This document shows, piece after piece, positions 1 through 32,817 of a DNA stretch of 32,817 bases. The notes below the pieces were generated by a model. It was given only the letters and a program-made list of their open reading frames with translations. It did no database searches and had not been told where the DNA came from. Position 1 is the first letter of the stretch, and every line of letters starts with the position of its first letter. Source of the DNA: Stenomitos rutilans HA7619-LM2 (GTDB lineage Bacteria; Cyanobacteriota; Cyanobacteriia; Leptolyngbyales; Leptolyngbyaceae); contig JAHHIE010000069.1 of NCBI GenBank assembly GCA_019358945.1, positions 1 to 32,817 on the forward strand, read 5' to 3'. Position numbers and translations under genes: made by a program.

Positions 1-1
1 T

Positions 2-76
2 GACCATTGGGCATCTTGCCATGCTTATGGGCTTTACTATGACTACACAACGGGCATTCCATTACCTAATTTCTAG
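2..76 (+). CDS. possible C-terminal end of a gene truncated by the window edge
   Basis: Frame 2 is open from the window start to a TAG at 74-76 and encodes 24 residues ending in TGIPLPNF. The composition (aromatic residues, His, Cys) looks protein-like rather than random, but the piece is too short to assign to a family. No gene is visible between this stop and about 316. That gap holds short repeated AATCTACA segments (about 158-165 and 200-207) and a matching GTAGAT on the other strand. Confidence 0.3.
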   Translation, partial: DHWASCHAYGLYYDYTTGIPLPNF

Positions 77-315
77 TGAATGAGCCTCTCTACTCTATCA
101 AGCCCACATCAGATTGACGCACTACCGCCTCGTTGTAGATCCAGCGATTTAGGTTAAATCTACAGCACGGGATTCGCAGATTCACCTGTTTGGGGCGAAT
201 CTACAACTAAACTCTGTACAATATGCTATCAGCTGGCTTCGTTTTTGGGTGGTGGCAGTACTTCGAAGTTGTCAGTTAGTCGCTTAGAATTAGCTTGCAG
301 TATTCAGCAGTTGAC

Positions 316-849
316 ATGGAAGAATACTTAAGGACTAGTGAAATTATTGATTGGCAACATCCCGAAATTGTCGAACTTGCCAAACAAATTGCATTGGGTC
401 ATAAAACATCAACGGCGATCGCAAAAGTGTGCTTCGAGTGGGTGCGAGATGAAATTTGTCACAGCTTTGATTACCAGATGAACCCTGTGACTTGTCGCGC
501 TTCTGATGTCCTTAAATACAAGACAGGTTACTGCTTCGCTAAGAGCCATTTACTGGCAGCATTGCTACGGGCAAACCAAATCCCAGTAGGATTTTGTTAT
601 CAGTGATTGAGTATTGATGATAAAGGTGCGCCGTATAGTTTGCACGGTTTCAATGCAATTCATCTACCGGAAATTGGCTGGTATCGAGTTGATGCCAGAG
701 GTAACAAAGAAGGAGTCAACGCTCAATTTACCCCACCCCAAGAACGGTTAGCGTACAATACTCAGCTGCCTGAAGAAGCAGATTTTCAAGCAATTCTTTC
801 TGAGCCACTTCAGATTATCGTAGAAGTGCTGCAAGCACAGGAGACATAG
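316..849 (+). pseudogene. transglutaminase-like cysteine protease-fold protein, interrupted by an in-frame TGA
   Basis: Two open segments lie in the same frame, separated only by TGA at 604-606. Joined, they give a transglutaminase-core (bacterial transglutaminase-like superfamily) protein of about 178 residues. The three catalytic positions are visible: Cys in GYCFAKSHL before the stop, His in LHGFNAIHL and Asp in YRVDARGN after it. Everything else is intact, so the simplest history is one CGA (Arg) to TGA change. I prefer ATG 316 (MEEYLRTSEIIDW); a TTG at 295 would extend it by seven residues. The family includes proteases and amidases, and the substrate is unknown. A sequencing error at one base is the main alternative to true pseudogenization. 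Confidence 0.75.
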
Positions 850-1064
850 GATGATATGCTTCGTGACCTTCCAGACATTACGTTAGAGGCTGCAAAGAAT
901 TACGGTCTTGTGGCGGATAATAGGTATTGACAGAAGTTAAAGTTTACCCCGTCGCCGCTGCGCTTTGCTGTTAGGCTGCTTCAGGTTACGACTGAGACAG
1001 TACTTAGAGGCGCTATTTGGCGAGGTGATTCCTGCGGAGAGCTTCGCTAACGCTCCCTAACGGC
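850..1064. other. intergenic stretch with a short gene remnant and a cyanobacterial repeat-like segment
   Basis: ATG 856 to TGA 930 encodes only 24 residues (MLRDLPDITLEAAKNYGLVA...), possibly a degraded gene end. The segment near 1035-1070 (GAGAGCTTCGCTAACGCTCC) resembles the short dispersed repeats common in Nostoc-type genomes. I see no convincing gene here. Confidence 0.3.
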
Positions 1065-1970
1065 TCACCTATCCTCACGATTTGACTCCCATTGTGTCGT
1101 CTGCCGTGCCAAGTCCAGAAATGCGCTGATGACTGGAGAGGAATCATGCTGCCGCCAGGTCAGATAAAGTCCAGTATTCGGGATCTGCTCCTGTAAGGGT
1201 CTGTAAATAACTCCGCTTCTGTGGAAGTTTTGCAAGGAGGCTGGAACAATCGCAATGCCCAATCCTGCGGCAACCAAGCCGACGATCGTCTCCATCTGAA
1301 CTGCCTCTTGAGCCACTTTCGGACGAAATCCAGCTTGCTGACACATGGTAATAATCTGCTCGTAAAAAACAGGTCCCAATTTGGCAGGAAATAGGATAAA
1401 CGATTCATCTGCGAGTGTGGAGAGCGACACCTCAGTCTGAGCAGAGAGCGGATGGGTTTCTGGCAGCGCCAAGACCAAGGATTCTGGCAAAAAGCACGAC
1501 CCACTCAAACCTGGCTCGACGATAGCAGAACGAACAATGCCGACATCCACCTGTTTGTCGTGCAGGGCTTGAATTTGCTGAGCCGTCGTCAGTTCCTGCA
1601 ATCGCAGTTCTACAGCGGGAAATTGTGCTCGAAAGACCCTGACAATTTCTGGCAGTAAGGTATACATAGCAGAACTGACAAACCCGATCGCCAATCGCCC
1701 CACCTCACCCCGTCCGATTTGTTGGGTCACTGCGATCGCCTGTTCCAGTTGCGCCAACACTAGGTAGGATCGCTCCAAAAACACTTTGCCTGCTTCCGTT
1801 AGATGCACGTGTCGCTTCGTGCGTTCAAACAGCTTGACACCGAGTTCCTCTTCCAGATCCCGAATCTGCTGACTGAGCGGGGGTTGGGAAATGTGCAACC
1901 GCTCTGCTGCTCGACTGAAGTGTAGTTCCTCAGCCACGGCGATGAAGTAATGCAGGTGTCGTAATTCCAT
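1065..1970 (-). CDS. LysR-family transcriptional regulator
   Basis: At 301 residues this is the usual LysR length. An N-terminal winged HTH (about 1-60) has the classic start MELRHLHYFIAVAEE and the recognition-helix region RLHISQPPLSQQIRDLEEELG. A periplasmic-binding-protein-like effector domain follows from about 90 to 295. The sequence is closest in style to the CatM/BenM/AlsR group, which responds to small organic acids, but the effector cannot be read from sequence. It is divergent from the SDR gene at 2089, the standard arrangement for a LysR regulator and its target, so control of the SDR-NIPSNAP pair and of itself from the shared 118-bp intergenic region is inferred. No defects are visible. 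Confidence 0.93.
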   Translation of the reverse strand: MELRHLHYFIAVAEELHFSRAAERLHISQPPLSQQIRDLEEELGVKLFERTKRHVHLTEAGKVFLERSYLVLAQLEQAIAVTQQIGRGEVGRLAIGFVSSAMYTLLPEIVRVFRAQFPAVELRLQELTTAQQIQALHDKQVDVGIVRSAIVEPGLSGSCFLPESLVLALPETHPLSAQTEVSLSTLADESFILFPAKLGPVFYEQIITMCQQAGFRPKVAQEAVQMETIVGLVAAGLGIAIVPASLQNFHRSGVIYRPLQEQIPNTGLYLTWRQHDSSPVISAFLDLARQTTQWESNREDR

Positions 1971-2088
1971 CAGACTTATATTTCTAACCTATTAATCCTA
2001 ATCATATATATATTGGACAGTTCCATAGCTGTCTCCTATCGTCAGAAGTATGCAACGCATCTCATCGCTTTTACATTGGAGAAAGCAA
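1971..2088. promoter_or_regulatory. divergent promoter region between LysR and SDR genes
   Basis: This is an AT-rich region (ATATATATATT around 2004-2014) with a dyad GACAG (2016-2020) / CTGTC (2029-2033). The dyad has the spacing expected of a LysR recognition site and lies between the two divergent starts. GGAG at 2078-2081, seven bases before ATG 2089, decides the SDR start. Operator function is inferred. Confidence 0.4.
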
Positions 2089-2964
2089 ATGAACTCAGAC
2101 AAAAATCGTGTTGTTCCCAGAGTCTGGCTGATTACAGGATGCTCAACCGGGTTTGGACGTGCCCTCGCAGAAGCAGTGTTGCAGCAGGGCGACTCCCTGA
2201 TAGCGACTGCTCGCAAACCAGAGCAACTTGGCGCTTTGATTGACCAGTATCCAGAAACCGCAAAGGCTGTCCGTCTGGATGTCACATTGTCTCAAGACAT
2301 CCAAACAGCGGTTGATACCGCGATCGCCACCTTTGGTCGCATTGATGTGTTAGTCAACAATGCGGGTCATGGACTCATTGCCGCGCTCGAAGAAGTCAGT
2401 GATGGTGAGATGCACCAATTTTTTGAAACCAACTTCTTTGGGGCACTGCGTCTGATGCGGGCGGTCTTGCCTGTGATGCGTCAGCAAGGCAGCGGTCACA
2501 TTGTCAATTTATCATCCACGGCAGGACTTGTGGGATTTGGAGGAAGCAGCCTCTACTGTGGTGCGAAATTTGCCCTGGAAGGTGCGTCTGAAGCCCTGGA
2601 TAAGGAAGTCAAACCCTTTGGAATTAAAGTCACGTTAATTGAACCTGGGGCATTTCGCACCGATTTTAATGGACGCTCTCTAGCAACAGCCAAACAATCC
2701 ATTGATGCCTATGCTGGGGTGAGCAGTGCATCATTGCAGTGGTTCAAAGAGATGAATGGTCAGCAACCGGGCGATCCAGCTAAGGCAGCGCAAGCCATTA
2801 TTCAAGCGGTGGACAGTCCTCATCCCCCGATGCGACTGGCGCTAGGCACCGATGCCATGAGCCTGATTCAGGAAAAACTGGCATGGGTCAAAACGGATTT
2901 GGAGGCTTGGCAGCAGGTGACTGTCAGCACGGATTATCCAGAACCAGCCAAATCTGCCAAGTAG
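2089..2964 (+). CDS. short-chain dehydrogenase/reductase (SDR), classical type
   Basis: This is an NAD(P)-dependent oxidoreductase with a Rossmann fold, 291 residues from ATG 2089. Visible motifs are the dinucleotide-binding TGCSTGFG near the N-terminus, NNAG around residue 90, the catalytic Ser in NLSSTAG and YCGAK (YxxxK). An upstream ATG at 2050 would add 13 residues, but GGAG at 2078-2081 favours 2089. The sequence is of the broad oxidoreductase group annotated as retinol/hydroxysteroid-like SDRs, and the substrate is unknown. The NIPSNAP gene starts 10 bp downstream, so the two are probably co-transcribed under the divergent LysR regulator. Confidence 0.92.
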   Translation: MNSDKNRVVPRVWLITGCSTGFGRALAEAVLQQGDSLIATARKPEQLGALIDQYPETAKAVRLDVTLSQDIQTAVDTAIATFGRIDVLVNNAGHGLIAALEEVSDGEMHQFFETNFFGALRLMRAVLPVMRQQGSGHIVNLSSTAGLVGFGGSSLYCGAKFALEGASEALDKEVKPFGIKVTLIEPGAFRTDFNGRSLATAKQSIDAYAGVSSASLQWFKEMNGQQPGDPAKAAQAIIQAVDSPHPPMRLALGTDAMSLIQEKLAWVKTDLEAWQQVTVSTDYPEPAKSAK

Positions 2965-2974
2965 AGAGTTATTT

Positions 2975-3430
2975 ATGATTCACACCAAGACATTTCTGCG
3001 TGTTGCTCTAGTTATCGTGTTCATTGTTGTCATGAGCATCACTGTCGGACTCTCACAAACCTCCAGCAAAAGTGTCAAAGCAACCGGCAACGTCATCCAT
3101 CAACTACGCATCTATGAGATCTTCGATGGTAATAAAACGGCATTCCACGAACGGTTCCGCGATCATGCGATGCGGATCATGGCGCGATACGGCTTCAAAA
3201 TTGTGGCGACCTGGGAATCGCGTCACAATAACCGCACTGAGTTCATCTACCTGCTTGAGTGGGCTGACAGGGAAACGATGAAGCAGCGGTGGGCAGCGTT
3301 TATGGCGGATCAAGAGTGGGCGGAGATTAAGCAGGCGACGGCTGAGGCGCATGGTTCGCTCGTCGGCGACATTGAGGATCGGATATTGGAGTTGACAGAT
3401 TACTCGCTGAGCGAACGGTTAGCAAACTAA
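2975..3430 (+). CDS. NIPSNAP-family protein with N-terminal membrane anchor or signal
   Basis: The protein has 151 residues. Residues about 8-28 are strongly hydrophobic (FLRVALVIVFIVVMSITVGL), giving an uncleaved anchor or signal peptide. The remainder matches the NIPSNAP dimeric alpha-beta barrel family: HQLRIYEIFDGNKTAFHERF, the GFKIVATWES strand and the FIYLLEWAD segment are typical. NIPSNAP proteins have no firmly established enzymatic role, and many bacterial members accompany oxidoreductases. It starts 10 bp after the SDR stop, so an operon is likely. Export to the periplasm or attachment to the membrane is inferred from the N-terminus. Confidence 0.85.
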   Translation: MIHTKTFLRVALVIVFIVVMSITVGLSQTSSKSVKATGNVIHQLRIYEIFDGNKTAFHERFRDHAMRIMARYGFKIVATWESRHNNRTEFIYLLEWADRETMKQRWAAFMADQEWAEIKQATAEAHGSLVGDIEDRILELTDYSLSERLAN

Positions 3431-3551
3431 AGTTCAGCATTTAAGTCAGGAGAAAACTCAGTGATTCGACGATCGAGTCGCGATTATTACTGGAAGCGAG
3501 CGAGGTTTGGGGGTAGCCTACGCTCGATCGAGCGGGACAATGTGGAATATA
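3431..3551. other. convergent intergenic region with a 14-bp palindrome
   Basis: The region lies between convergent genes. It contains the perfect palindrome CGCTCGATCGAGCG at 3521-3534 and a nearby dyad around CGACGATCGAGTCG (3468-3481). There is no T-run, so it is at best a weak bidirectional terminator. HIP1-related GATCGA cores may explain part of the symmetry. Confidence 0.3.
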
Positions 3552-4040
3552 TCAATAGGCAATCTGGGATGACACTGGAGATGGATAAGGCTTGGCAAAG
3601 GTAAAGGCTGCGGGTGAATCCCCATGCAACGTCAGGTATGCCAACGTTGTCTTGCCTTCCTCGACGGTGGGGTAATGATCTGCTGGAATCCACCACATGG
3701 CAAAATGCTCACCCTCGTATTTCTCAAACCATTGACGACGACGCACAAAAAACTCCCCATGCAGACTCTTGTAAACATAGGCTTTGAGTGACTCAACGCT
3801 TTGCCAGACTGAGACATTCACCAGCATTCGCGGATCGGGATAAGCGCGGATGTCTGTCGCGTTGCCAGAGGCAGTTTGAAGCCGCCAAATAAAGCCAGGA
3901 CTTTGATCTGCGATCGCATTCACCTCGTTCAGTGCCTCTGCAAACTCGGTCATAACCGGGCCATGCAGCGGAGCTTTCATCAAAGCAATGTTAATTTGGG
4001 CGAGATGAAACTCCTGGAGATTCTTCATGTCTGGTGTCAT
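3552..4040 (-). CDS. DUF3291 domain-containing protein
   Basis: The protein has 162 residues and matches DUF3291 over most of its length. It starts with FHLAQINIALMKAPL, has the central FIWRLQTASGNATDI and the typical NVSVWQSVESLKAYVY, then HFAMWWIPADHYPTVEEG. DUF3291 belongs to the dimeric alpha-beta barrel group related to monooxygenases of the ABM type, with no proven reaction. ATG 4028 (MKNLQEF) is an equally good start. It lies 40 bp after the broken AraC gene on the same strand and may be the last gene of an MmyB-AraC-DUF3291 transcript. Confidence 0.85.
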   Translation of the reverse strand: MTPDMKNLQEFHLAQINIALMKAPLHGPVMTEFAEALNEVNAIADQSPGFIWRLQTASGNATDIRAYPDPRMLVNVSVWQSVESLKAYVYKSLHGEFFVRRRQWFEKYEGEHFAMWWIPADHYPTVEEGKTTLAYLTLHGDSPAAFTFAKPYPSPVSSQIAY

Positions 4041-4080
4041 TGTTCCTGCTCAAACAACGATGACCCAAAGTATCTACCAG

Positions 4081-4926
4081 TTAAGCCTGCTCTGTCTTGA
4101 ACGATGTTGACATCGTGCGGTACTGACCGGGCGAAATTCCGACGATGCGTTTGAAGTGGCGATTCAAATGGCTCTGGTCTGTCATGCCAACCGCGATCGC
4201 TGTTTCTGCGATCGCCATCCCCTGTCTTAAACACTGCTTTGCTTTTTCGACTCGAATTTGGTTGAGATAGGTGTAAGGCGGCATTCCCACCGCATCGCGA
4301 AAGACACGAACTAAATAGGAGCAATTCAGATTCGTAACCTCTGCTAATTGCGCTAGGGAAATACTGGCTCTGAAATTATCGTGCAAGTAGTCTTTGATCA
4401 ATCTAACCGCTCGATGTTCCTGTCTATCCTCAAGCAAACGGCTGTTGATCCTGGCGTATCGATTGAGCAGGGTAGACAGAACTTCGACAAACCGGGTTTG
4501 TTGAACTAACAACTCCTGGGGCTGTTCTAGCGTTAAACACAGGGCTAGAACTTGCTGAGCCAACCGTTTGTCTTGAACCACTGAATTTTGAAAGTAAGGG
4601 GTGCCGCTCCCCTGAAGCTCACTGGCGATCGCGGCGGTGCAAGTCACACTGGGGTATAGCATCCGATAGGTGAGCGGCAAACCTTCCGCCGAAAAACCCG
4701 TGTGTGCCTATTCTGGATTCATCAACACAATGCTTTGAGCCGGTGCCAAGTAGGTTGCGCCTTGATAGTAATTTCCCCCCACGCCCGCTTCAATCACGCC
4801 AATGGCATAGCTGGCATGAAAATGACGCGCGTAGTGGTAGTGAATTGCTTTGGCTCGAAACACCTCTAAGTTATCAAACTGAGGCAGCACCCAAAGCTTC
4901 GTCGGTGGATTCGTCGCTCGATTCAT
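4081..4926 (-). pseudogene. AraC-family transcriptional regulator interrupted by an in-frame TAG
   Basis: Two same-frame segments are split by a single TAG at 4708-4710 (minus strand). The first 72 residues form the AraC cupin arm (HYHYARHFHASYAIGVIE, GATYLAPAQSIVLMNP). After the stop the frame continues directly with AHTGFSAEGLPLTYRMLYP, as AraC cupin domains do, and ends with a two-HTH AraC domain (ISLAQLAEVTNLNCSYLVRVF; AIAVGMTDQSHLNRHFK). Everything but one codon is intact; a Gln or Glu codon is expected at the stop. The start ATG overlaps the TGA of the upstream MmyB-like gene (ATGA), which implies translational coupling. The mutation is recent, or a read error. Confidence 0.8.
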
Positions 4927-5762
4927 GCCGATCGCCCCTTTGCCTCTAACTGTTTCAGCTTCTGGCGAGTTGCATCGGCAACGGGAACAAACAAGACAAG
5001 CTGTATTCCAGGGAAAGCGTTCACCTGAAGCATCACCATCTCAAACTTCAGTTGTCCTAAACTGGGATGGTTGAATTCCTTGAACGAATCCCGCTTTTGG
5101 GACACATCAAGCTGCTGCCAATGCTCCTTAAACTGAGGGCTTTTGTCTTTGAGGCGCTCAATCAAATTGGTAAATTCTGGGTTGCCGATGTAGGGCGCAC
5201 AACTTGCCCTAAAATGCGCCAATGTCTCCTGACAAGCTCTCTGCCAGTTGGGTTGTCGCGATCGAAACTCATCGTTCAGGTACATCAGCCACAGGATGTT
5301 TCTCTCGTGTTCAGGTAGGGTTTCAAAATCGATCAACGTTAAACATGCCAGGTGATTCCAGGCTAAAACGTCCCAGCGCCAGCCCATCACGTAAGCAGGA
5401 CAGCATTGCTGATTGTCTAACACCAATTGCAGAGTTGGGCTAACCTGAGCCGCGTCTTCTCCTTGAATGGGAGGCAATTCATCCCGGACGAGTTCAAACA
5501 GGTAGGTGCGCTCGACCTCATTCAACTGAAGCACTCGCGCAACGCTGTCTAGCACTTGGGCGGAGACTCGAATATCCCGTCCCTGCTCTAACCAGGTGTA
5601 CCAGGTTGCCCCAACTCCCGCTAACTGAGCCACCTCTTCACGCCGCAGTCCGGGTGTACGTCGTCGCGTTCTTGATGGCAGTCCCACTGCTTCTGGAGTG
5701 ATGCGATCGCGCCGTTGCTTTAAAAATGAACTCAATTCCTGACGGCGCTCTTGGGTGTCCAT
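4923..5762 (-). CDS. XRE-family regulator with MmyB-like ligand-binding domain
   Basis: The protein has 279 residues, the usual length for HTH_31/MmyB regulators. The N-terminal HTH shows the characteristic RRRTPGLRREEVAQLAGVG and TWYTWLEQGRDIRVS. The C-terminal MmyB-like domain (about residues 105-270) shows the typical AYVMGWRWDVLAWN and HPSLGQLKFEMVMLQV. Members bind fatty-acid-like or other small ligands and usually control an adjacent oxidoreductase or hydrolase. Here the gene is divergent from the metallo-beta-lactamase gene at 5872 and translationally coupled to the AraC pseudogene downstream. Control of the hydrolase is inferred. Confidence 0.9.
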   Translation of the reverse strand: MDTQERRQELSSFLKQRRDRITPEAVGLPSRTRRRTPGLRREEVAQLAGVGATWYTWLEQGRDIRVSAQVLDSVARVLQLNEVERTYLFELVRDELPPIQGEDAAQVSPTLQLVLDNQQCCPAYVMGWRWDVLAWNHLACLTLIDFETLPEHERNILWLMYLNDEFRSRQPNWQRACQETLAHFRASCAPYIGNPEFTNLIERLKDKSPQFKEHWQQLDVSQKRDSFKEFNHPSLGQLKFEMVMLQVNAFPGIQLVLFVPVADATRQKLKQLEAKGRSA

Positions 5763-5871
5763 GCTGATTGATTCGATGATCCTGGTGTTTTTGATACTAG
5801 GATAAACTGACTTCTGGTTATAGGATAGCTTTCCTTCTACGATAGCGACGGTCGTTCAAGATGAAGCATTT

Positions 5872-6900
5872 ATGAAATTGTCTGTCGTTTCCGTTGTTCA
5901 GTTTTTGCGCCGATCGCGCTTCAAGCTAACTCCATTACTGTTGAGTGTGATTGTCCTGACGTTGCTCTTCAGCTTAACGATTAGAATTCCTGCGGTTGAA
6001 GCGGTTGATGGAAGCAATGTACCTAATGCAGGCGTTTACCGGTTCAAAGTGGGAAACTTCAACGTTGCCACCGTTTCTGATGGCTTGCTGAAGTTGCCTC
6101 CTTTACCCACTTATGCCCCCACCGCAGACCCTCAAGAAGTGGAACGGGCAATGGTTGAGCGATTCTGGTCGCCTAAAGAGTTGGCACTTTACTTCAATGC
6201 CATTTATGTCGATACAGGAACACACAAGGTTTTAATCGACACAGGTGCAGGAGTGGAATTGGGATCGGGACTCGCAAAACTCACGCAAAATCTTCGCAGT
6301 GCAGGCGTTCAACCCCAAGATATTGATACGGTAATCATCACTCATGCCCATCCCGATCACATCGGCGGCATTGTCGCCGCCAATGGTCAACTCACCTTTC
6401 CCAATGCTCGGTACTACATTTCAGACGCTGAGTGGCAGTTCTGGACAGCTCCAACGATCGACCTATCACCCTTAAAAATTCCCGATCAATTCAAGCAGGG
6501 TATTACGGCAGCGGCACGCAAGCATTTGAGCGCGATTAAGCATCGAGTGAACCGCTTTCAACCTGATCAAGAAATTATTCCAGGCATTCGGGCGATCGCA
6601 GCACCCGGTCATACACCAGGGCAATCAGCATTTCGGGTCATTTCTGGGACTGCTCAACTGATCGTGGCAGCCGATGTCTTTTTCAATCCAGCGTTTGATT
6701 TAGAACATCCTGACTGGCAAACCGGATTCGACCTCAATGCCCAACAAGCGGCAGCGACACGGCGCAGGCTTTTAGACCAAATTGTGGAGCAGCGAACGAT
6801 GGTGATTGCTTATCACATGCCGTTTCCAGCATTAGGTCATGTTCGCTCCCGCGACAATCATTATGAATGGGAGCCGATTCTCTGGCAGTTCACTCCGTAG
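5872..6900 (+). CDS. exported metallo-beta-lactamase-fold hydrolase
   Basis: The protein has 342 residues. A basic N-terminus and a hydrophobic stretch (about 20-38) ending near AVEAVDG suggest a Sec signal peptide and a periplasmic location. The MBL fold shows the zinc-binding HAHPDH (H158, H160, D162, H163), APGHTPGQ about 90 residues later and AADVFF with the bridging Asp. The layout resembles lactonase-type or N-acyl-homoserine-lactonase-like MBL proteins, but the substrate is not evident. It is divergent from the MmyB-like regulator. Its last 11 bp overlap the 3' end of the convergent TetR gene. Confidence 0.9.
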   Translation: MKLSVVSVVQFLRRSRFKLTPLLLSVIVLTLLFSLTIRIPAVEAVDGSNVPNAGVYRFKVGNFNVATVSDGLLKLPPLPTYAPTADPQEVERAMVERFWSPKELALYFNAIYVDTGTHKVLIDTGAGVELGSGLAKLTQNLRSAGVQPQDIDTVIITHAHPDHIGGIVAANGQLTFPNARYYISDAEWQFWTAPTIDLSPLKIPDQFKQGITAAARKHLSAIKHRVNRFQPDQEIIPGIRAIAAPGHTPGQSAFRVISGTAQLIVAADVFFNPAFDLEHPDWQTGFDLNAQQAAATRRRLLDQIVEQRTMVIAYHMPFPALGHVRSRDNHYEWEPILWQFTP

Positions 6901-7480
6901 CTTTGATGTGCGCGACCGCCACAAGCAGCGCATCGAGCATGACTTCATAACTGGCATCAGCAGAGCGATCAAGCGTCATCAACTCTGACTGCTCTCGCAT
7001 AATAAAACCATAAGTCGCAGCATTCACCATGCGCATCACATCGATCAATGCCTCATCACTTAACTCATACAGTTGCAGAAATTTCTGAAATAGGTGAAGT
7101 GAGTCTTGAATCATTTCAGCTTCTTCTGGATCAGTCGGTCGCATCTGGTAATGCATCATAACGCTGTATTGGGCGGGATGCGATCGCGCAAAATTGCGAG
7201 TGGCACGAGCACTGACGCGGAACAATTCTTGCGGCTCTGTAATGCCCTCAACTTGCTGGCGACACTGGGTTAAATAATTTCGCCAAATCGCTAAAGCTAC
7301 CGCTCGTCGCAGTCCGGCGTTTCCCTCTAGATGCTTGTAAATCGCAGGTGGTTTGATGCCCAATTCTCGCGCCACTCGATTCACACCCAGTGCTGATTCT
7401 CCTTCTTGGTCAAGGCAGGCGATCGCCGCTGCAATCACATCCTGTTTGGTCAATGAATTTTCCTTCGTCGGACGACCCAT
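6890..7480 (-). CDS. TetR/AcrR-family regulator (WHG-type C-terminus)
   Basis: The protein has 196 residues. The N-terminal HTH is typical: TKQDVIAAAIACLDQEG, then VNRVARELGIKPPAIYKHLEG. The C-terminal domain resembles the TetR_C_33/WHG group. It begins 6 bp after the methyltransferase stop, so the two form an operon. The palindrome at 8330-8354, upstream of that operon and of the divergent amidase, is the likely operator (inference). Confidence 0.9.
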   Translation of the reverse strand: MGRPTKENSLTKQDVIAAAIACLDQEGESALGVNRVARELGIKPPAIYKHLEGNAGLRRAVALAIWRNYLTQCRQQVEGITEPQELFRVSARATRNFARSHPAQYSVMMHYQMRPTDPEEAEMIQDSLHLFQKFLQLYELSDEALIDVMRMVNAATYGFIMREQSELMTLDRSADASYEVMLDALLVAVAHIKATE

Positions 7481-7486
7481 AGGGAT

Positions 7487-8314
7487 TTACTTTGGTCGAA
7501 CAATGTGAAAAGCAGAGACATACGATAGTTGAACCGTATCACCGTTCTGCTCCAGCACCTGTCGCAGCCCCTCGATCAATGGTTGCTTTTGCTGTGGCTC
7601 CAGTTGCAGGTGAGGCGAATAAGTATTCAACAACAGCAAATACTGATCCACAGAATAGGTTACTTCTACCTTCGTCTGTCCAGACACCCTGTCTTTGAAG
7701 TAACCAGACTCGATCGCCACTTTTCCCAACTGGTCGAGAATCTCGGCTTGTGTCGTGCTGTCCTCATAAGCACGATTGAGAGTGGGTGTATGAGCTTGAT
7801 AGACCTCGGATAGCTGCTGGTAGACCTCATAGCGGGGCTGAAGTTCCTTATTCCACAGCAAGATGAGTGCTCCCTCTGGACGCAATGCTGCCGCTGCTTT
7901 GGGATAACCCACTTCTGGCGCAATCCAATGAAATGAACTGGCTGCTAATACGGCATCGAATTTTCCAGGTTCTAATTCCCACTCTTCAAACAAGCAATTT
8001 CGCAGTTCCACATTTGGATAGGGTTCACAGGTTTGCTGCGCCAGACGATAAAAATCGGGATTCGGTTCAACGTAAACCATGCTGCAACCCAGCGCAGCGA
8101 TCGCAGGGGTAGCGATCGCCGGACCACACCCAACTTCCAGCACTGTCGAGTCGGCGGAAAGTCGCGCGATGTCGATTACGCGATCGATGATTACCTGCGG
8201 GTAGCGCGGTCTGACCTGTTGATAGGCGGCGGCGATTGGCGAATACCAGTGTTTGCGTTGTTCCAGATCCTTACCATAGCACTCGTTGCGAAGGGTTTGT
8301 TTCAGGTCTTTCAT
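7487..8314 (-). CDS. class I SAM-dependent methyltransferase
   Basis: The protein has 275 residues. SAM-binding motif I is clear (VLEVGCGPAIATPAIA), followed by the acidic end of beta2 (VYVEPNPDF) and FDAVLAASSFHWI as motif IV. The order fits the Methyltransf_11/25 group acting on small molecules. FHWI at motif IV is typical of the family that includes many cyanobacterial orphan methyltransferases. It is the first gene of a two-gene transcript with the TetR regulator and is divergent from an amidase; the pair may modify or degrade a common compound, but no substrate is indicated. Confidence 0.9.
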   Translation of the reverse strand: MKDLKQTLRNECYGKDLEQRKHWYSPIAAAYQQVRPRYPQVIIDRVIDIARLSADSTVLEVGCGPAIATPAIAALGCSMVYVEPNPDFYRLAQQTCEPYPNVELRNCLFEEWELEPGKFDAVLAASSFHWIAPEVGYPKAAAALRPEGALILLWNKELQPRYEVYQQLSEVYQAHTPTLNRAYEDSTTQAEILDQLGKVAIESGYFKDRVSGQTKVEVTYSVDQYLLLLNTYSPHLQLEPQQKQPLIEGLRQVLEQNGDTVQLSYVSAFHIVRPK

Positions 8315-8329
8315 GATGAATTTAAGCGA

Positions 8330-8354
8330 ATTTAGTTAATACAGTTAACTAAAT
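8330..8354. promoter_or_regulatory. TetR-type operator palindrome
   Basis: The perfect 10-bp inverted repeat ATTTAGTTAA / TTAACTAAAT is separated by 5 bp. It lies in the 81-bp gap between the methyltransferase-TetR operon and the amidase. Size and position match a TetR operator controlling both directions. The binding protein is inferred to be the 6890-7480 regulator. Confidence 0.65.
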
Positions 8355-8395
8355 ATAGGTATGATTAACCTTATCACCGAAGTTTAGGAAAAGTC

Positions 8396-9874
8396 ATGAG
8401 CGATCTTGTGTTTAAGTCCGCCGTTGAACTTGCCCAGATGATCCGCGATCGCACCATTTCATCGGTTGAAGTGCTAAATGCTCACCTGGATCAGATTGCC
8501 AAACACAATCCGAAACTGAACGCCATCTGCACTCTCGACGAAGCTAACGCTCGTGCCAGAGCCAAGCAAGCCGATGAAGCCTTAGCCAAAGGGGAAAACT
8601 GGGGTGTGTTACATGGCGTTCCCATCACCATCAAAGACATCTTTGAAACGGCAGGACTCCGCACGACCGCAGGCTACATTCCCCTCAAAGATTACGTGCC
8701 TCAGCAAGATGCAACGGTAGTTGCAAGGCTGCGATCAGCGGGAGCGATCATCATCGGCAAAACCAACATGCCGGAATTGGCAGGCGATTATCAAAGTACC
8801 AATTCTCTGTTTCCACGAGTGAATAATCCCTGGAATGTAGATTACACAGCAGGCGGCAGTTCGGGGGGCAGTGCGGCGGCGGTTGCGGCGGGGCTTTCGC
8901 CGCTCGATTTGGGTAATGATTTCGGAGGTTCGATACGGCAACCCGCTCATTTCTGCGGGGTGTATGGCTTGAAGCCGACCGATCGCCGCATATCCACTGC
9001 TGGACAAATTCCCGAAGTACCGGGAATGCCCCACTGTTTGCGACAAATGATGACCACGGGCTGTTTAGCGCGATCGCTCGAAGACATCCGCCTCTGCTTT
9101 TCCCTCATTGCAGGTGCTGATCCGCGTCGTCCCGACGTGCCACCGATACCGCTGGATGTGCCGTCCGAGAAATCTTTACCGGATCTCAAGATTGCCTGGA
9201 TTGACCAGTGGCAAGAAGTTCCCGTGAGTGGTGAAACTCGTGCTGCTATGCGAACGGTGAGACAAACGTTAGAGCAAGCAGGAGCCAAAATTAACCACTG
9301 GTTGCCGCCCGACTTTGATTTGTCGATGATGCTGAATCTCTACAGTCGCATGGCAGCTTATGTCAATAACTATGCCCAGCCTAAAGATCGCTACAGCATC
9401 CGCCGCAGTTTGACCTTACTCTTTCGCACTGCAACCCAGGGCGACCCTGAACTGCGGCGATTGGGCAACTTTAGCCGCTATCTCCCTGAACTTTTGAATC
9501 CCAGCTTAAAGGGTTATTTTGAAGCATTGACAGAGCGCGATCGCTTCATTGCCCAAATGGATGCAGCATTAGACGCTTGGGATGTCTGGTTAACTCCCGT
9601 TGCTGCGACCCCTGCCTTTACCCATCGTCCTGCTTGGAGTGCGATCGAGATTGATGGCAGCTCCTATCCGCACGGGGTGGCAAATGGGGCTTACACCATG
9701 CCCTTCAACCTGAGTGGGCATCCCGCTGTGGTCATTCCGATTGGGCAAACTCAGAATGGATTACCGATTGGAATGCAGATTGTCGGAAAACGCTGGAAGG
9801 AGATGGAATTATTGGCGATCGCTCAGGAACTTGATAAAGTGATTGGCGGTTTCCAAAAGCTACATGGTTATTGA
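8396..9874 (+). CDS. amidase-signature family hydrolase
   Basis: The protein has 492 residues, the normal amidase-signature size. The Ser-cisSer-Lys triad is visible: K80 in VPITIKDIF, cis-Ser S155 in the glycine-serine loop TAGGSSGGSAAA, and the nucleophile S179 in DFGGSIRQPA. The family hydrolyses carboxamides, carbamates or acyl ureas; GatA is a relative, but no GatB/C partners are nearby, so this is a stand-alone catabolic or detoxifying amidase. Regulation by the palindrome at 8330-8354 is likely. Confidence 0.93.
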   Translation: MSDLVFKSAVELAQMIRDRTISSVEVLNAHLDQIAKHNPKLNAICTLDEANARARAKQADEALAKGENWGVLHGVPITIKDIFETAGLRTTAGYIPLKDYVPQQDATVVARLRSAGAIIIGKTNMPELAGDYQSTNSLFPRVNNPWNVDYTAGGSSGGSAAAVAAGLSPLDLGNDFGGSIRQPAHFCGVYGLKPTDRRISTAGQIPEVPGMPHCLRQMMTTGCLARSLEDIRLCFSLIAGADPRRPDVPPIPLDVPSEKSLPDLKIAWIDQWQEVPVSGETRAAMRTVRQTLEQAGAKINHWLPPDFDLSMMLNLYSRMAAYVNNYAQPKDRYSIRRSLTLLFRTATQGDPELRRLGNFSRYLPELLNPSLKGYFEALTERDRFIAQMDAALDAWDVWLTPVAATPAFTHRPAWSAIEIDGSSYPHGVANGAYTMPFNLSGHPAVVIPIGQTQNGLPIGMQIVGKRWKEMELLAIAQELDKVIGGFQKLHGY

Positions 9875-9935
9875 TGTTGAAAGTTACTTGTTTTGATTTG
9901 AAGCCGAATTAGCCAATACCGCTGCTCAGCTATCG

Positions 9936-10580
9936 TTATCGCCGGATGCCTGCCAGAACAAACGCGATCGCTGCTTCTGTATGTTCTTCGATCATCTCTG
10001 AGGTGAGGCGATCGATCTCTGGGGTGAGGTGTTTCCAGTTTTCATGTACCGTGAAGTAAAACAGGCAAACGCTGAGAATGTGGGTCAGTGCCAGAAAGGG
10101 ATTGAGCGAGCGGAAGGTGCCTTCTGTCATGCCCCGTTCTAGAACCTTTAATAGATGTTCGTGCAGGGTTAAAACATTACACTCCTTAAAATAAGCGCCT
10201 TGATTCTGACTGGATTCTTGAAACCACAGCATTTGGCGCTGAGGATTAGCCGCCTCATTGGCGATGGCGATGCGAATCATTTGCTTCAATGCCTCTTCAG
10301 GAGTTAAGGCATCAAAGTTTTGTTGTGCCAACATCGCCTGCACTTCATTGACCGGACGTTGAAGGACAGCTTTGTAGAGATTTTCCTTATTCTCAAAGTA
10401 GTAGTGCAGCGTTGCAGAAGTCACTTGGGCATTTGTCGCGATCGTACTCATCCGTGCCCCCTTCAAGCCGTTTCGGGCAAACTCCTGTTCAGCAGCATCG
10501 AGAATTTGCTGCTGGGTTGCTTGTGCATCTCGCACGAGCCGGACTGATTTTGCTGCTCGTTTACCCGACCGACCGACCAC
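9936..10580 (-). CDS. TetR/AcrR-family regulator (RutR-like)
   Basis: The protein has 214 residues. The HTH comprises QQQILDAAEQEFARNGLKG and VTSATLHYYFENKENLYKAVL. The C-terminal domain resembles the RutR-type TetR_C group. The frame opens with GTG at 10580, and a TGA lies just upstream in frame, so this is the longest possible start. It is divergent from the first Rieske gene, with a perfect 20-bp palindrome (10655-10674) between them as the likely operator. Confidence 0.9.
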   Translation of the reverse strand: MVGRSGKRAAKSVRLVRDAQATQQQILDAAEQEFARNGLKGARMSTIATNAQVTSATLHYYFENKENLYKAVLQRPVNEVQAMLAQQNFDALTPEEALKQMIRIAIANEAANPQRQMLWFQESSQNQGAYFKECNVLTLHEHLLKVLERGMTEGTFRSLNPFLALTHILSVCLFYFTVHENWKHLTPEIDRLTSEMIEEHTEAAIAFVLAGIRR

Positions 10581-10654
10581 ACCTCAAGCCGTAATGAGAC
10601 CATCAAGAGCCATCTTAGCAGAGCGGATTGACGAAAGAGAAGGCGATTGATAAG

Positions 10655-10674
10655 CTTACTAATTAATTAGTAAG
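10655..10674. promoter_or_regulatory. TetR-type operator, perfect 20-bp palindrome
   Basis: CTTACTAATTAATTAGTAAG is its own reverse complement. It sits 16 bp before the Rieske start and 75 bp before the TetR start, where it would block the Rieske promoter. It is assigned to the 9936-10580 regulator by position. Confidence 0.7.
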
Positions 10675-10689
10675 TTAATTTGGAGCGTT

Positions 10690-11661
10690 ATGGAGCACTT
10701 GCAAGGTTCCCCCTGGCTGTTGACGCATCGTTCGACGCTCAAACCCAATCAGCCCAGAAAGTTTTCTCTGCTCGGTCAGGATTACGTGCTCTGGCAAGAT
10801 CCACAGGGTGCGATCGCTGCTTTACCAAATGCTTGCCCGCATATGGGCGTGATGCTCTCGGAGGGGTGGTGTGTGACTCAACCTCAAGGGAGCAGTAGGA
10901 TTGCCTGCCCTTTTCATGCGCTGGAGTTTGATCGCCAGGGCTGCACGGTATTGCCGGGTTCCCACAAGCAGACTAAATCTTTGCTGCCACCGCTTGAATT
11001 GATCATTCAGGGCGATTTGATCTGGACTTATGGAGGCCATGAGCCGAAGGTGCCCATTCCAGAATTGATGAATGCGATCGCGTCCGAGTATGAGTTTATT
11101 GGCGTGACGGGTGAACGGAGCATTCCTACAGATATTTTGAGCCTGCTGCTGAATATGCACGACTATAATCACCAAAATGGAACGCACCGGGAACTCTTTG
11201 AAATTGAGGACGTTCAGGTCAAGCAATTTATTGATGAGGGTTTGCACTCTCACGCTTACCTGGCTCAACCGAGAAAACGACCGACGATTCGCGAGATCCT
11301 GAAAAATCCAGCGCAACTGGCGCTGCCTAAGGTTTTAGAAGCCCATCTGGAGAACTACTTTCCCTTTATGGGTGTGATGCATGGTGACAACAAAATTCTG
11401 AGTTTGAAGGAATGCCACTTTTATCTACCAGAATTTGCGAATCGATCGCGTGTTTTTGTGCTCATGTACATGCAGGCATACTCACCTATCGCTCATCTAC
11501 TGAAAGGCAATCTGCTGAAGCTAATTGATGTGGTGGTAGAGCAAGATGCCAGGATTTTGAGCCGGATCTATCCGAATACAACTCAGCGCATCAGGCTGAA
11601 TAACGAAGTTGGGATGGACTGGGTGCGGCGTAATTTTGAACAATTTCCATCTGCACGGTAA
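10690..11661 (+). CDS. Rieske non-heme iron oxygenase, copy 1
   Basis: The protein has 323 residues and GGAG at 10682-10685. The Rieske [2Fe-2S] ligands are C49-P-H51 and C73-x2-H76. The mononuclear iron site is present as D158-x2-H161-x4-H166 (HDYNHQNGTH), so both metal sites look functional. These proteins use O2 and a reductase to hydroxylate, demethylate or desaturate organic substrates, and the reductase must be elsewhere. About two-thirds of the first 55 residues match copy 2 at 12557. The substrate is unknown; it may belong to the ring-hydroxylating alpha-subunit type that acts on lipids or steroids. It is probably repressed by the divergent TetR. Confidence 0.9.
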   Translation: MEHLQGSPWLLTHRSTLKPNQPRKFSLLGQDYVLWQDPQGAIAALPNACPHMGVMLSEGWCVTQPQGSSRIACPFHALEFDRQGCTVLPGSHKQTKSLLPPLELIIQGDLIWTYGGHEPKVPIPELMNAIASEYEFIGVTGERSIPTDILSLLLNMHDYNHQNGTHRELFEIEDVQVKQFIDEGLHSHAYLAQPRKRPTIREILKNPAQLALPKVLEAHLENYFPFMGVMHGDNKILSLKECHFYLPEFANRSRVFVLMYMQAYSPIAHLLKGNLLKLIDVVVEQDARILSRIYPNTTQRIRLNNEVGMDWVRRNFEQFPSAR

Positions 11662-11716
11662 GCAATTTTGCGATCGTAATGTTTCTTGAGATGATCGTTT
11701 CAACCGCTTTACCGTC

Positions 11717-11839
11717 TCAGCGATCGCCCACCACAGCCTGCTTCCCGCATTCCTTACAGCGGTAGCACTGCTTTCCTCGACGATACCCATTTTTCGACAA
11801 CTGCTGCGATCGACAGTGTGGGCATATCATTACTTTCAT
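11717..11839 (-). mobile_element. truncated InsA-type (IS1 family) zinc-ribbon segment joined to the TetR reading frame
   Basis: Forty codons starting at ATG 11839 encode MKVMICPHCRSQQLSKNG, the CYRCKECGK ribbon and a stop. This is the first third of an IS1-family InsA; the HTH part and InsB are absent downstream. Either an IS end fused to the regulator after loss of its stop codon, or the ribbon was co-opted as a domain. No terminal repeat was found. Confidence 0.5.
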
Positions 11840-12505
11840 TACATTGCTCGACCGATGATCTCCCATATGTGGTTCTAAATATGACACCAGCAAGTCTTCA
11901 ATTTGTTGAGTTAACCGTTGGCGATGCTCCTGGTCTGGGCTGCGAAGTGCCGCTAGCATCACCGCGTTGCTACTATGCACACACACTTCTGCCAATAGAG
12001 CATACTGTTCCTCAGTTAAGGCGGGATTTCGTTGCCTTAAAATACTCGCCATGAAGTCGATCGCCTCTTGCGTCATGCTTTCATCGATCGATTGGAAGAT
12101 CTCGGGTGCTAGATAAAACTGTACAAACACTACTCGCGACACAGGTTGCTCAAACAGTTCTGCAACAGCGGACGCGATCGCATGAATCATTTGACGCAAT
12201 GGCAACTGGACAATGGATGGAATGTCTACCCCTGCCCAGAAAGCCTGCACCCGCTCCGCATGGCGTAGCTCCATTGCTTTAAAGATGGCAGCTTTGTCGG
12301 GGAAGAACTGGTAAAGGGAGCCGATCGCGGTTCCGGCTTTTGCTGCAATCAAATGAGTCGTTGCCGCTTCATACCCCATCTCATCAAACACGGCTGCCGC
12401 TGCATCCAGAATTTTTTCAACCCGTTCTTTGCCTCGCTGCTGTTTGGGTTGACGGCGGAGAGTACTGGATGACTGAGCGCTTGACGAACGTGAATGTTCT
12501 GTCAT
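11717..12505 (-). CDS. TetR/AcrR-family regulator fused to an IS1-type zinc ribbon
   Basis: The protein has 262 residues, of which about 1-220 are a normal TetR: HTH ERVEKILDAAAAVFDEMGYEA and GTAIGSLYQFFPDKAAIFKAM, then a helical effector domain ending near SYLEPHMG. From residue 223 the chain continues with a four-cysteine ribbon (CPHC...CYRCKECGK) matching the InsA/IS1 N-terminal zinc finger, then stops after eight more residues. ATG 11839 could be the original start of an InsA remnant. It is divergent from Rieske copy 2. The HTH is clearly unlike that of the TetR beside copy 1, so only the oxygenases look duplicated. Confidence 0.88.
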   Translation of the reverse strand: MTEHSRSSSAQSSSTLRRQPKQQRGKERVEKILDAAAAVFDEMGYEAATTHLIAAKAGTAIGSLYQFFPDKAAIFKAMELRHAERVQAFWAGVDIPSIVQLPLRQMIHAIASAVAELFEQPVSRVVFVQFYLAPEIFQSIDESMTQEAIDFMASILRQRNPALTEEQYALLAEVCVHSSNAVMLAALRSPDQEHRQRLTQQIEDLLVSYLEPHMGDHRSSNVMKVMICPHCRSQQLSKNGYRRGKQCYRCKECGKQAVVGDR

Positions 12506-12556
12506 ATTTTAGAAACACGACGGATTTTTCACAATTCTACTCTCACGGAGACCACT

Positions 12557-13549
12557 ATGCAGTCAATGCTTCCCGGTGCGCCCTGGTTATTGGCGCACAA
12601 GTCCATGCTGACCATGAATCGACCCCGGAAAATTTCCTTGTATGGCAATGACTACGTGATGTGGAAAGATGCAACTGGAGGCATCCATGCCCTACCCAAT
12701 GCTTGCCCGCACATGGGAGCGATGCTGTCAGAAGGATGGTGTGAAGTCAAGAGTGATAGTGCAAGTACAGTTGTTTGCCCCTTTCATGCCTTGCAGTTTG
12801 ATGCAGAAGGCTGCACGGTGTTGCCCGGATCAGGCAAGAAAACATTATCCCAGTTGCAACCTTTAGAGTTAGTCATTCAAGGAGACTTCATCTGGTCCTA
12901 TGGAGGACACGAACCGAAGATACCGATTCCCACGATGCTGAATCAGGTTGCGAACACCTATTACTTTGTTGGGCATACGGGCGATCGCAGTGTGGAAACC
13001 GATTTACTCACCATGCTGTTGAATATGCATGATTACAATCATCAAAACGGCACCCACCGTGATTTGTTTCGGATTACTGAGGTGGAGTTTCATCAGTTTA
13101 TTGACGATGGGCATCATTCCCATGCCTTCTATGACATGCCCACTGCACCTTATAGTCTGACCGAAAAGCTGAGGAAACCGGATTTAATGCTGTTGCCCAG
13201 CACGATTAAAGCCCATCTGGAAAACCACTTTCCGTCCCTGGTGATTTTTCATGGTGAAATGCCGTTAGGCAAAGCGGCGCAGTGTCACATTTTTGTGCCA
13301 GAAGCCGAGCACCGCACCCGGACTTACATTTTGCTGTTTGGTCAAGCAAAACATCCAGCCTTCAAGCTATTTGGCAGCACCTACCTCAAGTTTGGCAAAG
13401 TTGTGGTGGATCAAGATGCAGATATTTTAGGGAAGATTTATCCCAATACGCCTCAGAAAATTAAACTCAACAATGAAGTCGGGATGGACTGGGTTCGGCG
13501 TAATTTTCAGAGTTTTCCTGACGTTGTGGAGCCGAATCTTTCCAAGTAG
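12557..13549 (+). CDS. Rieske non-heme iron oxygenase, copy 2
   Basis: The protein has 330 residues from ATG 12557, chosen because GGAG lies at 12547-12550 and homology with copy 1 starts here; a longer frame opens at 12494 inside the TetR promoter. Rieske ligands are C50/H52 and C74/H77, and the iron triad is D159-x2-H162-x4-H167. It shares the C-terminal block GMDWVRRNF with copy 1. It is a paralogue from tandem duplication of the oxygenase with an unrelated TetR between the copies. No clear operator dyad is seen in the 51-bp gap to the TetR start. Confidence 0.9.
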   Translation: MQSMLPGAPWLLAHKSMLTMNRPRKISLYGNDYVMWKDATGGIHALPNACPHMGAMLSEGWCEVKSDSASTVVCPFHALQFDAEGCTVLPGSGKKTLSQLQPLELVIQGDFIWSYGGHEPKIPIPTMLNQVANTYYFVGHTGDRSVETDLLTMLLNMHDYNHQNGTHRDLFRITEVEFHQFIDDGHHSHAFYDMPTAPYSLTEKLRKPDLMLLPSTIKAHLENHFPSLVIFHGEMPLGKAAQCHIFVPEAEHRTRTYILLFGQAKHPAFKLFGSTYLKFGKVVVDQDADILGKIYPNTPQKIKLNNEVGMDWVRRNFQSFPDVVEPNLSK

Positions 13550-13783
13550 ATAACAGCTTCTTCTTGAAAGACTTCCAGATTTGATTACTTTGTTATATCT
13601 TGAATTCGTTTAGTGTTTGTGAACATTTTGAAATGACAGGCTTCATCATTGACTAAACTGTAAACACGGGTTGCGATTGCACGTATCGGACTCTACAACT
13701 TCCAGTAGCAACCAAGATGAACTTTAATGACAATCACAAATTTGTCCATCTCAGACTATGTAATAGGAACACCCTGCGATCGC

Positions 13784-13960
13784 TTAAAGGACTGGGCGTG
13801 CTCTTATAGCGGTTACCGAGAAGCTGTAAGCCATCCTGTACGCCGACTTGAAGTTTCTCGCAGTCGAGTCATTTTGATTCTGGGATTTGGCGATCGCCTG
13901 ACCAATGCCGCTACTGCCACCCAGGACAAGGGCTTGTTTTTGCTTAAACTCGTTGTACAT
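13784..13960 (-). pseudogene. decayed N-terminus of an SDR oxidoreductase
   Basis: ATG 13960 begins MYNEFKQKQALVLGGSSGIG, the nucleotide-binding N-terminus of an SDR, and remains SDR-like to GQAIAKS. It then runs into about 35 unrelated residues and stops at 13784. HxlR regulators are often divergent from SDRs of this type, and the HxlR gene at 14063 still is, so this is the remnant of its target. The rest of 13550-13783 shows no gene. Confidence 0.6.
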
Positions 13961-14062
13961 CGTTGTTCCTGACTAGAATTGGTTGTGAGTGATCCTGGTC
14001 AGCATCGTAGGAGGTTAGGACAACGAACGGAAGTCTGCACTTTTTAGTGAGGTACGCACGTT

Positions 14063-14434
14063 TTGGTACAAATTAAGCAGAATCCGTCAGATGGTGAGTT
14101 GAGCAAGATAACGATTAGTCAGCCCTCCAAAGTAAAGTCTGAAACCCTAACCTTAGAAAACATCGTGGGTTGTAAGTGGTCGGTCTGCATCCTGACTCTG
14201 ATTCACCGGGGCATTAATCGTCCTGGGGCGATCGCGCGTTCTGTGGATAGACTCACGACAAAAGTGCAGAGTGATTGCCTGCGAAAAATGGTTAACCTGG
14301 GTATTTTGGAGAAAGTTGCCTACCCAGAAGTCCCACCACGGGTGGAGTATGAACTGACCGCGATCGGACACCGGTTTGTCAAAATTCTGGATGATCTTGC
14401 CGAACTACAAAGTGACATAAAAGCAAGTCAATAG
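14063..14434 (+). CDS. HxlR-family transcriptional regulator
   Basis: The protein has 123 residues. The HxlR winged helix shows in VGCKWSVCILTLIHRG, the DRLTTKVQSDCLRKMVNLGILEK recognition and turn region, and the PPRVEYELTAIGHRF wing. The frame opens with TTG 14063, just after an in-frame TGA, and no ATG precedes the domain. HxlR proteins sense thiol-reactive or quinone-like compounds or aldehydes. The probable target, a divergent SDR, is broken (13784-13960), leaving an orphan regulator. Confidence 0.85.
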   Translation: MVQIKQNPSDGELSKITISQPSKVKSETLTLENIVGCKWSVCILTLIHRGINRPGAIARSVDRLTTKVQSDCLRKMVNLGILEKVAYPEVPPRVEYELTAIGHRFVKILDDLAELQSDIKASQ

Positions 14435-14444
14435 AATGATTAGT

Positions 14445-15035
14445 TTACGAAGATTTTTGCTCATGCGTTTTCTGGGGTTGCTTGAACAGTCTTCTTCCCC
14501 ACGGCTTTAAAGTCGAAATTGCAATGATGATAAAGAGAAAGGAGATTTGAATTAGCGAACCGATCAAGACTCCTCTAGCATCAAATAAGTAGATGGGATT
14601 TTTGAATGCATTTAATTCCTCTTTCAATGCGATGTCTTCTGCTGTGTTGCCCCAGGGAAATAACCAAAAGGTTCCAAACATTATCAGTCCTGTGGTCAGA
14701 ATCCACTTGGTAATCACCCAGTAGAATTTGAAGAAGCCGTAGTTGGTCTGCCAGCAGAGGATGGTTGCTGTCACCACTGACCCGATCGCCGCAGGAATGA
14801 CAATAAAATCATCAAGTAAGTTAATGGCTGAATTAAGCGCAAAAAGAATGTCAGCGTTTGTTGTGTCCTTGTTTCTGAGCGCAATCAGAAACATGCTGAG
14901 AACCGTTCCAGTCCACAGTGCCGCAAAGCCAATGTGAAACGATAGCACCCAGTTCTTTTGCTCAAGGCTCAATTTGAATGGCTTTCTAGCTCTGTCAGAG
15001 TTTGGTGTTTCTTCACCTGCTTTGAGTGTTGTCAT
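14445..15035 (-). CDS. predicted integral membrane protein (DUF2269-like)
   Basis: The protein has 196 residues and four hydrophobic helices, at about 31-52, 72-93, 104-125 and 158-180. The first helix region (SFHIGFAALWTGTVLSMFL) and the PAAIGSVVTATILC helix resemble DUF2269-type small membrane proteins, whose function is unknown. It ends 10 bp from the convergent HxlR stop. The upstream AraC gene is on the same strand with a ~98-bp gap, so co-transcription is possible. Confidence 0.75.
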   Translation of the reverse strand: MTTLKAGEETPNSDRARKPFKLSLEQKNWVLSFHIGFAALWTGTVLSMFLIALRNKDTTNADILFALNSAINLLDDFIVIPAAIGSVVTATILCWQTNYGFFKFYWVITKWILTTGLIMFGTFWLFPWGNTAEDIALKEELNAFKNPIYLFDARGVLIGSLIQISFLFIIIAISTLKPWGRRLFKQPQKTHEQKSS

Positions 15036-15133
15036 TCAATTCTCCAGCGTTATCAATGACCCCAGTGTAGCGATCGGCTTCCATCCAACGCTTGACCAAA
15101 TTTGCTCAAACTGTGCGAATCTTGCTGAATGTC

Positions 15134-16063
15134 TTACCGTAGTGCCCTAAACTCTTTGGGCGACATATTGACGTACTGGCGAAAGAGTCGGGTAAAAGAA
15201 CTGTGGTTGGTTAAACCCACAGCAAAAGCAATCTCAGTAATCGTGAGTTGAGTCGTTTGTAATAACTGTTTGGCATGATCAATGCGACACTGAGTTAAAT
15301 GCTGATGTAGCGTTATGCCTGTAGATCGTTTGAACAGACGACAGAAGTGATATTGACTCAAATTCAGCACAGCCGCAACATCAGATAACGCAATATCTCG
15401 CTCAAGATGAGCGTGGATATAATCAAACACGGTTTGCAACTGAAACTGAGACAAGCCGCCTTTGTCGTCAAAATCGGTCTGAGGTTGCCAAACCGCATAC
15501 TGCTTGAGCAGGTGAATCACTAACCCAGTGGCTAACGATTCCCCAAACAGTCGCCCTGCGGGATGCTCTGCCTCCACATCCGCTTTCAGAGCCAGCCCAA
15601 TTTGCTGCACCAGAGGATCATGAATCCCAATCTGTGGAATCAGTTCAATCTGTTTGATCCGAACAGACTCATGCACGGTTTGTGCAAAAAATCCGGGAGA
15701 AAAGCCTAGCAAGGAAAATTCTCCTGCCTGTTGCCAATTTGATGCATACTGCCTTGCAGCAGGAACAAACAACATCTCGCCCGGTTTGCAGCAACAGGTC
15801 TGGATTTGCCCATCCACTCGATGCTCCGATCGCCCCGGATGCCCACTGCGTCCTATAATGCCGATGATATGCTGCATCCATTGGTGTTCTGGACTCTCAT
15901 GAGCCGCGTGATCATAGTGATGGAAGAAGATCCCATTCCACCCTGACTGCTCACTGGACAGAACGGGAAACTCTGCCAGTGCAGGAGCAGTGTGTTTCGC
16001 CATATCAACTTGCGGCAATTTATCTGTCATGAGCAGGGCAGCACAAGCGTCTCTAGCTTTCAC
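15134..16063 (-). CDS. AraC-family transcriptional regulator with cupin N-terminus
   Basis: The protein has 309 residues. The N-terminal half is a cupin-like sensor (HHYDHAAHESPEHQWMQHIIG, CCKPGEMLFVPAARQYASNW). The C-terminal half has both AraC HTH motifs (IALSDVAAVLNLSQYHFCRLFKR; ITEIAFAVGLTNHSSFTRLFRQY). The long start is GTG 16063; ATG 16030 (MTDKLPQVD) is more conventional and loses only 11 residues. It follows a TetR gene on the same strand by 64 bp. Confidence 0.9.
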   Translation of the reverse strand: MKARDACAALLMTDKLPQVDMAKHTAPALAEFPVLSSEQSGWNGIFFHHYDHAAHESPEHQWMQHIIGIIGRSGHPGRSEHRVDGQIQTCCCKPGEMLFVPAARQYASNWQQAGEFSLLGFSPGFFAQTVHESVRIKQIELIPQIGIHDPLVQQIGLALKADVEAEHPAGRLFGESLATGLVIHLLKQYAVWQPQTDFDDKGGLSQFQLQTVFDYIHAHLERDIALSDVAAVLNLSQYHFCRLFKRSTGITLHQHLTQCRIDHAKQLLQTTQLTITEIAFAVGLTNHSSFTRLFRQYVNMSPKEFRALR

Positions 16064-16127
16064 AGTTTAACGCAGGCGGTTAATCAGAATTCGACTGCTC
16101 AAGCGATCAGAAGGACGAACCGCGCGG

Positions 16128-16727
16128 CTATGTCTTAGCCCCCTCAACCAGAAGATGAAGAGTACGGCGAATGTAACTTTCCCACGACTCGGTCGTTTCT
16201 GGAAACACAAGCGCATACATCATCAAGCCACTAATCACATCAAAACCGAGATTGGAGTCAAAATCGGCTGACACTTCCTGGCGCACTTTTGCTCGCTCAA
16301 ACACGATAGCAAACGCCTGTCGCCTCGGTTGCAGATACTTCTGCCAATAAATCTGAGCAAATTCCGGATTGCTCATGGCTGAACTGAGCATCAGCGCTGC
16401 TGTTTGTCGCCCCAGGGGATTAAACGTAATCTGGGCAGCGCTGGCGATCAGGCATTCAATATCTCCCCAAAAGCTTCCCGTGTCAGGAATTTCATACTCG
16501 TCACGACGACTTTCGATCGCATCTGCCACTAATTCCGCTTTGGATGTGTAGCGGCGGTAAATAGTAGGCTTGCCTACCCCAGCACGCAGAGCGATCGCCT
16601 CGATGCTCATGCGGTCATAGCCCACTTCCGCCAGCAGATCAAGCGTAGCTTGCAGAATCGCTTGGTGAGATTTTAGGCTGCGGGGTCGTCCGGGCTGAGA
16701 TGGGTTGCTATTGCTCATGCGTCTCAT
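16128..16727 (-). CDS. TetR/AcrR-family regulator
   Basis: The protein has 199 residues. The HTH is AILQATLDLLAEVGYDRMSIEAIALRAGVGKPTIYRRYTSKAELV, of the YcdC/TetR_C_16-like style, and the C-terminal helices end in RRTLHLLVEGAKT. An internal ATG at 16715-16717 also works (MSNSNPSQPGRPR). It is divergent from the P450 gene 55 bp away, with a short dyad in between. It is the likely repressor of the P450. Confidence 0.9.
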   Translation of the reverse strand: MRRMSNSNPSQPGRPRSLKSHQAILQATLDLLAEVGYDRMSIEAIALRAGVGKPTIYRRYTSKAELVADAIESRRDEYEIPDTGSFWGDIECLIASAAQITFNPLGRQTAALMLSSAMSNPEFAQIYWQKYLQPRRQAFAIVFERAKVRQEVSADFDSNLGFDVISGLMMYALVFPETTESWESYIRRTLHLLVEGAKT

Positions 16728-16733
16728 TATAAT

Positions 16734-16752
16734 TTACGAAACAGTATCGTAA
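16734..16752. promoter_or_regulatory. candidate TetR operator upstream of the P450
   Basis: The dyad TTACGA (16734-16739) / TCGTAA (16747-16752) is centred between the TetR and P450 starts, with TATAAT at 16728-16733 beside it. The 6-bp arms are modest, but the position fits a TetR site. Confidence 0.5.
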
Positions 16753-16782
16753 CGAATTAAGATTAGCGAACTTGACTCAACC

Positions 16783-18126
16783 ATGACTTCTTTGGCTCAG
16801 CAATTACCACCCGGTCGTTTCGGGTTGCCCGTTCTAGGTGAATCGATCGCCTACTTGCGCGATCCAGCAGGCTTTATTGCTGGGCGACAGCAGCAGTATG
16901 GCAACCTGTTCAAAACCCGTTTGTTTGGTCGTCCGACGCTCGTCTTGATCGGTGCGGAAGCCGTTCGTTTTCTGTTTGCCCACGAAGGGCAGCACTTTGA
17001 GATGACCAACACGCGAAACTTTGAAGTGCTGCTGGGCAAAAACTCGATCGGGGTGGTTACGGGTGGGGCGCATCAACTGCTGCGGAAGCAGCTATTTCAA
17101 GCATTCCAACCACGATCGTTAGCTCAGTATGTAGTGACGATGACCACCATCACTCAGCGATATTTGCAGAAATGGGAACGGTTGGAAGAATTCACCTGGT
17201 ATCCCGAACTGAAGCAATACACGTTGGAGATTGCCTACAAACTGCTCGTTGGCGTGGATACGGCGGAGGATGAGTCATTGAAGGACTTGTATGAAACCTG
17301 GAGCCAGGGGCTATTAACGATCCCGATACGATTTCCAGGTAGTCCGTTTGATCGGGCGGTGCGATCGCGGCAACAGTTGCTCGATCGCTTTGATGCTTTG
17401 ATTGAACAGCGCCAACATCAAACCGTGGCTCCCCACGATGTATTGGACATTTTGCTAGAAGCGCGAGATGAAGCAGGTGCGCCGTTCAGTTGCGCTGCAA
17501 TCAAAGACAACATCCTGGGGTTGTTGATTGCCGGACACGAAACACTCACCTCGGCGCTGACTTCTTTCTGCCTGTTGCTGGCTCAGCACCCCGATGTGTT
17601 GCAAACAGCACGGGCAGAACAAGAGGAATTGGGGCTGCCCTCAGTGCTAACACAGGAACATTTGAAACAAATGACGTATTTGGAGCAGGTGCTGAAGGAG
17701 GTGTTGCGATTAGCTCCACCCGTTGTGCGAAGTGGTCAGCGCCGAGTGCTGGAAACTTGTGAGTTTGGTGGCTACACAATTCCTCAGGGTTGGGATGTGT
17801 TCTACCAGATTTCCGAAACGCATCAAGATGCCGATGTCTACACGCAGCCCGATCGCTTCGACCCGCAGCGGTTTGCGCCTGACCGAGCGGAAGACAAGCC
17901 ACCGTTTAGTCACATTGCCTTTGGTGGCGGTATGCGCGAATGTTTGGGCAGGGAGTTTGCTCGCCTGGAGATAAAGCTGTTTGCTGCCCTGCTGATCCGC
18001 GACTATGACTGGGTGCTGTTTGCCAGGGCAGGACTTGACGCGCGTCGTGCTGCCCTTCTCACGACCGCAGGATGGACTGAGGGTCAAGTTTCGGCGACGG
18101 CAGGGGGAATGATCGTTAGTAGTTGA
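16783..18126 (+). CDS. cytochrome P450, CYP120-like
   Basis: The protein has 447 residues, soluble with no N-terminal anchor. It contains the I-helix AGHETLTSAL with the oxygen-activating acid-Thr pair, the K-helix EVLR (ExxR), the PERF-like region PQRFAPDRAE and the heme loop FGGGMRECLGREFA with the thiolate Cys near residue 390. PPGRFGLPVLGESIAYLRDP at the start and the overall layout are typical of cyanobacterial CYP120, which hydroxylates retinoic acid in Synechocystis. Retinoid or apocarotenoid substrates are inferred by family. It is divergent from a TetR regulator. The IS1 element has inserted 20 bp after its stop codon. Confidence 0.92.
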   Translation: MTSLAQQLPPGRFGLPVLGESIAYLRDPAGFIAGRQQQYGNLFKTRLFGRPTLVLIGAEAVRFLFAHEGQHFEMTNTRNFEVLLGKNSIGVVTGGAHQLLRKQLFQAFQPRSLAQYVVTMTTITQRYLQKWERLEEFTWYPELKQYTLEIAYKLLVGVDTAEDESLKDLYETWSQGLLTIPIRFPGSPFDRAVRSRQQLLDRFDALIEQRQHQTVAPHDVLDILLEARDEAGAPFSCAAIKDNILGLLIAGHETLTSALTSFCLLLAQHPDVLQTARAEQEELGLPSVLTQEHLKQMTYLEQVLKEVLRLAPPVVRSGQRRVLETCEFGGYTIPQGWDVFYQISETHQDADVYTQPDRFDPQRFAPDRAEDKPPFSHIAFGGGMRECLGREFARLEIKLFAALLIRDYDWVLFARAGLDARRAALLTTAGWTEGQVSATAGGMIVSS

Positions 18127-18160
18127 GCCAAGTTCGCTATACCTCCGGCAAGCGGTAGTG

Positions 18161-18574
18161 CTAAAGAGGTAAGGATGCATTGTAGTGGTGAATGAAAAAC
18201 CAGATCGCTCCAATGTGATTCTCCAGCTTCTTAGAAAACGAAAGGGTTTTGCGAACCAAGCGTGAGATGCGTTGCCGTAACGTACAGTTAAAGCGCTCAA
18301 TGTGATTGGTCTGCCCGCTTTCCTTGCCGACAGAGCGGTGCCGTTGGCTGGGGAAGACCGCACGGTATGCCTGCCAGAAGTCGGTATAACAGAAGGCACA
18401 CTGGCGATAGACCGCTGGCAAAGACTCCCAAAGGGCTTGAGCACCCTCCTGGCTACGGTCACCAATATGTACGCCCACAATCTCACGTGTACTGCGGTCC
18501 AGCGCTAACCAGAGCCACTGTTTGTTTCCTTTGTTGCCGACAAACGACCATGCCTCATCACATTCCAGGGTCAA
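18161..18574 (-). CDS. insB: IS1-family transposase, InsB part (catalytic)
   Basis: This frame has 137 residues and the IS1 DDE-type core: ECDEAWSFVGNKGNKQWLW, the FCYTDFWQAYRAVFP strand with the second Asp, and SGQTNHIERFNCTLRQRISRL with the final Glu. It is in the -1 frame relative to InsA, and an A7 run on the coding strand (18582-18588) lies just before the InsA stop. The active InsAB' transposase is therefore made by programmed -1 frameshifting, as in IS1. The stop lies inside the left terminal repeat. Confidence 0.9.
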   Translation of the reverse strand: MTLECDEAWSFVGNKGNKQWLWLALDRSTREIVGVHIGDRSQEGAQALWESLPAVYRQCAFCYTDFWQAYRAVFPSQRHRSVGKESGQTNHIERFNCTLRQRISRLVRKTLSFSKKLENHIGAIWFFIHHYNASLPL

Positions 18575-18882
18575 GCGCCCCTTTTTTTGGCACTCACCGT
18601 AACTTGGCGGGGCACCTGCTCATATTTGGCATTGACGTACTGCTGAAGCCACACTTCTGACACCTCGACGACTCTGGCAATACCAGCGAGTGGAATCTTC
18701 TCGAGCAGCAGCTTGTCAATGAGGCGTTTCGTGCTTGCGTCGATGACCTTGTTTTGCGGGTCTTGGACGAACTGGCGACCGCAGTCGTGGCATTTGTGGT
18801 TTTGCTTGCCGTTGTGGATTCTGCCGTTTTTGACTACATTCTTTGAGTCGCAACTGGGGCAGCAAGGGAGTGTCAAGGGCAT
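18571..18882 (-). CDS. insA: IS1-family InsA (DNA-binding part)
   Basis: The protein has 103 residues from ATG 18882 (a TTG at 18900 would add six). The zinc ribbon CCPSC...HKCHDCGRQFV is followed by an HTH (LAGIARVVEVSEVWLQQYV). Alone it binds the terminal repeats and represses; with InsB after the frameshift it is the transposase. It overlaps InsB by 4 bp. Confidence 0.9.
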   Translation of the reverse strand: MPLTLPCCPSCDSKNVVKNGRIHNGKQNHKCHDCGRQFVQDPQNKVIDASTKRLIDKLLLEKIPLAGIARVVEVSEVWLQQYVNAKYEQVPRQVTVSAKKRGA

Positions 18883-19103
18883 GGCTACTTTAGAGGGCAA
18901 CGTACTAGGTTTAACATTCCAGCCGCCAGCGCTTTACCCTGCTCAAGCTAGAGGTTAGCTATCCTTACACCTTTAGGACTACCCGGCAAGCAACTCGCTT
19001 AGAATGAGAGGCGTTCAAGAGTGCCAATTCACTGGAGAAGCAACTCTCCAGAGGCTCCACCAGCGCCGTTACTCTTTCCCCTTAAGCCAATCTTCAAACA
19101 GCG

Positions 19104-20003
19104 ATGACGACTGATGCCATTCAACATTTGATCGAGCCGCATATTCAGGATTTGGGCGGCTTTCAAGCCCGTCGCCTGTTGCCTTCGGACACGCTCCCCC
19201 TGGTAGGTCCGTTCATCTTCTTTGACCATCTGGGTCCAGCCGTGTTTCCTCCAGGCAAGGGCGTAGATGTCAGACCGCACCCGCATATCAATCTGGCAAC
19301 CGTCACCTACCTGTTTGAAGGGGTTCTGCTACATCGCGATAGTGTCGGTAGCGTGCAAGAGATTCGCCCTGGTGCCGTGAACTGGATGACTGCCGGACGG
19401 GGTATTGTGCATTCTGAGCGTACGCCTGATGACGATCGCGCTAAAGAAGCAACCCTGCACGGTATCCAAACTTGAGTCGCCCTACCGGATGAGCATGAGG
19501 AGACCGACCCCTGGTTTCGACATCATCCGGCAACTGACTTGCCAACCTGGACAGACAATGGCGTTTCCTTCACGCTGATTGCAGGTGCAGCTTACGATCG
19601 CACCTCTCCAGTACAAACTTTCTCACTGATGATTTACCTGGACATTCAACTGTCTCCTGGTGCCCACTTCACGTTGCCACATGCTTACTCTCAGCAGGCA
19701 GTGTACAGCGTCACCGAAGGGTTGCAGATTAACGGAGTGGCGATCGACCAACATCGACTGGCAGTCCTCACTTCTGGTGCAGCAGTAACCGTTTCGGCTG
19801 AGCAAGCGGCGCGATGTATTGTAATCGGCGGTGAACCAGTGGGCATGCGGCATAAGTGGTGGAATTTTGTCTCCAGTCGCCCGGAGCGCATCGAGCAAGC
19901 CAAGCAGGATTGGCGTGAGGGACGATTTGCCTCAGTGCCGCAGGAGACAGAATTCATTCCCCTGCCAGAGGAGCCACCCCGTCCCACAGAGCAGCCGATG
20001 TAG
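19104..20003 (+). pseudogene. pirin-family cupin protein interrupted by an in-frame TGA
   Basis: Two segments in one frame are separated only by TGA 19473-19475; joined they give 299 residues, a full-length pirin. The metal ligands are all present: H59 and H61 (RPHPHINL), H103 and E105 (GIVHSERT). The C-terminal pirin domain (WNFVSSRPERIEQAKQDW) is intact. The stop stands where pirins have Trp (HGIQTWVALP), so TGG to TGA is the likely change. Pirins include quercetinase-like dioxygenases and redox-linked regulators. A translation restart after the stop would miss the metal-binding half, so activity should be lost unless there is readthrough or a read error. Confidence 0.85.
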
Positions 20004-20125
20004 CGATCGCTTAAGGGACAAGCGTTATTTCGCTGGAGCGATGGCTCGTATCGCTGGTTTTGCTAAGGAGTAGCCCAGTGCAGAAATCATTGCGGTAGAT
20101 GTGACAGCGATTCCACCTTGAGTCT

Positions 20126-20614
20126 ATGCAGGAATTTGATTACTCACTCGATTTCAAGGCGATCGACTTTCGCCAGCACCCAGAACTGTACCGAATTGGT
20201 CGAGGCGAACAGGGCGTTTTGCTGGTTGAACCCTACAAGATCGAAATTTTGCCCTCCTGGAAGTTCAAAACCCCAGACATTGCCCGTCAGTCTGCCGACA
20301 AGATCTACAGCCTGTTTCTTCAGTACAAAGCCGAAGGCGATTTCGTTGGCATGGACATGGCGCGAAAGTTTTTGCAGATGGGCTACACCCGCTCTCGCCG
20401 CTATGCCAATCACAAGTCAGGACGCAAGTATGCAGCAGGTTCCAAAACGGTTTTGCCCCGCGAAGAAGATCCAATCAAAGCGCAATCTGCCATGATTTTC
20501 TATGAACAGTGGCAATTGGCAAAGACTGACCCAGAATATGTGCGATTAGCCGCACGCCACCGCGAGCAGTACGAACGCTCTGAAATCGCTGCCGCCAAAA
20601 GTCTAGGTTTTTAA
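20126..20614 (+). CDS. DUF4385 domain-containing protein
   Basis: The protein has 162 residues and matches DUF4385 over its full length: FDYSLDFKAIDFRQHPELYRIGRGEQGVL, the GMDMARKFLQMGYTRSRRYANHKSGRKY core rich in basic residues, and the terminal KAQSAMIFYEQW...ARHREQYE helix. The family is widespread in bacteria and has no known reaction. The basic core might bind nucleic acid (speculative). A 53-codon gene follows after 13 bp. Confidence 0.85.
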   Translation: MQEFDYSLDFKAIDFRQHPELYRIGRGEQGVLLVEPYKIEILPSWKFKTPDIARQSADKIYSLFLQYKAEGDFVGMDMARKFLQMGYTRSRRYANHKSGRKYAAGSKTVLPREEDPIKAQSAMIFYEQWQLAKTDPEYVRLAARHREQYERSEIAAAKSLGF

Positions 20615-20627
20615 CAGGAGTAGAGGT

Positions 20628-20789
20628 GTGAAATTCTCGAATCTGAACGGCATTTTTGCTCAGGAACAAACGAGCCGAGGGCTATTGGTTATTGGTTTGG
20701 ATGCAGAAGGGCGACAAGTTGAAGTGTTCTTTGACATTACCAGCGAACCAAAAGCCAACTGGGAAGCTGTGAATGTGAGATACCTGTAA
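20628..20789 (+). CDS. small hypothetical protein (53 aa)
   Basis: GTG 20628 to TAA 20787-20789. Start signals GGAG (20617-20620) and GAGG (20623-20626) lie just ahead. The product MKFSNLNGIFAQEQTSRGLL, then VIGLDAEGRQVEVFFDIT, is a coherent alternating beta-type sequence without low complexity. The close spacing to the DUF4385 gene suggests an operon. I do not recognise the family. Confidence 0.55.
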   Translation: MKFSNLNGIFAQEQTSRGLLVIGLDAEGRQVEVFFDITSEPKANWEAVNVRYL

Positions 20790-20822
20790 GTGGATCGCTC
20801 CACCAACTTGAACGGCTGCAAA

Positions 20823-21152
20823 CTATTCATTTGCCCCAGTTTCTTTCCCTAAATATACGCTTTTCAATCCCTTCGTTCCCTTCTTGGTCACACCCCAATA
20901 GCGCAAGTATCGGTAGGGTCCATAAGTCTTACCCGTTTTCGCATCAGGAATCAGCTTCAACTCAATGTGCCCTCGACCGCCATGTCGCCCCAACGGTGTG
21001 CCATCCTCCCGCCGCTCTTGGGAGACATCCGATGCTTTCCTTTGTTGGGCTTCTAGCAACCCCGTGATCATGGCTGCTAAATCTTCCAATTCATCATCAC
21101 GCCAATCCTGGAGTTCCCCAATCAGATGTTCTGGTCGGCTTCGGCGTGGCAT
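20823..21152 (-). CDS. hypothetical protein, DUF6788-like
   Basis: The protein has 109 residues. The C-terminal part, GPYRYLRYWGVTKKGTKGLKSVYLG, is the motif of small DUF6788-type proteins common on mobile elements and plasmids. It is preceded by Gly/His-rich DGTPLGRHGGRGHIELKLI and an acidic helical N-terminus (ELQDWRDDELEDLAAMITGLL). Function is unknown; nucleic-acid binding is plausible. Its upstream region holds three TTAGGGAA inverted repeats (21175-21430). Confidence 0.6.
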   Translation of the reverse strand: MPRRSRPEHLIGELQDWRDDELEDLAAMITGLLEAQQRKASDVSQERREDGTPLGRHGGRGHIELKLIPDAKTGKTYGPYRYLRYWGVTKKGTKGLKSVYLGKETGANE

Positions 21153-21174
21153 CCTGGTATCCTTGCTTGACGAC

Positions 21175-21217
21175 TTAGGGAAAATTTATTCCCTAAAAAG
21201 CAACAGTATTCCCTAAA
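21175..21217. repeat. TTAGGGAA inverted repeat A plus an extra half-site
   Basis: TTAGGGAA (21175-21182) and TTCCCTAA (21189-21196) flank a 6-bp AT spacer. A further half-site TATTCCCTAAA lies at 21207-21217. It is the most compact member of the window-wide family and lies 23 bp upstream of the DUF6788-like start. Confidence 0.7.
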
Positions 21218-21268
21218 GTGGTCAATTGCCCAAGATACAGGTGTTTCAGTCTCTCCAGCTAATCCTCA

Positions 21269-21313
21269 CTTAGGGAATAAAAAGAGGGTTACCTGGGAAC
21301 TCTTTTCCCTAAG
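21269..21313. repeat. TTAGGGAA inverted repeat B
   Basis: CTTAGGGAA (21269-21277) / TTCCCTAAG (21305-21313) are perfect 9-bp arms, 27 bp apart. The flanking C/G pair matches across the dyad. Confidence 0.7.
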
Positions 21314-21378
21314 TCCAAAGCTGTGCCAGGGTTAGATCCTTCTCCACCCTGTTGCGCTTAGTCTTAATTACATCTCTC

Positions 21379-21430
21379 AAAATTAGGGAATAATTTGAGT
21401 AAATTTAGACATTTTTGTTCCCTAAATTTT
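21379..21430. repeat. TTAGGGAA inverted repeat C
   Basis: AAAATTAGGGAA (21379-21390) and TTCCCTAAATTTT (21418-21430) form long arms with one extra A on the right. The rest of the 21153-21618 gap shows no gene; a weak promoter-like TTGAGG/TAGAGT (about 21510-21540) precedes darT. Confidence 0.65.
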
Positions 21431-21618
21431 CAGAATAGTGCCCTTTCTACACCAGTGGGACACTCTGGCAGGGTGGGTGAGGTGGTCAAAGGACGAAGTA
21501 TCTCGCTTGTTTGAGGTAGCCTCAATTCTTGATAGAGTGAGTGCCTTCCTTCTTAGAGTCGCACGCAGCAGAACTTAGGCAAAGCTGGACGCGATTTTGA
21601 CTTTTCGTTCAATTCCTG

Positions 21619-22244
21619 ATGCCAACTCCCATCTACCACATCACGCATCTGAGCAACTTAACCTCCATTTTGGCGATCGCTGGTTTGTGTTCAAATAGCA
21701 CAATGCAGCAACAGGGAATTGGCTATACCAATTTGGCAAATCAAAGCATTCAGTCACGTCGAGCGAGAGTAACGGTGCCCTGCGGCGCAGGGGGAACGTT
21801 GACTGATTACGTGCCGTTCTACTTTGCGCCCCGTTCTCCGATGCTGTATGCCATTCATCAAGGTAATGTCCCAACCTACCTTGAAGGGCAGGAGAGTGTA
21901 GTCTACCTGGTTTCTACGGTTGAAGCTGTGCAGCAAGCCAACCTTTCGTTCGCCTTCACAGATGGACATGGGATTATGGCACTGACCCAGTTCTTTGATG
22001 ATCCGCCGATCTAAATCAGGTGGACTGGCAGGTGATGACCCTCAAATATTGGTTCGATACTCCGGAGGACAGCGATCGTAAGCGACGGCGGCAAGCCGAG
22101 TTTCTAGTGCATCAATTCTTCCCCTGGCAGCTCATTACCGAGATTGGTGTGATGCATCACTTGGTCAAAGCCGAGGTGGAAAAGTGCTTACAGACAGCAA
22201 CCCATCAACCAGGAGTCATCCTGCGACCCAATTGGTACTATTGA
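21619..22244 (+). pseudogene. darT: DarT DNA ADP-ribosyltransferase toxin, frameshifted
   Basis: The frame from ATG 21619 has the DarT (DUF4433) N-terminus: YHITHLSNLTSILAIAGL, GGTLTDYVPFYFAPRSPMLYAI, VVYLVSTVE and FTDGHGIM. It ends at TAA 22012 just after FFDDPP. Inserting one base near 22008 restores DLNQVDWQVM and then KRRRQAEFLVHQFFPW, the C-terminal part with the catalytic Glu, to 22244. Total length would be about 209 residues, normal for DarT. DarT modifies thymidine in single-stranded DNA using NAD. Without the C-terminal segment the toxin should be inactive. Its antitoxin gene follows 12 bp later and is intact. Confidence 0.85.
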
Positions 22245-22256
22245 GGAAACCGAGAA

Positions 22257-23309
22257 ATGGTGATTATGCTGGAGTCCTGTTTGGGGAATTTACTGGAGAC
22301 AGACGTAGAAGCCCTGGTCAACACCGTCAATTGTGTCGGTGTGATGGGGAAGGGCTTGGCGCTGCAATTCAAGCAGGCGTTTCCAGAAAACTTCCAGGAG
22401 TATCGACGGGCGTGCCAGTCGGGTGAGGCGAAGCCAGGGCAGATGTTCATTGTGCCCACAGGTCAGCTAGCAAATCCCCGCTACATCATCAACTTCCCTA
22501 CCAAACGCCATTGGAAAAATCCATCCCGCATTGAAGATATTGAAACTGGGCTGTTGGCACTGATTGAAACGGTCAAGCGATTTGGAATTCGCTCGATCGC
22601 TATTCCACCTTTGGGTTGTGGCAATGGTGGGTTAGCGTGGTCGCGAGTTGCTCCATTGATTGAAGCAGCCTTTGCTCAAGTGCCAGAGGTACGAGTGTTA
22701 ATCTTTGAACCCCCAGCAGCGAAATCAGAAACAGTTACGGCAAGCACCTCTTTTCCACCATTCACCCGTGCTCGTGCCTTGCTAATTGCGCTGATGGAGC
22801 AATATCTGTCGCTGGATTACCCGCTCACAACGCTGGAAATCCAGAAGCTAGCCTATCTGCTTCAGTCAGCAGGTGAACCATTGCGCTTGCAGTTTATTCA
22901 GGGAGAGCAAGGACCTTACGCCGCCAATTTACATCCGGTTCTGCGCCAGTTAGAAGGACATATGATTGAGGGCTACCGCCCTGACGATGAGGGGGCAGAA
23001 ATTAGACTTCGACCAGGAGTTGCTCAAGCTGCCCAGGATTACTTGGCGGATACTCCGGCGACTGCCATTCTAAATCGAGTGACTCGTCTAATCGAAGGTT
23101 ATGAGAGTCCTTATAGTTTGGAAGTGCTGGCGATTGTCCACTGGGTGATGCAAGCAGATCCGCAGGCAGCGGCGAGTGTCGAACGAGCGATCGCTGCGGT
23201 TGAAGAGTGGCAACTAGGGCAACGAAAATCTTTTAAGCCACAGCACGTTAAGCAAGCGTGGCAGCGGTTGCACGAGCAACGGTGGCTCCTGACAGCGGAG
23301 CCTGTCTAA
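22257..23309 (+). CDS. darG: DarG-type macro-domain antitoxin (DNA ADP-ribosylglycohydrolase)
   Basis: The protein has 350 residues. The macro domain (about 1-155) shows VEALVNTVNCVGVMGKGLALQFKQAFP and the PPLGCGNGGLAW loop, the ADP-ribose-binding and catalytic elements of DarG. The C-terminal domain (about 165-345; TLEIQKLAYLLQSAGEPLRLQF, GPYAANLHPVLRQLEGHMIEGY) is the DarT-binding antitoxin part. DarG removes ADP-ribose from DNA and also sequesters DarT. The frame is complete, and an alternative ATG lies at 22266. The toxin is broken, so the pair now seems to be a fossil toxin-antitoxin or phage-defence system. Confidence 0.93.
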   Translation: MVIMLESCLGNLLETDVEALVNTVNCVGVMGKGLALQFKQAFPENFQEYRRACQSGEAKPGQMFIVPTGQLANPRYIINFPTKRHWKNPSRIEDIETGLLALIETVKRFGIRSIAIPPLGCGNGGLAWSRVAPLIEAAFAQVPEVRVLIFEPPAAKSETVTASTSFPPFTRARALLIALMEQYLSLDYPLTTLEIQKLAYLLQSAGEPLRLQFIQGEQGPYAANLHPVLRQLEGHMIEGYRPDDEGAEIRLRPGVAQAAQDYLADTPATAILNRVTRLIEGYESPYSLEVLAIVHWVMQADPQAAASVERAIAAVEEWQLGQRKSFKPQHVKQAWQRLHEQRWLLTAEPV

Positions 23310-23387
23310 AGAATGCGCTCTTGGTTGCCTGATTCGGAAATACAGCTTCGATCCATCAACTGCCGATACTAATTCCCACTGACTACC

Positions 23388-23900
23388 TTACGGAGATGTG
23401 GATCTCCCCAACCAACTTGCGATCGCCGTATCAAGAGAGAATAAGCCACCCCCGTTGGTCAAGAAGAAGCTAAACCACAGAGCATACAGAGAAGCCGTTT
23501 CCAGCGGAGGGATATGCCAGCCGTCTTTCTTGAGATGAAAGAATATCGCAATCAGCATGGTGAATAGCAGGATCAAGGCATTGAGCCGAGAGAATAATCC
23601 AACTGCCAGCAGAATCGAACTCACAATTTCAGCGTAAGCAGCACAGTAGGTCAAGAAAACTGGGTAAGGCAAGCCAATAAAACTTACAACCCCGCTCGCA
23701 AAGCCCTGTACGTCCGCCAGTTTACTAAATCCGTTGTGGATCATCAGCAAGCCCACCGCCACTCGAGCAATTGTCCAAGCCACCTGGGCAGGACGGTTCT
23801 CGATCGCGGTAGATTGCAGAGTGGCACGCAGTAGTGTTGGTTTCGGTTGAATTGCAGTCATTACTCGGAAGGCTTCCAGTGAGGTTTTATTGATTTTCAC
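23388..23900 (-). CDS. DoxX-family membrane protein
   Basis: The protein has 170 residues; ATG 23861 (MTAIQPKPT) is a likely alternative start. Four transmembrane helices follow the DoxX pattern: ARVAVGLLMIHNGFSKL, then PYPVFLTYCAAYAEIVSSILLAVGLFSR, ALILLFTMLIAIFFHL and SLYALWFSFFLTNGGG. DoxX proteins are membrane components linked to redox or thiosulfate-quinone functions, and most are uncharacterised. It is transcribed alone. Confidence 0.85.
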   Translation of the reverse strand: MKINKTSLEAFRVMTAIQPKPTLLRATLQSTAIENRPAQVAWTIARVAVGLLMIHNGFSKLADVQGFASGVVSFIGLPYPVFLTYCAAYAEIVSSILLAVGLFSRLNALILLFTMLIAIFFHLKKDGWHIPPLETASLYALWFSFFLTNGGGLFSLDTAIASWLGRSTSP

Positions 23901-24218
23901 CCATACTGCCTAGCTGATGCTATTGTCCCAAGAGTCTTGGCGATTATTCACTGTGGGAAAGAACAGGTAACGACAGATGCAGGATGAGCGATTCCACAGT
24001 CAAATGCGCTCACTCTCAACAACAGGCTCAAGACAGCAGAGGCTTGGGAGCACAGCACTGATTGCATAAGCTAGGTTAACTCGTAATCGCGAAAACGACC
24101 TATCTAGTCCGACTCATCCCATATTTGAAATCCGATGAGATTTAGGGAATATTAGGGTGTTTTGGAGACTTTTTTATTCCCTAAGCTAACCAACTGCAAT
24201 CTGGCAGCCTAAACGGTA
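23901..24218. other. gene-free stretch with several dyads
   Basis: No coding frame is convincing. CCAAGAGTCTTGG (23928-23940) and ACTGTGG (23950-23956) / CCACAGT (23994-24000) lie upstream of the DoxX start and could be its control sites. The TTAGGGAAT repeat D is at 24142-24184. Confidence 0.4.
24142..24184. repeat. TTAGGGAATA inverted repeat D
   Basis: TTAGGGAATA (24142-24151) / TATTCCCTAA (24175-24184) are perfect 10-bp arms, 23 bp apart. It lies 34 bp past the stop of the 24219-24491 gene. Confidence 0.75.
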
Positions 24219-24491
24219 CTAAGATGGCATTTGAAGACTGATTTGGCTTGCGATCGAGACGACCACGCCCTTTTTCCGTAACTCACCCAGGGCTTTGTAG
24301 AGGTCGCCTTCGTCCAGTTCCCAGCGATTGCAAAAGGCATGAACGTCAATTTTAGGGTTCAGTTTGCCAGGAAAATCAAGCTGGAGGGCAAAGAAGATAT
24401 AGTCGTGATCGCTTGTCAATAGTTTCAGCTCACGAATGCGGAATAGTTCCTCTCTGTTCAAGGTGTAACAACCTACATCAGTCTGTGCCAT
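24219..24491 (-). CDS. small winged-helix-like hypothetical protein
   Basis: The protein has 90 residues. Its C-terminal half (FCNRWELDEGDLYKALGELRKKGVVVSI) has the helix-turn-helix-wing pattern of a winged helix, and the N-terminal half (LLTSDHDYIFFALQLDFPG) is a conserved-looking lead-in that I associate with cyanobacterial plasmid proteins. Function is unknown; DNA binding is probable. The gene is bracketed by inverted repeats D and E of the TTAGGGAAT family. Confidence 0.6.
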   Translation of the reverse strand: MAQTDVGCYTLNREELFRIRELKLLTSDHDYIFFALQLDFPGKLNPKIDVHAFCNRWELDEGDLYKALGELRKKGVVVSIASQISLQMPS

Positions 24492-24568
24492 CGCTTCCTC
24501 TCCTGGTACAACTGTTTGGATTTAGCGTAGCGGATTTCTAGATGAGCCTCAACTGATTCAGGCAGTTT

Positions 24569-24612
24569 TTAGGGAATGCTTTTGGTTAAACTAGCTTATA
24601 ACCATTCCCTAA
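24569..24612. repeat. TTAGGGAATG inverted repeat E
   Basis: TTAGGGAATG (24569-24578) / CATTCCCTAA (24603-24612) are perfect 10-bp arms. Relative to repeat D the tenth position is changed on both sides (A/T to G/C), so the pairing is conserved. It lies 58 bp past the stop of the 24671-24913 gene. Confidence 0.75.
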
Positions 24613-24670
24613 TTCAAGCAGAGATTAACTCCCTCTAAGCTGTTAATACTGAAGTTTCGCCCCTTTTCTC

Positions 24671-24913
24671 CTAATGATGTTTCTCTAACCATGAGGCTAC
24701 AGCTTGCTGTAAAGCTATTTCTGGGGCAATTCCCATCGATTCACATTTCTCGATTAGCACCTCAACCTGATCTTGAATTCCTAGCCAGAATTCGATAGCC
24801 TCCTCAACCCCTTGCTGCTGACTCATTTCGCGTTTAGCACAAGCGACATCTAACGCTATTTTCTTGGATCTAGGCAATCTCCCACGAATCTCCCTTTTTT
24901 CTTCATCCGCCAT
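24671..24913 (-). CDS. ribbon-helix-helix-like small protein, copy 1
   Basis: The protein has 80 residues. RGRLPRSKKIALDVACAKREMSQQQGVEEAIEFWL reads as a basic beta strand followed by two helices, the RHH (CopG/Arc-like) order. The C-terminal helices (VLIEKCESMGIAPEIALQQAVASWLEKH) may be for oligomerization. It is divergent from the KOW-like/HTH unit 1, with repeated CATTTTG sites between them, as expected for an autorepressor. Copy 2 at 28534 has the same relation to unit 3. Confidence 0.6.
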   Translation of the reverse strand: MADEEKREIRGRLPRSKKIALDVACAKREMSQQQGVEEAIEFWLGIQDQVEVLIEKCESMGIAPEIALQQAVASWLEKHH

Positions 24914-24953
24914 AGCAATTGCAGCCTAATAAGCAGGCTCAATTTTCGCATGG

Positions 24954-25011
24954 CATTTTGAGCAAATAACATTTTGCGATATTTACCATTTTGCGGCAAA
25001 TGTCGTATACT
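24954..25011. promoter_or_regulatory. repeated CATTTTG operator sites over a promoter
   Basis: CATTTTG occurs at 24954-24960, 24970-24976 and 24987-24993 (spacing 16 and 17). Two of them are completed to dyads by CAAAT (24963-24967 and 24997-25001). A promoter for the rightward gene fits TTTACC (24982-24987), an 18-bp spacer and TATACT (25006-25011). The sites overlap this promoter, so an RHH-type repressor could block it. Confidence 0.5.
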
Positions 25012-25051
25012 ATTTTAATAAATACAGCTAGCGGAAGCAACTTCTCGATTC

Positions 25052-25344
25052 ATGTTTAGTCACCAACCTCCTTGGACTCCTATCTCCGAAGAAGAGGAAA
25101 CAGTACAGACCCCAGCCAAGTTTAATATTGGCGATCGCGTCTACTGGTGCCATGTTCCTAGTCGGGATTTTGGCATCATAGTAGAGCGATTTTACGGAGC
25201 GGAAGGTAGTATAAAGGCACTGGGATGGCACTACGCCATCCAGCTAGACCCGATAGTCCCTCTTTTGATCACTGCAAAACTGACTATGGCTTTGAGGATG
25301 ATTTGTCCTTGATGGGGCGTGGAGGGGCTGATGCGGTTGAATGA
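25052..25344 (+). pseudogene. SH3/KOW-like small protein, unit 1, frameshifted
   Basis: From ATG 25052 the protein matches unit 3 (28915): FNIGDRVYWCHVPSRDFGIIVERFY and ALGWHYAIQLDP. After LDP, near 25252, the frame shifts by one missing base. In the other frame the sequence goes on as DSPSFDHCKTDYGFEDDL, matching unit 3 (HSPSFAHCKLDYGFEEDL), to TGA 25342-25344. The GDRV...W...DFG strands suggest an SH3/KOW-type beta barrel, often a nucleic-acid or protein-binding fold. As read, the product is cut short with a wrong tail. The restored frame overlaps the HTH gene by 14 bp, exactly as in unit 3. Confidence 0.7.
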
Positions 25345-25597
25345 AGCTCAGGTTCAATTGCTGGAACAGTTTCTGGCGCTACCGCTGCTCCCTCCCGAGG
25401 CTTTCGCTGCTCGCTGGACCCTTAGCTACAGACAAATCAGCCAAATTTGCCACTGTTCAACTTCAACCGTCGAGCACTGGTTTAGCGAGGGCGCAGGAAA
25501 GAGGGCACCTGCCGAGTGTTATCAAAAACTGTTAGCAATCGTTGATTTTCTACTCACTAACAGCGAGTCTATTCGTTATTGGCAGCGGCTTTGGTAA
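25331..25597 (+). CDS. small helix-turn-helix protein, unit 1
   Basis: The protein has 88 residues from ATG 25331, the start that aligns with unit 3 (MRLNEAQVQLLEQFLALPLL against MRLTEAQYQLLRQLLDLPLL). The HTH region is LSYRQISQICHCSTSTVEHWFSEGAGKR, with recognition helix STSTVEHWF, followed by a conserved YQKLLAIVDFLL helix. It is a likely sequence-specific DNA-binding protein and the translational partner of the preceding KOW-like gene. It remains intact although its partner is frameshifted. Confidence 0.7.
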   Translation: MRLNEAQVQLLEQFLALPLLPPEAFAARWTLSYRQISQICHCSTSTVEHWFSEGAGKRAPAECYQKLLAIVDFLLTNSESIRYWQRLW

Positions 25598-25732
25598 TAA
25601 GTTAAGGAATGTTGCATTGGAGGTTGTCAGAATAACAGCCCATTTGTCGTCTCAACAGGGATTCTTTGGGTGTTGTTCTCCCTGACGCCCAAGCAGCTTT
25701 TAATAACGACAGGCGTGTTTCATCGTGCTGTT

Positions 25733-26080
25733 ATGAGTGACTCTAATCAACAATCATTTCCCCCTTTGCCTCTTCCTATCTATTCCGATCCACAACTGGC
25801 TATCACCTCCATTTGTTTCCCAGCGTATCTGCCAGAACAATTTGCATTGCCCAGGTTTGGGATTGGACAAAGGGTTATGTGGTCACAGGTTTCGAGCAAT
25901 GGGTTTGGCAGAATCGTTGGACTTGTGTTTGCCCAAAGTGTTTCCGTTGTTGCAGTTGGCTACCATTACGCGATCGCTCTGGATGAAGACAGCCCCTCAC
26001 GGGCTGACTGTGTAGCAGACTGGGCATTTGAGGATGACTTGGAACTTGTCTCACCTCACATCCACTCAGTCCATAGTTAG
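25733..26080 (+). CDS. SH3/KOW-like small protein, unit 2
   Basis: The protein has 115 residues from ATG 25733 (the frame opens earlier, at 25670, without homology). The core FGIGQRVMWSQVSSNGFGRIVGLVFAQSVSVVAVGYHYAIALDEDSPSRADCVADWAFEDDLE follows the same pattern as units 1 and 3: GxRVxW, a Gly-rich turn, V.AVGYHY and L-D-x-D-S-P-S. It is more diverged and has a longer Pro-rich N-terminus. The HTH gene follows 11 bp after the stop. No RHH gene is attached to this copy. Confidence 0.65.
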   Translation: MSDSNQQSFPPLPLPIYSDPQLAITSICFPAYLPEQFALPRFGIGQRVMWSQVSSNGFGRIVGLVFAQSVSVVAVGYHYAIALDEDSPSRADCVADWAFEDDLELVSPHIHSVHS

Positions 26081-26091
26081 GTGAATAAAGT

Positions 26092-26427
26092 ATGTACCCA
26101 ACGACGGAGCAGTGGCAACTATTTGAGCGTTACAGGACCTGTCCACCCCCCATGTCACCCCAAACGTTTTTACAGAATTGGGAGATTGACTATCCTGATA
26201 TTGCTCGATTAGTTGGTGTGAGCCGACATACTGTAGCGCATTGGTTTAGCACGGGAGCCGGAAGCCGTCCTGCTCCAGAACACCACCGTCGTCGATTGGC
26301 GACGATTGATTTCCTCTGGCGCAATCGCGATCGTATTCCTTACGAGTTGCTGGATGAATGGTGTGGATTGCCAGCAGAGCCAGAGATACTAACAGAGCCA
26401 GAGACAACAGACGAACCGTCAAAGTAA
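26092..26427 (+). CDS. small helix-turn-helix protein, unit 2
   Basis: The protein has 111 residues. The HTH IDYPDIARLVGVSRHTVAHWFSTGAGSR aligns with units 1 and 3 (HWFSxGxGxR signature), with a shared helix RRRLATIDFLWRNRDRIP. An added C-terminal tail is acidic and repetitive (PAEPEILTEPETTDEPSK). It is a probable DNA-binding partner of the preceding KOW-like protein. Confidence 0.7.
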   Translation: MYPTTEQWQLFERYRTCPPPMSPQTFLQNWEIDYPDIARLVGVSRHTVAHWFSTGAGSRPAPEHHRRRLATIDFLWRNRDRIPYELLDEWCGLPAEPEILTEPETTDEPSK

Positions 26428-26462
26428 TTGAGAAAGTTGACAATCACCGCATAACTACTCGA

Positions 26463-26530
26463 CAAATCGATGTCGTGGCGACACAGATCGATTGCTGGAT
26501 GGCAACCAGTCGAGTTCAATGAACAGCAGC
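26463..26530 (+). promoter_or_regulatory. conserved structured leader A upstream of the Trp-rich repeat protein
   Basis: This 68-nt segment matches 46 of 68 positions of 30595-30662, which precedes the paralogous gene. It contains TGTCG-TGG-CGACA (26471-26483), TTGCTG (26492-26497) able to pair with CAGCAG (26524-26529), and TTCAATGAA (26515-26523). Stem positions are kept while the loop sequence diverges. It is a candidate cis-RNA or protein-binding site. Confidence 0.55.
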
Positions 26531-26571
26531 TAATTTTTGCAACTGCACTCTGAGCCTTATTTTTTCCAGTT

Positions 26572-27483
26572 ATGAAGCAATCCAAAAGATTCTCCTCCCC
26601 TGAACTATTTCCTGAGGACCCGCCTGAACTGCCTGACCTGGAACTACCTCTCGCCTGTTGCACTGCTCAAGAAATTGTCGCGGCGCTGATGTTACAGCAT
26701 CACAATACAAGGTTGATGCAGCAGGTGCTCACTGACCTTGAAGCGAACGCTCATACGTGGGACGCATTCCTTCTGGCACCATCCTTGCCAACAGTCGATA
26801 GCAGCGCCGATCGAGGAAGTTTGATGTGTCTGCGAGACTTACAGACTTGCTGGAACGCAGATACACTTTACATCTTGGCTCGAAATGCCAATACTGCAAG
26901 ATCGCTTCAAACAATCGCTCAGGCATGGAATTGCTCAGATATCACCCTCTATCCTCCCAAACGGATGAAACGGTTAACAGGGGTAGAGGGCGCAAAGCGC
27001 TTAATTTCGACGCGTTGGCATTTCCCAGAGAATATTGAGACCAGGATTGATTTTGACCAAATCCCTCATCCTGACTCTCCAAAGTGGGTACTAGATGAAA
27101 TGACTGTCTTGGAAGAGTGTTCACCTCAACATCTGATGGCAGAGTTAATGATAAAAGCCGACTCTAAATGCTTCCACGCACAAACAATCCTAAAGGAACT
27201 GCAAGATTATTCTCATTGGTGGCGCAGCTTCGTGCTGGCACCGCCACTCCCTGACACAAAAACAGGCATGACTAATCGTTTAAATATACTGCAACAATTG
27301 CCCACAGCCTGGCGTGATGATTGCCTTTACATCTGGGCATGGGATGACACCGCTGCCAGAAATCTGCGATTGCTAGCTCAGAATTGGTATTGTGGTGAGG
27401 TTACAGCGATCGCTGGAGATGAAGCTGCTCGATTGCTGAATGTCCCAAATGCCTCCCCGATTATAGTAGTGAGGTGGCTGTGA
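26572..27483 (+). CDS. tandem Trp-rich repeat protein, paralogue A
   Basis: The protein has 303 residues and I recognise no family. It is built of two related halves (about 25-150 and 178-303). Each reads C-T/S-x-Q-x-hh-A-x-Lh, then a short helix, W-x-x-F-x-L-A-P-x-LP, a Leu-rich helix (CLRDL / ILQQL), a W followed by D-x-LYI, a helix with AR, and W-x-C before a final strand ending in RW. No transmembrane segment or known catalytic motif is visible. The conserved Trp and Cys suggest a folded binding domain. It is paralogous to 30689-31585 over the full length, and both carry the same upstream leader. It follows HTH unit 2. Confidence 0.7.
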   Translation: MKQSKRFSSPELFPEDPPELPDLELPLACCTAQEIVAALMLQHHNTRLMQQVLTDLEANAHTWDAFLLAPSLPTVDSSADRGSLMCLRDLQTCWNADTLYILARNANTARSLQTIAQAWNCSDITLYPPKRMKRLTGVEGAKRLISTRWHFPENIETRIDFDQIPHPDSPKWVLDEMTVLEECSPQHLMAELMIKADSKCFHAQTILKELQDYSHWWRSFVLAPPLPDTKTGMTNRLNILQQLPTAWRDDCLYIWAWDDTAARNLRLLAQNWYCGEVTAIAGDEAARLLNVPNASPIIVVRWL

Positions 27484-27613
27484 GCATTAGCTTGCAAGTG
27501 AGTGGCTGCCAATCGCCACCAAAAGGTAACTGGGCTTTGAGCCGGACAAAGACTCCTTTTTCGGTTTAGCCAATGTCCTAGAATAAGGAATAACGTTTGC
27601 TCGGTCTTCCATT

Positions 27614-28399
27614 ATGGACCAGACACTAACTAAACAGGAGATTCCACCTCAGTTTCCTGACCATACCCAACTGCCAGATTCGGATGGGACGTTTGTGAAG
27701 AATTTTCAGGAGCATCCGCAAAGCCTGATATTGACCGATTCGATCGCGCCCGTTCTGCAACGCTTGCACCCCGATGGACAGTACGCGATCGGGCAAGACT
27801 GCGGCATCTATTGGCGGGAGACAGACCCACCGGAACGTGGGGCAGAAGCCCCCGATTGGTTCTATGTCCCGAATGTTCCACCTCGGTTAGGCAGTCAGAT
27901 TCGGCGTTCGTATGTGCTATGGCGAGAGTACATCACGCCCATCATTGCTTTAGAATTTGCATCGGGAGACGGCAGCGAGGAACGAGATCAAACCCCACTA
28001 TCCCGCTTTGAGGCGAGAGAATCTGGTAAGCCTGGTAAGTTCTGGATTTACGAACAAGTGATGCGAATCCCGTACTACGGCATTTACCTGATCACCAGTG
28101 GTCAGTTTGAGTTGTATCACTTAACTGACACAACTTATCAACGGATGAGTCCGAATGAGCGAGGTCATTACAGAATTGCCCCAATGCAGGTGGAGTTGGG
28201 CGTTTGGCAAGGCGTTTACCAGAATCAGCCCGAACAACCTTGGCTGAGGTGGTGGGATGGGCAGGGCAATCTGCTGCTAACGGGACAAGAAGCCGCTCAG
28301 CAAGAGCGCCAGAAGCGATTGCAGTTGACCGAGAAGCTGCGATCGCTCAGTTCTGAGCAACTGGCAGCATTGGGCATTACTCCCGAGGACATAACTTGA
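27614..28399 (+). CDS. Uma2-family endonuclease-like protein
   Basis: The protein has 261 residues with the PD-(D/E)xK fold of Uma2 (DUF820): PDWFYVPNVPP holds the first acid, IIALEFASGDG the Glu strand and KFWIYEQVMRIPYYGIYL the Lys/Tyr helix. The C-terminal tail (EKLRSLSSEQLAALGITPEDI) is typical of cyanobacterial copies. Uma2 genes are present in dozens of copies in such genomes and have been proposed to act on DNA; the role is not settled. The ALEFAS in place of the usual EVxS is a mild variant. The gene is probably monocistronic. Confidence 0.85.
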   Translation: MDQTLTKQEIPPQFPDHTQLPDSDGTFVKNFQEHPQSLILTDSIAPVLQRLHPDGQYAIGQDCGIYWRETDPPERGAEAPDWFYVPNVPPRLGSQIRRSYVLWREYITPIIALEFASGDGSEERDQTPLSRFEARESGKPGKFWIYEQVMRIPYYGIYLITSGQFELYHLTDTTYQRMSPNERGHYRIAPMQVELGVWQGVYQNQPEQPWLRWWDGQGNLLLTGQEAAQQERQKRLQLTEKLRSLSSEQLAALGITPEDIT

Positions 28400-28452
28400 G
28401 CGGTGTGGCGTGATTCGGAAGGTGATTCCTTAAAACTGCACAATGTCTATTA

Positions 28453-28499
28453 ACTTAGGGAATGTTTTTGTCGGGTTGAGCTTGCTTTATTCCCTAAGT
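28453..28499. repeat. TTAGGGAAT inverted repeat F
   Basis: ACTTAGGGAAT (28453-28463) / ATTCCCTAAGT (28489-28499) are perfect 11-bp arms, 25 bp apart. It lies between the convergent Uma2 and RHH copy 2 genes, 34 bp past the RHH stop. Confidence 0.75.
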
Positions 28500-28533
28500 C
28501 ACTACCAACAGAGGGGTAGAAGCGACTCCAGTA

Positions 28534-28743
28534 CTACTGCGCCTCTCCTTCAGAACGGCGTGGTTTCGAGCCAGTTCGTTGGGTCGCTTCATTTTCTTCA
28601 ACGTATTGCTGAACGAACTCTACGATCGCCTCATTCATACTCGTTGCGTTTAAGGCACAAGCTGCTTTGAAGCGATCTCGCAAAGATTTACTGGGCAGGT
28701 AAACCTTGAGAATAGCTCTCTCTTTTTCTTCATCTGTAGACAC
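28534..28743 (-). CDS. ribbon-helix-helix-like small protein, copy 2
   Basis: The protein has 69 residues. ILKVYLPSKSLRDRFKAACALNATSMNEAIVEFVQQYVEE shows the RHH strand (KVYLP), a first helix and a second helix with SMNEAIVEFV as in Arc/ParG-like regulators. The C-terminal tail is charged and probably flexible. It is divergent from KOW-HTH unit 3 across a 171-bp gap with strong TTAGGTG palindromes, which are probably its own operators. Confidence 0.7.
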   Translation of the reverse strand: MSTDEEKERAILKVYLPSKSLRDRFKAACALNATSMNEAIVEFVQQYVEENEATQRTGSKPRRSEGEAQ

Positions 28744-28759
28744 GGCAACTCACAGGTCG

Positions 28760-28853
28760 TGCACCTATTACTGCTTTAGGTGCAATTATCCTCTTAAATT
28801 TCGATAGTTTTAGTTTTAGGTGTATTAGATGCAAATGCATCTAATACACCTAA
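28760..28853. promoter_or_regulatory. TTAGGTG palindromic operators between RHH and KOW-HTH unit 3
   Basis: The perfect inverted repeat at 28816-28833 / 28836-28853 has 18-bp arms starting TTAGGTGTATTAGATGCA with a 2-bp centre. A second dyad is TGCACCTA (28760-28767) / TAGGTGCA (28777-28784). Four copies of the TAGGTG half-site thus lie in 94 bp. RHH proteins bind such repeats cooperatively. The long palindrome could instead form a hairpin or cruciform. Confidence 0.65.
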
Positions 28854-28914
28854 GAGATATAGTTAAGAAGCTAGTCTAACTTGCATTGCCAACTTAAAGC
28901 TTGTACAGGAGAAA

Positions 28915-29208
28915 ATGCAAAATCGAGCTAAGCCAGCACAATCCCTAACGGTATCAGACAACAATTCGTTGCAAGTCCCTAGATTTAACCTAGGCGATCG
29001 CGTTCGCTGGTTTCGAGTGCCAACCCAAGATTTTGGGGTAGTGCGCGATCGTTTCTATTGCTTGGAGAGCAGTGTGCAAGCTGTAGGGTGGCACTACCAA
29101 GTTCAGCTTGATCCTCATAGTCCTTCCTTTGCTCACTGTAAGTTGGACTATGGTTTTGAAGAAGACCTTGAATGCCTTGAGCAGAAGAATTTAAATGAGG
29201 CTAACTGA
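28915..29208 (+). CDS. SH3/KOW-like small protein, unit 3
   Basis: The protein has 97 residues and AGGAG at 28907-28911. The core is FNLGDRVRWFRVPTQDFGVVRDRFY, then VQAVGWHYQVQLDPHSPSFAHCKLDYGFEEDLE. It is a short all-beta barrel by pattern, followed by a conserved acidic end; I do not recognise a named family beyond the SH3/KOW look. It is the intact reference copy for unit 1. The stop overlaps the HTH gene by 14 bp, so the two are translationally coupled and probably work together. Confidence 0.75.
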   Translation: MQNRAKPAQSLTVSDNNSLQVPRFNLGDRVRWFRVPTQDFGVVRDRFYCLESSVQAVGWHYQVQLDPHSPSFAHCKLDYGFEEDLECLEQKNLNEAN

Positions 29209-29458
29209 GGCTCAATATCAACTGCTGAGGCAGCTTCTTGATCTGCCGTTGTTGTCGCCGGATGCTTTCCTAGCGCGGTGGACTTTAACGTATCTAGAGG
29301 TAAGCCAGATTTGCTGCTGCTCAGTTTCAACCGTTGAGCATTGGTTTAGTGAGGGAACTGGACGACGATCGCCCGCTGATAGTTACCAAAAGCTACTCGC
29401 TGTAGCTGACTTCTTGCTGATGCACGGCGAGACAGTGCAGCACGTTTGGCAGAGTTAG
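29195..29458 (+). CDS. small helix-turn-helix protein, unit 3
   Basis: The protein has 87 residues. The HTH is LTYLEVSQICCCSVSTVEHWFSEGTGRRSP, with an adjacent SYQKLLAVADFLL helix; over most of its length it is very close to unit 1. The start overlaps the KOW-like gene. About 8-15 bp after the stop, AAGTTAAGCAATGT (29466-29479) matches AAGTTAAGGAATGT after unit 1, so the duplicated segment extends past the gene. Confidence 0.75.
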   Translation: MRLTEAQYQLLRQLLDLPLLSPDAFLARWTLTYLEVSQICCCSVSTVEHWFSEGTGRRSPADSYQKLLAVADFLLMHGETVQHVWQS

Positions 29459-29498
29459 CCGCAGAAGTTAAGCAATGTAACGCGAGTAATTGTTCATT

Positions 29499-29563
29499 TG
29501 ACAGGTCATCTGTCAGCTTAATAGCAGTTTAGCTAAACCATCCGCTCACTTCACAAATTTGTG
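29499..29563. promoter_or_regulatory. three palindromes upstream of the primase-like gene
   Basis: TGACAG-GTCAT-CTGTCA (29499-29515), GTTTAGCTAAAC (29527-29538) and CACAAATTTGTG (29552-29563) lie in 65 bp, each perfect in its arms. They could be operators for the HTH or RHH proteins of this block, or parts of a replication origin; nothing in the sequence decides between these. Confidence 0.45.
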
Positions 29564-29658
29564 CCGTAACAACAGAACTTGCTTGCTTGAAGAACAATTT
29601 GTCACCAGAATCTGAAAGATACAGATTCATGAAGGGGAGAATAGTTCAAGGGAAATCC

Positions 29659-30579
29659 ATGCGCGTTCAACTCCCACTCCCATTAAAGCAATTCGTTAGA
29701 AGCCAACCCTACCTTTACCAAAAGCTTTGCTTCTGGGCAGGCAAACGAGGGGTAGATGACCCAACTGAACAGGTGAATCAATACCTCACCCAATTGGTGC
29801 TTCAAGCCGATATCGAGGGTGATAATGCCGCCATACTCCAGGAGTGGGCAAAGGTGCTTTCCCCTCAGGAGCGGATCACTCTGGCGCAACTCAGTCCAAT
29901 TCTAATCAGAGATTATCCAGGTGGCTCAGGCTGGTACGCTCTGCAAAAAGGCGAGTACAGCGTCATGGGCGAACCTGTACTGCATGAAATTTGTCATCAA
30001 GGAGTGCCACAGGCAATCATCACCCGTAACCGCTACGATTGCTTGATCCTGAATGCTAGGAACTTGCTGATTGTCGATGTAGACATTGGAGGTCTAGATC
30101 CGGCTGACTATCCAGATTGTGCGGCGAACTGTCAGATTGCCATAAGTGTGCAGCAAGCTCTTGCAACTCTGGACGCGATCGTTCAACAGTTCCCCCATTT
30201 AGGGTTTCGTGCCTACCGAACCCTAAATGGCTTGCGCTACCTCTGCACAACCCGACCCTTCGACCCGTTAAGCCGCACAACCCATCGGTTGATGCACAAT
30301 CTTTACGTTGACCCGTTGTATGGTCGGTTGTGCAAATTCCAGGCAACCTTTCGAGCACGCCTGACTCCCAAACCGTGGCGAGTGGAAATGGATGAGGGGA
30401 CAGGACGGTTCACTTACGATCGCACCACAGGACTGGTGTTGCCAGAACAAACCTCTTACGCGGTTTGCCATTTACTCAAGATTGTTGGACAGATGGCAAT
30501 TCTCCCGCAATTTGAGTCAGCGATCCAAGTGCATGATTCTTTTTGTCGAGTCGAACAGTTAGATCTGGATCTGGCATGA
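29659..30579 (+). CDS. unknown protein, possibly archaeo-eukaryotic-primase-like
   Basis: The protein has 306 residues from ATG 29659, chosen for AAGGGA at 29648-29653; starts at 29629 (ATG) and 29587 (TTG) are also open. A helical N-terminal part is followed by LLIVDVDIGG (hhhDhD), FRAYRTLNGLRYL (a Gly-Arg turn after a strand) and CKFQATFRARLTPKPWR, a highly conserved-looking basic block. The DxD strand and the later Gly-rich turn are reminiscent of archaeo-eukaryotic primase motifs I and II, but no SxH is present. Primase-like is therefore only a hypothesis. It lies after KOW-HTH unit 3. Confidence 0.6.
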   Translation: MRVQLPLPLKQFVRSQPYLYQKLCFWAGKRGVDDPTEQVNQYLTQLVLQADIEGDNAAILQEWAKVLSPQERITLAQLSPILIRDYPGGSGWYALQKGEYSVMGEPVLHEICHQGVPQAIITRNRYDCLILNARNLLIVDVDIGGLDPADYPDCAANCQIAISVQQALATLDAIVQQFPHLGFRAYRTLNGLRYLCTTRPFDPLSRTTHRLMHNLYVDPLYGRLCKFQATFRARLTPKPWRVEMDEGTGRFTYDRTTGLVLPEQTSYAVCHLLKIVGQMAILPQFESAIQVHDSFCRVEQLDLDLA

Positions 30580-30594
30580 AATACACCGACTTCA

Positions 30595-30662
30595 CAAATC
30601 CATGTCGCGGCGACAGAGATGGGTTGCGTCCATCCTGACAATTCTCTTCAATGAAATGCAGC
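30595..30662 (+). promoter_or_regulatory. conserved structured leader B upstream of the Trp-rich repeat protein
   Basis: This is the counterpart of leader A. It contains TGTCG-CGG-CGACA (30603-30615), GGGTTGC (30621-30627) able to pair with GCAGCCC (30658-30664), and TTCAATGAA (30647-30655). The distance from TGTCG to TTCAATGAA is 44 nt in both leaders. Confidence 0.55.
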
Positions 30663-30688
30663 CCCGTATTTGAGCTGCACCATCCCGC

Positions 30689-31585
30689 ATGAATCCATTC
30701 CAGAAACGAACCCTCTCAGACACAGGACTTGATGACATTCTCAATCTCCAAACCGACCTCGTTCATTGCACGGCTCAACAGATTATGGCGACCCTGATGT
30801 TGCATCATCCTGATTCCCCTACTATGGGTCAGGTTTTGAGGGATTTGAGTCATCAGCCGAATTGGTGGGATGCGTTTGCCATGGAACCTCCACTTCCCAC
30901 AACTAGTCAAGCCGCCGACCCTGCCGCTTTGGTGTGCTTACGGGATTTGGGTATGGAGTGGAATACCAATACTTTATATGTGCTGGCACGCGGTCATCAG
31001 TTCGCGCGATCTTTAAAAGCGATGGCTCAAACCTGGAACTGCACCCAGATCACCCTTCTCCCCACTCAGTTGACCGCGCATCTACTAGGCAGGAGGCGCA
31101 GGCAGAGTCTGATTGTGGCATACTGGCAGCGCTCCAGATTTATGACAGAGGAGATGGATTTCGCCACGACCTATGATTTGACCCAACCCCCTCAGTTCGA
31201 TCCGCTGCCGCAACTCGGTGAGTGTTCACCGCAACTGCTGATGGCAGGATTACTGCTGCGGCATGGCTCCCAACGGTTCTGTGCGCCGACCATTCTGCAG
31301 GATTTACAGACACATTGGCAGTGGTGGTATAGCTTTGTTTGGGGACCGGCTTTGCCCAACCCGGAAACCGGATTAGCTAATCGATTACAGGTGCTATGTG
31401 GGTTACCCAACGTTTGGAGTGGGGATTGTTTGTACCTCTGGTCACGCAACCGTGATGCAGCTATTGGGCTGCAAAACCTGAGTCAAAACTGGGCGTGCAA
31501 AACCGTCACGGTTCTTGATAGCCCAGAAACTGCGCGCTTGTTGGCGATACCCAAAGGACCTCCTGTCGTGGTGGTGTCCTGGTGA
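30689..31585 (+). CDS. tandem Trp-rich repeat protein, paralogue B
   Basis: The protein has 298 residues, full-length similar to 26572-27483. The two internal repeats (about 26-145 and 173-298) share HCTAQQIMATLMLHH / ECSPQLLMAGLLLRH, NWWDAFAMEPPLP / WWYSFVWGPALP, CLRDLGMEWNTNTLYVLAR / LCGLPNVWSGDCLYLWSR and AQTWNCTQIT / SQNWACKTVT. No catalytic motif or signal peptide is visible. Its upstream leader is shared with paralogue A. The function is unknown; a two-domain ligand- or protein-binding scaffold is the most one can infer. Confidence 0.7.
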   Translation: MNPFQKRTLSDTGLDDILNLQTDLVHCTAQQIMATLMLHHPDSPTMGQVLRDLSHQPNWWDAFAMEPPLPTTSQAADPAALVCLRDLGMEWNTNTLYVLARGHQFARSLKAMAQTWNCTQITLLPTQLTAHLLGRRRRQSLIVAYWQRSRFMTEEMDFATTYDLTQPPQFDPLPQLGECSPQLLMAGLLLRHGSQRFCAPTILQDLQTHWQWWYSFVWGPALPNPETGLANRLQVLCGLPNVWSGDCLYLWSRNRDAAIGLQNLSQNWACKTVTVLDSPETARLLAIPKGPPVVVVSW

Positions 31586-31593
31586 CGGAGAGC

Positions 31594-31611
31594 AGACACC
31601 TGCCGGTGTCT
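31594..31611 (+). terminator. hairpin between paralogue B and the next gene
   Basis: AGACACC-TGCC-GGTGTCT is a 7-bp stem with a 4-nt loop, 9 nt after the stop codon. No clear U-run follows, so termination is uncertain; it may only attenuate or stabilise the transcript. Confidence 0.35.
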
Positions 31612-31685
31612 TGCCCCGGAATGTGGTGGCCTTATGAGGCTTTAATTTCAATCACGGGTATCTAAAAAGTCGGGGAGGAATGAGA

Positions 31686-32750
31686 ATGCCACTGTTTGCT
31701 ATACTGCACTGCAATTCTGAGGGACTGCACCCCGGTAGCTGTACCCTGATTGCGGCTCCCTCCCTAATGGCGATCGCCCAACACATTCTGGATCATCCCG
31801 CTCCCTGGCGACCACTATTAACCGATGCCCAGCCTGCTGACGGTGATCGGCGCAGTGTCTGGCATCGGATGCAAGCGGATGTCCTCACACCCGAGGCACT
31901 CTTGGCACTGCTGAACCAAACCACCTTGGAAGCTGACTATGCTGAGATGCTGCGAATTGAGTCGATCGAGATTCAATCCCTGGATGCTTTCCAGGCTAGA
32001 ACCCGTTGGGTTGGTTCAGAGGATGAAACGCCAACGGCAGTAGCAGATGTCAACGCCACAACTAAATTCGCCATGGGGCAAGGACTGGCGGCGCATCTGC
32101 AACAACAGCTTGCCGAACAAATGCAAGGAATTCAGCACCAGAAACTGGCTTTTACAAACGCTGAAGTAAACTTCCTGAGTCATCTCCGCCTTCTTCTAGC
32201 AGCAGATGCACGATTGCTCTTGCAAGGACCTGATTTTGCAGCCTTTGTGCGATCGATGTGCGATCGCATCGCTACCCAAGAAATTGAGTTTCCAGGCTCA
32301 TTTGACGTGGCTCCGAGTCCTGCTGACTGGCAATTGCATCGCCTTTCTACTCCGCTGGAATTGCACATTCTTGAAACCATTGAATCCGATCCGGGTGAGT
32401 CTGCAGCAAATTCCGTTCACCTTCGAGTGAAACTAGGAACTTGGCAGCAAACCCTCACTATTCCCACCCTCCCGACATCATCCAGTGTAGATTCTGACGA
32501 CCAGATTACAGGGAGGGTACAACAATGGCGGCAGATTAGGAATCAGTTGCAGACAACCATGGCACAACTTCCGATAGCACCTTATTCACAGGTTGAGTTA
32601 GAAGAATTGGCTTGCCTCCTGACATACATTGGCGACCTATTTCACATTGACCCAGTCGTCAATCCCTTTTATCAGATGACAATGAGGATGGGCTCTTCCG
32701 AGCTTTTGGTGAAACGCTACAATGGAAGAAATAGCATGAGAGACTGCTGA
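31686..32750 (+). CDS. hypothetical protein (354 aa), unrecognised
   Basis: ATG 31686 is preferred: GGAGG (31674-31678) stands 7 nt before it, while ATG 31680 would be too close. The N-terminal part (FAILHCNSEGLHPGSCTLIAAP, PWRPLLTDAQPAD) is a compact alpha-beta region. The middle is helical and Gln-rich (AAHLQQQLAEQMQGIQHQKLAF), and the C-terminal half has a long helix and a TYIGDLFHIDPVVNPF segment. No known domain or catalytic motif was recognised. It is on the strand of the whole KOW-HTH/repeat-protein block and is followed 11 bp later by the start of another gene. Confidence 0.65.
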   Translation: MPLFAILHCNSEGLHPGSCTLIAAPSLMAIAQHILDHPAPWRPLLTDAQPADGDRRSVWHRMQADVLTPEALLALLNQTTLEADYAEMLRIESIEIQSLDAFQARTRWVGSEDETPTAVADVNATTKFAMGQGLAAHLQQQLAEQMQGIQHQKLAFTNAEVNFLSHLRLLLAADARLLLQGPDFAAFVRSMCDRIATQEIEFPGSFDVAPSPADWQLHRLSTPLELHILETIESDPGESAANSVHLRVKLGTWQQTLTIPTLPTSSSVDSDDQITGRVQQWRQIRNQLQTTMAQLPIAPYSQVELEELACLLTYIGDLFHIDPVVNPFYQMTMRMGSSELLVKRYNGRNSMRDC

Positions 32751-32761
32751 TTTCCAACTTG

Positions 32762-32817
32762 ATGACTGCTGAGATCAAACAATTTTTTCAACATCTCGTC
32801 CCTGGTTGCAACTCGCT
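32762..32817 (+). CDS. start of a further gene, cut by the window edge
   Basis: ATG 32762 opens a frame to the window end: MTAEIKQFFQHLVPGCNS. It begins 11 bp after the preceding stop, and the frame reads as coding. Too little is present for a family assignment. Confidence 0.45.
   Translation, partial: MTAEIKQFFQHLVPGCNS

Follow-up and report, generated by a model that had tools for sequence, protein, structure and literature searches.

Type V-K CAST elements carry small regulators divergent to mobile CRISPR genes, and the main types named in the portion of the source drawn on here are CvkR, a MerR-type protein of 139-185 aa, and two Arc types, Arc_1 and Arc_2, which represent the RHH type (PMC9938897). 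Regulators of the BrxR type, which are WYL proteins, recur beside many unrelated defence systems, with 48% co-localised according to a second source (PMC9122601). The block of genes described here, from Stenomitos rutilans HA7619-LM2, lies in a window, the whole stretch of DNA analysed, that comprises 32,817 nucleotides and is the entire contig C61. It likewise combines small regulator-type genes, RHH type included, with a divergent arrangement, and the position of CvkR, upstream of cas12k in reverse orientation, is held by an HTH-family relative in two other loci (L045 and L056). Unlike CvkR, the HTH proteins of the window measure 87, 92 and 111 aa, are paired with KOW genes and match Pfam MerR_1 below its cut-off at best (HTH1, 12 bits against 21.6). 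No cas genes were found among the window proteins scanned, and the CvkR chain was absent from the PDB matches listed for the HTH profile and for the L056 protein, in a PDB set that may lack CvkR. With the BrxR type the block has in common a regulator family that recurs beside unrelated defence systems; it differs in being an RHH and KOW-HTH cassette of other protein families, and no block protein matched a WYL domain in Pfam. For the eight block proteins queried, RHH1, RHH2, HTH1, KOW3, TRP1, TRP2, PRIM and LAST, PADLOC-DB 2023 gave no defence-system match, the only hit being a weak one of mad1 with HTH1 (E 0.046). A narrow literature search found no paper that treats a cyanobacterial KOW domain, helix-turn-helix and CRISPR together.

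The gene cluster suggests a defence or mobile-element system that has yet to be described. We tentatively read the block as one repressor-controlled effector operon of a cyanobacterial mobile element, with anti-phage or anti-invader defence as the most likely outcome, and give this reading somewhat less than an even chance. What is observed is the order of the core, the pairing and fusion of KOW with HTH, the divergent RHH genes, the association of PRIM with LAST and the defence and mobile context of relatives. Defence is the leading guess for the role of the block, and replication or partition is its main rival.

A check of open reading frames located every gene of the first-pass annotation between 24219 and 32750, with its three KOW-HTH pairs, two RHH genes, two Trp-repeat genes, Uma2 gene and 'primase-like' frame all in place. 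The contig stops 67 bases past LAST; since the window is the whole contig, the block is cut at its end. The first genes lie on the reverse strand: HTH24 (24219-24491), a 90-aa PadR-like regulator that matches Pfam PadR at 17.1 bits, under the cut-off of 27, and RHH1 (24671-24913), which exceeds the Pfam 56B_RHH cut-off (31.6 bits against 27.2) and is divergent from KOW1. Relatives of HTH24 occur in L166 (83%), in L053 (80%) and near cas10d in L043 (66%), and RHH1 has an 80% relative in L166. On the forward strand follow KOW1 (25052-25312) and HTH1 (25319-25597; 71% to a Leptolyngbya NIES-3755 plasmid, 74% to L055), then KOW2 (25670-26080; 54% to the same plasmid, 64% to L055) and HTH2 (26092-26427; 81% to the plasmid). 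RHH2 (28534-28743, reverse strand), which exceeds the Pfam ParG cut-off (22.5 bits against 21.4), is divergent from KOW3 (28915-29208, forward; 61% to the plasmid), whose frame overlaps that of HTH3 (29195-29458, forward; 80% to Drouetiella, L052) by 14 bases. The KOW-HTH pairs are of two kinds: pairs 1 and 3 belong to subtype A, and pair 2 represents subtype B. Their HTH genes match Pfam HTH_23 below cut-off.

The KOW fold assigned in the first-pass annotation found no support in Pfam, PHROGs, NCBIfam or PDB profiles. KOW1-3 had no Pfam match up to E 1, KOW and SH3 families included, PHROGs and NCBIfam HMMs gave none for the queries KOW2 and KOW3, and the KOW profile reached one PDB sequence, at E 0.74. 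Because HMM support is absent, 'KOW' and 'primase' remain labels. The pairing itself, with a divergent RHH gene, proved to recur across many loci. Among 80 listed HTH-family loci, all cyanobacterial, beside which 24 further relatives lie outside the set, 52 of 52 KOW domains had an HTH 8-229 bases downstream, four of the 52 being fused to HTH in one frame, and all six further genomes found in a reverse search by KOW had an adjoining HTH. Pairing and fusions came out unchanged in a recount after the profile was rebuilt free of one out-of-frame row. A divergent RHH gene stands at 30 of 50 KOW loci and at none of the 30 loci without KOW, a count that includes L052 and L055, entered by hand because the automatic assignment had picked the second HTH in both as the main one. 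Counts from one RHH query in an incorrect frame (RHH43) were set aside. The counts over these loci take no account of relatedness, and some loci are repeat fetches of the same DNA (L040 and L087; L042 with L073 and L096; L043 and L074); L154 equals L055 at 100% identity, L157, L159 and L166 come from one genome, and L155 and L165 from another. A Fischerella gene (L010:10107-10565) was dropped from the KOW alignment as unrelated, and viral scans with the KOW and HTH alignments returned no relatives.

Both gaps between the divergent genes hold repeats that are candidate operators. In the RHH1-KOW1 gap (24914-25051), CATTTTG occurs three times, at 24954, 24970 and 24987, spaced by 16-17 bp; the RHH2-KOW3 gap carries a perfect 18-bp inverted repeat with a 2-bp spacer (28816-28853), a kind of repeat that occurs twice in the window where 0.02 would be expected by chance. 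The earlier claim of recurring control sequences thus stands for repeats within each gap, but comparison by eye saw no sequence common to the two. Promoter-like sites (9 against 8.9) and terminator-like sites (10 against 7.7) were near the shuffled level. From the arrangement of the genes alone, we infer control of the large proteins by the small ones: the divergent RHH protein, together with one KOW-HTH pair or two, would bind the RHH-KOW gap and repress the promoter, and once repression is lifted PRIM, TRP and LAST would be made together. LAST and TRP, which adjoin PRIM, may be its partners in direct contact, and the outcome would be defence of the cell or of the element against a phage or other invader.

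The block genes belong together. The core order, RHH divergent from KOW-HTH, KOW-HTH, PRIM, TRP, LAST, recurs in Lyngbya sp. HA4199-MV5 (L055), with identities of 77% for PRIM, 59% for TRP and 30% for LAST, and in genome G328 (L166), where the flanking HTH24 gene is kept too; co-occurrence in other genomes, the check proposed at the outset, is thereby borne out for the core. The window holds an expanded form, with TRP1 (26572-27483), Uma2 (27614-28399) and the second RHH and KOW-HTH unit lying within the core. The multi-copy look of the modular system proposed at first comes from the enlargement of a locus whose versions in L055 and L166 have two pairs and a single Trp-repeat gene. Both Trp-repeat genes, TRP1 and TRP2 (30689-31585; 59% to L055), encode two repeats of about 130 aa on the forward strand, and a one-repeat relative (L011:29957-30355) matches both halves of TRP1. 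The Uma2 gene, also forward, encodes a putative endonuclease above the PF05685 cut-off (53.6 bits against 27) and is one of at least 71 Uma2 matches in its own genome among the matches listed.

LAST (31680-32750, forward) begins with a domain of about 110 aa, of which stand-alone relatives exist (L014:9259-9618 and L011:28577-28906); its C-terminal region spans about 220 aa. TRP1 had no match in Pfam, PHROG, NCBIfam or PADLOC, and neither TRP nor LAST had a useful one in Pfam, NCBIfam, PHROGs, PADLOC or PDB sequences, the best PDB match of LAST, sc-apCC-4 (E 0.0017), being judged not useful. A core alignment found PRIM in 16 of 368 genomes of the class, whereas searches with the full-length protein or with an initial alignment of two rows reached 1 of 244 genomes of the phylum, its own. 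Of the 18 other PRIM matches, a set that excludes a match of 28 aa in G399, nine have a relative of LAST no more than 1.3 kb away, in 8 of 14 genomes; across the phylum, LAST was found in 3 of 244 genomes, its own included, with a less sensitive profile. In L156, PRIM stands without any of the block partners searched, which speaks against the operon reading.

PRIM (29587-30579, forward) carries invariant DxD, YxTxxGxR and RARLxPKPWR motifs; D164 and D166 of the first and T212, G215 and R217 of the second are identical in 18 of 18 aligned sequences. The invariant DxD and the basic motifs suggest an enzyme, and PRIM probably acts on nucleotides or nucleic acids. In the archaeo-eukaryotic-type AEP enzymes, motif I is a DxD after a hydrophobic strand and motif II carries a histidine (sxH or SxxGxH). 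A low-confidence model of PRIM likewise places DxD before a helix and then a strand with TxxG, but an invariant arginine stands where AEP motif II has histidine. No family matched PRIM in Pfam, PHROGs, NCBIfam or PADLOC, no PDB sequence matched usefully, and comparison with an AEP-like 655-aa family by hhalign gave a probability of 0.4%. AlphaFold2 models from two and five sequences, examined for an RRM-like catalytic fold, were of low confidence (mean pLDDT 35.8 and 46.6), and the best Foldseek match of such a model had E 0.043, none reaching 0.001 or better. The primase identity given to this protein at first thus found no support in family scans, PDB profile, AEP-like profile comparison, AlphaFold2 or Foldseek. 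Since PRIM, TRP and LAST could all not be placed in an enzyme family or fold, the operon reading is weakened. Prim-Pol (PF09250) was not found in the genome itself. A viral scan with the full PRIM alignment returned no relatives; a phage relative of PRIM does occur, some 1.5 kb away from genes of the RIIA/RIIB type, and a defensive role for PRIM is therefore not a necessary conclusion.

Relatives located on named plasmids or close to ParB, integrase and Tn7-like genes agree with the plasmid or integrative setting suggested earlier, and they bear on the main rival, in which the block serves plasmid maintenance: RHH would be ParG/CopG-like, KOW-HTH would set copy number, PRIM would be a divergent primase or replication initiator aided by LAST and TRP, and chromosomal copies would be integrated plasmid pieces. 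We regard this as possible but rather doubtful. RHH2 matches ParG, as in ParG/ParF partition, and on pMIC7113.07 the neighbours of KOW-HTH include ParB, a ParA-type ATPase, an integrase and a DUF3854 gene. PRIM adjoins an integrase on a Fischerella plasmid, with a ParA-type gene nearby (recognised by eye; annotated as cobyrinic acid a,c-diamide synthase), and inspection by eye also places ParB-like and integrase-like genes near the full L166 block and AEP-like genes of 610-655 aa in L052-L054. However, the block proteins scanned include no ParF/ParA partner and no known Rep gene, PRIM lacks the motif-II histidine and any profile match to the AEP-like protein, four copies of PRIM are spread over two contigs in G328, and the one plasmid record found to carry PRIM is not among the seven matching KOW3.

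The surroundings of the HTH family suit the operon reading in part. Genes for Cas1/2, Tn7-like proteins, Cas12k, Hsd, RAMP-like/HNH proteins, GmrSD or tyrosine recombinases accompany 46 of the 80 HTH loci and are absent from 34; for Cas1/2, Cas12k, Hsd and GmrSD only, the figure is 29 of 80. The association is equal with and without KOW (28/50 against 18/30), which slightly lowers the support for a defence operon. Some 16-17 Nostoc-type loci, nearly all without KOW, share a different set of neighbours. Cas1 or Cas2 was found by tblastn in 12 of 80 loci; the Cas1 background, 165 matches in 116 genomes counting weak fragments, amounts to roughly 0.3 per Mb at an estimated mean genome of 4.7 Mb, or fewer than 1% of 20-kb stretches, a rough comparison, since the background comes from HMM searches of other genomes. 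A TniB background was not used as a rate because weak matches flooded the search. Near PRIM, the matches listed for 72 of 181 frames scanned against PADLOC and Pfam, covering the commonest 25 of 149 and of 99 families, include Cas12k, TniQ, DrmA, DrmD, PD-Lambda-1 and a double-GTPase, and a GmrSD relative lies near PRIM in L155.

These surroundings also admit a less likely explanation, to which we give a low probability: RHH, KOW-HTH and HTH24 would be general silencers before interchangeable cargo, and PRIM-TRP-LAST one cargo among several, with no dedicated system. A divergent RHH and KOW-HTH, an optional RAMP-like gene, HNH and HTH24 precede cas12k in L122 and cas10d/cas7d in L043, KOW-HTH stands before GmrSD in L155 and close to type I RM genes in L115, and PRIM-LAST occurs without KOW-HTH within the sequenced stretch examined in L163, L164, L165 and L167. 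Against it, subtype-A and subtype-B pairs precede PRIM in the window, L055 and L166, as do HTH-A and pair B in L160, which is cut by a contig end, and this recurrence suggests some specificity of the regulators. General silencing of this kind is compatible with a repressor-controlled operon.

Upstream of the block lie genes that match DarT and DarG models, a DarT-like toxin gene (21619-22014, forward; PADLOC 7.4e-46) and a DarG-like macrodomain antitoxin gene (22257-23309, forward; PADLOC 2.2e-124, Pfam Macro). DarTG is a neighbour outside the core, and relatives adjoin the block in L055 (DarT 82%, DarG 67%). A 109-aa protein (20823-21152, reverse strand; beginning MPRRSR) may mark the outer edge of the element; in the fetched loci that were searched, it has relatives in just two, L053 (74%) and L166 (77%), each close to a divergent RHH and KOW-HTH. 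With DarTG beside them, KOW and HTH might themselves form pairs of the toxin-antitoxin type, multiplied to secure addiction to the element, as the tight pairs with overlapping or adjacent frames and the weak best PDB match of the HTH profile, MbcA (E 0.058), would allow; we think this improbable, since KOW-HTH fusions in one frame suit joint action better than a toxin and its antitoxin, and no toxin family matched KOW in Pfam or the PDB profile, or in PADLOC, queried with KOW3 only.

The DarT frame is not intact, encoding 131 aa here against 208 aa in L055 with the C-terminal part in another frame, and KOW1 is frameshifted near its C-terminus, its missing part also lying in another frame, so this copy may be decaying. 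That the block is a decayed remnant of a mobile element and now serves no function, which its position at a contig end would also suit, is very improbable: the frames of PRIM, TRP1, TRP2, LAST, HTH1-3, both RHH genes and two of the KOW genes are open, and PRIM, TRP and LAST keep their order in L055 at 77%, 59% and 30% identity.

Beyond the operon reading, we consider it possible, with some reserve, that PRIM-LAST, with or without TRP, is an undescribed cyanobacterial effector system with a new nucleotidyltransferase-like family also present in phages, and that RHH and KOW-HTH, sometimes with HTH24, form a common control cassette before Cas12k, type I-D Cas10d, GmrSD and PRIM. If this is true, it would add a regulator cassette common to many cyanobacterial defence and mobile loci, type V-K CAST included, and a new effector family, PRIM-LAST, whose PRIM component has relatives in phages.

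The window is an entire contig (C61, 32,817 bases) of a cyanobacterial genome of 7.28 Mb in 119 contigs, and all the genes named in the first-pass annotation were found in it. Read rightward from 24.2 kb, the block consists of HTH24 and the ribbon-helix-helix gene RHH1 (both on the reverse strand), the pairs KOW1-HTH1 and KOW2-HTH2, the Trp-repeat gene TRP1, Uma2, RHH2 (reverse strand), KOW3-HTH3, the 'primase-like' PRIM, the second Trp-repeat gene TRP2, and a last open reading frame, LAST, which lies 67 bases from the contig end. Upstream of the block is a DarTG toxin-antitoxin pair, separated from HTH24 by a DoxX gene. DarT is frameshifted (21619-22250), its C-terminal part lying in a different frame, while DarG is open; KOW1 is also frameshifted close to its end (25230-25320), both frameshifts in this contig coming from decay or assembly. 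Pfam cut-offs were passed by RHH1, RHH2, and Uma2, and the HTH genes of the pairs matched HTH_23 below cut-off only. Pfam gave no useful match for KOW1-3, TRP1, TRP2, PRIM, or LAST; PHROGs and NCBIfam gave nothing for PRIM, TRP1, TRP2, LAST, KOW2, and KOW3, and PADLOC nothing for PRIM, TRP1, TRP2, LAST, and KOW3. The identities 'KOW' and 'primase' proposed earlier are therefore without family support in these scans and serve here as labels only. Since the listing for this genome has 71 Uma2 matches, the presence of Uma2 in the block carries little weight.

An HTH alignment was scanned against the genomes of 84,980 species, one each, yielding 104 relatives, of which the best 80, all cyanobacterial as judged by record title, were kept. 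These 80 loci, selected by HTH, contain 84 HTH domains and 52 KOW domains (in 50 loci), and all 52 KOW domains have a same-strand HTH 8-229 bases downstream; in four cases (L097, L098, L100, and L114) the two form a single open reading frame of 332-406 aa. The reverse search, by KOW, identified six further genomes among 244, three of them represented in the 80 loci, and an adjoining HTH was present in all six. The KOW-HTH pair recognized in the first-pass annotation is thus a real unit. Of the 50 loci with KOW, 30 have a divergent RHH upstream, compared with none of the 30 without (Fisher 6e-9, a value that ignores kinship); counted by HTH cluster (18 at 75% identity), it is present in 7 of 13 with KOW and none of five without. 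Fifty of the 80 loci also contain a small protein (about 65 aa); of its 51 copies, 46 follow an HTH at a distance of no more than 1 kb. The divergent RHH, the position of KOW-HTH before larger same-strand genes, and a perfect 18-bp inverted repeat inside the RHH2-KOW3 gap fit a repressor module, in which the RHH and the two-gene KOW-HTH would be autoregulated and would hold an effector operon, namely the same-strand row of larger genes behind them.

The pairs fall into two subtypes, A (pairs 1 and 3) and B (pair 2), both of which are carried, together with TRP and LAST relatives, by plasmid3 of Leptolyngbya NIES-3755. The Lyngbya sp. HA4199-MV5 locus (L055) runs DarT, DarG, RHH on the reverse strand, KOW-A, HTH-A, KOW-B, HTH-B, PRIM, TRP, and LAST, with identities to the window of 77% for PRIM, 59% for TRP, and 30% (tblastn) or 35% (alignment) for LAST. 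On a 243-kb contig of genome G328 (L166), relatives of HTH24 (83%) and RHH1 (80%) diverge from KOW-A, HTH-A, KOW-B, HTH-B, PRIM, TRP, and LAST; ParB-like and integrase-like genes were seen by eye near this block. Compared with these two loci, the window has an additional TRP1-Uma2-RHH2-KOW3-HTH3 stretch between HTH2 and PRIM, so the recurrence of gene kinds noted in the first-pass annotation is present and is accounted for by this extra stretch. At the DNA level, the A-type copies in the window are 66% identical across 277 aligned bases, and the duplication or second acquisition of the A-type unit is therefore probably old. One-repeat proteins of about 170 aa that are related to the Trp-repeat proteins were also observed (L047-L051; seven other genomes, six of family f7 and one of f11), and the one tested had no match in Pfam or NCBIfam. 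After LAST, a repeat protein beginning MAKSRKLEDLM was noted by eye at 7192-8189 of L055 (in pieces) and 1655-2353 of L168, a 3.1-kb contig; the locus in the window could have a relative of it further on, past the point where the contig stops.

Invariant positions in 18 aligned PRIM sequences are D164xD166, Y210xT212xxG215xR217, R256-A-R258-L259, P261-K262-P263-W264-R265, and H316-D317; a shorter, remote phage relative (L175) keeps DxD, TxxGxR, and HD but not PKPWR. Motif II of archaeo-eukaryotic primases (AEPs) has a histidine. PRIM resembles these enzymes in its DxD, which fits motif I, but differs in having arginine throughout at the histidine site, and comparison of its profile with an AEP-like 655-aa family gave a probability of 0.4%; a primase identity is not supported by these comparisons. 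Two AlphaFold2 models had low mean pLDDT (35.8 and 46.6), and no Foldseek hit for such a low-pLDDT model reached 0.001. From its conserved residues, PRIM is plausibly an enzyme whose substrates are nucleotides or nucleic acids. The primase resemblance, the ParG-likeness of RHH2, and the plasmid settings would suit a role of the block in plasmid maintenance, through replication or partition, a reading we consider rather unlikely.

The core alignment gave 20 PRIM matches, the own one included, spread over 16 of the 368 class genomes, and full-length queries detected only the own copy among 244 genomes. Neighbor counts omit the own match and a fragment of 28 aa, leaving 18 matches in 14 genomes. 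With some loci ending at contig ends and kinship ignored, nine of these have a LAST relative no further than 1.3 kb from PRIM (L055, L161, L163-L168, and one PRIM of L157), six have KOW or HTH within 10 kb (L055, L155, L158, L159, L160, and L166), and two have TRP. LAST itself was found in three of 244 phylum genomes, one weakly, by a profile of lower sensitivity than the tblastn searches at PRIM loci. At L168, PRIM and LAST form one open frame, perhaps through a deletion or through joining during assembly. In a second recurring arrangement (L163, L164, and L167), a tyrosine recombinase and a KCLKC-type protein (by eye) accompany PRIM, which stands between two LAST-family genes; L165 matches in part, with one LAST-family gene. 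Cas12k was observed near this arrangement in L163 and L164, and G328 (L157, L159, and L166) carries four PRIM copies on contigs C3 and C6. Of the 181 proteins around PRIM, 72 were scanned with PADLOC and Pfam, and the commonest families listed include Cas12k (two members), TniQ (two), DrmD, DrmA, PD-Lambda-1, BrxHI, double-GTPase families, and phage integrases (six). Two IMG/VR contigs, of 137 and 197 kb, also carry PRIM relatives; on the former (L132:2692-8348), some 1.5 kb separates the relative from RIIA/RIIB-type genes. On the latter, the PRIM relative is directly followed by a 40-aa stretch resembling the start of DarG (68%; L133:8629-8748), which by this match falls short of a complete gene.

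Among the 80 HTH loci, Cas1 or Cas2 is present in 12, Tn7-like genes in 15, type I restriction-modification in 15, tyrosine recombinase in seven, Cas12k in three, and a RAMP-like protein and/or HNH in eight. At least one of these classes or GmrSD occurs in 46 loci and none in 34, kinship being ignored; the narrower set of Cas1/2, Cas12k, Hsd, and GmrSD gives 29. The Tn7-like cases all belong to a single HTH cluster, and Cas1/2 is spread over seven of 18; the Cas1 background, about 0.3 per Mb, is rough, as average genome size was estimated. Since the listed defence or mobile genes accompany 28 of 50 loci with KOW and 18 of 30 without, the association is a property of the entire HTH family. PADLOC identified Cas10d and Cas7d at L043, a Cmr/Csm-like protein at L044, Cas12k and DndB at L045, and a type V-K TniQ at L041. 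The order RHH (reverse), KOW-HTH, RAMP-like, HNH, HTH24 immediately precedes cas12k (two pieces) at L122:917-5159 and, in another genome, type I-D cas10d/cas7d at L043:9737-16477 (a region also fetched as L074), one cassette thus standing ahead of two different CRISPR effectors. Its RAMP-like protein, so called by eye, belongs to a 206-212 aa family with a C-terminal GDGRSIGYGRFEL-type motif adjoining the HNH gene (L043:10734-11372 and L040:8353-8973); the L043 member had no match in Pfam, PADLOC, or NCBIfam. Near KOW-HTH, a 610-655 aa family (L052:4176-6143, L053:10632-12542, and L054:2837-4669) shows by eye the AEP-like motifs LLDID and SSYSxGLHLYFPF; its L052 member had nothing over the Pfam cut-off and weak NCBIfam matches (PrimPol_Msp, E 0.03, far below cut-off).

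At L045:9014-9355 and L056:1371-1718, an HTH of the window's family occupies the position of CvkR, the regulator of type V-K CAST, in reverse orientation upstream of cas12k, and this family is possibly a further type of V-K CAST regulator. No CvkR chain was among the matches listed for the L056 protein against PDB sequences, a set that may lack such a chain. Reading the block as an all-purpose regulator cassette whose cargo can be exchanged is an unlikely interpretation, and one that may hold alongside a defence-type operon. Because PRIM and the HTH family recur near CRISPR, restriction-modification, DISARM-type, and Tn7-like genes, and DarTG lies beside the block in two genomes, defence is favored, and we tentatively suggest that the block may be a defence-type effector operon.
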